Below are positions 1 through 64,000 of a DNA stretch of 64,000 bases, one piece after another. The stretch's first letter is position 1. Every line of letters begins with the position of its first letter. The notes under the pieces are model-generated. The model searched no databases. It saw only the letters and a program-made list of their open reading frames with translations, and was not told the origin of the DNA. The stretch is taken from NCBI RefSeq assembly GCF_009660225.1, contig NZ_CP045920.1:2802079-2866078 (forward strand). The letters are read 5' to 3'. A program made the translations under genes and the position numbers. Source of the stretch: Pseudactinotalea sp. HY158. GTDB lineage: Bacteria; Actinomycetota; Actinomycetes; Actinomycetales; Beutenbergiaceae.

Positions 1-696
1 ATAGATCTCCTCGGCATCGGTCCGGCGCGTGAGTCCCGCCAACGGGTCGTGATGCTCCAAGAGCAGGCCGGCGGCGTCGGAGGCCCGGCCCCGCCGCCAC
101 AGCAGGATCGCCCAGACGCCCGCGCCGCACATCATGAGCGAGCCGGCGATCACCCGCGTCCACCCCTCCGGATCGCGAATATCGTCCAATGCGAAGACGG
201 CCTGATAGATCGGGAACCCGACCAGGATGGATCCGGGCACGAGGTAGCCGGCCGCCTCCCAGCCGCCGTGATAGATCCTTCCGCGGGCACGCAACGGCTC
301 GAGCCATGCCAGCAGCGCGATCGAGATCAGCGCCAACATGCCGGCCGGAATCATCCACTCCTCGGCCGAGAACAACGGGGCGCTTCGGCGCGTGATCGTG
401 CCCTGGTTGAGAAGCGGCACGATTCCGGCGGCCCCGAGCAGGAATCCCACGAACGTCAGCGTCAATGCTCCGCGCGGCACGGGTCGGATCGGTTCGATCG
501 AGGGATCGCGACGCCGGTTCGCCTCATCGACCGCCGCGACCCGTGCGCGTTCTCGATCCCGGTACGCGGTGCTCGAGAGCGCCACGAGTGCGAGCCGCCG
601 CGCGTCCCCGACCTCGGCGTCGCGGGAATGACCCTGCATCCACTCCTGGATGAGAATCATGAGGCGGAAGCGTGTCCGCGCGGGAATCCGCCGCAT
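1..696 (-). CDS. Hypothetical multi-pass membrane protein (C-terminus outside window)
   Basis: This frame stays open from an ATG at 694-696 to the left edge, so the C-terminus is missing; 232 residues are visible. An AGGAGG ribosome binding site lies just upstream of the ATG. The first 70 residues are charged and probably cytoplasmic (MRRIPARTRFRLMILIQEW...). Four hydrophobic segments follow, at roughly residues 77-95, 115-130, 145-165 and 180-200. The last visible part is again charged. I do not recognise the family. It lies downstream of ppc on the same strand but is separated from it by a strong hairpin, so it probably has its own promoter. Confidence 0.6.
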   Translation of the reverse strand, partial: MRRIPARTRFRLMILIQEWMQGHSRDAEVGDARRLALVALSSTAYRDRERARVAAVDEANRRRDPSIEPIRPVPRGALTLTFVGFLLGAAGIVPLLNQGTITRRSAPLFSAEEWMIPAGMLALISIALLAWLEPLRARGRIYHGGWEAAGYLVPGSILVGFPIYQAVFALDDIRDPEGWTRVIAGSLMMCGAGVWAILLWRRGRASDAAGLLLEHHDPLAGLTRRTDAEEIY

Positions 697-753
697 GGGC
701 TCCTCCTATCCGACGTGATCGACGCTGCCGGCGCATCCGCTCCTATACAGCCC

Positions 754-859
754 AGCGGGGAGGATCGACCACCTCACGAGTGGCCGACCGCCCCCACACC
801 GGGCCGCACAGCCGAGCGGGGAGGATCGTCCACGCACCGGGTGGTCGATCCTCCCCGCT
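754..859. terminator. Inverted/direct repeat cluster; probable ppc terminator
   Basis: The 14-mer AGCGGGGAGGATCG occurs at 754-767 and again at 815-828, and its exact reverse complement is at 846-859. The 815-859 pair can form a perfect 14-bp stem. The 754-772 copy can pair over 19 bases with 841-859. The element sits just past the ppc stop on the minus strand, where a terminator is expected, although no T-run follows. The two alternative stems make it more elaborate than a simple terminator. Confidence 0.6.
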
Positions 860-876
860 GGCAGGGGCGATGCGCA

Positions 877-3564
877 CTACCCGGTGTTCTGCACCCCGGC
901 GGCCACGCCGTTGACGGAGATGAGCATGAGTCGGCGGTTCTGCTTATCGGCGCTCTCGTCGGAGCCGTCGGTCGAGCGCAGCCCGCGCAGTGCGCGCAGC
1001 TGGATGAGGCTCAGGGCGTCGACGTAGGGGCTGCGCAGCTGCACCGCCCGGCCGAGCACCCGGTGCCCGGCCAGCAGCCGCTCCTGGCCGGTGATCTGCA
1101 CGATCCAGTCCCGGGTGAGGGCCATCTCCTCGAGCACCATCGTGGCCAGGTCCTCCCGGTCACCGAGGGCGAGATAGCGCTTGGCGATCCGGGTGTCGGT
1201 CTTGGCCAGCGACATCTCGACGTTGTCGATCATCGTGGCGAACAGCGGCCACTCGGCATAGGCCCGCTGGAGCTCCGCCAGGTCGCCGACGCCCGCGAGC
1301 GCGGCGCCCAGCCCGAACCAGCCCGTCAGGTTGATGCGCGCCTGGGTCCAGGCGAACACCCACGGGATCGCCCGCAGGTCCTCGAGGGATTCCACGCTCA
1401 GCCCGCGACGGGCCGGGCGGGAGCCGATCGGCAGCCACCCCACCTCCTCCTGCGGGGTCACGGTGGCGAACCACGGCGCGAAGCCCTCGGAGTGCACGAG
1501 ATCGTAGAACCGCGCCCGGGAGATCTCGTCGAGGCGACCGGCCAGGCCCGCGAAGGTGTGGGCGGCGTCGTCGTTGCGCTGGGAGATCGCCTCGGTGCCC
1601 TGCATGAGGGTGGCCGCGGCGACCTGCTCGATGTGCCGGGTGGCGATGACCGGGTCGCCGTAGCGGGCGGAGATGACCTCCCCCTGCTCCGTCAGCTTGA
1701 ACCGGCCGTCGACCGAGCCCGGTGGCTGCGCGAGCACGGCCCGGTTCGCGGGGCCGCCCCCACGCCCCAGCGCCCCGCCGCGGCCGTGGAACAGGGTGAG
1801 CTCGATGTCGTTGCGCCGCGCCCAGGCGGCGATCTTCTCCTGCGCCTCGTACAGGGCGAGGGTCGCCGAGACCGGCCCCACGTCCTTGGAGGAGTCGGAG
1901 TAGCCGAGCATCACCTCGACCCGCCGGCCCGTCGCCTCGAGCCGGGCACGGTAGGGCTCGAGGGCGAGCATGTCGTCGAGCACGCCCGGGGCCGCGTGCA
2001 GGTCGTCGAAGGTCTCGAAGAGGGGGATGACATCGAGTGCGGGCACGTCCTCGGGCGAGCCGAACGCGGCCTCCGCGAGCGCGAAGACGCATCCGACGTC
2101 GTCCGCACACGTGGCGAACGAGATGATGTAGCGGTGCGCGGCCCGCTCGCCGTGGCGGCGCTGGACCGAGCCGATCGCGCGGAAGGTGTCGAGCACCTCC
2201 TTGGACATGTCCGAGAGCTCGCCGCCGTTCTCGGCCACCGCCGCGAGGTCGGCGAGCGTGCGCCGGTGCACCTCGGAATGCTGACGCACCTCGAACTCGG
2301 CGAGGTGGAAGCCGAAGGTCTCCACCTGCCAGATGAGATCCTGCAGCTCGCCGTAGCCGCGGCGGACCTCGCCGGCGGTCACGAGCGAATCCTGCACCGT
2401 GCGCAGGTCCGCGAGCAGCGCCTCCGGGGAGGGGTAGGCGAGGTCGGCGTCGCGGGCGCGGGTGGCCGCGAGCCGCTCGGCCACCATCCCCATGACCTGG
2501 CGATGGGGCTCCTCGGGGGCGCCCGCGGCGATCTCGTCGGCCACCTCGACCGCGAGGGAGCGCTGGGTGTTCCACAGCTTCGTCAGCTCCGGCGAAGGCG
2601 CAGTGGTCGTCGCGTCGAGGGTGAGCAGGACGGCGACCTCGCGGGTCGCGGCCGTGAGCGCGGACAGGATGTGCTCGCTCGCGATGCCCGCCGCGGCCCG
2701 GGTGATCGGGGCCGTGACGTTCGGATTGCCGTCGCGGTCCGCGCCGATCCAGGAGCCGAGCCGCACGAACGCGGGGGCGAGCGGCGCGTGCGGGTCGGTG
2801 CCGCCGAGCAGGTCGTCGAAGCGCCGATACACCTGCGGGAGCGTGCGGAACAGGGTCGCCTCGAAGACGCCCATCGCCGTGCGCACCTCGTCGAGCGGGG
2901 TCGGCTTGTCGAGCCGCAGCGGCGAGGTGCGCCACAGGGTGTCGATCTCGGTCAGCAGCGAGCGCTCGTTCGCCGCGAGCGCGGAGGCGCCCAGGCGGGT
3001 GTCGCCGCGGCCGGCGAGCAGGTCGGTGATGCGCCGGATCGAGGCGTTGATCGCGCGGCGGCGGGCCTCGGTCGGGTGGGCCGTGAGCACGGGCCGGAAC
3101 TCGAGCTCGGCGATCCGCGCGCGGGCGGCCTCCTCACCGTAGGTCTCGCGCAGGTACGCGATCGTGCCGGCGAGGGAGTCCTCGGGACTGGCCGCGACGG
3201 CGTCCTCACGGCTGCGCAGCACGCGCACGCGGTGGGCCTCCTCGGCGAGGTTGACGAGGTGGAAGTAGCACAGGAACGCGCGGGCGACCTCCTCGGCCCG
3301 GTCGAGCGTGAACGCCTCGACGAGCGCTTCGGCCTGCTCGAACGCCTCGGATCCCGGCGCGGCGTAGGCCCGGATGGTCAGCTCCCGCAGGCGCTCGACG
3401 TCGGCGAGGAGATCGGCGCCGCCGGCCTCGGTGAGCACCCGGCCGAGCAGGTCGCCCAGCAGCCGAACGTCGTGACGCAGTTCATCGGGCATCTCCTCGA
3501 CCGCGCCGGATCGTGATCCGGATGCGATGCCGTGAGCCGGGGTATCGGATGAGTCGATCGTCAT
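877..3564 (-). CDS. ppc: Phosphoenolpyruvate carboxylase
   Basis: The gene encodes 895 residues, normal for bacterial PEPC. The enzyme carboxylates PEP to oxaloacetate and so refills the TCA cycle from the cytosol. The catalytic motif HPTEARRR is at residues 163-170. The glycine-rich loop FHGRGGALGRGGGP is present in the C-terminal half. The protein ends in the family's typical QNTG. The ATG at 3564 is preferred over the internal ATG at 3492. A -10-like TACGCT (minus strand, 3571-3576) lies exactly 6 nt before it, suggesting a leaderless mRNA. It is divergent from the sbcD-like gene and shares a 161-bp intergenic region with it. Confidence 0.96.
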   Translation of the reverse strand: MTIDSSDTPAHGIASGSRSGAVEEMPDELRHDVRLLGDLLGRVLTEAGGADLLADVERLRELTIRAYAAPGSEAFEQAEALVEAFTLDRAEEVARAFLCYFHLVNLAEEAHRVRVLRSREDAVAASPEDSLAGTIAYLRETYGEEAARARIAELEFRPVLTAHPTEARRRAINASIRRITDLLAGRGDTRLGASALAANERSLLTEIDTLWRTSPLRLDKPTPLDEVRTAMGVFEATLFRTLPQVYRRFDDLLGGTDPHAPLAPAFVRLGSWIGADRDGNPNVTAPITRAAAGIASEHILSALTAATREVAVLLTLDATTTAPSPELTKLWNTQRSLAVEVADEIAAGAPEEPHRQVMGMVAERLAATRARDADLAYPSPEALLADLRTVQDSLVTAGEVRRGYGELQDLIWQVETFGFHLAEFEVRQHSEVHRRTLADLAAVAENGGELSDMSKEVLDTFRAIGSVQRRHGERAAHRYIISFATCADDVGCVFALAEAAFGSPEDVPALDVIPLFETFDDLHAAPGVLDDMLALEPYRARLEATGRRVEVMLGYSDSSKDVGPVSATLALYEAQEKIAAWARRNDIELTLFHGRGGALGRGGGPANRAVLAQPPGSVDGRFKLTEQGEVISARYGDPVIATRHIEQVAAATLMQGTEAISQRNDDAAHTFAGLAGRLDEISRARFYDLVHSEGFAPWFATVTPQEEVGWLPIGSRPARRGLSVESLEDLRAIPWVFAWTQARINLTGWFGLGAALAGVGDLAELQRAYAEWPLFATMIDNVEMSLAKTDTRIAKRYLALGDREDLATMVLEEMALTRDWIVQITGQERLLAGHRVLGRAVQLRSPYVDALSLIQLRALRGLRSTDGSDESADKQNRRLMLISVNGVAAGVQNTG

Positions 3565-3570
3565 GACTCG

Positions 3571-3599
3571 AGCGTAACGGTCTCAAGGACTGGTCAAGA
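3571..3599 (-). promoter_or_regulatory. Probable ppc promoter (leaderless)
   Basis: Read on the minus strand, a -35-like TCTTGA (3594-3599; overlapping TTGACC at 3592-3597) is 17 nt from TACGCT (3571-3576). Six nucleotides then separate TACGCT from the ppc ATG, which places the transcription start on or next to the start codon. Confidence 0.45.
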
Positions 3600-3725
3600 A
3601 CGCAGGTGCCGGGAGGCCCCGGCAGCGTGGTCCAGGTCACGGTTCGACCACCCGATCGCGGATGGTCGCGGCGATGTCGGCGGGTTCTGTCACGATGGCG
3701 GAACGACTCTCGATGGGAGGATTCG

Positions 3726-4859
3726 ATGCGTTTCGTAGCGACCGCGGACTGGCAGCTGGGCATGGCCGCGAACTTCCTCGAGGACGACGCCCGCCCGCGT
3801 TTTCATCAGGCTCGCCTCGACGCCGTGCGTGCGATCGCGGCGATCGCCCGGGAGCACGAGGCCGCGTTCGTCGTGGTCGGCGGGGACGTGTTCGAGTCGA
3901 ATCAGCTCGACCGGGCGATCGTGGCGCGGGCGTGCGAGGCGCTGGCGGAGTTCACGGTGCCGGTCGTGCTCGTGCCGGGCAACCACGATCCGCTCGATGC
4001 CGCGAGCCTGTACGACTCGGCGGCGTTCGCGAGCCGGGTGCCGCCGCACGTGCGCGTGCTGCGGGATTCGGAGCCGGTCGAGGTGGTCCCGGGCGTCGAG
4101 GTCGTGGGCGCGCCGTGGTTCTCCAAGCGGCCACTGACGGATCTGGTGGCCGGCGCCTACGGGCCGCTCGGGCCCGCGCCCGCGGGCACGACCCGGGTGC
4201 TCGTGGGGCACGGCGCGGTGAGCACCCTCGAGCCGGATCAGGAGTCGGCGGCCGTGATCGACGTGCCCGGGCTCGAGGCCGCGATCGCGGAGGGGCGCGT
4301 GCACGCGGCGATCCTCGGCGACCGGCACTCCGCGACCGAGGTCGCCACCGGAATCTGGTATCCGGGCACCCCGGAGGTCACGGCCCGCCGGGAGGTCGAC
4401 CCGGGCCACGTGCTCGTGGTCGAGGTGGACGAATCGGATCGGTCGGTCGCCGTGACCCGGGTGCGCACGGGCCGGTGGGCCTTCGCCACGATCGTGGCCG
4501 ACCTCCTCGACGAGGCCGATGTGGAGGAGCTCGCCGCGACGCTGGCCGCGCTGCCCGACAAGGAGCGCACGGCCGCCTGGATCAAGGCGAGCGGATCGCT
4601 CTCGACCCGGGCGAAGGCCCGGCTGGATCAGGTGCTCGACGAGGCCCGGGACCTGTTCGCCCGGCTCGATCACTGGTGGCGGCACTACGACCTGGCGGTC
4701 GTGCCCGAGCAGGCCGAGTTCACCGGGCTGGGGCTCACGGGCTTCGCCGAGGCCGCGGTGGGCGAGTTGGTCGCCTCCGCCCGCGGTGACCACGAGGAGG
4801 CCGCCGTCGCCCAGGACGCCCTGGCCCGCCTCTACCAGTACACGCAGGCGCTCCGATGA
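3726..4859 (+). CDS. SbcD/Mre11-like metallophosphoesterase
   Basis: The 377-residue protein starts at an ATG with a GGAGG site 5 nt upstream. Calcineurin-like phosphoesterase motifs appear in order: ADWQLG (residues 7-12), GGDVFE, PGNHD, VGHG and LGDRH. This is the Mre11/SbcD exonuclease layout. The usual motif I D-x-H reads D-W-Q, so one canonical metal ligand is replaced by Gln. The stop overlaps the start of the SMC-like ATPase by 4 nt (ATGA), the usual arrangement for a nuclease with its Rad50-like partner. The expected role is processing of DNA ends or hairpins by the two-subunit complex. Activity with the altered ligand is untested. Confidence 0.85.
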   Translation: MRFVATADWQLGMAANFLEDDARPRFHQARLDAVRAIAAIAREHEAAFVVVGGDVFESNQLDRAIVARACEALAEFTVPVVLVPGNHDPLDAASLYDSAAFASRVPPHVRVLRDSEPVEVVPGVEVVGAPWFSKRPLTDLVAGAYGPLGPAPAGTTRVLVGHGAVSTLEPDQESAAVIDVPGLEAAIAEGRVHAAILGDRHSATEVATGIWYPGTPEVTARREVDPGHVLVVEVDESDRSVAVTRVRTGRWAFATIVADLLDEADVEELAATLAALPDKERTAAWIKASGSLSTRAKARLDQVLDEARDLFARLDHWWRHYDLAVVPEQAEFTGLGLTGFAEAAVGELVASARGDHEEAAVAQDALARLYQYTQALR

Positions 4860-7489
4860 GGCTCGAGCGGGTGCGGCTGCGCAACTTCCGCGGCGTGTCG
4901 GAGTCCGTCGTCGACCTCTCCCCCGGGGTCACGATCGTCTCCGGACCGAACGAGGTGGGCAAGTCCTCGGTGCGGGAGGCGATCCGGCTGCTGCGGGAGG
5001 TCAAGCACTCCTCGAAGAGTCAGGCCGTCAAGTCGGTGCAGCCGGTGGGCCGGGACGTCGGCCCCGAGGTGGAGGTGCACCTGAGCAGCGGCGGGTACCG
5101 GATGAGGTACGCGAAGCGGTGGATCCGGGATGCCTTCACCGAGCTCGAGGTGAGCGCACCCCGGCACGAGCAGTTGAGCGGGGATCAGGCCCACGACCGG
5201 TTCGGGCAGATCCTGGCCGAGACCGTGGATCTGGACCTGCTCTCGGCGCTCGACGTGGCCCAGGGGATGTCCCTCGAGCGCCCGCAGCTGGCCGAGATCG
5301 GCGCCCTCCACGCCGCGCTCGATCGCACGGCGGCGGGCGCCGGGCACGAGGCAGGCGAGCCCGGGCTGGACGGCGCGGGACACGACGGGCTGCTCGAGCG
5401 GATCGAGGCGGAGTACAGGCGGTTCTTCACCTCGACGGGCAGGCCCACCGGCGAGTACCGGGAGATCGGCGCGAGGCTGCCGGGCCTCGAGTCGGCGGCG
5501 GCCGACCTGCGCGAGCAGAGTCGCGTCATGGACCGACGCACGAGCGATCACGAGCGTGAATCGGCCCTGCTCATCGACGACCAGGAACGGATCGGCCGGG
5601 CCGGCGCCCGGCTGGAGACGTGGCGGGCCCGGGATCGGGCGCTCGAGCAGCTGCGGGAACGCGCGGAGGAACGCGACCGGGACCTGGCCGGGGCCGAGCT
5701 TGCGCGCACCGAGGCGGCCGCTGCCCGGGAGGCGCGCGAGGAGCTGATCTCTGCGCTGGCCCGTCGCACCGACCACCTGGCCGCGATCCGGCTGGAGGCG
5801 ACCGACCTGGCCGAGACGGCCCGGCCGGCAGGTGAGCGACTCGGCGAGGCCCGGGAGCGCGCCCGGGTGGCGGGCACGAACCTCGAGGAGGGCCGCGGTC
5901 GCGCGGCCCGGGCGACCAAGGCACTCGAACGAGCGCAGGACTCCACGGCGCTGATCGAGCTCCGGCGGCGGCTCGACCGGGCCCGCGAGGCGGACGGGCA
6001 TCGACTCACCGCGGTGGCCACGCTCGAGGGTGGGCCGCGGGTCGACGCCTCGACCCTTGCGGGATTGACCGATCTGGCCACCCGGGTGACCCTGGCTCGG
6101 CGGGCCCGGGAGGCCGCGGCGGCCCGGGTGCTCGTGCAGCCTCTCGGTGAGGTGTCCGTGCTCGTGAACGGCGCCGCGATCGATGCCCCCGAGACCCGGC
6201 ATGCCACCGACGCCGTGACGGTCGAGGCCGCCGGCGTGCTGCGGGTGGAGATCCACCCCGGAGCGGGGCCGGCCGATCTCGAAGGGGACCTCACCCGGGC
6301 CGAGGAGTCACTGCGTGAGGCGCTCGCCGGCGCCGGCGTCGCCTCCCTGGCGCAGGCGCGCCGAGTGGCCGAGGAGCAGACCGAGGCGCTCACCGCCCGG
6401 GACCGGGCGGTGAGCACCCTGACGGCACTGCTCGACGGGCAGAGCATCCCCGAGCTCGCCGAACGGGCGGCGACTCTCGAGGCGCGAGTCGGGGTGCTGT
6501 CCGAGGATCCGGACGCCTCCGTCGACGAACTACGCACCGCGGCGGCCGAGGCCGAGGAGGCGGCCGCCCGCGCCGAGCGCGCGAACACCGAGGCGCAGCG
6601 GGCGCTCGAGGCGGCCCAGGCCGCGAGCCGGGAGGCCGAGACCGCCCTCATGCGCGCGCAGGTCGCCGTGGAGCAGCAGGGCGAGGAGCACCGCGTGGAG
6701 CAGGAGCGGCTCGACCGCGCCCGGTCCACGCTGACGGACGAGGCCGTGGCCCTCGGGGTGGAGTCCGCGGCCGCGGCGCTGGACCGGGCCGTCCGAGCGG
6801 CTGCGGCCGCCCGGGCGGAGCTCGTCGGCGCCGACGCCGACCGCGTCGAACTCGAGCTGACGAACGCCGACGCGGCACTGGTCTCGGCGCGTGAGCGGCT
6901 GGCGGGCACGCGGGAGCGACTCGTCGGAGTGCGTGCCCTGCTCGAGGAGAGCGCCCAGGCCGGGATCTACGACAGGCTCGCGGCCGCCGAGGCCGAGCTC
7001 GGGGCGGCACGCGCCGCCCACGAGCGACTGGACCGGTCCGCCCGGGCGATCCGGCTCCTCCGCGAGACGATCCATCGCCACCGCGACGAGGCCCACCGCA
7101 AGTACGTGGCACCGTTCCGGGACGCGATCGACCGGCTCGGCCGGCTCGTGTTCGGGCCGGAGTTCGGCGTGCAGATCGACGAGAACCTGCAGATCGTCTC
7201 CCGCACCCTCGGCGGCGACACCGTGCCCTTCGACTCGCTCTCGGCCGGTGCCAGCGAACAGCTCGCCCTCCTGGGCCGGCTCGCGTGCGCCCAGCTGATC
7301 GACGCCGACGAGGGCGCCCCGGTCATCCTCGACGACACCCTCGGCTTCGCCGACGCCCAGCGGCTCGAGGCCCTCAACCTCGTGCTCGCCACGGTCGGAC
7401 GCCAGGCCCAGGTCGTGCTCTTCACCTGCCAGGAGGACCGCTTCACCGGCGTCGGCGGCGCGACCACGGTGCGCCTGCCCACGCTCTGA
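4856..7489 (+). CDS. SbcC/Rad50-like SMC-family ATPase without zinc hook
   Basis: The 877-residue protein has an N-terminal Walker A (GPNEVGKSS, residues 30-38). A long Ala/Glu/Arg-rich coiled coil covers about 210-420 and 470-750. The C-terminal lobe carries an ABC-type signature (SLSAGASEQLALLG) and Walker B ILDDTLGFAD near residue 824. No CxxC zinc hook exists; the only cysteines I see are in the C-terminal ATPase lobe. In place of the hook, residues about 425-468 are Val-rich and look like a small beta domain. The gene is translationally coupled to the phosphoesterase upstream, so the two probably form an SbcCD-like complex acting on DNA ends. Confidence 0.85.
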   Translation: MRLERVRLRNFRGVSESVVDLSPGVTIVSGPNEVGKSSVREAIRLLREVKHSSKSQAVKSVQPVGRDVGPEVEVHLSSGGYRMRYAKRWIRDAFTELEVSAPRHEQLSGDQAHDRFGQILAETVDLDLLSALDVAQGMSLERPQLAEIGALHAALDRTAAGAGHEAGEPGLDGAGHDGLLERIEAEYRRFFTSTGRPTGEYREIGARLPGLESAAADLREQSRVMDRRTSDHERESALLIDDQERIGRAGARLETWRARDRALEQLRERAEERDRDLAGAELARTEAAAAREAREELISALARRTDHLAAIRLEATDLAETARPAGERLGEARERARVAGTNLEEGRGRAARATKALERAQDSTALIELRRRLDRAREADGHRLTAVATLEGGPRVDASTLAGLTDLATRVTLARRAREAAAARVLVQPLGEVSVLVNGAAIDAPETRHATDAVTVEAAGVLRVEIHPGAGPADLEGDLTRAEESLREALAGAGVASLAQARRVAEEQTEALTARDRAVSTLTALLDGQSIPELAERAATLEARVGVLSEDPDASVDELRTAAAEAEEAAARAERANTEAQRALEAAQAASREAETALMRAQVAVEQQGEEHRVEQERLDRARSTLTDEAVALGVESAAAALDRAVRAAAAARAELVGADADRVELELTNADAALVSARERLAGTRERLVGVRALLEESAQAGIYDRLAAAEAELGAARAAHERLDRSARAIRLLRETIHRHRDEAHRKYVAPFRDAIDRLGRLVFGPEFGVQIDENLQIVSRTLGGDTVPFDSLSAGASEQLALLGRLACAQLIDADEGAPVILDDTLGFADAQRLEALNLVLATVGRQAQVVLFTCQEDRFTGVGGATTVRLPTL

Positions 7490-7610
7490 CCCCGCCCCGC
7501 GCCCCACTCGAACAGGCCGTGGGAGACGAATTCCGGACCGGACCCATCCGCCCCCGCGACCGCTCCGAACCCCGGGTGACAGAACACGACACCCGAATGA
7601 GGAGCACATC

Positions 7611-8906
7611 ATGCGATCGATCCACAAGGCCGCGACGGTCCCCGCCGCGCTCGCCCTGATGCTGGGCATGGCGGCATGCGGAACGGGCGACGACGAGCCG
7701 AGCGCCTCCCCACCCGACACGATGAGCCAGACGCCCGAGGAATCCGCGGAGCCGACCAGTTCCGAGGCCCCGAGCGCCGTCCAGCCGACGGGCACGGGCG
7801 ACCCGTTCGAGGACGCCCGCACCGCCGCCGCGCACATGCCGGGCACCGCCGCCACCCTGGCCGCGGGCTTCGTCACGGCCCTCGACCTGCCCGGTGACGC
7901 GGACTCCGACGCCGCCACCCTGCGCGCGAACCTCACCGCCCTGCTGCAGGAGCACGTCTACCTCGCCGGCATCGCGGTCGCCACCGCCTATGCGGCGGGC
8001 CCGGACTCGCCGGAGTTCGACGCCGCCGCGGCCACCCTCGACGAGAACTCGGTCGATCTGTCCGAGGCGGTCGGCTCCCTCGCCGGGGACGAGAACGCGG
8101 CGGCGTTCCTCGACCTGTGGCGCACGCACATCGGCTACTTCGTGGACTACGCGGTCGCCGTCGCCGGCCAGGACGAGGCCGGAGCTGACAAGGCCACCGC
8201 CGAGCTCACCCAGTACACGAAGGATGCAGGCGCCTTCTTCGACAAGATCAGCGACGGTCACCTTCCCGCCGCGACGATGACCGACGCGCTCTCCATGCAC
8301 GTGGAGACCCTGAGCGCGGCGATCGACGACCTCGCCGCAGGCAGCCCCGACGCCTACGACACCTTGCAGCAGGCCGCCGCGCACGTGAGCACGGCGGCAG
8401 GCGTCATCGCCGACGGGCTCGTCGCCGCCACCGGCATGAGCGGCGACCCCGACGACGAGGCCTCGACCCTGCGCACCAACCTGACCCAGTTGCTGCAGGA
8501 ACACGTGTACCTCGCCTCGATCGCCGTCTTCACCGCCTACACCGCCGACGGCGGCCCCGACTCGGAGGCGTTCAAGGCCGCGGCGGCGACCCTCGACGGG
8601 AACTCGGTCAGGCTGAGCGAGGCGGTCGGCTCCCTCGCCGGGGACGACAAAGGGGCGGCGTTCCTCGACCTGTGGCGCACCCACATCGGCTACTTCGTGG
8701 ACTACGCGGTCGCCATCGCCGGCGGGGACGACGCGGCCGCCCAGCAGGCACTCGTCGACCTCGACGACTACCGTGGCGACGCCGGTGACTTCTTCGCCAC
8801 GATCTCGGACGGGGCGCTCCCCGCAGACGCCATCGCCGAGGGGCTCGCGATGCACGTGCAGACCCTCGCCGGAGCGATCGACTCCCTCGACGAGGCTCTC
8901 AACTGA
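7611..8906 (+). CDS. Exported lipoprotein with two tandem helical repeats
   Basis: The 431-residue protein starts at ATG with GAGGAG upstream. It has a lipoprotein signal peptide ending LGMAAC-G, with the lipidated Cys at about residue 23. A Ser/Thr/Pro/Glu-rich linker runs to about residue 65. Two homologous domains follow, about 65-245 and 250-431. Each contains LLQEHVYLA, a LDxNSVxLSEAVGSLAGD block and FLDLWRTHIGYFVDYAV. The spacing of helices resembles the HV...W..HI repeats seen in some Bacillota proteins of unknown function; this link is from memory. It lies directly upstream of the sigma factor, which may control it. Function unknown. Confidence 0.8.
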   Translation: MRSIHKAATVPAALALMLGMAACGTGDDEPSASPPDTMSQTPEESAEPTSSEAPSAVQPTGTGDPFEDARTAAAHMPGTAATLAAGFVTALDLPGDADSDAATLRANLTALLQEHVYLAGIAVATAYAAGPDSPEFDAAAATLDENSVDLSEAVGSLAGDENAAAFLDLWRTHIGYFVDYAVAVAGQDEAGADKATAELTQYTKDAGAFFDKISDGHLPAATMTDALSMHVETLSAAIDDLAAGSPDAYDTLQQAAAHVSTAAGVIADGLVAATGMSGDPDDEASTLRTNLTQLLQEHVYLASIAVFTAYTADGGPDSEAFKAAAATLDGNSVRLSEAVGSLAGDDKGAAFLDLWRTHIGYFVDYAVAIAGGDDAAAQQALVDLDDYRGDAGDFFATISDGALPADAIAEGLAMHVQTLAGAIDSLDEALN

Positions 8907-9022
8907 CGCACCCGGCACATCCCGCGGCGGCGGGCCGGAACCACCGGCTCGCCGCCGTCGCCGGTGGCACGGCCCACCGGCCCCCGTCGCGGGAAGCGGG
9001 CACGGCTCGTCATACTGGGTCC

Positions 9023-9592
9023 GTGTCCTCCCTGACCGACGTCCACGCATCGCACCTGGCGGTGCTCATGCGACGCGTCGGCCGCGGCGACCAGCAGGCC
9101 TTCGCCGAGGTCTACGACGCGCTCTCACCGATGGTGCACGGCACCGCGCTGCGGGTCGTGCGCGACCCCGATCTGTCGGCAGAGATCACCCAGGAAGTGA
9201 TGATCGACGTGTGGCGCCACGCCCCCGACTTCGACGAGGACCGCGGCAGCGTGCCCGCCTGGGTCGCCACGATCGCCCACCGGCGCGCGATCGACCGGGT
9301 CCGCGCCGTCTCCTCCCAACGCGCCCGGGACGAGTTCGTCGGCGTCCGCGACCAGCAGGTCCCGTTCGACGCCGTGTCCCAGCACGTCGAGGACGACGAC
9401 GAGCGCCGGCGCGTGCGCCGCTGTCTCGACACGCTCACCGACCTGCAGCGCCAGGCGATCGACCGGGCCTACTACGGCGGGCGCACATACCGGCAGGTCG
9501 CCGCGGAGACGGGCGTCGCCCTGCCGACGATCAAGTCCCGGATGAGGGACGGGCTCATGGCCCTGAAACGCTGCCTGGAGGTGGGCTCGTGA
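9023..9592 (+). CDS. ECF RNA polymerase sigma factor, SigK-like
   Basis: The 189-residue sigma-70 family protein has region 2 at about 20-90 (AFAEVYDALSPMVHG, then ITQEVMIDVWRHAPDF). Region 4 at about 125-180 reads LTDLQRQAIDRAYYGGRTYRQVAAETGVALPTIKSRMRDG when its two halves are joined. It is close to the SigK-type ECF group, in which the sigma factor is held by a membrane RskA anti-sigma. The GTG start is preceded by the -10-like CATACT six bases upstream. The stop overlaps the next gene's GTG by 4 nt, so sigma and anti-sigma are translated together. A target may be the lipoprotein gene upstream (inference). Confidence 0.92.
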   Translation: MSSLTDVHASHLAVLMRRVGRGDQQAFAEVYDALSPMVHGTALRVVRDPDLSAEITQEVMIDVWRHAPDFDEDRGSVPAWVATIAHRRAIDRVRAVSSQRARDEFVGVRDQQVPFDAVSQHVEDDDERRRVRRCLDTLTDLQRQAIDRAYYGGRTYRQVAAETGVALPTIKSRMRDGLMALKRCLEVGS

Positions 9593-10334
9593 ACGATCCC
9601 AGGGTGACCGCCGACCTGCTCGCCGCCTGGGCGCTGGACGCCGTCGAACCGGCCGAACGCGCGCTCGTCGAGCACGCCATCTCCGCCGACCCCGCTCTCG
9701 CGCGCGAGGCCCGGGCCCTGCGTGAGACCGTCGCCGCGCTCGCCGCCCAGGACGCCGTGCCCGCGCCGGAACACGTGCGCGCCGCGGTGCTCCGCGCCGT
9801 CGCCACCGAGCCGCAGCAGGACTCCGGCCCGGTGGACGAGCGCCCACCGATCGACCTCGCCGCGGCCTCGCGCCGGCACGGGCGGGGATGGCGGATCGCC
9901 CGCTGGGCCGCGGCCGCGGCCGTGGTCGCGGCCATCGCCGTGCCGACGGGCATCGCCGTGCAGGAGTCGCGTCAGGCCGAGGCGCGCGCGACCGGGCGAG
10001 CGCCGTGATCGAGGCGCTGGCCCGCCCCGGCGCGACCCTCTACGCGCAGGACGTCGCCGGCGGTGGCCGCGCGGTCGTCGTCGCCGCGGGCGGTCGGGGG
10101 CTGTTCGTCATGCGCGGAGTGCCCCCCGCCGGAAGCGGACGCACCTACCAGCTCTGGGCGGTCGGTGCCGGCGGCGCGGTCTCCGAGGGGATCATCGAGC
10201 TCCGCGCGGGTACGGCGCGCACGGACGTCGACCGGCTTGCGGCCGGGACGACACTCGCCGTGACCATCGAACCGGCGGGCGGTTCCCCGCAGCCGACGAC
10301 CGAGCCGGTCGTGGCGATCGACCTCGCGGGCTGA
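9589..10334 (+). pseudogene. RskA-type anti-sigma factor, frameshifted
   Basis: The N-terminal part (9589-10008, 139 aa) has the cytoplasmic sigma-binding region (MNDPRVTADLLAAWALDAV...) and a transmembrane helix (AAAAAVVAAIAVPTGIAV), then stops at TGA 10006-10008. The extracytoplasmic RskA domain continues in another frame to 10334, with its hallmarks YQLWAV and VTIEPAGGSPQPTTEPV. One missing base (or two extra), most simply within the alternating GC run at 9981-9990, explains the break. Either the gene is a real mutant making a truncated membrane-anchored sigma binder, or this is a sequencing slip. In the SigK-RskA model, loss of the outer domain would alter signal-dependent release of the sigma factor. 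Confidence 0.85.
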
Positions 10335-10343
10335 GGCCCGGTC

Positions 10344-11114
10344 TTACAGCGACCAGCACGCCCCCGGTGCGGCCAGGTCGACCGGCCCGGAGAACGTGGT
10401 GCAGGCCTCGGCCCGGACCGTCGCCGGATTCGTCCACGGCGGGATGTGGGTGAGCACGAGTCGCCTCGCGCCGGACCCGCTCGCCAGCTCCCCGGCGCGC
10501 CGACCGGTCAGGTGGATGCCGCGCACGTGATCGCGACCCTCCTCGAACGCGGCCTCGGCCAGCAGCAGGTCGGCCCCGTCTGCCGCCCGGCTCACGCCCT
10601 CGCACAGGTCCGTGTCGCCGGTGAAGGTCAGCACGCGCGTGGTGCCGGCCCGCTCCCCCGGGCCGGTGATGCGCAGCGCGAACGCCGGCACCGGGTGCAG
10701 CACGGGGAACGGTTCGATCGTGAGCGAGCCGAGCCGCACCCGCTCCCCCGGCCGCCACGCCTCGACCCGGAAGGGGGACTCGGCGCCGTCGTCGCCCGCG
10801 ATCTGCGCGAGCCGCTCGGACGTGCCCTCCGGGCCGAACACCCGCATCGGCGCGTAGGGGCCGGTCGGGGCGTACTTCAGGTGCACCTCGAGCGCGGCGG
10901 TGTCGACCACGTGGTCGGCGTGCAGGTGGGAGAGCAGCACGCCGTCGAGCGTGCCGGGGTCGACGAAGCGCAGGAGCTGGCCGAACGCGCCCGAGCCGAG
11001 GTCGAGCACGACCGAGGTGATCGTTCCCCGGTCCTCGGCCTGGAGGAGGTAGCAGGAGGAGGCGGACTCCGGCCCGGAGACCGATCCGGAGCAGCCGACG
11101 ACGGTGAGCTTCAT
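10344..11114 (-). CDS. MBL-fold metal-dependent hydrolase (RNase Z-like)
   Basis: The 256-residue metallo-beta-lactamase-fold protein carries the zinc motif SHLHADH at about residue 62. Further ligands are at [19 protein letters not shown] and the C-terminal LTHIPPW. This layout is that of small RNase Z/phosphodiesterase-like enzymes in actinobacteria. The substrate is not known; cyclic nucleotides or RNA are possible. Its ATG overlaps the murI stop by 4 nt, so it is co-translated with murI, an order common in this phylum. It converges with the sigma/anti-sigma genes. Confidence 0.85.
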
Positions 11115-11950
11115 GGGGCCTCTCGAATGATCGGGATCTCACCGGTGACGGCCAGCGCGCTCTCCGCCCCCACATCGGGGCCGAGGAAACGCCGGGCGAG
11201 CCGGTCGAAGGCCGCCGGGTCACCGGTCGACAGGAAGGTGTACTCCGGCGGGGACGACTCGCGCCGCTCCAAACCGTGGGCCACGAGCGTGCGGTAGACA
11301 TCCTTGGCCGTCTCCTCGGCCGACGACACGAGCGTGACGGCCTCACCGGTCACGTACGAGATCGCGCCGGTCAGGAGCGGGTAGTGGGTGCAGCCGAGCA
11401 CGAGGGTGTCGACGTCGGCCGCCATGACCGGGGCGAGGTACTCGCGCGCCGCGGCCAGGACCTCCGGGCCGGAGGTGAGCCCGCGCTCCACGAACTCGAC
11501 GAACCGCGGGGCGGCGTTCGTGGTGAGGTGCAGGTGGGGCGCGGCGGCGAAGGCGTCCTCGTACGCCCGCGAGTCCACGGTGGCGCGGGTGCCGATCACC
11601 CCGACCCGGCCGCTGCGGGTGGCGGCCACGGCCCGGCGCACGGCCGGCTGGATCACCTCGACCACGGGCACGCCCCGGCCGATCGTGTACCGTTCGCGGG
11701 CGTCGCGCAGGACGGCGGCGGAGGCGGAGTTGCAGGCGATGACGAGCATCTTCACGCCGGCGGCCACGAGCCGGTCCATGATCGCGAGGGCGTGGGCGCG
11801 CACGGTCGCGATCGGCAGCGGGCCGTACGGGGCGTTCGCGGTGTCGCCGATGTAGTAGATCGACTCGTTCGGCAATTGGTCGATCACGGCGCGGGCCACG
11901 GTCAGTCCGCCCACCCCGGAATCGAACATGCCGATCGGTGCTCCACTCAC
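11111..11950 (-). CDS. murI: Glutamate racemase
   Basis: The 279-residue enzyme makes D-glutamate for peptidoglycan. It opens with [13 protein letters not shown]. The two catalytic cysteines are in VIACNSASA and LGCTHYPLL, and [11 protein letters not shown] is also conserved. A GTG at 11950 gives the natural N-terminus ([12 protein letters not shown]); no strong ribosome binding site is visible, so this start is inferred from family length. It is followed with a 4-nt overlap by the MBL-fold gene. Confidence 0.95.
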
Positions 11951-12084
11951 AAGAGCCGAGGGTAGCCCGCGGGGCCGGATCGCAGCCGCATGATCACGGC
12001 GACTGTGGGATGGTTCACCTCGCCCGAGCCACCGGTCCGGGACCGTTCCGGCGCCCGCCGAGGGGCTCGCGCGCCGCGTGCAGG

Positions 12085-12708
12085 TCAGTCCTCGGCGTGG
12101 TCGAGGAGCGCCTCGAGCACGCTCTCCTGCAGCGCGCCGAGGATCGTGTAGACGTGCGCGAACAGGTGTCGGAAGTACGCGTTCTGGTCCCCGAGGCGAT
12201 CCGGTGCGCTCTGCCGGGCGAGGTGGGCCACCTCGTCGGCGCGCTCGGGCGAGTCGATCCGCATCCACGTGGCCAGGATGAGGCGCATCGTGTTGACCCC
12301 GGCGGCCCAGTCGAGCGCCTCGGCCATGCTCAGGCGCACCTCGTCGCCCTCGTCGAGGGAGTCGTGCACGAGTTGCAGCTGCCCGAGCTTCGCCTCCCGC
12401 AGGTCGTGCTCGGTCAGCCGGCGGAACTCCGCGGCCACCTCGTCGTCGGTGACCCGGGCCGGCGGGAGCAGCCGGGCGGCGGCCTCGTTCGTGGGCGCCT
12501 CGAGGTCCTCGGCGGACCAGCCGACCACCTGCACGCGCGGGTCGGGATGCGCGATCGAGGGTTCGACCGGCTCCGCGAGGGAGTCGGCCGTCGCGATCCG
12601 CCCACCGAGGGTCACCGCCATGTCGATGCAGCGCAGGCGCAGGAACTCGCGGGTGGTGGCATCGATCGACGCCACGCACGCCCCGTTTCGATACGAGAAC
12701 AGGCTCAT
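12085..12708 (-). CDS. DUF2017 family protein
   Basis: The 207-residue protein starts [16 protein letters not shown] and ends EALLDHAED. The sequence and position match the actinobacterial DUF2017 family, encoded directly after clpS. Its ATG overlaps the clpS stop by 4 nt (ATGA), so the two are translationally coupled. No catalytic motif is evident; the second half is mostly acidic and helical. A role linked to ClpS/ClpAP proteolysis is only suggested by the conserved neighbourhood. Confidence 0.85.
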
Positions 12709-13022
12709 CGCTCCCCCTCCTGGGCCATCGTGGCCCACAGCCCGTAGCGGTGCATCGCCTGCACGTCCGCCTCGATCCGTTCCCGGCCGCCGGTGCTCAC
12801 GATCGCGGAGCCGGCCTCGTGCACCCGCAGCATGAGGGTCTGCGCCCGCTCGCGACGGTAGCCGAAGTGACTCATGAACACGTAGGTCACATAGCTCATG
12901 AGGTTGACCGGATCGTCCCAGACCACGCACCGCCAGGGTGCCTCGTGCGCCGGGCGGGCGACCACCTGCGGATCCTCCCCGGGGAGCACGATCGGCAGCG
13001 GCATCTCGATGCTTGAACTCAC
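12705..13022 (-). CDS. clpS: ATP-dependent Clp protease adapter ClpS
   Basis: The 105-residue adapter delivers N-end-rule substrates to the Clp ATPase. The core [15 protein letters not shown] (about residues 35-49) holds the conserved D-D-P-x-N and M-x-Y-V residues. [16 protein letters not shown] and HRYGLWATM follow. The GTG at 13022 gives a normal length; an ATG six codons in is the alternative. It is divergent from pncB and coupled to the DUF2017 gene. Confidence 0.93.
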
Positions 13023-13093
13023 GGGAACCAGCCTACGGCGCGCCGCCGACACGGGCCGCGCGGGGTGCCGGGGCGACCCGTCCCCCCGCGCGA

Positions 13094-13099
13094 TAGGTT
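13094..13099 (+). promoter_or_regulatory. -10 element of pncB (leaderless)
   Basis: TAGGTT lies 7 nt before the pncB ATG and no Shine-Dalgarno sequence is present, so transcription probably begins at the start codon. No convincing -35 was found. Confidence 0.4.
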
Positions 13100-13106
13100 G
13101 GGCCCC

Positions 13107-14459
13107 ATGGCGCACGCATCGACCCCGGGCCCCGGCCTGACCAGCACCGCCCTGTTGACCGACCGCTACGAGCTGACGATGCTGCAGGCCGCGCTCGCCG
13201 ACGGCAGCGCGCACCGCCGGTCGATCTTCGAGGTGTTCACCCGCAGGCTCCCGCCCGGGCGCCGCTACGGCGTCGTGGCCGGCACGGGCCGGCTGCTCGA
13301 GGCCGTACGGGACTTCCGCTTCGACGAGGCCGAGCTGGACTACCTGCGGCGGGAGAGCGTCGTCGATACGCCCACCCTGGACTACCTCGCGGACTACCGC
13401 TTCACGGGCGACATCTACGGCTACGCGGAGGGCGAGGTGTTCTTCCCGGGCTCGCCGCTGCTCGTGGTCGAGTCCGAGTTCGGCGAGGGGGTGCTGCTGG
13501 AGACCGTCGTGCTCTCGATCCTCAACTACGACTCGGCGGTCGCCTCGGCGGCCTCGCGGATGACGTCCGCGGCCGGGAGCCGCCCGTGCCTGGAGATGGG
13601 GTCGCGGCGGGCGCACGAGCAGGCGGCGGTCGCGGCGGCGCGGGCGGCGACCGTGGCGGGCTTCGTGGGCACGTCGAACCTCGAGGCGGGGCGCCGGTAC
13701 GCGATCCCGACGATCGGCACCGCGGCCCACGCCTTCACCCTCCTGTACGACACGGAGGAGGAGGCGTTCGCGGCGCAGGTCGCCGCCTACGGAACCGGCA
13801 CGACCCTGCTCGTGGACACCTACGACATCCCCACCGGCGTGCGCCGCGCGATCGCGGCCGCGGGCACGAGCCTCGACGCGGTGCGGCTCGACTCGGGAGA
13901 TCTGGGCGCCGTGGCCCGGGAGGTGCGCGAGCAGCTCGACGCCCTCGGCGCGGCGGGCACGAAGATCGTCGTCTCCTCCGACCTGGACGAGTACTCGATC
14001 GCGGCGCTCGCGGTGGCCCCGGTCGACTCCTACGGCGTGGGCACCTCCGTGGTGACCGGCTCCGGCGCCCCGACCTGCTCGATGGTGTACAAGCTCGTGC
14101 TGCGGGAGAACTCCGCGGGCGAGATGGAGCCGGTGCAGAAGGTGTCGAGTTCGAAGGCGAGCGTCGGCGGCCGCAAGAACGCCGCCCGCCGGATCGACCC
14201 CGCCGGCCGCGCGAGCGAGGAGGTCATCGTCTCGGGCGCCGAGGGCGACTGGTCACCGGCGGGCGAGGACCTGCGGGCGCTGCACGTGCCGCTCGCCCGG
14301 GCCGGGGTCGTCGACGAGGACCACATCGGCGCGGCGGGACTGCTGCGGGCGGGGCGTCGTCATCAGGCCTCGCGGGCGGAGCTGCGCCCCGCGGCCCGGC
14401 GGCTCTCCGCGGGCGACCCGGCGCTCGCGACCGTGCACGTCGACGTGGCCGAGGTCTAG
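13107..14459 (+). CDS. pncB: Nicotinate phosphoribosyltransferase
   Basis: The 450-residue enzyme joins nicotinate to PRPP, giving nicotinate mononucleotide in the NAD salvage (Preiss-Handler) route. Diagnostic segments are [15 protein letters not shown] near the N-terminus, [32 protein letters not shown] and [14 protein letters not shown]. The phosphate-binding GVGTSVVTG comes later. The ATG at 13107 follows a -10-like TAGGTT. Its end overlaps the photolyase gene by 4 nt, tail to tail. It is divergent from clpS, as in many actinobacteria. Confidence 0.94.
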
Positions 14460-15847
14460 CCGGCCGGGTCGGGGAACGATCGGCCCCGTGCGTGCCCGTA
14501 GCGGGCGAGCGCCTCCGCCCGGGCGGCGCGATGCTCGACGATCGGTTCCGGATACCCGCCCGCGAGGCCGGCCGGAGCGGCCCACGGCTCGTGGATCGCC
14601 GCGCCCTCGAGGTGGCCGAGCTCGGGCACGTAGCGGCGGATGTAGCGGCCGTCGGGGTCGAACTTCCGCCCCTGGGTGATCGGGTTGAAGATCCGGAAGT
14701 AGGGGGCGGCATCGGTGCCCGTGCCCGCGACCCACTGCCAGCCGTGATTATTCGAGGCGAGGTCGCCGTCGATCAGGTGGGCCAGGAAGTGTCGGGCGCC
14801 GTGTGGCCACCAGATGTGCAGGTGCTTGACCAGAAAGCTCGCGGTGACCATGCGCAGCCGATTGTGCATCCACCCCTCGGCGAGCAGCTGCCGCATCCCG
14901 GCGTCCACGAACGGGTAGCCGGTGCGGCCGGCGCGCCAGGCGTCGAGGGCCGCCGCGGCGTCGCCGTCGGAATCCGGGTCGTCGTAGCCCATGCCGGCGA
15001 GTTGCCGGCGTAGGTCGTTCCAGGCGGAGTCGGGATGATGCCAGAGCACGTCCGCGTAGAACTCCCGCCAGGCGAGCTCGTCGACGAACGTGTGCGCGCC
15101 CGCGCCCCGTCGGCGGCCCAGCGCGGCGAGCAGGGTGCGCGGATGGATCGTTCCGTATTTCAGGTGCGCGGACAACCGGCTCGTGCCATCCAGGTCCGGG
15201 CGGTCTCGCCGGTCGGCGTAGTCGGTGACGTCCTCCTCGAGGAACGCGTGCCAGCGTTCAAGCGCTGCGGCCGGACCGAGCGCGGGCGCTGCCACAGCGG
15301 ACTCCGGGAGTGCCGGCAGGTCCTCGGACTCGATGGTGCGCGCGAGCCGCAGGCCCGCCGGCACGATCGCCGGACGCGGCCAGCCGTGGTCGCGCCAGGC
15401 GCGCGAGTACGGCGTGAACACCTTGTAGGGATCACCCGAGCCGTTCCGGATCCGCCCGGGGGTGACGGCATACGGGCTCCCCGTGGCCACGAGCGGTATG
15501 TCGCCGAGCGCGTCCCGCACGCGCTCGTCCCGGCGGCGCCCGTACGGGGTCGTCTCCGCCGAGACGTGGACCCCGGCCGCGTCCGCCTCGGCGGCGACCT
15601 GTGGAACCACCGTCTCGGGGCGCCCGGTGCGCACGACGAGCGCGCCGTCGTAGGCCTCCTGGGCGGCTGTCACCGCGGCCAGGTAGGCCCGGGTCCGCAC
15701 CGGTGAGCCGGCCAGCAGGCCGGGATCGAGGACGACGAGCGGCACGATCGCGTTTCCGCCGGCCTGGTCATGGGCGCGGCCGAGCGCGGGCAGGTCCTCG
15801 ATCCGCAGGTCCCGTCGGAGCCAGAGGAGTGTGCGCACGAGGCTCAC
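14456..15847 (-). CDS. phr: Deoxyribodipyrimidine photolyase (cryptochrome/photolyase family)
   Basis: The 463-residue flavoprotein repairs UV-induced pyrimidine dimers with light. The N-terminal antenna domain begins VRTLLWLRRDLR. The FAD-binding C-terminal half has WREFYADVLW, GYPFVDAGMRQLLAEGWMHNR, WWPHGARHF and NNHGWQWVAGTG. The GTG at 15847 is chosen because it has GAGG six bases upstream and overlaps the crtU stop as GTGA; a second GTG at 15838 is possible. It is therefore the last gene of the crtYc-crtYd-crtT-crtU operon and would be made together with photoprotective pigment. Confidence 0.93.
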   Translation of the reverse strand: MSLVRTLLWLRRDLRIEDLPALGRAHDQAGGNAIVPLVVLDPGLLAGSPVRTRAYLAAVTAAQEAYDGALVVRTGRPETVVPQVAAEADAAGVHVSAETTPYGRRRDERVRDALGDIPLVATGSPYAVTPGRIRNGSGDPYKVFTPYSRAWRDHGWPRPAIVPAGLRLARTIESEDLPALPESAVAAPALGPAAALERWHAFLEEDVTDYADRRDRPDLDGTSRLSAHLKYGTIHPRTLLAALGRRRGAGAHTFVDELAWREFYADVLWHHPDSAWNDLRRQLAGMGYDDPDSDGDAAAALDAWRAGRTGYPFVDAGMRQLLAEGWMHNRLRMVTASFLVKHLHIWWPHGARHFLAHLIDGDLASNNHGWQWVAGTGTDAAPYFRIFNPITQGRKFDPDGRYIRRYVPELGHLEGAAIHEPWAAPAGLAGGYPEPIVEHRAARAEALARYGHARGRSFPDPAG

Positions 15848-17409
15848 CCTAAGCCTCGGGTGCCGACATCGAGCGCGCGACGCCGGCTCGCCCGGGCGGC
15901 GGCGCGGCGGCTGCGCAGGATCCCGGCCATCGGGGCGGTCCACAGGTCCTGGCCGCTGCTGCCCCAGCGGGTCAGGAGCGCGTTGGCCGCGAGGAATCCG
16001 GTCGTGGCTGCGCGTTCCATGAGCGCCACGGGATAGTCGCAGCGCACCCAGTCGCCCGCGACCATGAGGTTCGGCCAGGGGGTCCGCACGCCGGGACGGC
16101 GCTCCCACGGATCCGGGGTGACCAGGGCGCAGTCGTCGCGCACGAGCAGCTCACGGTGGACGGCCCGCAGCCGCGCCGTCTCCGGGTAGACCTGGTGGAG
16201 GCGCCGTTCGAGCTCGGCGTCGATGCCCTCGGCCGCGGCACTGCCCGGCTGGACCTCCCGGCTGCAGGCGTAGGCGTGGAGTTCGACCACGGATCCACCG
16301 TGCCGAGTCGACCACCGCGCGGCCGAGCGTTCGAACCGCTCCAGCACGGCGACATTGTCGGCCGAGCCGTAGCCGCTCATGCCCAGGAACGCGGGACGGT
16401 CGGAGTTCACGAGCCCGTCCAGCCACAGCCGGGTGACGACGAACGGTGGGGCGTTGCGCGTGGTGGCCACGGCCCGCGCCCATTCGGGGTCGACCGGCTC
16501 GGGCATCCCCGCGACCAGCGCGCGGGCCGCACGCGGATCGGTGGCCAGCACCGCGGCGTCGACCCGGAACTCGTCGCCATCGGTGTGGATCTCGACGCCG
16601 TCGCCGTGCGGGACGATCCGCTCGACCCGGGTGCCGGTGCGGATCTCGACGCCGTTGCCACCGAGTAGGCGGCCCATCGGTGCCCACAGGGCGGTGTCGT
16701 AGTCGTCGGTGGGCACATCGAACACGAGCCCTTCCCCCGAACCGAGGAAGTAGGTGTGGAACATGGCGATGAGCTCCCCCGCGGCGAACTCGGTCGGATC
16801 CGCGAAGAACGACCGCGCGAACACCTCCAGGGCAAGGTCCCGGGCCGCCTGCGGAAAGCGCAGCCGGTCGAGGAACGCGGCCGCCGATTCGCCGTCATAG
16901 GCCGAGAAGGTCTCGGGGAAGCGCACCCGAACGAGTTCGAGGGCCGCGCGCACATCCACCTGCGCCAGCGACCCGAGCGAGAACGCGGGGCTGCGGGCGA
17001 CGAATCCGAGCACGTTCCAGGGCGGGGACGTCGGGATGCGCGAGAACGAATCGCGCATCCCGTCGCGGCGTTGCAGCGGGTAGTCCGCCACCGGCACGAG
17101 TGCGGTCAAGGCGGGGTCGGCCCGGTGGAGCAGCCGGCGCAGGTTGTAATACTGGCGGAAGAACGCGTGGAAGCCGCGGCTCATCGAGCGCCCGTCCGGC
17201 AGCGGCCAGGCGGCGACCCGTCCGCCGAGCCGGTCGGTCGACTCGAAGAGGATCACCCGGGCGCCGCGTTCGCAGAGCCCCGCCGCGGCCGCGATGCCGG
17301 CGATGCCGCCTCCGACGACGGCGACGGTTCGCGGCCGGCCGAGCCGGGGCGTGCCCGTGCGGAAGGAGTGCCGGACCGCATGCGGATCCCGCCCGAGTGC
17401 GGGGGTCAT
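15844..17409 (-). CDS. crtU: Carotene desaturase/methyltransferase, CrtU-like (FAD-dependent)
   Basis: The 521-residue FAD enzyme has the dinucleotide-binding motif VAVVGGGIAGIAAAAGL (from about residue 29), followed by ESTDRLGGRVAAW and RGFHAFFRQYYNLR. The C-terminal GDWVRCDYPVALMERAATTGFLAAN is typical of the CrtU/plant desaturase group. CrtU converts beta-ionone rings to aromatic phi rings, turning beta-carotene into isorenieratene. It overlaps crtT by 4 nt upstream and the photolyase downstream. The pairing with CrtYc/CrtYd matches the Brevibacterium linens cluster, so isorenieratene is the predicted product; substrate choice is inference. Confidence 0.87.
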   Translation of the reverse strand: MTPALGRDPHAVRHSFRTGTPRLGRPRTVAVVGGGIAGIAAAAGLCERGARVILFESTDRLGGRVAAWPLPDGRSMSRGFHAFFRQYYNLRRLLHRADPALTALVPVADYPLQRRDGMRDSFSRIPTSPPWNVLGFVARSPAFSLGSLAQVDVRAALELVRVRFPETFSAYDGESAAAFLDRLRFPQAARDLALEVFARSFFADPTEFAAGELIAMFHTYFLGSGEGLVFDVPTDDYDTALWAPMGRLLGGNGVEIRTGTRVERIVPHGDGVEIHTDGDEFRVDAAVLATDPRAARALVAGMPEPVDPEWARAVATTRNAPPFVVTRLWLDGLVNSDRPAFLGMSGYGSADNVAVLERFERSAARWSTRHGGSVVELHAYACSREVQPGSAAAEGIDAELERRLHQVYPETARLRAVHRELLVRDDCALVTPDPWERRPGVRTPWPNLMVAGDWVRCDYPVALMERAATTGFLAANALLTRWGSSGQDLWTAPMAGILRSRRAAARASRRRALDVGTRGLG

Positions 17410-18158
17410 CGGTTCACCGGCTTCCGGGCGACGAAGGTGTGCAGGATGCCGCGCTGCCAGCCCGAGCCGGAGCGCGAGTCCACGTGCGTGAAGCCCGCCC
17501 GCCGGAGCCGGGCGGCGAACCGGGCCCGGGAGTCGAAGGCACGCACGCTGCGCCACAGGTACCGATACAGCCCGGGATTGCGGTCGAGGATGATCCCGAG
17601 TGGGATGATCACGAGCCAGGAGACGGCGTCCCACACCGCGGTGGCGAGTCGGTCACCGGCGATCGAGTACTCCTGCACGACGAGCCGGCCGCCCGGGCGC
17701 AGCAGCTCGAACGCCTCCCGGATCGCCCGGTCGCGGCGGCGCTCGTCGACGTTGCGAAAGAGGTAGGCCGCCAACACGCCGTCCCACTCTCCCGGCCCGT
17801 GGCGCTGAACGTCCAGTCGGCCGCACTCGGCCTGCTCGAAGCTCACACCCGCGGGCCAGACCTTGCGTTCGGCCTCGGCGAGCATCCCGGCCGAGGCGTC
17901 CAGCCCCAGCACGCGGGCCCCGGCGGGCAGTGCGTCGACGAGCGCGCGCGTGGATGCTCCGGACCCGCAGGCGAGGTCGAGTATCCGCATCGGCGCGTCC
18001 GATCGGCACCGCCTCCCGAGCGTCCGCGCCGCGAACGCGAGGTGCCTGTGGTAGCCGGGGTTGAGCGCGACCATCCGGTCGTACCGGGCGGCTCCGCGGT
18101 CGAAGGCCCGCGTGACGGGCACCTGCTCGTCGGCGCCCGGGGTGACGGCGTGTCTCAT
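17406..18158 (-). CDS. crtT: SAM-dependent methyltransferase of the carotenoid cluster, CrtT-like
   Basis: The 250-residue class I methyltransferase has SAM motif I ILDLACGSGASTRAL at about residues 59-73. LGLDASAGML and the UbiE-like LRPGGRLVVQEYS follow. The ATG has AAGGAG upstream and overlaps the crtYd stop by 4 nt. Methyltransferases of this type sit beside crtU in Streptomyces and Brevibacterium isorenieratene clusters and are named crtT, with no firmly known reaction. An alternative is a menaquinone/ubiquinone-type methyltransferase recruited to the cluster. Confidence 0.75.
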   Translation of the reverse strand: MRHAVTPGADEQVPVTRAFDRGAARYDRMVALNPGYHRHLAFAARTLGRRCRSDAPMRILDLACGSGASTRALVDALPAGARVLGLDASAGMLAEAERKVWPAGVSFEQAECGRLDVQRHGPGEWDGVLAAYLFRNVDERRRDRAIREAFELLRPGGRLVVQEYSIAGDRLATAVWDAVSWLVIIPLGIILDRNPGLYRYLWRSVRAFDSRARFAARLRRAGFTHVDSRSGSGWQRGILHTFVARKPVNR

Positions 18159-18469
18159 TCCTGCTCCTTGCTTTGACCGGACCGGATCCACAGGATGAGT
18201 GTCAACGTCAGCATCGCGAACCCGAAACCGAAGTCCTCGATCGGGATGTCCCAGGGAAGGCGAATGCCGAGGAACTCGTCCGGGTTGTACAGCACGATCG
18301 GGTTCGAGAGCTTCGTCAGCCACCCGTCCACGGCGACCTGGAAACCGAAGACGATCGCCATCGCCAGCCAATAGGCCCCGCGCCGGAAGATGCCCGTGCG
18401 CGCCCACACCAGCTCGAATCCGAGCACGAGCACGATGCCGATCGCCGTGAAGACCGTGTACTCAGGCAT
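18155..18469 (-). CDS. crtYd: Lycopene cyclase subunit CrtYd
   Basis: The 104-residue membrane protein has three hydrophobic segments (about 5-22, 30-50 and 80-97) and the heterodimeric lycopene cyclase motif IPIEDFGFGFAML. Together with CrtYc it cyclises the ends of lycopene in the membrane. Neighbouring crtU favours beta-ring over epsilon-ring formation, and no crtEb elongase is present. It overlaps crtYc by 8 nt and crtT by 4 nt. Confidence 0.87.
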   Translation of the reverse strand: MPEYTVFTAIGIVLVLGFELVWARTGIFRRGAYWLAMAIVFGFQVAVDGWLTKLSNPIVLYNPDEFLGIRLPWDIPIEDFGFGFAMLTLTLILWIRSGQSKEQE

Positions 18470-18845
18470 CCGGCCCGCCCTCCCCGACCCGCACGAGGCC
18501 GTCCGGCCAGCGGAACGAGAGCCGCCCGGGCGCGCGGGCCAGCGCCAGGAGGCGTCGGACCGCCTCGTACGTGAGCAACGCGCAGATCGGGATGACCACG
18601 AAGAACACGATCTCCTCCAGCGGCAGCGTTCCCACCTCGACACCGGTCACGAAGCGGGAGCTGTAGGTCCAGTGGCCCCGGGAGATCGCGAACACGTCCC
18701 ACGCCCCGAAGAGCACGAGCACCGGCACGACCGCCGTCGCCAGCCGGCGCGGGGAGCGATACACCCGCGCTCCGACCAGGAATTCCAAGGGCAGCGTGAC
18801 GGCTACGCACAGGCCCATGACGATCAGGTACTGCAGTTGACTCAC
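18462..18845 (-). CDS. crtYc: Lycopene cyclase subunit CrtYc
   Basis: The 127-residue membrane protein contains LPLEEIVFFVVIPICALLTYEA, read here as two joined blocks, which is the lycopene cyclase domain signature. It has three predicted helices at about 4-24, 36-53 and 78-95. A GTG start at 18845 has AAGGGA about ten bases upstream. It opens the crtYc-crtYd-crtT-crtU-phr operon and is divergent from the P450 gene across 74 bp. Both half-subunits are needed for cyclisation in the related two-gene systems. Confidence 0.87.
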   Translation of the reverse strand: MSQLQYLIVMGLCVAVTLPLEFLVGARVYRSPRRLATAVVPVLVLFGAWDVFAISRGHWTYSSRFVTGVEVGTLPLEEIVFFVVIPICALLTYEAVRRLLALARAPGRLSFRWPDGLVRVGEGGPDA

Positions 18846-18865
18846 TGACGGTGTTCCCTTCTGCG

Positions 18866-18891
18866 GTCGATGATCGACGGCTGCGTATGAT
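18866..18891. promoter_or_regulatory. Palindrome and -10 between crtYc and P450
   Basis: A 13-bp palindrome GTCGATGATCGAC (18866-18878) is centred in the divergent spacer. A near-consensus -10, TATGAT (18886-18891), lies on the plus strand 28 bp before the P450 start. The palindrome is well placed to control both directions. Confidence 0.45.
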
Positions 18892-18919
18892 CTGGCGAAG
18901 GACGGAAGGAGCCCCGGCT

Positions 18920-20110
18920 GTGGACGACGACGTGCGACTCTCCCGCAAGCGCGACGAACCGGACGAGCCCCGCGTCGACGGCGACCGATCCGTGTGGCGG
19001 ATCCGCTCCCTCGCCGCGGCCCGACAGGTGCTGCGAGCACGATCGGTGACGACGCAGGCCGGTTTCACGGCGGAGGCGATTCCGAAGGGCTACTTCCGGC
19101 ACCACCCGATCCTGGTCTCCGACGGCCCGCAGCACGACGAGCAGCGGCGCAAGGTCGCCCGGTTCTTCGCCCCGGCGGTCGTGCACGAGCGGTACGGGGC
19201 GGATATCCGAACCACGGCGGAGGACCTGATCGACGCGGCCGTGGCGGCGGGCACCTGCACGCTCGACGAGATCGCGCTGCGGTTCACGGTCGACGTCACC
19301 CGCCGGATCGTCGGAATCGACCACTCCTCGCTCCGGGGCCTGTGCCGGCGACTCGACTCGTTCTTCAACCAGCCTCCGCTCGACGTCACCCGGGCGGACT
19401 TCGGGCGGAGCCGGGCCCAATGGGCCCGCGCCGGGATCAATGCGCTCGTGCCGTTGCTGCGCTTCTACCTCGCCGACGTGCGCCCGGCCGTCCGCCGTCG
19501 ACGCCGCCACCCGGGCGCCACCGTCGTCGACCATCTCATCGCGGAGGGCTACCGCACCCCCGACATCCTGGTCGAGTGCCTGACGTACGGAACGGCGGGA
19601 ATGGTCACCACGCGTGAATTCATCACGATGGCGTGCTGGCACCTGCTTCGTGACGACGCGCTCCGGGAGCGCTACCTGGTCGCCGGCGAGGCCGAGCGCA
19701 CGGCGATCCTGGAGGAGATCCTGCGCCTCGAGCCGGTGGTGGGCCACCTCTATCGCCGGATGCAGCAGGACTTCGAGCTCACCCACGGCGAGTCGACGTT
19801 CACGTTGCGGGCCGGCGACCTCGTGGACGTCTGCGTGCGGCAAACGAATACGGACGCCGAGGCGGTCGGCGCGCACCCCCGGTGCCTGCGCCCGGGCCGC
19901 GAGCTTCCCCGCGGCGTCGCCGCCGCGGGGCTGAGCTTCAGCGACGGCGCCCACAAGTGCCCGGGCCAGACGCTGGCGATGGCCGAGACGGACATCTTCC
20001 TCACCCGCCTGCTCAGGGCGAACCCGCGGCCGGCGGCGGAGCCGACGCTCACCCGCGACCAGTTGATCGAGGGCTACGCCCTGCGCGGGATGGTGCTCTC
20101 GTTCGGCTGA
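18920..20110 (+). CDS. Cytochrome P450
   Basis: The 396-residue cytoplasmic P450 has the ExxR motif in EEILRLEP and the haem-ligand loop FSDGAHKCPGQT, with Cys at about residue 347. The acid-alcohol pair of the I helix is unusual: GTAGMVTTREF. The GTG at 18920 is chosen for the AAGGAG 8 nt upstream; in-frame starts at 18851 and 18887 exist. It lies between the two carotenoid operons, divergent from crtYc and convergent with crtI. A P450 in the B. linens cluster is linked to 3,3'-dihydroxyisorenieratene, so ring hydroxylation is the likely role; this rests on context. Confidence 0.85.
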   Translation: MDDDVRLSRKRDEPDEPRVDGDRSVWRIRSLAAARQVLRARSVTTQAGFTAEAIPKGYFRHHPILVSDGPQHDEQRRKVARFFAPAVVHERYGADIRTTAEDLIDAAVAAGTCTLDEIALRFTVDVTRRIVGIDHSSLRGLCRRLDSFFNQPPLDVTRADFGRSRAQWARAGINALVPLLRFYLADVRPAVRRRRRHPGATVVDHLIAEGYRTPDILVECLTYGTAGMVTTREFITMACWHLLRDDALRERYLVAGEAERTAILEEILRLEPVVGHLYRRMQQDFELTHGESTFTLRAGDLVDVCVRQTNTDAEAVGAHPRCLRPGRELPRGVAAAGLSFSDGAHKCPGQTLAMAETDIFLTRLLRANPRPAAEPTLTRDQLIEGYALRGMVLSFG

Positions 20111-20133
20111 CCCGGCGCCCGGCGCTCCCCCGG

Positions 20134-21696
20134 TCACGATCGACTCCGTCGTCCGGGGGCCGCCGCCCGGCTTCGGTCCGATCGGATCCGGTCCCGCACG
20201 TTCTCGGCGCTGATGAGACACATCGGCAGACCGACCCCGGGAATGGTGCTCGCGCCCGCGAAGTAGAGCCCCTCGACCCGGCGCGACCGGTTCGAGGTGC
20301 GGAAGAAGGCGCTCTGACGCAGCGTGTGCGCGGGGCCGAGCAGTCCCCCGCGCCAGGAGTTGAACCGGTCGGCGAAGTCCCCGGGCCCGGAGGTCCGGCG
20401 CAGGAGGATCCGCTCGCGCAGGTCGGGAATGTCGGCGTAGTCGGCCACCAGGTCGATCGCCGCGTCTGCGATCCGCTCCACCGCGGGATCTCCGCCACCG
20501 TCGCGCCCGCCCCGGCCGATGCCCGGATCGGCCGGCACCGGCACGAGGATGAAGAGGTTCTCGTCGCCCGCCGGTGCCACGCTCGCATCGGTCTTCGACG
20601 GCGCACAGACGTAGACGGAGGCCGGATCGGGCACCCGTCCCATGCGGATATCGGCGAAGTTTCGCTGCCAGTCCCGCGTGAAGAAGAGGGAGTGGTGGGC
20701 GAGCTGCGGCACGGTTCCCCTCACGCCGAGGTAGACGAGCACCCCGCCCGGTCCCGGATCGTGCCGGCTCCACCAGCGCCGGCTCCGCTCCCGCAGCCGC
20801 GGGTCGAGCAGGTCGTGTTCGACGTGATGGAGGTCGGCCGCCGCGACCACCCACCGCGCCGCCCGCTCCAGCAGTTGCTCGCCCTGCCGGAACCGCACGC
20901 CGCGCACGCGCCCGCCGCCCTCGTCGTCCGTGAGAATGGCCTCGACACGCGCGCCGGTGTGGATGCGCACGCCGGCCCGCCGGGCGGTCGCGGCGATCAC
21001 ATCGATGAGCCGGGCGAAACCGCCGTCCGGATAGAGCACGCCCCCGTTCAGGTCGAGCGCGCTCATGAGGTGGTACAGGCTCGGCGCCCGGTCCGGGGAG
21101 GTGCCGAGGAAGACGGCCGGATAGCCGAGGATCTGCTGGAGACGCCGGTCGGCGAAGTCCCGTTCGATCCGGCTCTGCAGGGATCGCAGGAGCAGCGGGA
21201 CGAGCCGGTGCACCCGGGTGAGCACGTCGGGTCGGGCGAGGTCCCACGGCGAGGTGAAGCTGGTGTAGAGGAACCGGCGCTTCGCGATGTCATAGGTGTC
21301 GGCCGCCGAGGCCAGGTAGCGGCCGAGCCGGGCGCCGGCGCCCGGCTCGATGGCCTCGAACGTGGCAAGGTTATCCGCCGTGCGGGCGCTGATATCGACC
21401 GGCTCCGGATGGTCCTCGTAGTAGACCCGGTACGCCGGGTCGAGGCCGATCAGGTCGAGCTCGGCCTCCACGCTCGTTCCCATGAGCTCGAAGAAGCGGG
21501 AGAACACCTCGGGCATGAGATACCAGGACGGCCCCGTGTCGAAGCGAAAGCCGTCCGCGGCCCAGCGGCCCGCGCGCCCGCCGAGTTCGCCCTGTTCGAA
21601 CAGCTCGACGTCCATCCCGTCGCGGGCGAGCAGGGCCGCGGCCGCGAGCCCGGAGATACCGCCGCCGACGACGGCGACCTGCGGTGGCGCGTTCAT
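20134..21696 (-). CDS. crtI: Phytoene desaturase
   Basis: The 520-residue FAD enzyme converts phytoene to lycopene by four desaturations. The FAD-binding motif VAVVGGGISGLAAAALLA is at residues 8-25, with ELGGRAGRW and FDTGPSWYLMPEVF following. The C-terminal GLYFAGASTIPGVGLPMCLISAENV is the CrtI-type signature. It overlaps crtB by 4 nt and is the third gene of the crtE-crtB-crtI operon. It ends 23 bp from the convergent P450 gene. Confidence 0.93.
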   Translation of the reverse strand: MNAPPQVAVVGGGISGLAAAALLARDGMDVELFEQGELGGRAGRWAADGFRFDTGPSWYLMPEVFSRFFELMGTSVEAELDLIGLDPAYRVYYEDHPEPVDISARTADNLATFEAIEPGAGARLGRYLASAADTYDIAKRRFLYTSFTSPWDLARPDVLTRVHRLVPLLLRSLQSRIERDFADRRLQQILGYPAVFLGTSPDRAPSLYHLMSALDLNGGVLYPDGGFARLIDVIAATARRAGVRIHTGARVEAILTDDEGGGRVRGVRFRQGEQLLERAARWVVAAADLHHVEHDLLDPRLRERSRRWWSRHDPGPGGVLVYLGVRGTVPQLAHHSLFFTRDWQRNFADIRMGRVPDPASVYVCAPSKTDASVAPAGDENLFILVPVPADPGIGRGGRDGGGDPAVERIADAAIDLVADYADIPDLRERILLRRTSGPGDFADRFNSWRGGLLGPAHTLRQSAFFRTSNRSRRVEGLYFAGASTIPGVGLPMCLISAENVRDRIRSDRSRAAAPGRRSRS

Positions 21697-22553
21697 CGGC
21701 GGCCCCGGCTCACGAGCGCGCGGCCCACCAGCCAGGCCTTGCGGGGACCGGGCACCCGAACCCGGGTGCGGCGGATGTCCGTGGCCGGGGTCGCTCGCAG
21801 CCGCCTCGACAGCTCTGCGAAGAGCGAGTGGGCCGCCCGGACGGCCACGCGCGCGCCGACCGGCAGGGCGAGGAGCGCGGCCTGGGCGGCCGCCAGGTCG
21901 TCGTCGATGTCGTCGAGCAGGCGGTCCCGGTCGGTGTCGTGAAAGCTGTCCGGGTCGACCTGGACGTAGCTACGGCCCAGCTCGTCGAGATCGGCGCCCA
22001 GGTCGCGCAGGAAGTTGACCTTCTGGAACGCGGCGCCGAGTCGGCGAGCCCCGCCGGAGAGCCCGTCGTACGCCGCGGCGTCGCCGTCGACGAAGACCCG
22101 CAGGCACATGAGGCCGACGACCTCGGCCGATCCGTAGACGTACTCCGTCAGGCTCGCCGCATCGTGCCCGCTCCGGGTGAGGTCCGTGCGCATGGAGGCG
22201 AAGAAGGGATCGATGAGGTCGGCGTCGATGCCGTAGCTGCGAGCCGTCAAAGCGAAGGCGTGCACCACCAGGTTCGGGCTGCGTCGCTCCTGCACGGCGC
22301 GCCGCGTCTCGGCCTCGAGGTCGTCGAGGAGTCGCGCCCGGTCGGCCGCGGGCCAGCCCGCATCCGGCTCGTCGACGATCTCGTCGGCGACTCGGACGAG
22401 CGCGTAGATATTGCGGATGTGGCCGCGCATGTCCGCGGGCAGGAGGCGGGTGGCCCATCCGAAGGACGTGGAATACCCGGCGATCACCACCGCCGCGCTC
22501 CGGCTGGCCACCCGGTCGTACCGCGGCCGGTTCCGCCGGCGGTGCGCGATCAT
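21693..22553 (-). CDS. crtB: Phytoene synthase
   Basis: The 286-residue prenyl transferase joins two geranylgeranyl diphosphates head to head, giving phytoene. The two Asp-rich magnesium-binding motifs are DEIVDE (residues 57-62) and NFLRDLGADLDE (about 167-178). YVYGSAEVVGLMCLRVF is also conserved. Its ATG overlaps the crtE stop and its stop overlaps the crtI start, each by 4 nt. Confidence 0.94.
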   Translation of the reverse strand: MIAHRRRNRPRYDRVASRSAAVVIAGYSTSFGWATRLLPADMRGHIRNIYALVRVADEIVDEPDAGWPAADRARLLDDLEAETRRAVQERRSPNLVVHAFALTARSYGIDADLIDPFFASMRTDLTRSGHDAASLTEYVYGSAEVVGLMCLRVFVDGDAAAYDGLSGGARRLGAAFQKVNFLRDLGADLDELGRSYVQVDPDSFHDTDRDRLLDDIDDDLAAAQAALLALPVGARVAVRAAHSLFAELSRRLRATPATDIRRTRVRVPGPRKAWLVGRALVSRGRR

Positions 22554-23587
22554 GCGTCTACCCCGGCGGCCCGGATCCAGTCCTCCAACAGCGGCGCGAT
22601 GCTCAGGTCGCGGGCGCTGCGCCGAGCCCGGCTCGCGAAGTCACGCGCGAGCTCCTCCACGAAGGCGCGGGCGCCGCAGAGCTCGAGCAGCTCACGCACG
22701 TGTCCCGCCTCATGCGCCGTCAGCCCCTCGACCCCCAGGTAGGGGGCGATGAGCGGCCATTGCGAGGTCGTGCGTGCGAACGCGATGAGCGGAGTGAACT
22801 TCCCCTCCCGCAGGTCCGACAGCACGCTCTTCCCGGTCTCCTGCTCGAGGCCGAAGACCCCGCTCACGTCGTCCCGGAGCTGGTAGGCGATTCCCACGTA
22901 CCGGGCATAGTCCTCGAGCGCGGTGCGCACCTGTGCAGCGGCGCCCGCGAGCACGGCGGCGGACCGCAGCGGCAGCTCGAAGGAGTAGGCGGCGGTCTTG
23001 TGCCGCTCCATCGTGAGGGTCCCCTCGACGTCGCCGTCGGCGACCAGGCTGAGGAACACGTCCGCCAGCTCCCCCGCCGCGCTCTGGTGGAGCGCCTCGT
23101 CCAGCGCGTCGAGCAGTTCCGCGGTGGTCGCGCCGTCCGCGCCGCAGCGGGCGATGAGCCGCACCGCACCGGCGAGCGCGAGGTCGCCGGCGAGGATCGC
23201 GGCGGCGTCACCGTAGGCGCCGGCACGACCGGCCGGCCGACCGAGATCCGTCGCCTCCGCCGCGAACGTGCCGGAGACGTTCGGCTTGCCGCGCCGCATC
23301 CCGTCCCCGTCGATGACGTCGTCATGGATCACCAGGGCCGTGTGCAGCAGCTCGAGGGCGGCCCCCACGTGCCCCGCGGCCCGGCCGTCCACGCCTCCGA
23401 GCGCCCGGTAGACGCTGTGGAAGAGCCGCGGCCGCAACCGTTTGCCGCCCTCGGTCGCGTCCCGCAACGCGGACCAGAGACGCCGATGGCCGTCGGTGAG
23501 GATGTGCGCGGTGCCGGAATCGAAGAACTCCTCGAGCGCCCGGTCGGTCCCTCGAAGTCCCTCGTCGGCCTTCGCCAACGCGGTCAT
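22550..23587 (-). CDS. crtE: Geranylgeranyl diphosphate synthase
   Basis: The 345-residue trans-prenyltransferase supplies GGPP for carotenoids. The first Asp-rich motif is HDDVIDGDGMRRGKP (Asp 89-90 and 93). The second is YQLRDDVSGVFG, followed by GKSVLSDLREGKFT. The ATG at 23587 has a strong GGAGGTGG site upstream. It is the first gene of crtE-crtB-crtI and lies about 100 nt from its predicted transcription start, in a region shared with the divergent MarR gene. Confidence 0.92.
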   Translation of the reverse strand: MTALAKADEGLRGTDRALEEFFDSGTAHILTDGHRRLWSALRDATEGGKRLRPRLFHSVYRALGGVDGRAAGHVGAALELLHTALVIHDDVIDGDGMRRGKPNVSGTFAAEATDLGRPAGRAGAYGDAAAILAGDLALAGAVRLIARCGADGATTAELLDALDEALHQSAAGELADVFLSLVADGDVEGTLTMERHKTAAYSFELPLRSAAVLAGAAAQVRTALEDYARYVGIAYQLRDDVSGVFGLEQETGKSVLSDLREGKFTPLIAFARTTSQWPLIAPYLGVEGLTAHEAGHVRELLELCGARAFVEELARDFASRARRSARDLSIAPLLEDWIRAAGVDA

Positions 23588-23670
23588 CGCCCCACCTCCT
23601 CCACCGGTCGACGGGGGTCCGTGTGCCACATCGCGTCCACCCGTGGTCCTGTCTGGTCGGCCGCCGCCCG

Positions 23671-23727
23671 TTGACCACCGGATGCGGCTGTTCGACAATA
23701 CTAAGCATGGTGAGCAAGTGAGTGGAA
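23671..23727. promoter_or_regulatory. Overlapping divergent promoters of crtE and the MarR gene
   Basis: For the MarR gene, TTGACC (23671-23676) is 17 nt from GACAAT (23694-23699). For crtE on the minus strand, TTCCAC (23722-23727) is 18 nt from TAGTAT (23698-23703). The two -10 boxes overlap, so one bound regulator could shut both promoters. Corynebacterium glutamicum has the same crtR/crtE layout. Confidence 0.5.
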
Positions 23728-23782
23728 CCCGTTCGAGGCAGGAGAGTTCGGCGGCCGGACCTGCCCACGGGAGCGCCGCGAC

Positions 23783-24256
23783 ATGAGCGACGGCCCCGCG
23801 GACGCGGGGGCCACCCGGGCGTATCCGCCGCCGGAGACCTGGCCGACCGGACGACTCCTGTCGGCCGCGGCCCGGCGGGTGGAACGCGCGTGGGACGACT
23901 ATCTCGAGCAGTGGTCGCTCACCCATGCCTCCCTGCCCGTGTTGGTCATCCTCACCGGCGGCCCGCTGTCGCAGCGGGAGATCGCCGGGCAGATGCACGT
24001 GAGCGAGCAGTCGGTCGGGCGGGTGCTCGGCGGGCTCGAGCGGGCCGGCCACCTCACCCGGTCGGCGCATCCGGAGGATCGCCGCCGCCGCGTCGTCACC
24101 CTGACCGACTCCGGCCGCACCGCCCTCGAACGGCTCGATCATCTCCGAAACGTCGAGTCGCTGCTCGGGGACAGCCTGAGCGCCGCGGAGGTCGACCAGT
24201 TGCGCCGACTTCTGATCCGGATGGTCGCTCATTTCCCCAAGGAGGAGGACCGGTGA
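23783..24256 (+). CDS. MarR-family regulator, CrtR-like
   Basis: The 157-residue winged-helix regulator has the recognition region LSQREIAGQMHVSEQSVGRVLGGLERAGHLTR when its halves are joined, and the wing HPEDRRRRVVTLT. Its position, divergent from crtE with overlapping promoters, matches CrtR of C. glutamicum, a repressor of carotenoid genes released by isoprenoid diphosphates. Control of the crt genes is therefore inferred. The ATG at 23783 follows GGGAG at 9 nt. Confidence 0.85.
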   Translation: MSDGPADAGATRAYPPPETWPTGRLLSAAARRVERAWDDYLEQWSLTHASLPVLVILTGGPLSQREIAGQMHVSEQSVGRVLGGLERAGHLTRSAHPEDRRRRVVTLTDSGRTALERLDHLRNVESLLGDSLSAAEVDQLRRLLIRMVAHFPKEEDR

Positions 24257-24299
24257 GGCCGAGCCCCGCGCCGGGCTCGTCCCTGCCCGAGGGGGCGGG

Positions 24300-25022
24300 A
24301 TGACCGGCCCGGCGCGGGAGCTGCGGGACTTCTTCCGCGCCGCACTCGTGGATCGGGTCGTGCTCCCCGACCGACCGGTCGACCACGAGGCGACGCTGCG
24401 GCGGCGGGTCGTGGTGGGATCGACCATCGTCGCCGGGGCGGTGCTGCTCGGCCGCCTGCCGGCCGTGCCCGCCGGCGATCCGGCCTTCTACGCCCTGCTC
24501 GTGGCCACGGCCGCGATCTGGGTGCTCGGCGCATTCGGCTCCGGTCCGATCCGCCTCGGTCACGCCCGCACGCGCGACGGGCGCACGAGCCGGGCGATGC
24601 TGCAGGGGCTCATTCTCGGGGGGATGCTGCTCGGGGTCTTCCTGCTCGGGGCGCTCGCCGTGGCCGAGGTTCCGGCGCTGCGCACCCCCGTGGACGATCT
24701 GCTCCGGCACGCCCGTTACGCCTCGCTGCCGGTCGTGCTCGCGCTCACGGCGATCAACGGCGCCGCCGAAGAACTCTTCTTTCGGGGCGCCCTGTTCTCG
24801 GCGCTCCCGCCCCGGTGGCGGGTGGCCGGGTCCACGCTCGGCTACGCACTGTCGACCGTGCTGTCGGGGGTCCCGCTGCTGACGTTCGCGGCGCTCTGCC
24901 TGGGAGCCCTCACCGGGTTGCAACGCCGCGTCACGGGCGGGGTGCTCGGTCCGATCGTCAGCCACCTCGTGTGGTCCATCGGAATGCTGCTATTCCTGCC
25001 GAGCGTGCTCGGCAGGATCTGA
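24300..25022 (+). CDS. CPBP-family intramembrane protease
   Basis: The 240-residue protein has about six membrane segments and the CPBP (Rce1-like) motif EELFFRG at about residues 159-165. A second motif region ends in SHLVWS, where His is an expected catalytic ligand. Members are intramembrane endopeptidases, in bacteria often linked to self-protection or to unknown processing. It lies 43 bp after the MarR gene and 22 bp before the TspO fusion on the same strand, so it may belong to one transcript. Confidence 0.8.
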   Translation: MTGPARELRDFFRAALVDRVVLPDRPVDHEATLRRRVVVGSTIVAGAVLLGRLPAVPAGDPAFYALLVATAAIWVLGAFGSGPIRLGHARTRDGRTSRAMLQGLILGGMLLGVFLLGALAVAEVPALRTPVDDLLRHARYASLPVVLALTAINGAAEELFFRGALFSALPPRWRVAGSTLGYALSTVLSGVPLLTFAALCLGALTGLQRRVTGGVLGPIVSHLVWSIGMLLFLPSVLGRI

Positions 25023-25044
25023 TCCACGGAGAAGGAGCGGTCCC

Positions 25045-26487
25045 ATGTCCACCGATCTCGCACTCGTCACGGGAGCATCCGGCTTCATCGGCGGCCACCT
25101 CGTACCGGCCCTCCTCGACCGAGGCTGGCGGGTCCGCGTGCTGGCCCGCAACCCCGCCAAGCTCCATCCCGACTGGCGCGATCGGGTCGACGTCGTGCAC
25201 GGCGACGCCACCGACAACGAACGCCTGCAGGCGGCACTCGACGGAGTCACGTGCGCCTACTACCTGCTGCACTCGATGGACGACCGGGGCGACTTCCTGC
25301 GCCGCGACCTGGAGCTCGCGCGCGGCTTCGCACGCGCCGCCGAGGAGGCCCAAGTCTCGCGGGTCGTGTACCTGAGCGGCCTCCACCCGACGGACCGACC
25401 GTTGTCGGACCACATGCGCTCGCGGGCCGAGGTCGGCAAGGTCTTCCTCGACTCGGGGGTGCCGGCCGCGGTGCTGCAAGCCGGCATCGTCCTCGGCCCG
25501 CAGTCGATCTCCTTCAGGATGCTCCGCCACCTGACCGAACGCCTGCCCGTGGCGGTCGCGCCCCGCTGGCTCGACAACCGGGTGCAGCCGATCGCCACCG
25601 CCGATGTCATCCACTATCTCGTGGCCGCCGCCTCCCTTCCGGACGAGGTGAACCGCTCCATCGACCTCGGAATGGACGAGGTGCTCACCTACCGGGAGAT
25701 GATGAAGCGCTATGCCCAGGTGACCGGATTGCTGCCGCGCCGGATCCTCGTGGTACCGGTGCTCACCCCTGCGCTGGCGAGCCACTGGGTCGGCCTGGTC
25801 ACGCCCGTGGCCGCCTGCATCGCCAAGCCGCTCGTCGGCAGCATCATCCACGATGCAGTCAAGAACGACGAGGACGCCGACGAGTTGCTCGGCGCGCCAC
25901 CGGGCGGGCCGACCGGCTTCGATGACGCCATCCGGATCGCCGCCGAGGGGGTCGATCCGAAGCGGTGGGGCCGCACGGCCGCGGCGGTGGGAGCCGGGGT
26001 CGCGGCCGCCGCGGTAGTCGGGTCGTGGGCGACCGAGCCGGACGGGCGGTGGTATCGCACGCTTCGCAAGCCTGCCCTCCAGCCGCCGGCGGCGGTCTTC
26101 CCGCTCGCGTGGACGACGCTGTACGGAGCGATCTGGGCCTCCTCCACCGCGACGATCAGGGAACTGGCAGAAGCCGGCGACGCCCGTGCGAGCCGCGCGT
26201 TCGCCCGCGCACTCCGAATCAACCTGGCGCTCAACGCCGGCTGGTCGGCCGTGTTCTTCCGATTCCACCGGCTCCGTGCCGCGACCATCGTGGCAGGTGC
26301 CCTCGCGGCCAGCTCCGCCGACATCGCCCGGCGCGCCGCACCGACCGGTCGGGGGAAGGTGATCGCGCTGGGCGCCTACGCGGGCTGGTGCACGTTCGCC
26401 ACGGTGTTGTCCGGGCGGCTCGCACGCCTCAACCCTCGCCCCACTCGTCCTCGGCCGTCCGACTCAAGGAGTCGAGGAAGCCGATGA
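25045..26487 (+). CDS. NAD(P)-binding epimerase-like domain fused to TspO/MBR
   Basis: The 480-residue protein has two domains. Residues 1-305 form an atypical SDR/NmrA-type Rossmann domain, with TGASGFIGGHL at 9-19 and a YLLHSMD...YLSG core. Residues about 310-465 are a five-helix TspO/MBR domain: WYRTLRKPALQPPAAVFPLAWTTLYGAIW in pieces, then LNAGWSAVFF. TspO proteins bind porphyrins and, in Rhodobacter, tune pigment genes. Here the domain sits beside carotenoid genes, so a redox- or light-stress sensor or a membrane-bound reductase is possible. The frame is continuous. Its end overlaps the convergent MarR gene by 59 nt. Confidence 0.85.
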   Translation: MSTDLALVTGASGFIGGHLVPALLDRGWRVRVLARNPAKLHPDWRDRVDVVHGDATDNERLQAALDGVTCAYYLLHSMDDRGDFLRRDLELARGFARAAEEAQVSRVVYLSGLHPTDRPLSDHMRSRAEVGKVFLDSGVPAAVLQAGIVLGPQSISFRMLRHLTERLPVAVAPRWLDNRVQPIATADVIHYLVAAASLPDEVNRSIDLGMDEVLTYREMMKRYAQVTGLLPRRILVVPVLTPALASHWVGLVTPVAACIAKPLVGSIIHDAVKNDEDADELLGAPPGGPTGFDDAIRIAAEGVDPKRWGRTAAAVGAGVAAAAVVGSWATEPDGRWYRTLRKPALQPPAAVFPLAWTTLYGAIWASSTATIRELAEAGDARASRAFARALRINLALNAGWSAVFFRFHRLRAATIVAGALAASSADIARRAAPTGRGKVIALGAYAGWCTFATVLSGRLARLNPRPTRPRPSDSRSRGSR

Positions 26488-26998
26488 CCGCCGCGCGCTC
26501 GTCCGGGCCGAGGTCGGCGGCGAGCCGGAATCTGCGAGCATGCTCGCGCCCGATCGTCCGCTCGGCGGCCACCCGGGTGGCGTCCGTCACGACGATGGCG
26601 AGCGCGCGCCGGTCACTCGGGTGCGGCTGCCGCCGGATATGCCCGCCGGCCTCCATCCGGTCGAGCAGCTTCGTGGTCGACGCGCTCGAGATGCCGAGGT
26701 GCTCGGCGATGTCTCGGGCCGTCACCGTCGTCCCGGCATCGGCGGCGACGATGAGATACCGCACGGCTCGCATGTCCGTGGCCGACAACCGCATGTAGCG
26801 CGCAGAGGCCTCGCTCACCCGCTGCTCGGCCCTGCGCCAGCGGAAGAGGGCGTTGAGTACCTCGACCGCTCCCGCCACCTGCTCCTCGTCGGTGCCGTCG
26901 ACGTCGATGAGCCGGCCGCGAGAGTCGATGACCCGGGGGTCGTGCATTCGCAGCTCGCCAGCATCCGACGCCGGCTCGCCGGGTTCGGCGGCATCCAT
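26429..26998 (-). CDS. MarR-family transcriptional regulator
   Basis: The 189-residue protein has a winged helix-turn-helix, TVTARDIAEHLGISSASTTKLLDRM when joined, followed by the wing HPSDRRALAIVVT. A 45-residue N-terminal extension is unusual. The ATG at 26998 is preferred: TAGTAT on the minus strand (27005-27010) places the transcript start on it. It is divergent from the MMPL exporter and probably controls that gene and itself through the palindrome between them. Confidence 0.88.
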   Translation of the reverse strand: MDAAEPGEPASDAGELRMHDPRVIDSRGRLIDVDGTDEEQVAGAVEVLNALFRWRRAEQRVSEASARYMRLSATDMRAVRYLIVAADAGTTVTARDIAEHLGISSASTTKLLDRMEAGGHIRRQPHPSDRRALAIVVTDATRVAAERTIGREHARRFRLAADLGPDERAAVIGFLDSLSRTAEDEWGEG

Positions 26999-27004
26999 CA
27001 CACG

Positions 27005-27066
27005 ATACTAGCCGCGTCACATTACTAACCGGGGAGATTGCTAGCCAAGCTAGTAATCTATAGTGT
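27005..27066. promoter_or_regulatory. MarR operator palindrome and divergent promoters
   Basis: AGATTGCTAGC (27035-27045), a CAA spacer, and GCTAGTAATCT (27049-27059) form a 25-bp palindrome with one mismatch. It overlaps the exporter's promoter: -35 TTGCTA (27038-27043) and -10 TAGTGT (27061-27066, 17-nt spacer) or TATAGT (27059-27064). The leftward MarR promoter -10 is TAGTAT at 27005-27010. Confidence 0.6.
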
Positions 27067-27098
27067 GAGCTTTCTACCTACTCGACCGAAGGCCCGCG

Positions 27099-29327
27099 AT
27101 GCCCACCTCCTCCTCGAGCCCCCCGACGGATTCCCCCACGACCGGGGGCCACCGCTTCCACGCCCTCCGGGTCGTGATCCCGGCGCTCATCATCCTCGTC
27201 TGGCTCGCCGGTGCGGGCATCGGCGGCCCGTATTTCGGCAAGGTGAGCGAGGTCTCCTCGAACGACTCCACCGCCTTCCTGCCCACGAGTGCCGAGGCGA
27301 CGACGGTCCAGAACCGGCTCCCCGACTTCCTCGGTGAGGACGCCATCCCCGCGATCGTCCTCATCACCAGCCAACAGAAGCTGGACTCCGCCGACCTGGC
27401 CGACATTCGGACCCTCGCCCAGGACCTCGCCGGCCTCCCGGAGGTGGCCGGCGCCGTCAGCCCGCCGATCCCCTCCGAGGACGGGCTGGCCGTGCAGATC
27501 TTCGTCCCCCTCGACGCCGACTCCGAGGTGGACGCCGCCGTGGAGGCCCTGCGCGCCGAGCTCGCCGCCACGCTGCCCGGCGGGCTCACGAGCTACGTCA
27601 CCGGCCCGGCCGGCTTCGCCGGCGACCTCGTCGAGGCGTTCGGCGGAATCGACGGGTTGCTGCTGCTCGTCGCGGTCATCGCCGTCTTCCTCATCCTCGT
27701 CGTCGTCTACCGGTCGCCGCTGCTGCCGATCATCGTGCTCGTCACGAGCACCTTCGCGCTGTGCGTCGCGCTGCTGACCGTCTGGTGGCTCGCCAAGGCC
27801 GGCATCGTCCTGCTCAGCGGTCAGACCCAAGGGATCCTGTTCATCCTCGTCATCGGCGCAGCCACCGACTATGCCCTGCTCTACGTCTCCCGGTACCGCG
27901 AGACGTTGCGTGATCACGACACGCGCTGGGCCGCGACCAAGGCGGCGTGGCGCGGCTCGATCGCCGCCATCACGGCCTCCGGAGGAACGGTCATCGCCGG
28001 TCTCCTGTGCCTGCTGCTGAGCGACCTGCAGTCGAACCGGTCGCTCGGCCCGATCGCCTCGATCGGCATCGTCTTCGCCATGGCCTCCGCGCTCACGCTC
28101 CTCCCCTCGCTCCTCATGGCCTTCGGCAGGTCCGCCTTCTGGCCCCGGCGCCCGCAGCCGATCGGCGACGACGTCGATCCTCAGGTCGCGCACCTGCCCG
28201 CACGTGGCGTGTGGGCCCGGCTGCCCCGCTACGTCGCCCGCCACGCCCGGCCGATCTGGATCGTGGTCACGCTCGCGCTCCTCGCCGGCACCCTCGGGCT
28301 CACGCAGCTCGAGGCGAAGGGCGTGCCGCAGTCGGACCTCGTGCTCGGCTCCTCCGAGGCCCGGGACGGCCAGGCGGCACTCGGACAGCACTTCCCGGGC
28401 GGATCGGGAAGCCCCGCCTATGTCATCGCCGACGAGGGTGAGCTGCAAGACGTCACCGATGCGCTCCTCGGGACGGAGGGCGTGGCCTCGGTCGCGGTCA
28501 CCGCCGCCGACTCCCCCAGCGGCACCGCACCGGTCACGGCCGACGGCGTCCAGCCGATCGGCCCGCCCGGGACTCCTGCACCGGACCCGACAGTCGATGA
28601 CGGCGACGTGCTCCTGCAGGCGACCCTCGCCTATCCGGCCGACTCGGCCGCCGCCGAGGACGTGATCCGGCAGTTGCGCTCCGACCTCGGCGATCGCGCG
28701 GCCATCGGCGGGCCCACCGCGACCGATCTCGACTCCAACAACGCGTCGATCCGCGATCGCACCCTCATCATCCCGATCGTGTTGCTCGTGATCCTGGTCA
28801 TTCTCATGCTGCTGTTGCGTGCGGTCGTGGCGCCCGTCCTCCTCATCGGAACCGTGGTGCTCTCCTTCGCCGCCACGCTGGGGATCTCGGCGCTGGTCTT
28901 CGACCACGTGTTCGACCTGCCCGGAGCCGATCCGGCCGTCCCCCTCTTCGGCTTCGTGTTCCTGGTCGCGCTCGGCATCGACTACAACATCTTCCTCATG
29001 ACCCGGGTCCGGGAGGAGGCGTTGCACCATGGCGCGCGGGAGGGGATGAACCGGGGCCTGGCCATCACCGGCGGGGTGATCACCTCGGCGGGCCTCGTGC
29101 TCGCGGCGACGTTCGCCGCGCTCGCCGTCATACCGATCATGTTCCTGCTGCAGTTGGCCTTCATCGTGGCCTTCGGCGTGCTCATCGACACGCTGCTGGT
29201 GCGCAGCGTGCTCGTGCCGGCGCTCGGCCATGAGCTCGGCCGGCACCTGTGGTGGCCCTCCCGGCGGATCGCCGCCGCGAGCGATCCCGCGCCGGCGGCC
29301 GTGCGCGCCGACACGGCCGACCGTTAG
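27099..29327 (+). CDS. MMPL-family RND transporter
   Basis: The 742-residue membrane protein shows the RND layout: helix 1 at 25-45, a periplasmic loop to about 185, helices 2-6 at about 187-345, helix 7 at about 385, a second loop, then helices 8-12 at 555-715. MMPL signatures are GAATDYALLYVSRYRE and VALGIDYNIFLMTRVREE, whose Asp-Tyr pairs serve proton coupling. It likely exports a hydrophobic compound or drug across the membrane. The MarR regulator upstream suggests induction by that compound. It ends 2 bp from the convergent helicase gene. Confidence 0.9.
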   Translation: MPTSSSSPPTDSPTTGGHRFHALRVVIPALIILVWLAGAGIGGPYFGKVSEVSSNDSTAFLPTSAEATTVQNRLPDFLGEDAIPAIVLITSQQKLDSADLADIRTLAQDLAGLPEVAGAVSPPIPSEDGLAVQIFVPLDADSEVDAAVEALRAELAATLPGGLTSYVTGPAGFAGDLVEAFGGIDGLLLLVAVIAVFLILVVVYRSPLLPIIVLVTSTFALCVALLTVWWLAKAGIVLLSGQTQGILFILVIGAATDYALLYVSRYRETLRDHDTRWAATKAAWRGSIAAITASGGTVIAGLLCLLLSDLQSNRSLGPIASIGIVFAMASALTLLPSLLMAFGRSAFWPRRPQPIGDDVDPQVAHLPARGVWARLPRYVARHARPIWIVVTLALLAGTLGLTQLEAKGVPQSDLVLGSSEARDGQAALGQHFPGGSGSPAYVIADEGELQDVTDALLGTEGVASVAVTAADSPSGTAPVTADGVQPIGPPGTPAPDPTVDDGDVLLQATLAYPADSAAAEDVIRQLRSDLGDRAAIGGPTATDLDSNNASIRDRTLIIPIVLLVILVILMLLLRAVVAPVLLIGTVVLSFAATLGISALVFDHVFDLPGADPAVPLFGFVFLVALGIDYNIFLMTRVREEALHHGAREGMNRGLAITGGVITSAGLVLAATFAALAVIPIMFLLQLAFIVAFGVLIDTLLVRSVLVPALGHELGRHLWWPSRRIAAASDPAPAAVRADTADR

Positions 29328-29328
29328 C

Positions 29329-31176
29329 TCACTTCTTGCCGAGGAACCAGCGGCGCACCTGGGCGATGCGCTTCTCCAGGTGCTCCTGGGAGGCCGTCGC
29401 GACCTCCGCCCCGCCGCTGTGCTCACGCAGGCGCGTATGGACGACGCCGTGTGGGCTTCCCGAGCGCCTCGCCCAGGCCGACACGAGCGAGTTGAGCTCC
29501 TTGCGGAGCTCCGCGAGCTTGCGGTGATCGACGGCCGGGCTCGCGGACTGTGTTTGACCGGCTTGGCCGGCTTGGGCAGGTGAGCCGGCCGGACGGCGCT
29601 TCGCGTGCTCGGCCTGGTGGCTGCGCAGCAGCGTGGCCACCTGGTCGGGGTCGAGCAGGCCGGGGATGCCGAGGAAGTCCTGCTCCTCCTCGGAGCCGAC
29701 CTCCCCGCCGAGGCCGAACTCGCCGCCGTCGAAGAGCACCCGGTCGAAGGAGGCGTTCGCCTCGAGGGCCGCGAACCCCGGCAGCAGGTCACTCGAGGCG
29801 GACTCGGCGCGGTTCGCCTCGGCGAGCGCCTCGTCGTCGAAGAGCCCGTCGCCCTCCTTCTCGGGGCGGTCGAGGGCATGGTCGCGTTCGGCCTCGAGCT
29901 CGCCGGCGAGGCCGAGGAGCACGGGCACCGACGGCAGGAAGATCGAGGCGGTCTCGCCGCGGCGGCGGGCGCGCACGAACCGGCCGACCGCCTGGGCGAA
30001 GAAGAGCGGGGTGGCGGTCGCGGTCGCGTAGACGCCGACGGCGAGGCGGGGCACGTCGACGCCCTCGGAGACCATCCGCACCGCAACCATCCAGCGCTGG
30101 TCGCCGCCGTTGAACACCTCGATGTTCTTCGAGGCGGACGGGTCGTCGGAGAGCACGACCACGGGCGCCTCGCCGGTGATGCGGCGCAGGTGGGCGGCGT
30201 AGGCGCGGGCGGCGTCCTGGTCGGTGGCGATCACGAGGCCCCCGGCGTCGGGCATGCCGCGGCGGACCTCGGTCAGGCGCCGGTCGGCCGCGGCGAGCAC
30301 GCTCTGGATCCACTCGCCCTGGGGGTCGAGCGCGGTGCGCCAGGCCTGGGCGGCCAGATCCTTGGTCATGGGTGTGCCGAGGCTCGCGCTCATCTCGTCG
30401 CCCACCCGGGTGCGCCAGCGCATCGCGCCGGAATACGACATGAACAGCACGGGCCGGACCACGCCGTCGCGCAGGGCGTCGGAGTAGCCGTAGGTGTGGT
30501 CGGCCTGGGAACGGCGGATGCCCGCGGAGTCCGGGGTGTAGGTGATGAACGGGATCGGGGCGGTGTCCGAGCGGAAGGGGGTGCCGGTGAGCGAGAGCCG
30601 GCGGGTGGCCGGGTCGAACGCCTCGCGGATGCCGTCGCCCCAGGTGAGAGCGTCGCCGCCGTGGTGCACCTCGTCGAGGATGACGAGCGTGCGTTCGGCC
30701 TCCGTGCGGGCCCGGTGCAGCGCCGGGTTCGCGGCGACCTGGGCGTACGTCAGGGCGACGCCGGTGAACTGGGCCCCGTGGCGGCCCTGGGCGTTGCGGA
30801 AGTTCGGGTCGATCATGATGCCCACGCGGGCGGCCGCGTCGGCCCACTGGGTCTTGAGGTGCTCGGTCGGGGCGACCACGGCGATGCGGCGGATGACGCC
30901 CGCGGCGATGAGCTCGGCGGCCACCCGCAGCGCGAAGGTCGTCTTCCCGGCCCCGGGGGTGGCGACCGCGAGGAAGTCGCGCGGCTGCCGCTCCAGGTAC
31001 GCGGCCAGTGCCGCGGCCTGCCAGGCGCGCAGGCTGCCGGCGGTTCCCCACGCGGCCCGGGCCGGATAGGCCGGGGAGAGGTTCGAGGCGGCGCTGGCCG
31101 AGGGCGATCCCGGATCGCGGGCGGCGCCGTGCGCTCCGTCCCGCTGGGCCAGGCCGCTCGTGAGCGGCGAGTTCAC
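29329..31176 (-). CDS. Superfamily 2 DEAD/DEAH-type helicase
   Basis: The 615-residue protein has Walker A ATPGAGKTT (residues 72-80). APTEHLKTQW and the DEVHH box (168-172) follow, then SLTGTPFRSD, and the motif VI region AQAVGRFVRARR. The C-terminal 150 residues are charged, with a Gln/Ala-rich linker and a basic end. It is a soluble ATP-driven nucleic acid translocase of the UvrB/RecG-like SF2 type; the exact role is unknown. It overlaps the DUF3039 gene by 4 nt, a pairing I recall as conserved in actinobacteria. Confidence 0.88.
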   Translation of the reverse strand: MNSPLTSGLAQRDGAHGAARDPGSPSASAASNLSPAYPARAAWGTAGSLRAWQAAALAAYLERQPRDFLAVATPGAGKTTFALRVAAELIAAGVIRRIAVVAPTEHLKTQWADAAARVGIMIDPNFRNAQGRHGAQFTGVALTYAQVAANPALHRARTEAERTLVILDEVHHGGDALTWGDGIREAFDPATRRLSLTGTPFRSDTAPIPFITYTPDSAGIRRSQADHTYGYSDALRDGVVRPVLFMSYSGAMRWRTRVGDEMSASLGTPMTKDLAAQAWRTALDPQGEWIQSVLAAADRRLTEVRRGMPDAGGLVIATDQDAARAYAAHLRRITGEAPVVVLSDDPSASKNIEVFNGGDQRWMVAVRMVSEGVDVPRLAVGVYATATATPLFFAQAVGRFVRARRRGETASIFLPSVPVLLGLAGELEAERDHALDRPEKEGDGLFDDEALAEANRAESASSDLLPGFAALEANASFDRVLFDGGEFGLGGEVGSEEEQDFLGIPGLLDPDQVATLLRSHQAEHAKRRPAGSPAQAGQAGQTQSASPAVDHRKLAELRKELNSLVSAWARRSGSPHGVVHTRLREHSGGAEVATASQEHLEKRIAQVRRWFLGKK

Positions 31177-31505
31177 TTGGTGGTGCCGTCGAAGCCGAAG
31201 AACCCGCCGGCGCCGTCACCGTGTTCGCCGTGCTTGCCGAGGGATTCGAAGATCTCCTTGCACGCCGGGCACACGGGATACTTCTTCGGGTCGCGCGAGG
31301 GAGACCACACCTTCCCGCACAGCGCCACGACCGGGCCGCCCGTGACCGAGGCGGACGTGATCTTCTCCTTCTTCACGTAGTGGGCATAGCGCTCGGCGTC
31401 CCCCGGGGCCGCCTGCTCGCGCAGTTCCTCCCGCTCGAGCACGCCCGTGCCTGCCTGGGTACGGCCGGATTCGAGCGGATCGACGGGGGGCTGGTGCTCA
31501 CTCAT
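31173..31505 (-). CDS. DUF3039 family zinc-ribbon-like protein
   Basis: The 110-residue protein starts MSEHQPPVDPLESG and contains ALCGKVWSPSRDPKKYPVCP split around Cys63, Cys79 and Cys82, a likely zinc site. The tail is glycine-rich. It matches the actinobacterial DUF3039 family. The downstream helicase starts inside its stop codon (4-nt overlap), so the two may act together. Function unknown. Confidence 0.85.
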   Translation of the reverse strand: MSEHQPPVDPLESGRTQAGTGVLEREELREQAAPGDAERYAHYVKKEKITSASVTGGPVVALCGKVWSPSRDPKKYPVCPACKEIFESLGKHGEHGDGAGGFFGFDGTTK

Positions 31506-31584
31506 GCCCTCCAGTCTACGTCGCCCGGCCGCCACCCGCAGCGGGGACATCCGCCCACCCCGCGATGGGCCCCGAACACAACGA

Positions 31585-31615
31585 ACCGGCCCGGGAAGGG
31601 AACTCCCGGGCCGGT
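31585..31615 (-). terminator. Terminator of the HU gene
   Basis: An 12-bp stem ACCGGCCCGGGA pairs with TCCCGGGCCGGT around a 7-nt loop, 15 bp past the HU stop. On the minus strand it is followed by the T-rich TTCGTTGTGTT, as in an intrinsic terminator. Confidence 0.8.
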
Positions 31616-31629
31616 GTCGTGGCGGTGAC

Positions 31630-31911
31630 TCAGGCGGTGACGGCCTTCTTCAGGGCCGAGCCGGCGGAGATCTTGACGCCGAAGCCGGCGGGGATCTGGA
31701 TCTCCTCACCCGTGCGGGGGTTGCGGCCGGTGCGGGCCTTGCGCTCGACGCGCTCCACGCTGAGCAGGCCGGTGATCTTGACGGCCTCGCCATCGGACAG
31801 CGAGGACGTGAGGACCTCTTGCAGGGCGGCCACGGCGGCGTCGGCCTGGGTCTTGGTCAGGCCGGCCTTGTCGGCGATGGCGGCAACGAGCTCGGTGCGG
31901 TTGACGGACAC
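31630..31911 (-). CDS. hup: DNA-binding protein HU
   Basis: The 93-residue histone-like protein bends and compacts DNA. It starts MSVNRTELVAAIADKAGLTK and carries the beta-arm motif GRNPRTGEEIQIPA that intercalates DNA. The GTG at 31911 has GGGAG upstream. It lacks the long Lys/Ala-rich tail of mycobacterial and Streptomyces HupS-type proteins. A terminator follows it. Confidence 0.95.
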   Translation of the reverse strand: MSVNRTELVAAIADKAGLTKTQADAAVAALQEVLTSSLSDGEAVKITGLLSVERVERKARTGRNPRTGEEIQIPAGFGVKISAGSALKKAVTA

Positions 31912-32329
31912 TGGGAGTCTCCCTCTCATGGTTCGGACGGCGTCCCGAACGGGAGGCGCCGATGCCGACATTACGGCCCGGACCCGCCATCTTGTCCAGT
32001 TTCCACGGCGTTTTGGCAGATTCACCGTCAATTCACGTCCCCACCAGCCCCGTTCGTCACTTTCGTCACACGCCTCCCGGGGCGCCGCGGGACAGCTCCC
32101 GGGCATCTCCAGAGCGTCTCGAGAGCGTCTCAGGGTCGCGTCGGGGCGCCTGCGGACGCATCCGAACGGCACCCCCGCGATCCCCCTACGAGCGGATGGG
32201 ATGCGCGGACGGGCGAGCACCGTCGTCCTCACGCCGTCCTCGCGCCGTCCTGACACCGTCCTGACACCGGGCAGATGCCGGCACTGGGCAGATGCTGACG
32301 CCGTCGGTGCCGCGCGGTACGTTCGATCC
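31912..32329. other. Intergenic region between HU and acyl-CoA dehydrogenase
   Basis: No convincing gene is seen in these 418 bp. The left part holds the HU promoter region and is less GC-rich. The right part has short direct repeats: GCCGTCCT occurs three times at about 32228-32250, followed by two GACACCG units. GGGCAGATGC recurs at about 32270 and 32287. TACGTT at 32318-32323 lies 6 nt before the acyl-CoA dehydrogenase ATG. Confidence 0.5.
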
Positions 32330-33484
32330 ATGAGCCTCACCGACGACCTGCTCGACCGGATCCACGCCCGGGCGGCGGAATACGACCGCACCAACACCTT
32401 CTTCGCCGAGGACCTCGCCGACCTTGCCGGCGCCGGCTACCTGCGCCTGTTCGTGCCCACCGAGTTCGGCGGCGGCGGGCTCACGCTGCCGGAGATGACC
32501 CAGGTGCAGATGCGGCTGGCCGGCGCCGCCCCCGCCACCGCGCTCTCGGTCAACATGCACCAGGTCTGGGTCGGCGTGGCCCGCACCGTCCGCGCCCGCG
32601 GAGACGCCGGCCTCGACTGGCTGTTCACGGACGCGGCGGCCGGGGAGGTCTTCGGATTCGGGATCTCGGAGCCCGGGAACGACCTCGTGCTGCTCGGATC
32701 CTCGAGCGAGGCGCGCCCCGTGGCGGGCGGCGGCTACACCTTCCACGGCACGAAGATCTTCACGTCGAACTCCCCCGGCTGGACCAAGCTCGGCACGTTC
32801 GGCCTCGACTCCACCGACCCGGGCGATCCGCGCAACGTGTACGCGTTCGTCGACCGGGCGGGCGGCGGCTTCGAGGTCAAGAGCGACTGGGACACCCTCG
32901 GCATGCGGGCCTCGCAGTCGTGCACCACGATCCTCGACGGCGCCTACGCCCCGCCGGAACGGGTGCTGCGCCGACTCGTTCCCGGCCCGAACCCGGATCC
33001 GCTCGTCTTCGGGATCTTCGCGAACTTCGAGATCCTCGTCGCCTCGGTCTATGCGGGGATCGCCCAGCGGGCCCTCGACCTCGCGATCGAGGCGGTGGCC
33101 CGGCGCACCTCGAAGGCGGCCGGCGGCACCCCCTACGCGCACAACCCGACGATCCGCAAGGCCGTCGCCGCGGCCGCGATGGACCTGGACGAGGCGCTCG
33201 TGCACCTGACCACGATCGCGCGGGACGTCGAGGGCCTCCCCGGGGCCGCGGACCACGGCGACCTGTGGTTTCCGCGGCTGTCCGCGGTCAAGATCCACGC
33301 CACGGAGACGGCCCGGCGGGTGGTCGACGCGGCGATGCGCCTGAGCGGCGGCGGCTCCTACTTCACGCGGAACGAGCTCTCGCGGCTCTACCGCGACGTG
33401 GCGGCCGGGATCTTCCATCCGAGCAGCGAGGAGTCCACCCACGCGTCGTGGGCGACCGCACTCCTCGGCCCGATCCCGGACTGA
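32330..33484 (+). CDS. Acyl-CoA dehydrogenase family protein
   Basis: The 384-residue flavoprotein has the acyl-CoA dehydrogenase domains in order. The N-terminal helical part holds LRLFVPTEFGGGGL. The middle beta domain has FGFGISEPGND and TFHGTKIFTSNSP, and the C-terminal helical part has AMRLSGGGSYF. It oxidises an acyl-CoA or related thioester with FAD; the substrate is unknown. The desulfurisation-related flavin monooxygenases share this fold, so the exact reaction is open. A -10-like TACGTT six bases before the ATG suggests a leaderless transcript. Confidence 0.85.
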   Translation: MSLTDDLLDRIHARAAEYDRTNTFFAEDLADLAGAGYLRLFVPTEFGGGGLTLPEMTQVQMRLAGAAPATALSVNMHQVWVGVARTVRARGDAGLDWLFTDAAAGEVFGFGISEPGNDLVLLGSSSEARPVAGGGYTFHGTKIFTSNSPGWTKLGTFGLDSTDPGDPRNVYAFVDRAGGGFEVKSDWDTLGMRASQSCTTILDGAYAPPERVLRRLVPGPNPDPLVFGIFANFEILVASVYAGIAQRALDLAIEAVARRTSKAAGGTPYAHNPTIRKAVAAAAMDLDEALVHLTTIARDVEGLPGAADHGDLWFPRLSAVKIHATETARRVVDAAMRLSGGGSYFTRNELSRLYRDVAAGIFHPSSEESTHASWATALLGPIPD

Positions 33485-33496
33485 TCTCCTCGAGCG

Positions 33497-33616
33497 TCAG
33501 CGCGGGCAGACGCAGCGATCCGCCGGTGCGACGCCCTCGAGGGCCTCCTCGATGTGCTCGCCGCAGCCCTGCCAGGTCGGCTTGGCGCAGGCCTCGCACG
33601 AGATGCGCTGACACAT
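33497..33616 (-). CDS. Small Cys-rich protein (39 aa)
   Basis: A 39-residue frame starts at ATG 33616 with a very strong AGAGGAGG site upstream. It reads MCQRISCEACAKPTWQGCGE and then HIEEALEGVAPADRCVCPR, so it has six cysteines, with C-x-x-C and C-x-C pairs suited to metal binding. I recall similar unnamed small proteins in many bacteria. It is convergent with the acyl-CoA dehydrogenase gene. Function unknown. Confidence 0.75.
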   Translation of the reverse strand: MCQRISCEACAKPTWQGCGEHIEEALEGVAPADRCVCPR

Positions 33617-33774
33617 GGTTCCTCCTCTGATCGACCGCATCGATCCTAGACGAGGATCCCGAGCCGTCCGCCCCGTTGTCAGCGGGATCACGGTGTGCAA
33701 GCGTGAATGAGGAGGGCGTGGCTCCATGAGTCGCCGGCGTCCCCGCCCGCACCGTCACGAGACTTGGAGGAAGA

Positions 33775-34293
33775 ATGGCCAACGCATCGAAGACCCCCGC
33801 GGCCACGACGACCGAGGAGAACGCCGAGCACGGGTTCGTCGCGCCCGCCTCCCTCCGGGACGACTTGCAGCACGTTCTCGTCGACCTGGTGAACCTGCAC
33901 CTCGTGGGCAAGCAGATCCACTGGAACCTCGTGGGCCCGAACTTCCGCGACCTGCACCTGAACATGGACGAGGTGGTCGCGATCGCCCGGGAGGGATCCG
34001 ACGACATCGCCGAGCGGATGCGGGCGCTGCACGCGACCCCGGACGCCCGGAGCACGACCGTCGCCGGCGACTCGACGCTGCCCGAGGTGCCTCGGGGTGA
34101 GATCCTCACGTCCGATGCCGTCGACCTCGCCGTGCGCGCGATCGAGGGAACGGTCGCGACGATGCGCGCGGTCCACGATTCCGTGGACAAGGCCGATCCG
34201 AGCACCTCGGACATCCTCCACGAGTACATCGCCCGGCTCGAGCAGCAGGCCTGGTTCATCAGTTCCGAGACCCGCCGCCCCGCGACGACGTAG
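33775..34293 (+). CDS. dps: Dps family ferritin-like DNA-protection protein
   Basis: The 172-residue protein has the Dps ferroxidase site KQIHWNLVGPNF (His about 47) and DLHLNMDE (Asp/Glu about 62-65), then EGSDDIAERM. Dps dodecamers store iron, consume hydrogen peroxide and shield DNA in starvation and oxidative stress. GGAGG lies 5 nt before the ATG. A long perfect hairpin follows the gene. Confidence 0.93.
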   Translation: MANASKTPAATTTEENAEHGFVAPASLRDDLQHVLVDLVNLHLVGKQIHWNLVGPNFRDLHLNMDEVVAIAREGSDDIAERMRALHATPDARSTTVAGDSTLPEVPRGEILTSDAVDLAVRAIEGTVATMRAVHDSVDKADPSTSDILHEYIARLEQQAWFISSETRRPATT

Positions 34294-34315
34294 GCGGCCC
34301 CACCGTCCCACGCAT

Positions 34316-34354
34316 CGACGGTCCGGTCGCACGAACCCGGCGACCGGACCGTCG
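34316..34354 (+). terminator. Terminator of dps
   Basis: CGACGGTCCGGTCGC (34316-34330) pairs perfectly with its reverse complement at 34340-34354 around a 9-nt loop, 23 bp past the dps stop. There is no T-run. Confidence 0.7.
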
Positions 34355-34447
34355 GTGCGCATTCACACCCCGTCACAGGGATGCGCACCGGATTCGTGGT
34401 CGCGCGCGGTTAGAGTGAGGACGCCCGTTCCCGCGACAAGGAGCCCC

Positions 34448-35221
34448 ATGGCCGCCCCCTCCAGCCTCACCGCCGCCGACGTCCACTTCTCCTATCCCGG
34501 CCTGCCGGTGCTCGCGGGCGTCGACCTGAGCATCGAGGCGGGACAGGCGCCGCTCGGGCTCGTCGGCGCCTCCGGGGCCGGCAAGACCACGCTGCTCGAC
34601 CTGCTCGCCGGGGTGATGCGGCCCGGCGGCGGCCGGGCCACCTTCGACGGCCGCGGCGTCTACAAGCTGCGCGGCAAGGAGGGTAAGCACTTCAAGGCCG
34701 CGGTTCGGTTCATGTCGCAGTATTCGCTCACGATCACCGACCCGCGGGACACCCCGAAGGCCCGGCTGAAGAACGCGGCGGCACGGGCGCGCCGGGGCGG
34801 ACGCACCCACTCGGTGGAACCGGCGGAGATGCTCGACGCCGTCGGGCTCGAGCCCCGGTATCTGACCCGGTCGATGGTCTCACTCTCGGGCGGGGAACGG
34901 CAGCGGGTCTCGCTCGCGGTGGCGCTGGCGACCCGCCCGGAGATCCTCGTGCTCGACGAGCCGCTCACCGCCGTCGACCCGACCGCCCGCGGGCAGATCG
35001 CCCGTTCGCTCAGCGGCACGGTCGAGCGCCTGGGCACCTCGCTGCTCGTGGCCAGCCACGACCTGGAACTCGTGAACCGGCTGTGCCCGGAGGTCGTGTT
35101 CCTCGCCGAGGGCCGCCTCGTCGACCGCGGCCCGCTGCCCGAGCTGCTCGCCCAGCCCTCCCACGAGGCCATCGCGGAGCTCGCCCGCTACGCCGACCGG
35201 GCGGTCCAGCGCTTCCGCTGA
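34448..35221 (+). CDS. ABC transporter ATP-binding protein
   Basis: The 257-residue ATPase has Walker A GASGAGKTT at about residues 39-47, signature LSGGERQR, Walker B ILVLDEP and the H-loop VASHD. An insertion between Walker A and the signature is basic (KLRGKEGKHFKAAVRFMSQ). AAGGAG precedes the ATG. No permease gene is adjacent, so its partner is unknown. The domain resembles peptide/nickel (Opp/Nik) importer ATPases, but the match is general. Confidence 0.85.
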   Translation: MAAPSSLTAADVHFSYPGLPVLAGVDLSIEAGQAPLGLVGASGAGKTTLLDLLAGVMRPGGGRATFDGRGVYKLRGKEGKHFKAAVRFMSQYSLTITDPRDTPKARLKNAAARARRGGRTHSVEPAEMLDAVGLEPRYLTRSMVSLSGGERQRVSLAVALATRPEILVLDEPLTAVDPTARGQIARSLSGTVERLGTSLLVASHDLELVNRLCPEVVFLAEGRLVDRGPLPELLAQPSHEAIAELARYADRAVQRFR

Positions 35222-35263
35222 GGCCCGCGCCGGCCGCGCCGATCCCCGTGTCAGACTGACGAG

Positions 35264-36250
35264 GTGAGTGAATTCCGGGGTCCCCTGTCGATCCTCGATC
35301 TGGCCTCCGTCGGCCGCGGTGAACGGGTGGCGGATGCCCTCGCGGCCAGCGTCGACCTCGCCCGGGCCGCGGAACGCTGCGGCTACCACAGGGTCTGGTA
35401 CGCCGAGCACCACAACAACGCCCTCATCGCCTCGGCGGCCCCGGCGGTGCTCATCGCCCACGTCGCCGCCCACACCGCCACGATCCGCCTCGGCTCGGGC
35501 GGGGTGATGCTGCCCAACCACGCCCCGCTCGTGATCGCCGAGCAGTTCGGCACGCTCGCCGAGCTGCACCCGGGCCGGATCGACCTGGGCCTGGGCCGGG
35601 CACCCGGGACCGACCGCAACGCGATGCTCGCGATGCGCCGCGGGCCCGCCGCCGCCCAGACCTTCCCCCGCGACGTGCAGGAGCTGCAGGGCTACCTGAG
35701 CGGGGAGAGCCTCGTCGAGGGCATCCGGGCCACCCCGGGTGCCGGCACGAACGTGCCCGTGTACATCCTGGGCTCCTCCCTGTTCGGGGCCCGGCTGGCC
35801 GCGGCCCTCGGCCTGCCGTACGCGTTCGCCTCCCACTTCGCGCCCGCGGCCCTGACCGACGCGGTCGCCGCCTATCGCGCCGAGTTCCGGCCCTCGCCGC
35901 AGTGCGAGCGCCCCTACGTGATCGCGGCCGCGAACGTGCTCGCCGCGGACTCCGAGGAGGCGGCCGCGCAGCAGCTGCTCACGCTGCGGCGGCGCTGGGT
36001 CACGATCGTGCTCGGCCGCACCGACCCCGTACCGGATGCGGAGGCCGACCTCGTGCTCGACTCTCCGCACGGGCGCCTCGTGCACGAGAACCTGCGCTAC
36101 ACGGCCGCCGGCACCCCCGGCCGGGTCGCCGACTTCCTGCACGGCTTCGCGGCCGACACCGGTGCCGACGAGCTCATCCTCGCGCACCAGGGCCCGAGTG
36201 CGACCGAGCGGCTGCACTCCGTGGAACTCACGGCCGCGGCGATGGGCTGA
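35264..36250 (+). CDS. Luciferase-like (LLM class) flavin-dependent oxidoreductase
   Basis: The 328-residue TIM-barrel protein has the bacterial luciferase-family features [38 protein letters not shown] and [11 protein letters not shown]. It uses reduced flavin (FMN or F420) to oxidise an unknown substrate. The reading starts at GTG 35264. It is 42 bp after the ABC ATPase. Confidence 0.9.
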
Positions 36251-36336
36251 GGGCCGCGGGCGGCTACCCGGCCGCCCGCGCGCGCAGTACGGTCGAGGCG
36301 GGCACGATCCGGACGGCCGAAGGGTGGGTGCGGAGG

Positions 36337-37767
36337 ATGGACGCGCAGTGGCTCGCCGGCGGCCTGCTGACCGCCGACGCCGATCTCGCCCGCGCCGTGC
36401 TGCAGCGGGGCATCGCCGCGATCTACGCCGTCGCGTTCCTCGCCGCGGACCGGCAGTTCCCGGCGCTCCTCGGTGAGCACGGGCTGCTGCCCGCGCGCGA
36501 CTTCCTCCGGGCGGCGGGGCGGCGGCGCGCACCGAGCCTGTTCCATGGGCGCTACTCCGACCGGCTGCTGCGCGTGGTCGCCCGGTCCGGCCTCGTCCTC
36601 GCGCTCGCCGTCGTCGTCGGAGTGCCGCAACTGGGCCCGTGGTGGGCGCCGGCGCTCGTCTTCGGCGCGCTCTACGGCCTCTATCTCTCGATCGTCAACG
36701 CCGGGCAGGTCTTCTACGGGTTCGGCTGGGAGTCGCTGCTGCTCGAGGCGGGCTTCCTCGCGGTATTCCTCGGGTCCGGCGACGTGGGCACGCCGGTGAT
36801 CACGCTCGTCGCGTTCCGCTGGCTGCTGTTCCGGGTGGAGTTCGGGGCGGGGATGATCAAGCTCCGCGGCGACCGGGTCTGGCGGGATCTCACCGCCCTC
36901 GACTTTCACCATGAGACCCAGCCGATGCCCGGGCCGCTCAGCTGGTTCTTCCATCATCTGCCCAGGCCGCTCCATCGGGTCGAGGTCGCGGCGAACCACG
37001 TCGTGCAGCTCGGGGTGCCGTGGCTCCTGTTCGCCCCGCAGCCGATCGCCACGTGGGCCGCGGCGGCCGTGATCGCCACGCAGCTGTGGCTCGTGGCCTC
37101 GGGGAACTTCGCCTGGCTCAACTGGCTCACCATGCTGCTGGCGTTCGCGGCGGTCGGCGACTCGGTCCTCGGTGGCGCGGCCGCTCCACTTCCGCCTCCG
37201 GGCGCAGCCGCGGTCACGCTCGCGCTCGTGTCCGTGGCCCTCGGGGTTCTCGTGCTCGTGCTCAGCCCGCGCCCGGTGGCGAACCTGCTGAGCCGCCGGC
37301 AGCGCATGAACGCCGCCTTCAACCGCTGGCATCTCGTGGGTGCCTACGGCGCGTTCGGGTCGATCACGCGCCGGCGCCGCGAGGTGGTCATCGAGGCCAC
37401 CGCCGACCCCGATCCGGCCGCGGCGACGTGGCACGAGTACGGCTTCCGCGGCAAGCCGGGCGATCCGCACCGCCTTCCCCGGCAATTCGCGCCGTACCAC
37501 CTGCGGCTCGACTGGGGCATGTGGTTCCTCGCCCTCGGCTCGCGCGCCCAGCTGCGCTGGTTCGAGCGGCTCCTCCGCCGGCTCTTGCAGGCCGATCCCG
37601 CCACCTTGCGCCTCCTCGCCCACGATCCTATGGACGGCGCCCGCCCGGCCTGGGTGCGCGCGCGGGTGTTCGACTACCGCTACAGCACGTGGGCCGAGCT
37701 GCGGTCCCGGCGGCAATGGTGGGTGCGGCGGGAGGCGTACGTGCTCGTCGACCCGATCCGGCTCTGA
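36337..37767 (+). CDS. Lipase maturation factor family membrane protein
   Basis: The 476-residue protein has about eight membrane segments between residues 25 and 310. A soluble C-terminal domain (about 320-476) contains WHEYGFRGKPGD, FAPYHLRLDWGMWFLAL and a WFERLLRRLL stretch. This matches the lipase maturation factor (LMF1) family, named for folding of lipases in the animal ER; the bacterial role is unknown. The ATG at 36337 abuts GGAGG, so the in-frame GTG nine bases upstream may be the real start. Confidence 0.85.
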   Translation: MDAQWLAGGLLTADADLARAVLQRGIAAIYAVAFLAADRQFPALLGEHGLLPARDFLRAAGRRRAPSLFHGRYSDRLLRVVARSGLVLALAVVVGVPQLGPWWAPALVFGALYGLYLSIVNAGQVFYGFGWESLLLEAGFLAVFLGSGDVGTPVITLVAFRWLLFRVEFGAGMIKLRGDRVWRDLTALDFHHETQPMPGPLSWFFHHLPRPLHRVEVAANHVVQLGVPWLLFAPQPIATWAAAAVIATQLWLVASGNFAWLNWLTMLLAFAAVGDSVLGGAAAPLPPPGAAAVTLALVSVALGVLVLVLSPRPVANLLSRRQRMNAAFNRWHLVGAYGAFGSITRRRREVVIEATADPDPAAATWHEYGFRGKPGDPHRLPRQFAPYHLRLDWGMWFLALGSRAQLRWFERLLRRLLQADPATLRLLAHDPMDGARPAWVRARVFDYRYSTWAELRSRRQWWVRREAYVLVDPIRL

Positions 37768-37769
37768 CG

Positions 37770-37946
37770 CACCGGGTGGCCCCGACCACCCGGGAAGTAG
37801 TCCCAGCCACCCACATCACCGGCCGCGACACACCGGGTGGCCCCGACCACCTGGGGAGTAGTCCCAGCCACCCACATCACCGGCCGCGACGCACCGGGTG
37901 GCCCCGACCACCCGGGAAGTGGTCCCAGCCACCCACATCACCGGCC
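37770..37946. repeat. 61-bp tandem repeat, about 2.9 copies
   Basis: Units begin at 37770, 37831 and 37892 with a period of exactly 61 bp and only a few substitutions. Each starts CACCGGGTGG and contains the dyad GGGTGG-CCCCGA-CCACCC, then AGTCCCAGCCACCCACATCA. It lies between the lipase maturation factor gene and the next gene. The GCACCGGGTGG core also occurs at 835-845 in the intergenic repeat after ppc. Confidence 0.9.
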
Positions 37947-38038
37947 CGGCCGCCCACATACGGGTCGTGATGCACCGGCATCCACAGCTCGCCCCGCCGG
38001 AGAGGCGGACGACGGCGATCTCCGACTGAATCGGGATC

Positions 38039-38968
38039 ATGGTCGAATCAGCACCGCCGTCCCCGCTCGACGCGCTCGCCGCGATCACGTGTGTGCAGGC
38101 CGGCCTCGTCACCCGCGGTCAAGCACGCGAGTGCGGCCTGAGCACCCGCCAGATCGATGGCCGGGTGGCCCGCCGAGAGTGGGTCGCGATGCACCCGGGC
38201 GTCTATCGAGTCTCGGCCGCGCCGCTCACGCGGATGACGATCGCCGTCGCCGCGCTGCTCCACGCCCCGCCCGGCTCGGTGTTCAGTCACGTCACGGCCG
38301 CGCGGCTGCTGCGGCTGGGCGTCCGGCTGCCCTCCGGGGACGTGTGGATCACGATCCCGCACGAGTCCACGCGTCGGTCCGGGCCGGGAGTGCGCTATGT
38401 CCGATCCCGCAGGATCGAGGGCTTCACGCAGTCGGCCGCCGGTCACCCTGCAACCTCCGTGGCCCGGACGATCGTCGACCTCGCGGGCGCTCTCGGCGCG
38501 GATCGGCTGCGAGCCGTCCTCTACGACTGCCTCCGCTCCGAGAAGGTGAGCACCGAACAGCTTCGGATCGCCGCCTCGGCGGTGAGCCGGCGCCGCGGCG
38601 CGGGCGTCCTGTCGCAGGTGCTCATCGCCCTGGACGACCGGCTGGACTCGGGCCTCGAGGCTCAGGCCGTCGAGGCGTTCCGGGCGGTGGGGCTCGCGCT
38701 CGAGCCGCAGCACGTCGTGCTCGACGGCGGGCGCGAAGAGTTCCGGATCGACTTCGTCGACCTCGCCACCATGGTCGGGGTCGAGGTCGACGGCGCCGCC
38801 TATCACTCCTCGGCAGATCAGCAGGAGCGTGACCGTCGGCGCGATCGGCGTCTCGCCGCGCTCGGATGGCACATGGTGCATTTCACGACGGAGGACGTCC
38901 GGCGCCGCCCCGCGGCGATGGCCCGCTCGGTCGCGCAGATCGTGGCCAGGCGCACCGCTTCGCCATGA
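38039..38968 (+). CDS. AbiEi-like antitoxin domain with DUF559/Vsr-like nuclease domain
   Basis: The 309-residue protein has an N-terminal winged-helix region, TRGQARECGLSTRQIDGRV, and HPGVYRVS (residues 20-60), like AbiEi antitoxins. The C-terminus (about 215-300) resembles the DUF559/very-short-patch endonuclease fold: FRIDFVDLATMVGVEVDG, a conserved H and Q-x-R-D, then LGWHMVHFT. No toxin gene follows. Such fused proteins are common in actinobacteria and of unknown role; a degraded or solitary defence gene is possible. Confidence 0.7.
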   Translation: MVESAPPSPLDALAAITCVQAGLVTRGQARECGLSTRQIDGRVARREWVAMHPGVYRVSAAPLTRMTIAVAALLHAPPGSVFSHVTAARLLRLGVRLPSGDVWITIPHESTRRSGPGVRYVRSRRIEGFTQSAAGHPATSVARTIVDLAGALGADRLRAVLYDCLRSEKVSTEQLRIAASAVSRRRGAGVLSQVLIALDDRLDSGLEAQAVEAFRAVGLALEPQHVVLDGGREEFRIDFVDLATMVGVEVDGAAYHSSADQQERDRRRDRRLAALGWHMVHFTTEDVRRRPAAMARSVAQIVARRTASP

Positions 38969-38977
38969 CGCCGACTC

Positions 38978-39502
38978 CTAGGCGCCCTCGGCGGTCTCCT
39001 CGTGCTCGGCGGCCGCGCGGGCCATCCTGCGGCCCACCGCGATGGTGGCGGTCGAGGCGAGCATGCCGCCCACGAGCGCGGCGACGGCCCACGTCGATCC
39101 CCACCGTGCCCGGCCGAAGGCGGCGTCGAGTGAGCCGCGGCCCGGCTCCTCCGCGAGCGTGAGGGCCGCCGCGATCATCACCGCGTTGAACTCCCAGCCG
39201 CCCTTGGCGTTCCACAGGCCGTTCGGGGCATGAACCGTGCGGATGGCGGTCGTCATGACGCCGACCAGTCCCGCGGAGGCGATCGGGGTGAGCAGGCCCG
39301 CGGTGAGCATCGCCCCGGCGGCCGTCTCCGTCGCGCCGGCGGCGAGCGCCTGCAGGTGCGGCGGGTACAGCTCGAGTGAGGTCATCATCTGCTCGGTCCC
39401 CGCGAGGCCGGGCCCGCCGAAGGAGCCCGTGAGCTTCTGGAGCCCATGGCCCACGAAGAGGCCACCGATCGTGACCCTCAGTGCGAATCGTCCGATGCTC
39501 AT
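38978..39502 (-). CDS. DoxX family membrane protein
   Basis: The 174-residue protein has four membrane segments and opens with the DoxX pattern RFALRVTIGGLFVGHGLQKL. It also has GATETAAGAMLTAGLLTPIA, as in MauE/DoxX-like proteins. In other bacteria these sit in respiratory or oxidative stress complexes. It is convergent with the preceding gene, with an 9-bp spacer. Confidence 0.87.
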   Translation of the reverse strand: MSIGRFALRVTIGGLFVGHGLQKLTGSFGGPGLAGTEQMMTSLELYPPHLQALAAGATETAAGAMLTAGLLTPIASAGLVGVMTTAIRTVHAPNGLWNAKGGWEFNAVMIAAALTLAEEPGRGSLDAAFGRARWGSTWAVAALVGGMLASTATIAVGRRMARAAAEHEETAEGA

Positions 39503-39651
39503 CCCACGCCTCGCCTCTCACTCGTCACTTCCCGGGCCGCAACCCGGCCCGTCTCCACGGTACGCGGCATCGGCCGAAGCGACCACGGGCGCGAGGCGAA
39601 CGGCCGAGGCGAGCTGCGTCGTCCATTCGCCCGGGCATGCCCGGTATGGGG

Positions 39652-40629
39652 TCAGTTCACGTCGCGGCGGGCGAAGTTCCAGCCCCCGAGCGTCACGAGC
39701 ACGGCGAGCAGGACGGCGAGGAATCCGGCGCTCCACCCGAAGGAGATCGACTGCTCGACCGCCTCGCACATGAGGCCCGCGGAGGAGCGCGTGCATTCCT
39801 GGAGGTAGTAGGTCGTGCCGCCGCTCACCCAGCCGGCGAGGTTGACCCCGGGGATCCAGGGCGCCAGGGCGGGCACGTTGAAGCGAACGATCGCCTCGAC
39901 GGCGATGACGTAGCCCACGGCGGTGCCGAGCACGGCGGCGGTCGAGCGCAGCAGGAACCCGACCACCGCGCCGACGGCGGCGGCCGCGGGCAGCACGGCG
40001 ACGAGCCGGACCCACGACCAGATGACCGAGCTCGGCACGTCGGCCTCGAGGCCGCGCAGGGCGAAGACCGTGCACACCCCGCCGAAGGTCAGCGCGACCA
40101 TGACGAGGCCGAGCGGGATCGTGCCGAGGACGGCAGCGCCCGTCTTCGCGAGATAGACGCGCCGGCGCCGGGGTTCGAACGTGAGGAGCGTCGACATCGA
40201 GCCGGCCCCGAACTCCGCGGCGATCGCCGTGGCGCCGATGAGCAGGCCGATCAGGAGCGTGAGCAGGATCGTGAACGGCCGGATCGCGGAGGCCAGGTAG
40301 TCGGTCAGGACCGGGTCGGGCGGCAGGTACCACTCGAGCCGTGGCTCCATGTCGTCGCAGCCGAAGTCGAGTTGTTCACCCGCGATCTCGGATTCGGAGG
40401 CCTCGGCCAGCTCGCACTGCTCGATCTGCTCCTGCCCGTGCTCCTCCCAGTTGGCCCGCTCCTCCTGGTACATCTGCTCGGCCCAGGCGATGTCCTCCGC
40501 GGTCGCCGGTCGGGCGTCGAGGACCGCGATCCCCACGAGGAGGATCGCCCCGAGCAGCCCGAGCACGCTCGCGATCCGGACGAGTCCGCGCAGCCGCAGC
40601 CGGCGTAGTTCCACCCGCAGGAGTCTCAT
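39652..40629 (-). CDS. ABC-2 type transporter permease
   Basis: The 325-residue protein has six hydrophobic segments (about 20-37, 120-140, 165-195, 205-230, 230-250 and 300-318). A large acidic extracytoplasmic loop spans about 40-115. Its start overlaps the ATPase gene by 4 nt. It forms a two-gene exporter with the ATPase; the substrate is unknown. Confidence 0.85.
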   Translation of the reverse strand: MRLLRVELRRLRLRGLVRIASVLGLLGAILLVGIAVLDARPATAEDIAWAEQMYQEERANWEEHGQEQIEQCELAEASESEIAGEQLDFGCDDMEPRLEWYLPPDPVLTDYLASAIRPFTILLTLLIGLLIGATAIAAEFGAGSMSTLLTFEPRRRRVYLAKTGAAVLGTIPLGLVMVALTFGGVCTVFALRGLEADVPSSVIWSWVRLVAVLPAAAAVGAVVGFLLRSTAAVLGTAVGYVIAVEAIVRFNVPALAPWIPGVNLAGWVSGGTTYYLQECTRSSAGLMCEAVEQSISFGWSAGFLAVLLAVLVTLGGWNFARRDVN

Positions 40630-41603
40630 GCGCCGGCCTCCTTCGACGGGGCCACGCCGCCGCGGCGATCCCGGCGGCGCGGGAGACCGAGCTCGGCCTC
40701 CCGGGTGAGGTCGAGGAACACCGATTCGAGGCCGGGGCGCTCGGCGAGGAGTTCGCTCGCGAACAGGCCGTGGGCGGCCAGCAGTTCGTTGAGGACGGCG
40801 GGGTCGTCGCCGGAGTCGACGTGGATCGTGCCGTGGTCGAGCCGGGCCGCGTGCCCGGCGCCGGCGAGCACGGCCACGGCGCGCTCGGGTTCGGCCACGC
40901 GGATCCGGATCGTGGCCGTGCGTGCGCCGATGATCTCCGCCACGGTGCCGCCGGCGATGAGCCGGCCGCGGCCGATGATCGAGACCGTGTCGGCGATCTG
41001 TTCGACCTCGGCGAGGATGTGACTGCTCACGAGCACGGTGCGGCCCTCGTCGGCGAGTGCGCGCATGGTGGCGCGCACGTCGTGGATGCCGGCGGGGTCG
41101 AGGCCGTTCGTGGGTTCATCGAAGATCAGCACCTCGGGTCGCTTGAGCAGCGTGGCGGCGATCGCGAGCCGCTGCTTCATTCCGAGGGAGTAGGTGCCGA
41201 AGTGGTCGCCGGCGCGGTCGGACAGCCCGGTCTGGGCGAGCACCTCGGCGACGTGCGGGCGTGGGGCGCCGATCGCGTCGGCAAGGAGTTCGAGGTTCGC
41301 CCGCCCGGAGAAGTTGGGGAAGAACTTGGGCGATTCGACGATCGCGCCGACCTTGGCGATCACCTCGGGCAGCGCGGCCGGCACCGGCTTCCCGAGCACC
41401 GTGATCTCCCCCGAGTCGGGGCGCACGAGGCCGAGCACCATCCGGATCGTGGTGGTCTTGCCCGAGCCGTTCGGCCCGAGGAACCCGTGCACGCCGCCCG
41501 CGGGCACGTTCAGGTCGAGCCCGTCGACGGCGACCCGCCTGCGCACGCCCGGATAGGACTTGCGTAGGCCGCGGGTCGAGATCGCCCATTCCTGCGTGGT
41601 CAC
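40626..41603 (-). CDS. ABC transporter ATP-binding protein (exporter type)
   Basis: The 325-residue ATPase has Walker A GPNGSGKTT at about residues 43-51, signature YSLGMKQRLAIA, Walker B VLIFDEPTNGLDP and H-loop SSHIL. This is the pattern of DrrA/CcmA-type exporter ATPases. It has a 100-residue C-terminal extension. A GTG start has GAGGAGG upstream. It is co-translated with the permease. Confidence 0.92.
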   Translation of the reverse strand: MTTQEWAISTRGLRKSYPGVRRRVAVDGLDLNVPAGGVHGFLGPNGSGKTTTIRMVLGLVRPDSGEITVLGKPVPAALPEVIAKVGAIVESPKFFPNFSGRANLELLADAIGAPRPHVAEVLAQTGLSDRAGDHFGTYSLGMKQRLAIAATLLKRPEVLIFDEPTNGLDPAGIHDVRATMRALADEGRTVLVSSHILAEVEQIADTVSIIGRGRLIAGGTVAEIIGARTATIRIRVAEPERAVAVLAGAGHAARLDHGTIHVDSGDDPAVLNELLAAHGLFASELLAERPGLESVFLDLTREAELGLPRRRDRRGGVAPSKEAGA

Positions 41604-41788
41604 GCCTGCCTCCTCGCGGGCACTCCGCTGTGGAGAAACCCCCCGAGGCTGGGAACGCCCCCGGCCTCGGGGTCAACCTATCGGCCCGGGCGTGAGACGC
41701 GGCCAAGCGGCCCGGCGTGGCGAGAACGTTCGGCGGGATTTGGGGGAGCACGCCCCATCGAGCAGCGCCGCGCGCTTCGATTCGAACA

Positions 41789-41817
41789 TTGACACATATA
41801 GTCGTTCGTGCGACTAT
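41789..41817 (+). promoter_or_regulatory. Promoter with nested operator of the HTH/nucleotidyltransferase pair
   Basis: A consensus -35 TTGACA (41789-41794) is 17 nt from GACTAT (41812-41817), and the ATG comes 7 nt later, so the mRNA is probably leaderless. A perfect 7-bp inverted repeat ATAGTCG (41798-41804) / CGACTAT (41811-41817) fills the spacer and covers the -10, as expected for an autorepressed toxin-antitoxin promoter. Confidence 0.65.
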
Positions 41818-41824
41818 TACTGAC

Positions 41825-42484
41825 ATGGAGATGACGACGACGGAAGTCGCGGCACGCCTGGGCGTCTCCGTGCGGCAGGTGCAACGGCTCGCGCAAGCGG
41901 GCCGCCTGCAGGTGGTGCGTCGAGTCGGTTCCAGCAATCTCCTGGATGACTCCGCACTCACTACAGCCGCCGCTGCACGCCGTGGTCGAACGTGGGCGAC
42001 CCACACGGCGTGGGCGGCGGTCGATCTGCTCGAGACCGGTAGGACCGAGAGACTCACCGGCTCCTCGTTGTCTCGGCTGCGAGGCCGGCTACGCAGTTGC
42101 AACGCGGCTGAACTGGTTCGCCTCACCAGTCGCCGGGCGCAACTGTGGCGGGGCAGCCAGACACGACGCACGAGAGACCAGCTGCGCGACGAGCTCTCAC
42201 TCTCCGGTGAGTCACTGCTCGCTCGGCGCGACATCGCCGCGCAGTTCGGTCTGGTCGCCGTCGACGGCGGTCGCATCGAGGGATACGTCGTGGACGACCA
42301 ATGGCAACGGCTGCAGCACCGCTTCGGCCTCGAAGCCGACGCGGAGGGAGAAGTCCTCATCCACTGCACCGACCAGGAGCCGACCACCGGGATCGTCACT
42401 GCCGCTCTCGATCTCGCCGAGCGGTGGGGGGTCCGCGAACGCGGCGCGGCGCTGGAGGTCCTTGCCGAACGGCTCGCTCGATGA
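41825..42484 (+). CDS. HTH-domain putative antitoxin
   Basis: The 219-residue protein has an N-terminal excisionase/MerR-like helix-turn-helix, TTTEVAARLGVSVRQVQRL (residues 4-22), with wing GRLQVVRRVGSSNLL. The remainder is Arg/Leu-rich and helical with no enzyme motif. Its stop overlaps the nucleotidyltransferase ATG (4 nt). The gene order, coupling and autoregulatory operator are those of AbiE-type systems, but the DNA-binding domain is not the usual AbiEi winged helix. Base composition is less GC-rich than the neighbours, consistent with transfer. Confidence 0.7.
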   Translation: MEMTTTEVAARLGVSVRQVQRLAQAGRLQVVRRVGSSNLLDDSALTTAAAARRGRTWATHTAWAAVDLLETGRTERLTGSSLSRLRGRLRSCNAAELVRLTSRRAQLWRGSQTRRTRDQLRDELSLSGESLLARRDIAAQFGLVAVDGGRIEGYVVDDQWQRLQHRFGLEADAEGEVLIHCTDQEPTTGIVTAALDLAERWGVRERGAALEVLAERLAR

Positions 42485-43254
42485 AGCGGCCTGTCTGGCG
42501 GTTGGAGCATCGCGTCGACGCACTGCCAGAGCCGTGGCCGCAGCTGCCCGACCTCGCCCACCATCTACCTCATGGATCGTGGACCCTCGTCGGCGGCCTG
42601 ATGGTGCAGGCCCACGTGCTCCATGCGGGCCTGACTGTGGCCCGCCCCACCGAGGACATCGACGTCGTCCTCCACGTCGAGACTGGCGCGATCAGCTGGA
42701 GTACCGCCTGCGCCGGCCTACGCAGACTCGGGTACCGGCTAGTCGAGCCCAACGATCGTCGGGACCCTGCACATCGATTCATCCGCTCCGAGGACGGTCG
42801 CGTCATCGACGTCCTCATTGCCGACCACGCGGGGCCGCGCGCCATCGCCGATCGCGTCGGACATCAAGCCGTCGTCGAGGCGCCAGGAGGGACATCGGCG
42901 CTCCGCAAGACGGTGAACCTGCACCTATCCGCAGAGACATCTGACGAGGTGACGATCAGCATCCCCGACGTCCTCGGCGCTCTCACGCTCAAGGGAGGCG
43001 CCTACCGCGTCGACTCACGAGACCGAGATCGTCACCTGCTCGACGGCGCCATGCTTGCAGCCACAGTCGAGGACGCCGATGCGCTCCTCGAGTCGCCCGA
43101 GCTGTGGACAGGCTCCGATGCCCGCAGGATACGGAACCTCGCACGAGCGCTACCCGACGACCATCCAGCGTGGTCCTACGTTCCTGTCGAACGCCGACGT
43201 CGAGCACAAGTTTCGCTCGCGCTGCTCGCTACGGGCCCACCGCCCTCACCCTGA
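42481..43254 (+). CDS. AbiEii-like nucleotidyltransferase, putative toxin
   Basis: The 257-residue protein has the pol-beta nucleotidyltransferase signature: GG at residues 38-39 in TLVGGLMVQAHVLH and the metal-binding TEDIDVVLHV with Asp59 and Asp61. A third acidic position may be in RVIDVLIAD. AbiEii-type toxins transfer nucleotides, for instance to tRNA acceptor ends, and stop growth. This fits a two-gene toxin-antitoxin unit with the HTH gene. The substrate is unknown. Confidence 0.72.
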   Translation: MKRPVWRLEHRVDALPEPWPQLPDLAHHLPHGSWTLVGGLMVQAHVLHAGLTVARPTEDIDVVLHVETGAISWSTACAGLRRLGYRLVEPNDRRDPAHRFIRSEDGRVIDVLIADHAGPRAIADRVGHQAVVEAPGGTSALRKTVNLHLSAETSDEVTISIPDVLGALTLKGGAYRVDSRDRDRHLLDGAMLAATVEDADALLESPELWTGSDARRIRNLARALPDDHPAWSYVPVERRRRAQVSLALLATGPPPSP

Positions 43255-43735
43255 CCCGCGGGCAGTCGTTCTGCGCCGTGGGCGCCGCCAGGTTCGCCGG
43301 ACGACCTTTCGTGAGCCTCCGCGTAGGTACATCAAGCGCAGCGCTCGATCCGACCACGCAAGAGCGGCCCGACAAGCCCGATTGCTCGCAGGCATCGGCC
43401 GCCGTGATGGATGCAGGCGTACAGGAACCCTAGGACCTGGGCGATGCGCCCGGACTCACTCGCGTTGAGCCGGGCGCACCCCGGATTCTCGCACGATGCG
43501 GTTGAAACCTCCACACACCTTCCGTTGACCTGGTGCCCGTAGGGAAGGATCCGCGTGTCCCCGCTCCCCCGGTCCGCCAACGGGGTGCGCCGTAGGCCAT
43601 GCGGAACGGACGTACGTCGCGGTGCGGGCGGCGGACTCATTGACTGCGTCAGTACACACGAGGTCCATCGCAGTCGCCCAACGCGCCTTACCCTTACTGG
43701 CACACAGTGGTTGCGGGTGTCGTCGATCTGGGCGG
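43255..43735. other. Gene-poor 481-bp region
   Basis: No frame on either strand here has a credible start, codon use or recognisable motif. The composition is less GC-biased at third positions than in the flanks. The position between two toxin-antitoxin modules suggests decayed mobile DNA, but no specific ancestor is recognised. Confidence 0.4.
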
Positions 43736-44161
43736 CTACCGGCCGTGTGCCCAGGGATCCAGCACAGCGACTCCGGTGGGCTGGAAATCCTGGACGTTTC
43801 GCGTGACGACTGTGAGGCCGTGGACGCTCGCCGTGGCCCCGATCAACGCATCGCGCTCGGGGCGAGGATCGGGAACGTGAAATTGCGCGGCACTCAGCGC
43901 CACATCGACATCCACTACCAGGATGCGGCCGGCGAATCCGGCCAGCACACCCGACTCCATCCACTCCCTCAGCACAGCACCCTGCCGCGGATCGCGGCGC
44001 TCGACTCGCGCGACACCCAGCGCGATCTCGAGCACGGTGACCACGCTGACGTACAGGTCATGAGCGGGCTGCCGCTGCGCCCACGCCAGCACGTGCGGGT
44101 CCACCACTCCGGGACGCTTCCGCAACTCGCTGACAACGTTGGTGTCGAGTAGGAAGCTCAC
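43736..44161 (-). CDS. vapC: PIN-domain toxin, VapC/FitB type
   Basis: The 141-residue PIN nuclease opens MSFLLDTNVVSELRK. The likely acidic site is Asp6, Glu45 (TVLEIALGV), Asp104 (ERDALIGATA) and Asp125 (TRNVQDF). VapC-type toxins cleave tRNA or rRNA. It overlaps its antitoxin by 4 nt. Confidence 0.92.
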   Translation of the reverse strand: MSFLLDTNVVSELRKRPGVVDPHVLAWAQRQPAHDLYVSVVTVLEIALGVARVERRDPRQGAVLREWMESGVLAGFAGRILVVDVDVALSAAQFHVPDPRPERDALIGATASVHGLTVVTRNVQDFQPTGVAVLDPWAHGR

Positions 44162-44394
44162 AGGTCTGCAGCTCGCGGCACCGACGTCAGCCGGGCGGGT
44201 TCGAACTCGATATCGTCATCCACCTGCAGCCAATCGACGATGGAACGCTTATCGATGAGCTGCTCGTAGGCCGGGGCCGCCAGCAGAACGTAGGCTGCCC
44301 GCCCCCGGTCGGTGATGATCACCGGGCCATGATCGGCCGCCCGCTTGGCGGCACTGACGTCGCGATTGAAGTCACGTGCGCTCATAGTCGTCAC
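44158..44394 (-). CDS. vapB: Phd/YefM-type antitoxin
   Basis: The 78-residue protein starts TTMSARDFNRDVSAAKRAA and has VIITDRGRAAYVLL, typical of the Phd/YefM DNA-binding fold; the C-terminal tail would wrap the PIN toxin. GTG 44394 is chosen because GGAGG lies 7 nt upstream; another GTG at 44400 is possible. It is the first gene of the pair. Confidence 0.88.
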   Translation of the reverse strand: MTTMSARDFNRDVSAAKRAADHGPVIITDRGRAAYVLLAAPAYEQLIDKRSIVDWLQVDDDIEFEPARLTSVPRAADL

Positions 44395-44412
44395 AGCCAC
44401 ACCTCCGTCAAT

Positions 44413-44424
44413 GTAGGTACCTAC
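44413..44424. promoter_or_regulatory. Palindrome upstream of vapBC
   Basis: The perfect 12-bp palindrome GTAGGTACCTAC lies 19 bp before the antitoxin start, with further TAGG/CCTA half-sites beside it. It is a likely operator for the antitoxin-toxin complex. Confidence 0.6.
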
Positions 44425-44484
44425 CTACTCTAAATGGCGGGTCGACCGCAGACAAGCCCGGCAAGCGCTGACGCGCGCCGCCAA

Positions 44485-44511
44485 CGCGTCGAGCGCGTCG
44501 AGCGCGTCGAG
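44485..44511. repeat. 9-bp tandem repeat
   Basis: CGCGTCGAG is repeated exactly three times in the spacer upstream of vapBC. No gene is recognised around it. Confidence 0.8.
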
Positions 44512-44604
44512 CAGTCCGGTGCGGGCCCTCACCACCGGGTCCCTCCGCAAGGCGGGCTACGTCACCTCCGTTCGGGTATGTGCCCCATTCCGCTGCCACC
44601 GGAA

Positions 44605-44814
44605 TCAGTCAGCTACCCGAACACTCCACATGCGGGCGCGATCGGGCGCCGCGTCCAGCTCCTCACGGCTGATCTCCATCGCGGACATCAGCTCATCGAG
44701 CGGGCGGGTCTCGCGCTCTCCGGCCCGAATGGCCTCGGCGCGGGTGACCAGCCTGTGGGCATGCTCCATGTCGTTGATCCCGTTGGCAACCAAGTCAGAA
44801 TCGTACACACCCAT
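44605..44814 (-). CDS. Hypothetical small protein
   Basis: A 69-residue frame, MGVYDSDLVANGINDMEHAH followed by a Glu/Arg-rich helical stretch and RMWSVRVAD, is acidic and plausible as a small soluble protein. No ribosome binding site is clear. It lies just downstream of the tmRNA gene, in accessory DNA. It could be chance. No family is recognised. Confidence 0.35.
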   Translation of the reverse strand: MGVYDSDLVANGINDMEHAHRLVTRAEAIRAGERETRPLDELMSAMEISREELDAAPDRARMWSVRVAD

Positions 44815-44909
44815 CGCGCCAACCGGGGGCCATCTGGGCCGGCTACGGCCGAGTCCCGCCAACTCGCGCATGCGGAGCCGATCGCCGAAGACCGCCGGCA
44901 CCACGACGA

Positions 44910-44943
44910 GAAGCGCCGCGCACCCTGGGGCACGCGGCGCTTC
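44910..44943 (-). terminator. Terminator of tmRNA
   Basis: GAAGCGCCGCG (44910-44920) pairs perfectly with CGCGGCGCTTC (44933-44943), 5 bp past the mature tmRNA 3' end. Confidence 0.75.
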
Positions 44944-44948
44944 GTCAG

Positions 44949-45312
44949 TGGAGGTGGCGGGAATCGAACCCGCGTCCGACAGTGAAAATCCAGGGCTTCT
45001 CCGGGCGCAGACTGCTCTGCTTTTCTCGGCCCCAGCACTCACGCAGACAAGGTGCTGACGGGCTCAGTTACCTAGAAGTCCCCACCGTCCCGGTAACGAG
45101 GACGATGAGCAGTGGCTCTCTAGCTGACGCCAGGAACCGGGTCGAGAGCTAGCCCGGGCTGACGGACTTCAGGACTCGCTCAGGCGGCGAGTGCGAAGTC
45201 GGTGCGGTTGTTATCGGCACCTATTGGTTTGCAAAGAGCGTTAACGAGATGACTCTGCATCCTCGGCCCGCTTCTCCTGGATCGACGACTGCCGTCGAAA
45301 CCGATCACCCCC
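44949..45312 (-). ncRNA. ssrA: Transfer-messenger RNA
   Basis: The 364-nt RNA has the tRNA-like ends: 5' GGGGGTG pairs with 3' CACCTCC, followed by discriminator A at 44949. CCA is not encoded. The T-arm contains GGGTTCGATTCCC. The tag frame at 45180-45218 encodes ADNNRTDFALAA and a stop, a normal actinobacterial degradation tag. The RNA rescues stalled ribosomes with SmpB. A -10 TACAAC (45319-45324) lies 6 nt before the 5' end. The usual smpB-ssrA adjacency is interrupted here by about 3 kb. Confidence 0.97.
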
Positions 45313-45512
45313 TATTGAGTTGTACCGCCGCGGCGAACCGCGACATCCCCATGATACGGGGCCGATCGAGCCGCTGTCGAACCATTACTCCCAGGGGTGA
45401 ACCGCCTCGTCCGGGCGCCGACCGGAAGCGGCCTACGGACGGCGAGCTGCGCCGTCCGTAGGCGGGTGGACCCGGCCGCGGCGATCGCATGCGCGGCCGG
45501 TAGGCTGGCCGC

Positions 45513-46226
45513 GTGAAGCGGGCGGAGAAGGCGGAGCGGATCGGGCGGATCCTCGACGACCTGTACCCGGACCCGCCGATCGCCCTCGACCACACCGACG
45601 CCTATACGCTGCTCGTGGCCGTGGCGCTGTCCGCACAGACCACCGACAAGAAGGTCAACGAGGTCACCCCGGCGCTGTTCGCCGAGGCGAGCACGCCCGA
45701 GGAGATGTACGCGCTCGGCGCGGATCGGATCCTCGAGCTGATCCGCCAGATCGGTCTCGCACCGACGAAGGCGCGGAACGTGTGGACCGCCGCCGGGCAG
45801 ATCCTCGACGCCGGCGGTCGGGTGCTCCCGGACTGGGACTTCCTCGAACACCTGGCGGGCGTGGGGCACAAGACGGCCAGCGTGGTCATGGCTCAAGCCT
45901 TCGACATCCCGGCGTTCCCCGTCGACACGCACATCTTCCGGCTGGCGCGGCGGTGGGGCCTGTCGACCGGCACGACCGTGGAGAAGGTGGAGACGGATCT
46001 CAAGCGGGTCTTCCCCCGGGACACCTGGAATCGGCGCCACCTGCAGATCATCTACTTCGGCCGGGAGTTCTGCCCGGCGCAGCGCCACGACCTCGCCGGC
46101 TGCCCCATCTGCTCCTTCGCGGCCACGAAGAAGCAGACCGAGGCCGAGGCCCGGGCACAGCGGGGCAGGCCGCGCACCACACCGGGGCCCACGGACGTCG
46201 TCCCCGCCGAGGCCCACCGAACGTAG
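45513..46226 (+). CDS. nth: Endonuclease III (DNA glycosylase/AP lyase)
   Basis: The 237-residue base-excision repair enzyme has the helix-hairpin-helix LAGVGHKTASVVMAQAF, with the catalytic Lys in GHKTA. The catalytic Asp is in FPVDTHIFRLARR. The iron-sulfur region reads REFCPAQRHDLAGCPICSF: only three cysteines in an altered spacing, not the canonical C-x6-C-x2-C-x5-C. So this is a variant and may lack a normal 4Fe-4S cluster. GTG at 45513 follows TAGGCT by 6 nt (leaderless). It lies between the tmRNA gene and the AbiE pair. Confidence 0.9.
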   Translation: MKRAEKAERIGRILDDLYPDPPIALDHTDAYTLLVAVALSAQTTDKKVNEVTPALFAEASTPEEMYALGADRILELIRQIGLAPTKARNVWTAAGQILDAGGRVLPDWDFLEHLAGVGHKTASVVMAQAFDIPAFPVDTHIFRLARRWGLSTGTTVEKVETDLKRVFPRDTWNRRHLQIIYFGREFCPAQRHDLAGCPICSFAATKKQTEAEARAQRGRPRTTPGPTDVVPAEAHRT

Positions 46227-46260
46227 GCGACGGCGACGTCAGTGCCGGCCAGCAGTGACC

Positions 46261-46289
46261 TTGTCATGTATCGACCTGGAAGATACATT
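46261..46289 (+). promoter_or_regulatory. Promoter with nested operator of the AbiE pair
   Basis: -35 TTGTCA (46261-46266) is 17 nt from -10 TACATT (46284-46289), and the ATG starts 6 nt later, implying a leaderless mRNA. A perfect inverted repeat ATGTATC (46266-46272) / GATACAT (46282-46288) spans both boxes. Confidence 0.7.
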
Positions 46290-46295
46290 ACAAGC

Positions 46296-47096
46296 ATGAA
46301 TGCTGTGGAGGCGCTCCGTACGCTTGCCGGCATCACGGCCTACCAGTGGGGCATGGTGACGGCAGCGCAAGCCGGTCTGCATGGAGTCTCTCGTCTCGAC
46401 CTGTCTCGCCTGGCCCAGTCCGGACACCTGAAGCGCCTCGCGCACGGCGTATACATGGACGGCGGCGCACCCAGCGGCCGGCTCGACGACCTACGCGCGG
46501 CCTGGCTGAGCACCAATCCCAGGCTCATCGGCGAAGCGCGGCTCAGCGAACGCTCCAAGGGTGTGGTGATCGCCGCATCCTCGGCCGCCCGGCTCCACGG
46601 CATCGGCGACCTCTGGACAGACCGGCACGAGTTCGTCTCCCCCGCCCGACGGCAGAGCCAGCGCTCCCAGATCCGTTACCGCCTGCGCGCCCTAGATGCG
46701 CAAGACGTCACCCTGGTCGAGGGCCTACCAGTGATGACGCTCGAACGCACCATCGCTGACCTTGTCGAGGACGTCGGCGACCTCAGCCTGGTCAGCGACG
46801 CCCTGCGCGACGCGTCGAAGCAACGCGATCTCGACCTCGGCCGTCTCACAGTGCTGCTGGGGCCACTCGCCCACCGCCACGGGTTCGCCAAGGGCGACGG
46901 TGCCGCTCTGCTGGAACGACTCCAACAGGCCGCAGGCATCGACCCAGACGCACTCGCCGACCAGATCGCACGCGACCCGTCGCTCGGACCACGGACCGCT
47001 GCACGCTACCTCAGCAGCCTCAACGTCGCAGAGGCCGATCTGCTGATCAACACCGCGCGGACCAGGCGGCCCGAAATCCTGAAATCCGATGGCTGA
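46296..47096 (+). CDS. AbiEi-type antitoxin
   Basis: The 266-residue protein has an N-terminal winged helix (ITAYQWGMVTAAQAGLHGVSRLDLSRLAQSG in parts) and GHLKRLAHGVYMDGG, the AbiEi antitoxin_4 pattern. The C-terminal half is the usual AbiEi toxin-neutralising/repressor region, with TLERTIADLVEDVGD. AbiEi represses its own operon by binding the inverted repeat seen upstream. Its end overlaps the toxin ATG by 8 nt. Confidence 0.88.
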   Translation: MNAVEALRTLAGITAYQWGMVTAAQAGLHGVSRLDLSRLAQSGHLKRLAHGVYMDGGAPSGRLDDLRAAWLSTNPRLIGEARLSERSKGVVIAASSAARLHGIGDLWTDRHEFVSPARRQSQRSQIRYRLRALDAQDVTLVEGLPVMTLERTIADLVEDVGDLSLVSDALRDASKQRDLDLGRLTVLLGPLAHRHGFAKGDGAALLERLQQAAGIDPDALADQIARDPSLGPRTAARYLSSLNVAEADLLINTARTRRPEILKSDG

Positions 47097-48048
47097 CACG
47101 GCCGCATATTCGACTGCTGCTGGTGTCGAAAGCGCTATCAAGAACGCGGCGAAGACGGCGGCCGCCGCAGACCCCTCACTCGATGTCGGCAAGCGGATCC
47201 AGCTGGAGTACTTCAACCGTTTCCTCAGCCGAGTGTTCTCAGAAGGGGAAGGGTCCGACTGGGTACTCAAGGGCGGCACCGGCATCCTCGCGCGGATCCC
47301 GTCCACCCGTTCCACCCGTGACATCGACCTGTATCGCCGCGGCTACAGCCTCGACCGAGCGCTCGAGGACCTCAGACGCCTGTCGCGGATCGATCTGCAC
47401 GATCACTTCACCTTCGAGTACGCCGGGCACAGCGACTCGATCGGCACCGACACCCAGCCTTACACCGACGGATATCGCGTGAAGTTCAACGTGTTCATCG
47501 GCATCAGCAACAGGGGCACCGTCCACGTCGACCTCGCGGTCGGCGCCGGAATCACTGACCAGATCACGGCCAGTCGCCCTGTCAGCGCACTACCACTGCC
47601 GCGGCTGACCAGTCACGCCTACCGCCTCTACCCGGTCGTGGACCAGATCGCCGACAAGGTCTGCGCCACGATGACCAGGTACGGCGAACGCGACTCGACC
47701 CGCGAGAAGGATCTCGTCGACCTCGTCGCCTTCGCCACCACCCACGACATCGACGGCGGCGCCCTGAGAACCGCCATCCTCACGGAAGCCCAACGCCGCC
47801 GCATGATGCCGTTCGACCACTTCACCATCCCTGCCGGCTGGGGACCCGGCTACGCCAGACTCAGCCGCCCAGTCCCCCACTGCGCCGCCTACAGCACAGC
47901 AGCGCTGGCCGCCGCGCTGATCGTCACCTTGATCGACCCCGCCCTATCGGGCACCGCGATCGGCAGGACCTGGATGCACCACGTCCTCGACTGGACACGA
48001 TCGGCACCGGCGCCGTCCGGGAGCATGGAGTGCGCCGGTTCGGCATGA
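47089..48048 (+). CDS. AbiEii/AbiGii-type nucleotidyltransferase toxin
   Basis: The 319-residue toxin has the nucleotidyltransferase core WVLKGGTGILAR (Gly62-Gly63) and STRDIDLYR (Asp78 and Asp80). The later DKVCATMTRYGERDSTREKDLVDLV is typical of the family. AbiEii-type enzymes such as MenT modify tRNA and arrest growth; as AbiE they give abortive phage immunity. It is the second gene of a coupled pair. Which substrate this one modifies is unknown. Confidence 0.9.
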   Translation: MADTAAYSTAAGVESAIKNAAKTAAAADPSLDVGKRIQLEYFNRFLSRVFSEGEGSDWVLKGGTGILARIPSTRSTRDIDLYRRGYSLDRALEDLRRLSRIDLHDHFTFEYAGHSDSIGTDTQPYTDGYRVKFNVFIGISNRGTVHVDLAVGAGITDQITASRPVSALPLPRLTSHAYRLYPVVDQIADKVCATMTRYGERDSTREKDLVDLVAFATTHDIDGGALRTAILTEAQRRRMMPFDHFTIPAGWGPGYARLSRPVPHCAAYSTAALAAALIVTLIDPALSGTAIGRTWMHHVLDWTRSAPAPSGSMECAGSA

Positions 48049-48133
48049 GAGCCGCGAGCCGAACGTCCTCACCGCAGCGCGTGCGGAGCGTGCACACCGG
48101 GGTGGGATGGCCTAGACGACGACATGTCGCTGG

Positions 48134-48252
48134 TGGAGGTGGCGGGAATCGCACCCGCGTCCGACAGTGAACATCCGGGGCTTCTCCGGGCGCAGACTAC
48201 TCTGCCCTCCCCGGCCTCGGCGCTCACGCAGACGAGGCGCTGACAGGCTCAG
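48134..48252 (-). pseudogene. Duplicated, degenerate 3' end of tmRNA
   Basis: These 119 bp align without gaps to 44949-45067, the 3' end of ssrA, with 14 mismatches (88% identity by my count). The T-loop is broken (TTCGATT reads TGCGATT), so it is not functional. The copy begins at the position matching the discriminator base and runs exactly into the smpB stop codon, where ssrA would normally begin downstream. It is the likely scar of an integration or duplication at ssrA. Confidence 0.85.
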
Positions 48253-48758
48253 CCGCGGCGACGGCGCACGCTCATCGCCCGGGCGGCCTCACGCTCGTCC
48301 TGCTTCTGACGCAGCGTCTCGCGCTTGTCCCACTCCTGCTTGCCGCGGGCGATCGCGATCTCGACCTTCGCCCGGCCGCCGATGAAGTAGAGCTCGAGCG
48401 GCACGATCGTGTGCCCCTTCTCGCGGGTCTTCTGGTCGAGCTTGGCGATCTCCTCGCGGTGGAGCAGGAGCTTGCGCTTGCGGCGCGGGGCGTGGTTGGT
48501 CCACGTGCCCTCGGTGTACTCCGGGATGTGCACGCTCTCGAGCCAGGCCTCGCCGTAGTCGATGTGCACCCAGCCGTCGATCAGGCTCGCGCGCCCGGCC
48601 CGCAGGCTCTTCACCTCGGTGCCGGTCAGGGCGATCCCGGCCTCGAACGTGCGGTCGATGTGGAAGTCGTGATAGGCGCGGCGGTTGCGCGCGACCACGG
48701 TCTTGACCGTCTTCGGGTCGACCTTGGCACTCGCCTGCTTCTTGCCCGCCTTGCTCAT
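48249..48758 (-). CDS. smpB: SsrA-binding protein
   Basis: The 169-residue protein delivers tmRNA to stalled ribosomes. It has [39 protein letters not shown] and the basic tail [20 protein letters not shown] that enters the mRNA channel. The ATG has AAGGAG upstream. Its stop codon lies inside the tmRNA-fragment homology. Confidence 0.97.
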
Positions 48759-48869
48759 CCTGCTCCTTCTCGCCGCGACCACACGCCCGCCTGCACCCGA
48801 CGGGGCCGCCGGCCGTCGCGGCCCACTGTAGAGGAGCGGCGCGCGGGCGAGCCACTCGATTTCGGCCGC

Positions 48870-50258
48870 TCAGAACCCGGGCAGGCCCATCGGGTCGATC
48901 GTGCTGCCGTTCTTCCACACCTCGAAGTGGACGTGGCAGCCGGTCACCTTCCCGGTCGCGCCGGTGTAGCCGATCGTCTCGCCCTGGGAGACCCGCTCGC
49001 CCGTGGAGACGGCGAATCGCGACAGGTGGTTGTAGACCGTGACGTAGATGCTGCCGCCGATCCGGCCGTGGTTGATCATCACCTGGTTGCCGTGGGTGCC
49101 GTTGCCGGCCGCGGGCCGCACGGCCGAGACCGTGCCCGCGGCCGAGGCGATCTGGTTCTCCCCGCAGCTCGAGCGCAGGTCGACGCCGTTATGCATCCAC
49201 CGCCCGCCGAACGGATACCAGCGCATGCCCCACGGGGAGGTCACGTGCAGGTTCGACCGGCCGACCGGGGGGATGAGCGTGCCGCTGCCACCGGAGCCGC
49301 CCGACCCGCCGGAGCCGCCCGAGCCCCCGCCGGAGGAGGAGCCCCCGCCCGAGCCCGGCTTCGAGGAGTTCTGGTTCTTGGCCGCCTCCTCGCGGCGGCG
49401 GGCCTCCGCGGCCTCCTCCTTCGCCACGATGTCGGCGATCTGGGAGGCGAGCTCGGCGTCGGCGGCCTTGAGGTCGGCGAGCTCCTGCTCGCTCGCCGCC
49501 TTGGCGTCCTCGAGGTCGGCGGCCTGATGTTCCTGGTCGATCTTGAGCTGGGAGATCTCGGCCACGAGATCCGCGGCGGCCGCGCGCGCGTCGTCGGCGG
49601 CGGCGACCGCGGCGGCGGCCTCGTCCTCCAGATCGCCGATGCGATCCTCGACGGCGCCCAGGCGTGCCTCGCGATTGCGGTTGACGGCCTGGATGTCCCG
49701 CAGCTCGGCGAGGGTCTCGTTCTGGGTGCGCATGGCCGAGCTCATGACCGAGTAGGAGCTCGCGAACTCCTGCGGGGAGGTGGCCTCGAACACGACCGCC
49801 AGGGTCGAGATGCCGTCGCCGCCGCGGTAGGCGGAACGGGCCACCTCACCGAGGGCGGCGTGGGCGGTGTCCATCTCGGTGTCGCTCGCCGCGATCTCGG
49901 ATTCGAGCGAGTCCCGCTGGGAGCGGGCCGCCGCGAGCCGATCCTGCACGGCGTCGAGCTCGCGTTCGGCGGCGTCGAGCTCCTGGTTCTTCACCTCGAG
50001 CTCGGCCTCGGCCTCGGGCAGGCGGCGCTTGGTCTCGTCGAGCGCGAGGTACAGCTCCGCCAGGTCCTGGTCGGTGCCCTCGAGCGAGGCCTCGAGCTCC
50101 TCCCGCTCCTGGGCGTTGCGCGCGCGCTGATCCTCCAGATCGTCCTTCGGGCCGGCGGCGGCGGGCAGCGTCAGCCCGCCCAGGAGCAGGGCCGCGGTGG
50201 CCGCGAAGGCGGTGAGCGCGGCGAGCATCCGCGGGAGGGGGCGTGTGCGGCGTGCCAT
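48870..50258 (-). CDS. M23-family murein hydrolase with coiled coil
   Basis: The 462-residue secreted protein has a signal peptide (MARRTRPLPR, then a hydrophobic run ending LPAAAG). A coiled coil covers about 40-290, followed by a Gly/Ser linker (about 298-325) and a C-terminal LytM domain. Zinc ligands are visible in HNGVDLRS and GCHVHFEVW. Encoded after ftsEX, it is probably the peptidoglycan hydrolase activated by FtsEX, like RipC/EnvC. The ATG at 50258 follows GAAGGT at 8 nt; another ATG at 50264 overlaps the ftsX stop. Confidence 0.92.
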   Translation of the reverse strand: MARRTRPLPRMLAALTAFAATAALLLGGLTLPAAAGPKDDLEDQRARNAQEREELEASLEGTDQDLAELYLALDETKRRLPEAEAELEVKNQELDAAERELDAVQDRLAAARSQRDSLESEIAASDTEMDTAHAALGEVARSAYRGGDGISTLAVVFEATSPQEFASSYSVMSSAMRTQNETLAELRDIQAVNRNREARLGAVEDRIGDLEDEAAAAVAAADDARAAAADLVAEISQLKIDQEHQAADLEDAKAASEQELADLKAADAELASQIADIVAKEEAAEARRREEAAKNQNSSKPGSGGGSSSGGGSGGSGGSGGSGGSGTLIPPVGRSNLHVTSPWGMRWYPFGGRWMHNGVDLRSSCGENQIASAAGTVSAVRPAAGNGTHGNQVMINHGRIGGSIYVTVYNHLSRFAVSTGERVSQGETIGYTGATGKVTGCHVHFEVWKNGSTIDPMGLPGF

Positions 50259-50260
50259 GG

Positions 50261-51172
50261 TCATACCTTCGTGTATCGGCTCAGGCTCACAGCTGAGGAG
50301 ACCCCGGCGAGCAGGATTCCGACGAGCACCAGGATGGGTGCGATCGTCCAGACGTCGGCGGTGTTGACGAGGTTGACCCAGGTGATCTGGTCCGCCAACC
50401 AGCCCTGCAGGTAGTCCACCGCGCCCCAGAGCCCGCCCACCGCGAGGGCCGCGCCGACGAGGGCCGCGATCGCGCCCTCGAGCATGAATGGCAATTGGAT
50501 GAACAGGTTCGAGGCCCCGACCAGGCGCATGATCGAGGTCTCGCGGGAGCGGCTCATCGCGGAGAGCCGGATCGTCGTCGTGATGAGCAGCACGGCCGCG
50601 ACGATCATGACCACGGCGAGCCCGACCGAGAGCACCGTGGCGCGGTTGAGCACGAGGAAGAGCGGTTCGAAGATCTTGCGCTGATCCTGCACCTGCTGCA
50701 CGCCGGTGCGGCCCGTGAGCTCGTCGGCGATGACCTCGTACTGCTCGGGATCGACGAGCTTGATCCGGAACGAGACCTGCATCTGGTCGGCGGTGATCGC
50801 CTGGGCCCAGTCCTCGTCGCCGAACTGCTCGACGAAGTTGTCGTAGGCCTCCTCCTTGGTCTCGAGGTAGACCTTGGAGACGTACGGCGCCAGCGCCTCC
50901 GACTCGAGGATCCCGCGCACGTCGTCGAGCTGGTCGTCGGTGGCCTCCCCGCCCGCGCAGCTGGGCTGCAGCGAGTCCGCCGGGCACATGAACACGCTCA
51001 CCTCGACCTTGTCGTACCAGTCGTCCTTGAGCTTGCCGATCTGGGTCTGCATAAGCGCCGCCGACCCCACGAACGCGAGCGACACGAACGTCACGAGCAC
51101 CACCGAGATCGCCATGGCGATATTCGACTTCAGCCCCGAGCCGATCTGGGAAAGAATGAACCGGACTCTCAT
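50261..51172 (-). CDS. ftsX: Cell division protein FtsX
   Basis: The 303-residue permease-like protein has four membrane helices (about 20-40, 178-202, 222-248 and 273-295). A large extracytoplasmic domain at 45-170 includes [12 protein letters not shown]. With FtsE it transmits ATP energy to the hydrolase outside the membrane at division. It overlaps ftsE by 4 nt. Confidence 0.96.
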
Positions 51173-51858
51173 CGCTGCGCTCCGTACACTCCGCGGGCCT
51201 GGTCACGGACCATCTGCCCGTCCACGAGTTCCACCACGCGCTTGCGCATCTGGTCCACGATGTCGTCGTCGTGGGTGGCCATGACGATCGTGGTTCCCCG
51301 GCGGTTGATCCGGTCGAGCAGGCGCATGATCCCCACGGACGTCGCCGGGTCGAGGTTGCCGGTGGGCTCGTCGGCGAGCAGGATCGCGGGACGGCCCGCC
51401 ATCGCCCGGGCGATCGCGACCCGCTGCTGTTCCCCGCCCGAGAGCTCGTGCGGCAGCCGCTTCTCCTTGCCCGCGAGGCCCACGAGCTCGAGGGTCTCGG
51501 GCACGACCTGGAGCACGTGGTGGCGCGGCTTGCCGATGACCTGCAGCGCGATGGCCACGTTGTCGAACACGTTCTTCTTGGGCAGCAGCCGGAAGTCCTG
51601 GAACACCGTGCCGATCTGGCGGCGCAGATACGGCACCTTCCATTGCGAGACCTTCGACAGGTCCCGCCCGGCCACGAAGATCGCCCCGGAGGTGGGCCGC
51701 TCCTCGCGCAGCACGAGCCGCAGGAATGTGGACTTCCCGGAACCGGAGGCGCCGACGAGGAACACGAATTCCCCCCGGTCCACCTCCATGTCGATCTGGT
51801 CCAGGGCTGGGCGTGCTCCACGGGCGTACACCTTGGAGACCTTGTCTAAGCGAATCAC
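51169..51858 (-). CDS. ftsE: Cell division ATP-binding protein FtsE
   Basis: The 229-residue ATPase starts GTG-encoded [20 protein letters not shown]. It has Walker [10 protein letters not shown] (about 37-45), signature [14 protein letters not shown], Walker [14 protein letters not shown] and H-loop ATHDD. It partners FtsX in the divisome. Confidence 0.97.
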
Positions 51859-52086
51859 GTATCTTCAACCGGCCGGTCTCGAGAATGGGATGGCGCCATG
51901 AGGAGCTGGTCGTGCTGAACTCCGGCCATGGGCAGCGTATGGAACCAACCTGCGAAGCGTGACTGCGACACGCCGAACCGCCGCGAGCGGCCTATGGACG
52001 ACGCCCGGCCGGCCCTCGTAGGCGCGCCCGGGCGTCGCCCATCGGGCGCCCGTATCGGCGCGGTCGCCCCGATGGGTGGGGTCGGG

Positions 52087-53190
52087 TCAGTCCTGCTGCC
52101 GCCGGCGCCAGCGGATCCCGGTCTCGATGAAGTCGTCGATCTCGCCGTCGAAGACGGCCGCGGGGTTGCCGGACTCGTGCTCGGTGCGCAGGTCCTTGAC
52201 CATCTGGTAGGGCTGGAGCACGTACGAGCGCATCTGGTCGCCCCAGGAGGCCTTGACGTCGCCGGCGAGGGCCTTCTTCGTGGCGTTCTCCTCCTCCTGG
52301 CGCTGGAGCAGCAGGCGGGACTGGAGCACGCGCAGCGCGGCGGCCCGGTTCTGGATCTGGGACTTCTCGTTCTGCATCGACACGACGATGCCGGTGGGCA
52401 CGTGGGTCATCCGCACGGCCGAGTCGGTCGTGTTCACGCTCTGCCCGCCCGGGCCGGAGGAGCGGAACACGTCCACCTTGATGTCGGCCTCGGGGATCTC
52501 GACGTGGTCGGTCTGCTCGATGAGCGGGATCACCTCGACGGCGGCGAAGGACGTCTGCCGGCGACCCTGGTTGTCGAACGGGGAGATGCGCACGAGCCGG
52601 TGCGTGCCGGCCTCCACCGAGAGGGTGCCGTAGGCGTAGGGCGCCTTGACCTCGAAGGTGGCGGACTTGAGCCCGGCCTCCTCGGCGTAGGAGGTGTCGA
52701 GGACCGAGGTGGGATAGCCCTGCCGCTCGGCCCAGCGCAGGTACATGCGCATGAGCATCTCGGCGAAGTCCGCGGCGTCGACGCCGCCGGCTCCGGCCCG
52801 GATGGAGACCACGGCCTCCCGCTGATCGAACTCCCCCGACAGTAGGGTGCGCACCTCGAGGTCGCTCAGGGCCTCGCGGATGGATCCCAGTTCCCCGGCG
52901 GCCTCGGCCATCACCTCGTCGTCGCCGGCCTCCTCGCCGAGTTCGACGAGGGCCTCGAGGTCGTCGATCCGCTGCGAGATCTTGGTCAGCCGCCCCAGCT
53001 CCGACTGCGTGTGCGACAGGTCGCTCGTGACCGCCTGGGCATGCTCGAGGTCGTCCCACAGGTCGGGGGCGGCGGCCTGCTGCGAGAGTTCCTCGATCCG
53101 GGCGGCGAGCTGCGCCGGGTCGGTCACCGCCGCGATGGTGTCGTAGGTGTGCCGGAGCGCTTCGATCTCATGGGGAAAGTCGGTGACCAC
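52087..53190 (-). CDS. prfB: Peptide chain release factor 2
   Basis: The 367-residue factor ends translation at UGA/UAA. The stop-codon tripeptide SPF lies in [16 protein letters not shown] and the catalytic GGQ in [17 protein letters not shown]. No programmed frameshift is present: the frame is continuous from GTG 53190. Its location upstream of ftsEX is the common actinobacterial order. Confidence 0.97.
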
Positions 53191-53237
53191 AGTCGACCAC
53201 CCTACGCCAGCTCACCGGCCCCCGGAGTCCGGCCCCG

Positions 53238-54734
53238 TCAGCGGCGCAGGCGCCGGTCGAGCAGGCCGGCGTAGGAGCCGAGCGCCGAACGCACCTTCTC
53301 GGTCCAGCCGTCGGGCCCGGGTGGGGCGGCCAGGTCGGTCACCGAGATCGGCAGGTCGGAGCCGGCCACCGCACGCAGGTGCGAGAACTGTTCGAAGCCG
53401 AACCTGCCGTGGTAGCGGCCCATCCCCGACTGCCCGACGCCGCCGAACGGGGCCATCGGGATCGCGTTCGTCAGGCCCCAATCGTTCCGGGCCACGCCCC
53501 CGGACCGGGTGTTCGCGACGAACGAGCGGAACGCCGCGTCGTCCTTGCCGTACCAGGTGGCCACGAGCGGGGCGGGCCGATCCGCGAGCCGGGCGACCAC
53601 CTCGTCGACGTCGTCGTAGGGGTGCACGGCCAGCACGGGTCCGAAGACCTCCTCGCGGCTCAGGCGCATGCCCTCGGTCACGTCGAGCACGATCGTGGGC
53701 GGCACGATGCGCCGGCCGCGCAGCGCCGCCTCCCCCGCCTCGTCGGTGCCGAAGGCGCGCAGCACCTGGGCGCCCTGGGCGGCGGCGTCGTCGATGAGTG
53801 CAGTGACCCGGTCGTAGGCCTGGGCGTCGATCAGGCTGGTGACCTCCCCGGTCGCGAGCCGGTCGGGCACGGTCTCACTCCAGGCGTTGAAGACCTCCTG
53901 CACGAACAGTCGAAGCTGCGAGGCGGGCACGTACACGTCGTCCGGGCTCAGGCAGACCTGGCCGGCGTTGAGCAGCCGGGAGGCGGCGACCCGGGCGGCG
54001 GAGCGGCGCAGCCGGCCGCGATGGGAGGCCACCTCCGGGCTGACCACCACGGGGTTCTTGCCGCCGAGCTCGAGGGTCACGGGCGTGAGATTCGTGGCGG
54101 CGGCCGCCATGATCTTCGATCCGGTCGCGGCGGAGCCGGTGAAGAAGAGGTGATCGAGGTCGAGCGAGGCGAACTCGGCCGACACGGCCACGTCGCCGGT
54201 GACCACGGCGAGCTCCTCGACGTCGAAGACGTCGTGCCAGGCGTTCGCGAGCACCTCGGAGGTCCGCGGCAGCTTCTCGCTCATCTTGATCATGACCCGG
54301 TTGCCGGCGGCCAGGGCGGTGAGGGCCGGGACCGCGGTGAGGTTGAGCGGGAAGTTCCACATGCCCATGACGCCGACGACCCCGAGGGGGCTGGGCACGA
54401 CCTGGCTCGTGAGCCCGGCCAGGCGCAGGACCCGGCCGGTCACGGCGCCGGCGGAATAGCGGGGCCGCATCCAGCGGCCGAGACCGGCGCGCAGGACCTC
54501 GGTCTCGGCGGCGAGGGTGAGCACGTCGGTCACGAGCGTGGTCACCTCGGGGCGGTGGCCGAAGTCATCCGAGATCGCCGTCACGAGCCGGTCCGTGTTC
54601 GCCACGACCGCGTGGGTGAAGCGGTCCACCCGGTCGCGCCGGAGGGCGGCATCGGGCGGGCCGTCGCGGTGGAAGGCGGCGCGCTGCAGCCGCAGCACGT
54701 CCGACATGGGGGTGGACGTCGTCGTGGCGCTCAT
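53238..54734 (-). CDS. Aldehyde dehydrogenase (coniferyl aldehyde dehydrogenase-like)
   Basis: The 498-residue NAD(P)-dependent enzyme has MGMWNFPLNLT, the Glu motif LELGGKNPVVV, and the catalytic Cys in NAGQVCLSPD. It oxidises aldehydes to acids. The LSPDD variant and overall length recall the class 3/coniferyl aldehyde group. It lies between prfB and the MFS gene, in the same direction. Confidence 0.9.
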   Translation of the reverse strand: MSATTTSTPMSDVLRLQRAAFHRDGPPDAALRRDRVDRFTHAVVANTDRLVTAISDDFGHRPEVTTLVTDVLTLAAETEVLRAGLGRWMRPRYSAGAVTGRVLRLAGLTSQVVPSPLGVVGVMGMWNFPLNLTAVPALTALAAGNRVMIKMSEKLPRTSEVLANAWHDVFDVEELAVVTGDVAVSAEFASLDLDHLFFTGSAATGSKIMAAAATNLTPVTLELGGKNPVVVSPEVASHRGRLRRSAARVAASRLLNAGQVCLSPDDVYVPASQLRLFVQEVFNAWSETVPDRLATGEVTSLIDAQAYDRVTALIDDAAAQGAQVLRAFGTDEAGEAALRGRRIVPPTIVLDVTEGMRLSREEVFGPVLAVHPYDDVDEVVARLADRPAPLVATWYGKDDAAFRSFVANTRSGGVARNDWGLTNAIPMAPFGGVGQSGMGRYHGRFGFEQFSHLRAVAGSDLPISVTDLAAPPGPDGWTEKVRSALGSYAGLLDRRLRR

Positions 54735-54804
54735 CCGTTCACTGTGCCCCTTCGTCCGGTGGTTTCGCCAATCCCGCCCCGCGCGCCCACCCGGTCTCCC
54801 CGGC

Positions 54805-56091
54805 TCAGGCCCGTCGGTCCTGCAGTGTGTCCGGTTCCACGGTAGCCTCCCAGCCGCCGCGGCGATAGGCGCGCGCCCCGAAGGCGATGACCCCGAGGCT
54901 CACCGCGACGGCCGCGAGCATGACGATCGCCATGGCCGTCGCGTTCCCGCCGAGCACGCCGACGATCGGTGCGATGACGCCGGCGATCCCCGCCTGCAGC
55001 GCGCCGATGAAGGCCGCGGCCGCCCCGGCCCGCTCACCGTGGCGGCCGAGGGCGATCGCCGAGGCGTTCGGCGGGATGAACGAGCCGAAGAACAGCACGA
55101 AGAACAGCGGCAGCAGCAGCCCGAGGAGTCCGCCGGCGCCGGTGAGCGCGGTCGCGGTGAGCACGAGCGCGCAGATCACCGCGAACGGCATGGCGATGCG
55201 GATGATGCGGATGGGGGCGAAGCGGCGCACGAGCGCGGCGTTGAGCTGGGCCCCGAGCACGAGTCCGGCGCCGTTGATCGCGAAGAGCATCGCGAACTCC
55301 CCGGAGGAGAGGCCGTATCCGTCGCGCAGCACGAACGGGGATCCGGCGACGTAGGCGAACAGGGCGGCCATCGTCAGCCCGGGCAGGAGCGCGTACGCCA
55401 TGAAGCGCCCGTCGGCGGCGAGCACCCGGTAGGACCGCATCACCCCGCGGGTGCTGCGCAGGCGCCGCTCGGCGGGCAGCGTCTCGGGCAGGAACCTCCA
55501 CACGATCACGAACAGCCCGGCCCCCAGCACGGCGAGCGCCACGAACACCGAGCGCCAGCCCCACAGGTGGGCCAGGGCGCTGCCGATCGTGGGGGCGAGC
55601 AGGGGGGCCACGCCGATCACGAGCATGAGCCGGGAGAGCAGGGCGGAGGCGTCGGAGCCGGTCATCCGGTCGCGGATCACGGCGATGGCGACGACCCCGG
55701 CCGCGGCGTTGCCCACGCCCTGGAGCATCCGCAGCGCGATGAGCGGCACCACGGAGTAGGCCAGGAGGCACAGCAGCGAGGCCACGATGTGCAGCACGAG
55801 CCCGGCGAACACGGGTGCCCGGCGGCCGTAGCGGTCCGAGAGCGGGCCGATCACGAGCTGGCCGACCGCGCCGCCGATGAGCGTGCCGGTGATGGTGAAC
55901 TGCACCGCCGACATCCCGGTGCCCAGCTCGGTGGCGACCTCCGGGAGCGAGGGCAGGTACATGTCGGTGGTGAGCGCACCGAGTGCGGCCATGGAACCGA
56001 GCAGCAGGACCCACTTCGCCATCGAGGCCCGCCCGGTCCGGGCGGCCCGCGTGGGGATGGGTGCGGTCTGCGGTCGTGCGAGCGCGGTCAT
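54805..56091 (-). CDS. MFS drug-resistance transporter, Bcr/CflA type
   Basis: The 428-residue protein has 12 membrane helices, TDMYLPSLPEVA in helix 1 and the loop signature GPLSDRYGRRAP, as in Bcr/CflA exporters of drugs and other small molecules. A basic N-terminus precedes helix 1 at about residue 27. Two similar palindromes upstream suggest a dedicated repressor. Confidence 0.92.
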   Translation of the reverse strand: MTALARPQTAPIPTRAARTGRASMAKWVLLLGSMAALGALTTDMYLPSLPEVATELGTGMSAVQFTITGTLIGGAVGQLVIGPLSDRYGRRAPVFAGLVLHIVASLLCLLAYSVVPLIALRMLQGVGNAAAGVVAIAVIRDRMTGSDASALLSRLMLVIGVAPLLAPTIGSALAHLWGWRSVFVALAVLGAGLFVIVWRFLPETLPAERRLRSTRGVMRSYRVLAADGRFMAYALLPGLTMAALFAYVAGSPFVLRDGYGLSSGEFAMLFAINGAGLVLGAQLNAALVRRFAPIRIIRIAMPFAVICALVLTATALTGAGGLLGLLLPLFFVLFFGSFIPPNASAIALGRHGERAGAAAAFIGALQAGIAGVIAPIVGVLGGNATAMAIVMLAAVAVSLGVIAFGARAYRRGGWEATVEPDTLQDRRA

Positions 56092-56453
56092 CCGACTCCT
56101 GATATCGAAACGTTTCGTTCGTGCCAGAGCATCCTGTCAGGATTCTCGCCGGATCGAAACGATTCGCGTTGCACGTGTGGGAGACGTCTCAGGCCGCGCG
56201 GGCACGCGGCCGGGAACGGTTCAAGCACGCCCGCGAATTCCCCCTCGGGCGGGTCAAGATTCGCTGCGGATCCGGCGGACCGGCACGGGCACGTGCCCCT
56301 CGGCGTCGCGCGCTCAGCAGCAGGGTCGAGCGCGATGCGGCGCAGCAGCACGACCGCCTCGTTGTCAGCGCGAACACCGTGCAAACTATCGTCATCGGGT
56401 CGATATCGGTTGGATGACAGCCGGATGCGGCCACTCTCCGATAGTCTTGGGCT
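56092..56453. other. Intergenic region with paired palindromes
   Basis: No credible gene is seen in these 362 bp. CGAAACGTTTCG (56106-56117) is a perfect 12-bp palindrome 14 bp before the MFS start. A near copy, CGAAACGATTCG, is at 56154-56165, 48 bp away. The pair looks like an operator for a LacI- or TetR-type repressor. TAGTCT at 56442-56447 lies 6 nt before the MNT gene. Confidence 0.55.
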
Positions 56454-56747
56454 GTGCTGGCCGTGGACGTCGACCCGGAGCGCTTGCGCGAAGTATGCGA
56501 GCGCTACGGCGTCGCGTCGTTGGAGGTGTTCGGGTCGGTCGCCCGGGGTGAGCACCGGCCCGATAGCGACGTCGACCTGCTCTACGTCTTGAAACCGGAT
56601 GCACGTCTTGGATTCAAACTCTTCGACCTCGAAGACGAGCTCGCCGCGCTCTTCGGGCGTCGGGTCGACCTGGTCGCGCGCAAGGCGATCAACAAGTACA
56701 TCCGCGTGCAGGTCCTTGCCGACACGCAGCCCCTCTATGCGGCGTGA
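56454..56747 (+). CDS. MNT-type nucleotidyltransferase, probable antitoxin
   Basis: The 97-residue protein is a minimal nucleotidyltransferase with FGSVARGEHRPDSDVDLLYV: the GS motif and D-x-D pair are intact. In HEPN/MNT systems this enzyme is an antitoxin that adenylylates the HEPN RNase. The GTG follows TAGTCT by 6 nt. Its end overlaps a HEPN remnant, so its partner has been lost. Confidence 0.85.
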   Translation: MLAVDVDPERLREVCERYGVASLEVFGSVARGEHRPDSDVDLLYVLKPDARLGFKLFDLEDELAALFGRRVDLVARKAINKYIRVQVLADTQPLYAA

Positions 56748-56844
56748 ACTCCTGCTGCTGCGCGAGATGCGCGACGCAGCGGTGACGATCCGGGAGCTCG
56801 TCGGCGATCGAAGCGCCGAGCTGGCGAACGCCGACGCGCGATGA
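56737..56844 (+). pseudogene. Truncated HEPN (HepT-like) toxin
   Basis: A 35-residue frame overlaps the MNT gene by 11 nt. It reads MRRELLLLREMRDAA, then VTIRELVGDRSAELANADAR, and stops. It matches the N-terminal helix region of HepT/DUF86 proteins, which are normally about 110-120 residues. The RNase motif R-x4-6-H is absent, so the toxin is inactive. No remainder is seen downstream; the HhH-GPD gene ends 12 bp away. Confidence 0.7.
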
Positions 56845-56856
56845 TTCGGCTCGCGC

Positions 56857-57435
56857 CTACCTGCGCGCCTTCGCCGCGGCCTTGACGGCCTTCTTGTTCT
56901 CCCGCACACGGGCCAGAGTGTGCTCGTCGCGCACGTCGGCGATCGACAGGTACGCCTCGTCCGGACCGTAGTCGCCGGCGGCCTCGCGCCAGCCGGGGGC
57001 CGTGAGGCCGCGGCGCTTGCCGAGCAGCGCGAGGAACACCCGGGCCTTCTGATCCCCGAAGCCGGGCAGGGCACGCAGCCGGCGATAGACCTCCGCGCCG
57101 TCGGGCTCCCCGTCGGTCCAGAGCCGCCCGGCCTCGCCGCCCCAGTCCGCGACGATCGCCGCGCAGACCCCCTGCAGCCGCGCCGCCATCGACCCGGGGA
57201 AGCGGTGCACCGCCGGCGGGGTGGCACACACCGCCTTGAACTCCTCCGGATCCAGGTGGGCGATCTGCGCGGGGTCGAGACCCCCGAGCCGATCGGCCAG
57301 CTTCGCCGGGCCCGCGAACGCGGTCTCCATCATCACCTGCTGGTCGAGCACCATCCCGAGCAGCAGGGCGAGGTCGTCCGCCGCGAGCAGTCGGTCGGCA
57401 TCCGGGTCACCCGTGTAGAAGTCGGCGGCGCTCAT
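56857..57435 (-). CDS. HhH-GPD-type base excision DNA repair protein
   Basis: The 192-residue protein has LLGMVLDQQVMMETAFAGP and the hairpin LRALPGFGDQKARVFLALLGK, a variant helix-hairpin-helix. The family is annotated as an HhH-GPD repair protein in actinobacteria. The usual catalytic Asp position after the hairpin is unclear, so the activity is uncertain. It has a basic tail. Confidence 0.85.
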   Translation of the reverse strand: MSAADFYTGDPDADRLLAADDLALLLGMVLDQQVMMETAFAGPAKLADRLGGLDPAQIAHLDPEEFKAVCATPPAVHRFPGSMAARLQGVCAAIVADWGGEAGRLWTDGEPDGAEVYRRLRALPGFGDQKARVFLALLGKRRGLTAPGWREAAGDYGPDEAYLSIADVRDEHTLARVRENKKAVKAAAKARR

Positions 57436-57543
57436 TCCCTCATGATCCCACCGGTGCGGCCCTCCTCACCACGAACCACGAAGAGCCGGATTGCGTGCAG
57501 TGCGGCCGGGGTGACCCCGGCACGATCCCGAGTTCGACGGCTC

Positions 57544-57591
57544 GACGGCTCCACGGCTTGACGGCTCCACGGCTTGACGGCTCCACGGCTC
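57544..57591. repeat. 16-bp tandem repeat, three copies
   Basis: GACGGCTCCACGGCTT starts at 57544, 57560 and 57576, with one change at the end of the last copy. Partial GACGGCTC units precede it. It lies in the 199-bp spacer before the HMCES gene. Confidence 0.85.
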
Positions 57592-57634
57592 GGCGGCTCG
57601 GTGACTCGGGGGCGGCAGGGGGCAGGATGGAGGC

Positions 57635-58501
57635 ATGTGCGGACGATATGCCTCCTTCCGGGCGGCCCAGGCGATGGCGGACGCCTTCGACGTCGACGAC
57701 ATGACCGACGCGGCCCGGGCGATCGCGGCGAGCTGGAACGTCGCCCCGACCGATCCGGTGCGGATCGTGGTCGCCCACCCCGGCTCCCGCCGCTCACTCC
57801 AGGCCGCGCGCTGGGGCCTCGTGCCGCCCTGGGCGACCTCCCCGGCGATCGGGTCCCGGATGATCAACGCCCGCTCCGAGACCCTCGCGGACAAGCCGGC
57901 CTTCCGCGTCCCGGCGGCGAAGCAGCGCTGCCTCGTGCTCGCCGACGGCTACTACGAATGGCACCGCTACACCCCGGCCCCCGGCTCACCGGACTCGACC
58001 GGCTCGACCGGCTCGACCGGCTCGACCGGCGCAGCCGGCTCGACGGCCCGCCGGAGCGGGGAGCTCCGCCAGCCCTATTACATCCATCCCGCGGGCGAGG
58101 CGCCGCTCGCGTTCGCCGGCCTGTACTCGTGGTGGCCGGATCCGGAGCTGCCCGCGGGCGACCCGCAGCGCTGGCTGCTCTCGACCACGATCGTCACCGG
58201 CGAGGCCCGCGGGGCGCTCGCCACCCTCCACGCCCGCGAGCCGGTCGTGCTCGGTGCGGCCGCCGCCCGCGCGTGGCTCGACCCGGAGCTCACCGATGCG
58301 CGCGCGGCGCTCGAGCTCACCCGCGAGCCCGGCCCCCGCCTCACCTGGCACCCCGTGACCAAGGCGGTGGGCGCCGTCCGTAATAATCACCCCGGCCTCC
58401 TCGAGGCCGTGGCGTCCCCTCCCGAACTGGCCGGCCTCCCCCTGCGGGAGGACGACGTCGCCCGCCCTGGGCGGGACGCGCCGCCCCGGGCGGGTGCCTA
58501 G
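57635..58501 (+). CDS. SOS response-associated peptidase/abasic site processing protein (HMCES/YedK)
   Basis: The 288-residue protein crosslinks to abasic sites in single-stranded DNA. The catalytic Cys2 is in MCGRYAS. Asn36 (WNVAPTD), the Glu in DGYYEWHR (about 109) and the His in TLHAREP complete the site. Residues 116-143 are a Ser/Thr/Gly-rich insertion, encoded partly by four 9-bp CTCGACCGG-type units at 57994-58029. GGAGG precedes the ATG. The stop TAG is formed with the target site of the adjacent IS. Confidence 0.92.
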   Translation: MCGRYASFRAAQAMADAFDVDDMTDAARAIAASWNVAPTDPVRIVVAHPGSRRSLQAARWGLVPPWATSPAIGSRMINARSETLADKPAFRVPAAKQRCLVLADGYYEWHRYTPAPGSPDSTGSTGSTGSTGAAGSTARRSGELRQPYYIHPAGEAPLAFAGLYSWWPDPELPAGDPQRWLLSTTIVTGEARGALATLHAREPVVLGAAAARAWLDPELTDARAALELTREPGPRLTWHPVTKAVGAVRNNHPGLLEAVASPPELAGLPLREDDVARPGRDAPPRAGA

Positions 58502-59535
58502 ATGAGTAATTCCAAGGGGTGTGGGCGGCGCGGCGGCTGCGCGGTGAACGAGAAAGTGTCCAGGATCGGCGTTGTTACCCCAATCGCCGAACGTGGAGGT
58601 TCGCCGTGGACGCCGACCTGGACACCCTCGCAACTGAACTGTACGTCACGACCGATGACCTACTGAAGGCCCATCCCGAAGAATGCCCGTTGCGGCCGTT
58701 GGTGGGCCTGGCACCGCAGATCAGCGACGCCGAGCTGATCACGTTGGCGGTGATGCAGGCACTGCTGGGCCATACCAACGAGACCCGCTGGCTCCGGTAC
58801 GCCCACACGCACCTGCACGCCATGTTCCCCTACATTCCGGGTCAATCGGGCTACAACAAGCGCCTGCGTGCCCTGGTCGGGACCGTGGCATGGCTGATCC
58901 GGGCGCTGGCATCCCAGACCTCCGTGTACGACGACGACGTCCTCCTGGTCGACTCCACCCCCATCGAATGCGCCCGCTCCAGGGAGACCGTGCACCGCTC
59001 GGACCTGGCCGGCTGGGCCCAGTACGGCTACTGCGCCAGCCACTCCCGCTACTTCTGGGGACTACGCCTGCACATGATCGCCACCGTCCACGGACTGCCC
59101 ATCGCGTTCGCGATCACCGGCGCCAAGGCCGATGAACGCACCGTGGTCCTGGAACTCCTGCAGACCGACCAGTCCCTGGCCGGACGCGCCCGATCGATCC
59201 TGATCGGCGACAAGAACTACTTCGGCCACCAGTTCGAGACCGACCTCGCCGACCACGAAATCGAACTGCTGCGCCCAGCACGCAAGGGCGAGAAACCGCG
59301 CCCGGGTGCACGGTTCTTCAAACCACTGCGCCAGACCATCGAATCGATCTTCGATACCTTCAAGGGCCAACTCGACCTCGAACGCCACCAAGGCCGCACC
59401 CCCGCCGGTGTCCTGATCCGCATCCTGCAACGCATCCTGGCCCTGACCGCCGCCATCTGGCACAACGACCGTACCGGCCAGCCCATCCGCCGCTCACTGA
59501 CCGCCTACGACCACTGACCCCTTGGAATTACTCAT
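58502..59535 (+). mobile_element. IS982-family insertion sequence
   Basis: The element is about 1.03 kb. Terminal inverted repeats GATGAGTAATTCCAAGGGGT (58501-58520, including one flanking base) and its reverse complement (59517-59536) are perfect. CTAG directly flanks both ends (58498-58501 and 59536-59539) and is the likely 4-bp target duplication. Because CTAG is palindromic, the apparent repeats extend outwards. The element is intact, with one transposase. Confidence 0.92.
58606..59517 (+). CDS. IS982-family transposase
   Basis: The 303-residue DDE transposase starts at GTG with GGAGG 6 nt upstream. The opening LYVTTDDLLKAHPE and DAELITLAVMQALLG are typical of IS982. Candidate catalytic residues are Asp116 (LLVDSTPI), Asp202 (LIGDKNYFG) and Glu246 (QTIESIFD). 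The stop codon abuts the right inverted repeat. No frameshift is present, so it is probably active. Confidence 0.93.
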   Translation: MDADLDTLATELYVTTDDLLKAHPEECPLRPLVGLAPQISDAELITLAVMQALLGHTNETRWLRYAHTHLHAMFPYIPGQSGYNKRLRALVGTVAWLIRALASQTSVYDDDVLLVDSTPIECARSRETVHRSDLAGWAQYGYCASHSRYFWGLRLHMIATVHGLPIAFAITGAKADERTVVLELLQTDQSLAGRARSILIGDKNYFGHQFETDLADHEIELLRPARKGEKPRPGARFFKPLRQTIESIFDTFKGQLDLERHQGRTPAGVLIRILQRILALTAAIWHNDRTGQPIRRSLTAYDH

Positions 59536-59536
59536 C

Positions 59537-59542
59537 TAGGCT
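59537..59542 (+). promoter_or_regulatory. -10 of the histidine kinase gene, cut off from its -35 by the IS
   Basis: TAGGCT lies exactly 6 nt before the kinase ATG and includes part of the CTAG target duplication. Sequence upstream of it is now the right end of the IS, so the original -35 is lost. TGACCC in the IS end, 17 nt away, is a weak replacement. Confidence 0.5.
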
Positions 59543-59548
59543 GGGCGC

Positions 59549-60781
59549 ATGTCCGCCCCCGTGACCGCCGGGCCGAGCAGCAGCCGGCGCCATCCCACCC
59601 GGCCGCGGCTGCTGCAGGACGTCCTCCTGGCGGTCGTGTGCTTCGTGGTGTTCGGGCTCTCGAGCCTCGTGACGTTCGGCTTCTCCGGCTTCGGGACGCG
59701 CGACGGCGCCCCGGCCATCGTGCTCCTGGCGGGCGTTCTCATGTGCGGCGCGATGGTCTGGCGGGCGAGCAACCCGGTGCCGGCGACGATCCTCGTGTAC
59801 TTCACCGCGCTCGCCCACTTCGCGGCCGGCTTCATGCTCCTGCCGATCGACGCCCTCATCTTCCTCGCGCTCTACTCGGTCACGGTCCACGGGCCGCGCT
59901 GGGCCGAACGGCTCGGCCTCGCGGGCGCCCTCGTCGGCGGGCTGCTCGTGTCGACCGTGTTCGCCGCGAACGCCACCACCCGGCTCGAGGCGGTGTTCCT
60001 CGTGGCCTTCGGCTTCGCGTTCGCAGCCACGGCGGTGCTGCTGTTCTGGTCGGTCGGGCTCCTGCGCCGCAGCCGGAGCGACCGCACCGAGTCCCTGCGA
60101 GAGCGGGCCGCCCGGCTCGAACTCGAACGCGATCAGCAGGCCCAGCTCGCCACGGCCGCCGAACGGAACCGGATCGCCCGCGAGATGCACGACATCGTGG
60201 CCCACTCCCTCTCCGTGGTCATCGCCCAGGCCGACGGCGGCCGGTACGCCGCCGCGGCGGATCCGGCGGCGGCGGTCACCGCGCTGTCGACGATCTCCGA
60301 GACCGGCCGGGCGGCCCTGGCCGACATGCGCCGGATCCTCGGGGTGCTGCGCGACGAGGACGGGCAGGCGGCCGACCTCATCCCCCAGCCGGCCGACGCC
60401 GACATCGTCGCGCTGCTGGAGCAGGTGCGCCGCAGCGGGCTCGAGGTCTCCCACGTGGATCTGGGCACGCCCCGGCCGATGCCCCCGGGCACCGGCGTCG
60501 CCGTGTACCGGATCGTGCAGGAGGCGTTGACGAACGTGCTCAAGCACGCCGGCCCGCACGCGCGCGTCACCGTGACCACCCAGTGGACTCCAGCCGAGCT
60601 CGTGCTCACCGTCGAGGACGACGGCCGCGGCGCCGCCGCCGCCACCGAGGTCCCCGGATACGGCCTCGTGGGGATGAAGGAGCGCGCGAGCATGCTCGGC
60701 GGCGCCCTCATCGCCGGTCCCCGGCCCGGCGGCGGCTTCCGCACGCGCGCCACGATCCCGATCCCGGGCGGCGCCCCGTAG
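59549..60781 (+). CDS. Sensor histidine kinase (NarL/DesK-type)
   Basis: The 410-residue kinase has about five N-terminal membrane helices (about 22-170). The dimerisation/phosphoacceptor motif ERNRIAREMHDIVAHSLSVV follows, with His214. A HATPase_c domain then shows EALTNVLKHAG and VEDDGRG, GYGLVGMKERA. It senses a membrane or external signal and phosphorylates the response regulator that follows 110 bp downstream. Its promoter region is altered by the IS insertion. Confidence 0.95.
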   Translation: MSAPVTAGPSSSRRHPTRPRLLQDVLLAVVCFVVFGLSSLVTFGFSGFGTRDGAPAIVLLAGVLMCGAMVWRASNPVPATILVYFTALAHFAAGFMLLPIDALIFLALYSVTVHGPRWAERLGLAGALVGGLLVSTVFAANATTRLEAVFLVAFGFAFAATAVLLFWSVGLLRRSRSDRTESLRERAARLELERDQQAQLATAAERNRIAREMHDIVAHSLSVVIAQADGGRYAAAADPAAAVTALSTISETGRAALADMRRILGVLRDEDGQAADLIPQPADADIVALLEQVRRSGLEVSHVDLGTPRPMPPGTGVAVYRIVQEALTNVLKHAGPHARVTVTTQWTPAELVLTVEDDGRGAAAATEVPGYGLVGMKERASMLGGALIAGPRPGGGFRTRATIPIPGGAP

Positions 60782-60891
60782 CCCCGTAGCCCCCGCAGCA
60801 CCGCGGTCCGCCCGCCGGCGGCGGCTACCCTCGTCGCCAGGGCCGGCACCCGCCCGCCACCGCTTCGCCCATCCCACCAGCCGAGGACACC

Positions 60892-61593
60892 ATGACGCCC
60901 GACCCGACGCCCACCCCGATCCGCGTCGCCATCGTCGACGACCAGGCGCTCGTGCGCGCCGGTTTCGCGCTCGTGATCAACTCCCAGCCCGACATGGAGG
61001 TCGTGTTCGAGGCCGGCGACGGGGCCCAGGCACTGCGGCTGCTGGCCGGGCGGGAGGTCGAGGTCGTGCTCATGGACGTGCGCATGCCGACCATGGACGG
61101 GCTCGCCGCGACCGCCGAGCTGACCGACCCCGCCCGGACCCCCGCGGGGACCACCCCTCCCCGGGTCGTCATCCTCACCACCTTCGACCTCGACGAATAC
61201 GCGCTCGCCGCGATCAGGGCCGGGGCCTCGGGCTTCCTCCTCAAGGACACCCCGCCCGAGGACATGCTCGCCGCGATCCGCACCATCCACCGCGGCGACG
61301 CCGTCATCGCGCCCTCGACCACGCGTCGTCTCATCGAACAGCTCGCCGCCGCCCTGCCCGATTCCGAGCAGGCCTCCCCTGCGATCCTCGACACCCTGAC
61401 CGACCGGGAGCGGGAGGTGCTCGTGCTCATGGCCCGCGGCCGCTCGAACACCGAGATCGCCGGTGACCTGTTCGTGGCCGAGGCGACCGTCAAGACCCAT
61501 GTCGGCCGGATCCTCGCGAAGCTCTCCGCCCGCGACCGCGTGCAGGCCGTCGTGCTCGCCTACGAGACCGGTCTCGTGCGCCCCGGGGAATGA
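60892..61593 (+). CDS. NarL/FixJ-type response regulator
   Basis: The 233-residue regulator has a receiver domain (RVAIVDDQALVRAGF; phosphoacceptor Asp62 in LMDVRMPTMDG). The C-terminal LuxR-type helix-turn-helix includes LTDREREVLVLMARGRSN, TEIAGDLFVAEATVKTHV. It is the partner of the kinase upstream. The downstream ABC transporter is a probable target. Confidence 0.95.
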   Translation: MTPDPTPTPIRVAIVDDQALVRAGFALVINSQPDMEVVFEAGDGAQALRLLAGREVEVVLMDVRMPTMDGLAATAELTDPARTPAGTTPPRVVILTTFDLDEYALAAIRAGASGFLLKDTPPEDMLAAIRTIHRGDAVIAPSTTRRLIEQLAAALPDSEQASPAILDTLTDREREVLVLMARGRSNTEIAGDLFVAEATVKTHVGRILAKLSARDRVQAVVLAYETGLVRPGE

Positions 61594-61684
61594 CCCCGGG
61601 GCCCGCGCGTCCTCCTGCGGGTGGACGGCGCAAGCCGCCCTGGGCCGGACGCGCGCCCCTCCCGGGCGTTCCTAGGCTCGGGGC

Positions 61685-62449
61685 ATGACCACACCACGAC
61701 CCGACGCGGCGGCCCCGGCCGTGCGCGCGAGCGGACTCACCAAGATCTACGGGCACGGGGAGGCGGCCGTGCACGCCCTCGACGGCGTGGACGTCGCCGT
61801 CGACCGCGGCCGCTTCACCGCCATCATGGGGCCCTCCGGCTCGGGCAAGTCGACCCTCATGCATCTGCTCGCGGGCCTCGACGGCGCCACGGGCGGGCGG
61901 GTGTACCTCGGCGAGACCGAACTGACCGCGCTGACCGACAAGCAGCTGACGCTGCTGCGCCGGGACCGGATCGGGTTCGTGTTCCAGTCGTTCAACCTGC
62001 TGCCGATGTTCACCGCCGCGCAGAACATCGCCCTGCCCTCGCAGCTGGCCGGCCGCCGCCTCGACCACGAGTGGTACCTCACCCTCGTGGAGACCCTCGG
62101 GCTGACCGACCGGCTCGGGCACAAGCCGCACGAGCTCTCCGGCGGGCAGCAGCAGCGCGTCGCCATCGCCCGGGCCCTCTCGACCCGGCCCGACGTCGTG
62201 TTCGCCGACGAGCCGACCGGGAACCTCGACTCCCGCTCGGGCACCGAGGTGCTCGCGTTCCTGCGGCGCTCCGTGCGCGAGCTGGGCCAGACGATCGTCA
62301 TGGTGACCCACGACCCGGCGGCCGCGGCCTATGCGGACGAGGTCGTGCTCATCGCGGACGGCCGGGTCGCCGGCACGATCTCCCACCCCACCCCGGAGTC
62401 GGTGCTCGCGGGCCTCGACGCGCTGCGTGCCCCGGAGGCGGTCGCCTGA
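61685..62449 (+). CDS. MacB/LolD-type ABC transporter ATP-binding protein
   Basis: The 254-residue ATPase has Walker A GPSGSGKST (about 50-58), Q-loop VFQSFNLLP, signature [14 protein letters not shown] and Walker [14 protein letters not shown]. The ATG comes 6 nt after TAGGCT (61673-61678). It is followed with a 1-nt overlap (TGATG) by the permease. Such units, next to a two-component system, often export or detoxify cell-wall-active peptides. Confidence 0.94.
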   Translation: MTTPRPDAAAPAVRASGLTKIYGHGEAAVHALDGVDVAVDRGRFTAIMGPSGSGKSTLMHLLAGLDGATGGRVYLGETELTALTDKQLTLLRRDRIGFVFQSFNLLPMFTAAQNIALPSQLAGRRLDHEWYLTLVETLGLTDRLGHKPHELSGGQQQRVAIARALSTRPDVVFADEPTGNLDSRSGTEVLAFLRRSVRELGQTIVMVTHDPAAAAYADEVVLIADGRVAGTISHPTPESVLAGLDALRAPEAVA

Positions 62450-64000
62450 TGTTCGCGATCACGCTCCACCACATGCGCACCGGCTGGGCCCGGCTCGCCG
62501 CGGCGGGCCTGGCGATCGTGCTCGGCACCGCGTTCGTGGCCGCGACGCTGCTCGCCGGGCAGACCATGCGCAACACCGCCTACCAGTCCTTCACGGCCGC
62601 CTACGCCGGCAGCGACCTCGTGGTCACCGGCCATCCCCTCGGCGACGAGCAGTTCGAGCGGATCGCGGCGACGGACGGCGTCGAGGCCGCCCGGCCCCGG
62701 ACCTACGTGGGCATGGAGGTGAGCGCCCGGAACCGGTCCGAATGGGTCGGCATCGAGTCCGCCGCCCCACTGCCACGGATGCGCACCGGCACGCTCGAGT
62801 CCGGCGAGTTCCCGCGCGCCGACGATCAGGTCGCGGTCTCCGCGGGGCTGGCCTCCCGGCTCGAGCTCTCCCTCGGCGACCGGCTCGACTACCTCTCCCC
62901 CGTCGACGACACACGCCACAGCGCCACGGTCGTCGGGATCACCGCGAGCGCGACGAGCTTCTTCGATGCCGGCGCCGACCTCGTGCTCCCCGCGGACCGG
63001 TTCCGGCAGGTCGTGCCCGCCGACTCCTTCGACTCGATCGCCGTCGCGCTCGACCCGGCCGCCGGCCCGGACCTCGCCGGCGTGCAGTCGGACCTCACCT
63101 CCGAGCTCGGCCCGGAGGTCCAGGTGCGCACGATGACCGAGTTCGCGCAGGACACGACCGCGGGCCTGACCGGCGACGCCGACACGTTCACCACGCTCCT
63201 GCTCGCGTTCGCCGCCGTGGCCCTCGCGGTCGCGGCGCTCGTGATCACGAACACGTTCACCGTGCTCGTGGCACAGCGCACCCGGCTGCTCGCCCTCCTG
63301 CGGGCCATCGGCGCGACCCGGTGGCAGGTGCGCCGGTCCGTGCTCACCGAGGCGGCCCTGCTCGGGGTCGGGGCCTCCGCCGTCGGGATCGGTCTGGGCA
63401 TCGGCGTGGTCGAACTCGGCGCCCGGCTCCTCAGCCCGCACCTCCCGGGCATCGACGTGGCCGCGGCCGTGGGCATCACGCCCGCGACGATCATCGCCCC
63501 GCTGCTCACCGGTCTGGCCGTGACGTTCGTCGCGTGCTGGCTCCCCGCCCGCAACGCCACCCGGGTCTCCCCCCTGGCGGCGCTGCGACCCCTCGACGGC
63601 ACGCGCACCGCGGGCAGGCTCCGCGCCGGGATCGCCCTCGCGCTCGTGCTCATCGGGGCGGTCATGCTCGTCGGCGGCGTGCTCGTGGCCACCCGGTCCG
63701 AACCGGCGACCGGGCCCGAGGTCGGGCTGCTGCTCGGGATCCCCGGCGGGTTCATCTCCGTCTTCGGGATCCTCCTCGGGGCCGTCTACGTCGTGCCGGC
63801 CGTGGTGCGCCTCCTCGGTCGCCTCGGTGGGGGCTCCGTGGCGGGCCGGATCGCCACCGAGAACGCCATCCGGAACCCGCGCCGCACGGCCACGACCACG
63901 AACGCGCTCGTCATCGGGGTGGCGCTCGTGGCGATGATGAGCACGGGCGCGGCCACGGGCCAGCGCGCACTCGAGGAGGAGCTCACGTCGAACTTCCCGG
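62449..64000 (+). CDS. FtsX/MacB-like ABC transporter permease (C-terminus outside window)
   Basis: The frame is open from the ATG overlapping the ATPase stop to the window's end; 517 residues are visible. It has an N-terminal helix (about 14-35) and an extracytoplasmic domain to about 235. FtsX helices lie at about 240-265, 290-320 and 345-370, with the cytoplasmic motif RTRLLALLRAIGATRWQVRR between the first two. A further helix at about 390-410 and then GRIATENAIRNPRRTA begin a second module, as in the 10-helix exporters of about 800 residues. With the ATPase it forms an exporter for an unknown substrate. Confidence 0.9.
   Translation, partial: MFAITLHHMRTGWARLAAAGLAIVLGTAFVAATLLAGQTMRNTAYQSFTAAYAGSDLVVTGHPLGDEQFERIAATDGVEAARPRTYVGMEVSARNRSEWVGIESAAPLPRMRTGTLESGEFPRADDQVAVSAGLASRLELSLGDRLDYLSPVDDTRHSATVVGITASATSFFDAGADLVLPADRFRQVVPADSFDSIAVALDPAAGPDLAGVQSDLTSELGPEVQVRTMTEFAQDTTAGLTGDADTFTTLLLAFAAVALAVAALVITNTFTVLVAQRTRLLALLRAIGATRWQVRRSVLTEAALLGVGASAVGIGLGIGVVELGARLLSPHLPGIDVAAAVGITPATIIAPLLTGLAVTFVACWLPARNATRVSPLAALRPLDGTRTAGRLRAGIALALVLIGAVMLVGGVLVATRSEPATGPEVGLLLGIPGGFISVFGILLGAVYVVPAVVRLLGRLGGGSVAGRIATENAIRNPRRTATTTNALVIGVALVAMMSTGAATGQRALEEELTSNFP

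Follow-up and report, generated by a model that had tools for sequence, protein, structure and literature searches.

In a 2021 review, TSPO is described as acting mostly through protein partners and small ligands (PMC8243069), and STRING links the TspO of Pseudomonas, among other partners, to PhrB and to an NAD-dependent epimerase (PMC4237140; also PMC8243069). According to the published account of M. kansasii, light induces a phrB-tspO-mmpL2 locus along with the crt genes and crtR, with tspO listed at 29-fold induction (PMC9861118). Descriptions of CrtR-linked actinobacterial clusters draw crtE/B/I/Y, mmpL, phr, P450, ubiE, and 'epi', a putative NDP sugar epimerase, together (PMC5401885). In other actinobacteria, crt and mmpL genes are reported to be under the control of CrtR-type MarR proteins; one group saw CrtR respond to GGPP, an effect that a second group, who linked CrtR to light, did not reproduce (PMC5401885, PMC7432914, PMC6739363). 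In C. glutamicum, light was found to induce the crt genes via CrtR but to have little effect on phrB, and carotenoids did not require the crt operon's RND gene (PMC6739363). Among short-chain dehydrogenase/reductase (SDR) proteins, NDUFA9, the 39-kDa subunit of complex I, is described as binding NADPH adjoining the membrane; no catalytic activity has been demonstrated for it, and its NADPH is probably structural (PMC8762328). A search of the open-licence literature (titles and starts of abstracts, few subscription journals) returned no description of an SDR-TspO fusion.

Such a fusion is found in the window analyzed here, a stretch of 64,000 nucleotides of Pseudactinotalea sp. HY158 (G000:C1:2802079-2866078 of a one-contig genome of 3.65 Mb; Table 1). 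Like the light-induced locus of M. kansasii, the window brings TspO together with photolyase and MmpL; an SDR fusion is not mentioned in the published description of that locus (PMC9861118). Like the CrtR (MarR)-linked clusters, it joins crt, mmpL, phr, P450, and ubiE genes, and it differs from them in its TspO, which is not named in their description (PMC5401885).

Table 1. Features of the SDR-TspO locus in the window (positions are those of the window).
Feature	Position	Strand	Basis or remark
DNA photolyase, start approximate	14456..15844	-	PF03441, 271 bits
Two lycopene cyclase-domain genes (CrtYc/CrtYd type)	18155..19040	-	PF18916
CrtI-family phytoene desaturase	20134..21696	-	TIGR02734, above cut-off (521 bits)
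CrtB-like squalene/phytoene synthase family gene	21693..22553	-	HpnD/HpnC/CrtB families, below equivalog cut-offs
CrtE-like prenyl diphosphate synthase	22550..23587	-	Prenyl synthase families, below equivalog cut-offs; start from sequence
Candidate half-site ATACTAAGC, weak, matching the palindrome	23698..23706	+	In crtE/MarR1 gap
MarR regulator 1	23783..24256	+	First gene of apparent MarR1-CPBP-SDR/TspO run, divergent from crtE
CPBP/Rce1-like membrane protease gene	24300..25022	+	PF02517, 39.9 bits
SDR-TspO fusion gene, 480 aa	25045..26487	+	Frame read, Pfam, alignment, AF2 model
Atypical SDR domain, residues 1-305	25045..25959	+	Pfam, alignment, column counts, structure matches
TspO_MBR domain, residues 319-458	25999..26418	+	Pfam PF03073, solved TspO chains
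MarR regulator 2	26429..27001	-	Pfam
Near-perfect palindrome TTGCTAGCCAAGCTAGTAA, candidate MarR operator	27038..27056	.	Between MarR2 and MmpL
MmpL/RND transporter	27099..29327	+	PF03176, 364 bits

The fusion gene reads from ATG to stop with zero internal stops, and the earlier note was right to see in it one protein with a continuous frame, the Rossmann/SDR and TspO parts sharing a single chain. The Pfam scan places NAD_binding_10 at residues 10-118 (65.6 bits) and NmrA at residues 4-228 (56.3 bits), as expected from the NmrA/SDR-like character that had been ascribed to residues 1-305. TspO_MBR scores 94.3 bits against a curated cut-off of 24, so that the TspO pattern proposed for residues 310-465 is canonical, in a range slightly wider than the Pfam match. 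The AF2 model (mean pLDDT 89.4, pTM 0.83) predicts an alpha/beta domain over about residues 1-300, followed by helices at 307-329, 351-376, 380-406, 410-430, and 436-462 and a short extra one at 335-338; the five long predicted helices within 307-462 are the number expected of TspO. A chance or broken frame, or another artefact, is ruled out by the intact reading frame and because 20 other genomes of the order match over both halves. The fusion is the sole TspO match in its host genome at E <= 0.001.

In its family score and its five predicted helices, the C-terminal half resembles stand-alone bacterial TspO/MBR proteins, from which the window protein differs by carrying a 305-aa SDR at its N-terminus. 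By sequence it matches chains of solved TspO structures, 8e7x at E 1.2e-9 and 4ryi at E 7.6e-4; we take 8e7x and 4uc1 to be the R. sphaeroides protein and 4ryi that of B. cereus. W356 and W448 of the fusion align with tryptophans of the 8e7x/4uc1 chains and belong, together with Y337, P347, P348, Y360, N393, N397, W400, Y445, and N463, to the TspO positions that are invariant in 21 fusions. At position 345, within KPALQPP, the window protein has Leu, whereas Trp is found there in 15 of the 21 aligned fusions. In the structure searches run with the whole protein (Foldseek, VIA), the lists were filled by the SDR half, and VIA returned no TspO row.

The SDR half was compared across 136 SDR domains, namely that of the window, 35 loci of the order chosen as fusions or close relatives (L032-L066), 19 further loci of the order (L072-L090), eight of them picked for a nearby TspO-like gene, and 80 named loci, the best 80 of 589 relatives; one locus (L127) gave two rows, and the comparison did not include L091 (no hit) or the weaker SDR copies of L034 and L151, which score below 390 bits. 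Column counts show that the glycines of TGxxGxxG at residues 9-16 (G10, G13, G16) and R35 are kept in 136/136 domains and T9 in 124/136, which supports, at the level of the motif, the nucleotide-binding Rossmann domain that had been postulated. The catalytic YxxxK of SDRs, in turn, is found in 0/136 domains, its place being taken in all 136 by HxxxR (H123..R127, judged by eye to be equivalent to the Tyr/Lys sites of classical SDRs). Thus, a classical reductase is unlikely, and the possible reductase of the earlier note is not upheld. Also invariant in the 136 domains are H76, S126, S156, R161, P168, W175, D207, and S266. The fusion shares TGxxGxxG with classical and extended SDR oxidoreductases and differs from them in lacking YxxxK, and its SDR half is best read as an atypical module that probably binds NADP(H). 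The best solved-structure matches to the whole-protein model in VIA are complex I chains, with 7qsm_P in the top row (Z 29.6, 2.7 A, 296 aligned residues, 16% identity); 6g2j_P is NDUFA9 by its record name, and 7qsm_P is taken as NDUFA9 from its chain letter. Foldseek ranks UDP-sugar epimerases first. NDUFA9 thus appears as the closest solved fold to the modeled SDR half, although it lacks TspO and works inside complex I.

The fusion is real and conserved. In the order survey, 198 of 297 genomes match the fusion protein and 21, the window's included, match over both halves (counted from the query spans of the listed rows); these 21 fusions align to the window protein over its full length at 48-62% identity. 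A phylum-wide search with a profile of the 21 fusions gave matches in 122 of 396 genomes and, among the matches listed, full-length rows only in G000, G017, G034, and G050, all of the same order, to which only about 11 of the genomes shown from that sample belong. Both halves also occur in 13 named loci, two of which (L095 and L099) are contigs of order genomes already counted. The named carriers include Austwickia, Phycicoccus, Knoellia, Terrabacter, Arsenicicoccus, Humibacillus, Intrasporangium, Enemella, Kocuria, and Rothia, together with MAGs labelled Propioniciclava, Micropruina, and Actinomycetales. One genome, G050, carries two SDR-TspO fusions (L223 on G050:C4 and L041 on G050:C3), each with a CPBP gene close by, and in L034 (G017) the fusion is closely followed, at 11.1-11.9 kb and in the opposite orientation, by another SDR of the same family that is more divergent.

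In the SDR tree, the domains fall into two clades, each with an SH-aLRT of 99. Clade I has 52 rows, 34 of them TspO fusions (two genomes being counted twice, as L035/L095 and L047/L099) and 18 without a full C-terminal domain; it holds all 34 fusions, and DUF2867 occurs in none of its rows. Clade II has 84 rows, 74 with DUF2867 and 10 without. The TspO label requires six changes on this tree, only two of which are forced by well-supported branches, so a single gain of TspO followed by several losses in clade I is possible. L052, which retains only the start of the TspO part and has TspO-like sequence past its stop, looks like a recent loss. Fused and unfused kinds interleave in the tree of 68 TspO domains (35 fused, 33 unfused); since strong branches force only one of the four changes, the fused domains may still have a single origin. 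An unfused TspO without SDR (L214, G296:C2) is nested among the fusions with weak support (87/71), and the same genome has a clade-I SDR without TspO (L059, G296:C1), a possible case of fission.

DUF2867 (PF11066) was detected by Pfam in L061 and L064 and is absent from the Pfam scan of the window protein. The SDR-DUF2867 proteins (PF13460/PF05368 plus PF11066), which we take to be of the YbjT type, share roughly 45-58% identity with residues 1-305 of the fusion as well as the same invariant residues, but they bear DUF2867 in the place of TspO and form a separate clade. The modeled DUF2867 resembles START/Bet v 1-like domains (Foldseek best E 1.1e-6), the model being only fair (mean pLDDT 73.6) and the TM-scores modest (about 0.4-0.6). 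In some unfused clade-I proteins (L054, L055, L057-L060, L062), the tails, of the type DPDWAG, DPSWAG, or DPAWAG, are similar to the linker preceding DUF2867, a hint that an ancestor may have carried this domain. In five loci named Streptomyces or Nocardiopsis (L115, L119, L122, L129, L130), SDR-DUF2867 genes stand near MmpL-type transporter genes.

SDR and TspO are also encoded as separate genes. The listed rows yielded 76 typed SDR/TspO pairs, of which nine lie within 20 kb; one of the nine is the fusion of G080 and eight are unfused pairs 0.3-2.5 kb apart. The TspO relatives in these eight are divergent (27-42 bits), the three that were read being 270-287 aa long, and the assignment of such long proteins to TspO is distant (38.7 bits in L078; in L072 no Pfam row, yet 32 bits in another TspO search). 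In L072-L075 and L079, the order is MarR, a divider, and then CrtE, SDR/DUF2867, long TspO, CrtB, and CrtI; L076-L078 have related arrangements. L063, L086, and L110 likewise have a long TspO hit close to the SDR, and in L053 and L109 such a hit is close to an unfused clade-I SDR. In L211 and L237, arranged as CrtE...TspO-photolyase-CrtI-CrtB-(SDR-DUF2867), a canonical, unfused TspO is located between carotenoid genes and photolyase. The association with pigment clusters elsewhere is borne out insofar as unfused SDR/TspO relatives share MarR-bearing carotenoid clusters in several genomes. It does not make unfused TspO a general partner of SDR, photolyase, or crt genes: among 33 unfused canonical TspO loci picked from the genome-search listing and viewed over about 8 kb on each side, only three (L211, L237, L212) have an SDR, and none of these genes is near TspO in the other 30. 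Plasmid TspO genes were considered as independent contexts; of five matched records, two were inspected; no SDR or crt gene is annotated in either stretch, and in one of them TspO and a photolyase are about 5.5 kb apart. In L233 (G235:C4), an unfused, low-scoring TspO stands beside MmpL-type and MarR hits, recalling the tspO-mmpL2 pair of M. kansasii.

Within the window, the fusion lies between a carotenoid cluster and MarR genes, which bears out the carotenoid and MarR neighbors first noted. The CPBP gene, whose EExxxR motif reads EELFFR, ends 22 nt upstream of it; the genes of the MarR1-CPBP-fusion run are separated by 43 and 22 nt, and the run points away from crtE-crtB-crtI. Further genes of the carotenoid cluster, between 15844 and 20110, encode a cytochrome P450, a UbiE-like methyltransferase, and an amine-oxidase-type FAD enzyme; L032, L211, and L237 also have P450, cyclase, and FAD genes, which, as we assume, may point to a modified, possibly aromatic, carotenoid.

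CPBP is the most constant neighbor in other genomes. It is found within 4 kb in 32 of the 34 fusion rows (all but L045 and L050, the hits in L049 and L051 being weak) and near 18/18 unfused clade-I rows, and in clade II it appears only near the Mycobacterium rows of L127 and L151. In the order sample, photolyase lies within about 10 kb of 8/21 fusions and crt genes within about 10 kb of 6/21; as the window's own proteins served as queries, divergent neighbor genes may have escaped detection, and in L046 the locus is truncated by the end of its contig. Across whole genomes, CrtI over the cut-off is present in 13/21 fusion genomes versus 5/20 genomes without a protein match (Fisher p 0.028), photolyase in 16/21 versus 8/20 (p 0.028), and photolyase and/or CrtI in 19/21 versus 9/20 (p 0.0025). 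The controls comprise the 20 genomes listed out of 99 without a match; six of these 20 are from the window's family, and the family make-up of the controls differs from that of the fusion set, so kinship confounds the comparison. The CrtI hit is in two pieces in G050 and holds one stop in G072. CrtI over the cut-off is absent from 8/21 fusion genomes, and G247 and G203 have neither CrtI over the cut-off nor a photolyase match. The survey of further fusions and their surroundings thus shows CPBP and photolyase to be steadier neighbors than crt genes; the pigment link is real in part, is not universal, and is looser than first proposed, and the idea of an exclusive pigment device is weakened.

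Regarding regulation, MarR1 or MarR2 might act like CrtR, by analogy with the systems cited above, and relatives of MarR2 adjoin crtE or MmpL genes in some other genomes. The pattern of the candidate operator TTGCTAGCCAAGCTAGTAA has one match in the window and none in 100 shuffles, and that of the weak half-site ATACTAAGC one match versus 0.03 expected; both patterns were written from the same sites they match, so the statistics of the half-site in the window are not independent. A repeat search of the window did not report the palindrome. Five other loci have similar half-sites, which lie between MarR and crtE in L032, L076, and L149, directly upstream of the SDR in L064, and between long TspO and MmpL in L077; 11/22 loci with MarR, MmpL, or CrtE hits have none. 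Half-site hits in L072-L075 were ignored, as they look like what we take to be 16S rRNA; the crt cluster with SDR-DUF2867 and long TspO in these loci apparently lies a few kb from it.

The reading that we favor for the fusion is a membrane-anchored protein in which a putative NADP(H)-binding SDR is joined to TspO, its gene forming a run with those of the CPBP protease and the regulator MarR1. As we infer the ligand, the topology, NADP(H) occupancy, and the coupling of the two halves, the TspO pocket would hold a hydrophobic, light-reactive compound, for which known TspO proteins make a porphyrin the likeliest candidate; the SDR would sit on the cytosolic side with NADP(H) in a non-classical His/Arg pocket, where it would read or use the state of the pyridine nucleotides and thereby set whether the ligand is held, passed on, or altered. 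That the fusion belongs to a gene set for light and photo-oxidative stress (carotenoids, photolyase, MmpL) appears rather probable, and that SDR and TspO act in it as one unit we would put at an even balance. The coupling of ligand and NADP(H) just outlined is tentative and, on balance, doubtful. The light-stress part of the redox-linked device first proposed is supported by the photolyase and carotenoid neighbors and by the unfused SDR/TspO pairs in some carotenoid clusters, and it agrees with the light-induced phrB-tspO-mmpL2 locus of M. kansasii and the STRING partners of Pseudomonas TspO; its reductase is not supported, given the HxxxR substitution. Against a light-stress unit speak the 15/21 order-sample fusions around which no crt gene was detected within about 10 kb, the 8/21 fusion genomes without CrtI over the cut-off, the 30/33 unfused TspO loci with no SDR, photolyase, or crt gene nearby, and the small effect of light on phrB in C. 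glutamicum (PMC6739363). CPBP, the steadiest partner, is not obviously photochemical in its role, and, since 18/52 clade-I SDRs lack a full TspO domain, TspO is not always needed in cis.

Three other explanations, not all mutually exclusive with this reading, draw on the same observations. A serious rival, though one that we rate as somewhat improbable, is a plain scaffold: the SDR half would be a non-catalytic, NADPH-holding domain, like NDUFA9 in complex I, and would stabilize or localize TspO, with no redox chemistry or sensing. NDUFA9-type chains as top structural matches, the lack of demonstrated catalysis and the probably structural NADPH of NDUFA9 in its published description (PMC8762328), and the missing YxxxK all agree with it, but a pure scaffold does not obviously need an invariant substituted pocket (H76, H123, S126, R127, S156, R161), and in clade I the SDR is also kept where TspO is not. 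The missing Tyr/Lys pair weighs, in turn, against an enzyme that would tailor or detoxify an isoprenoid, a carotenoid breakdown product, or a quinone, with DUF2867 or TspO merely presenting the substrate; the fusion genomes without CrtI over the cut-off fit it poorly. The sister-clade SDR with its modeled START/Bet v 1-like domain, located inside crt operons in several genomes, and, if it belongs to this family, the 'epi' gene drawn in the CrtR-linked clusters (PMC5401885), speak in favor of such an enzyme, which we nevertheless consider unlikely. Equally unlikely in our estimation is a general membrane or envelope stress module centered on CPBP, in which light and pigment would be coincidental to some lineages. 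CPBP is indeed far steadier than crt genes around fused and unfused clade-I SDRs, and G247 and G203 do without both markers; yet photolyase accompanies CPBP and the fusion in 8/21 order-sample loci, photolyase and/or CrtI is present in nearly all fusion genomes, and the pairing of SDR with crt genes recurs in the sister clade.

A START/TSPO pairing is known in steroidogenic mitochondria. It is a more remote, speculative idea that TspO and DUF2867, with its START-like model, can replace one another as modules for hydrophobic ligands on a single type of NADP(H)-binding SDR. If so, the fusion would expose a native redox partner of TspO, the state of NADP(H) would directly gate ligand handling by TspO in a bacterial light-stress response, and the fusion would be a one-polypeptide counterpart of the mitochondrial pairing. 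The function of TspO and its partners are a long-standing question. The conserved fusion, together with the same parts as neighbors in some carotenoid clusters, points for TspO to one specific partner in the form of an atypical SDR, and to light and photo-oxidative stress as the physiological setting.
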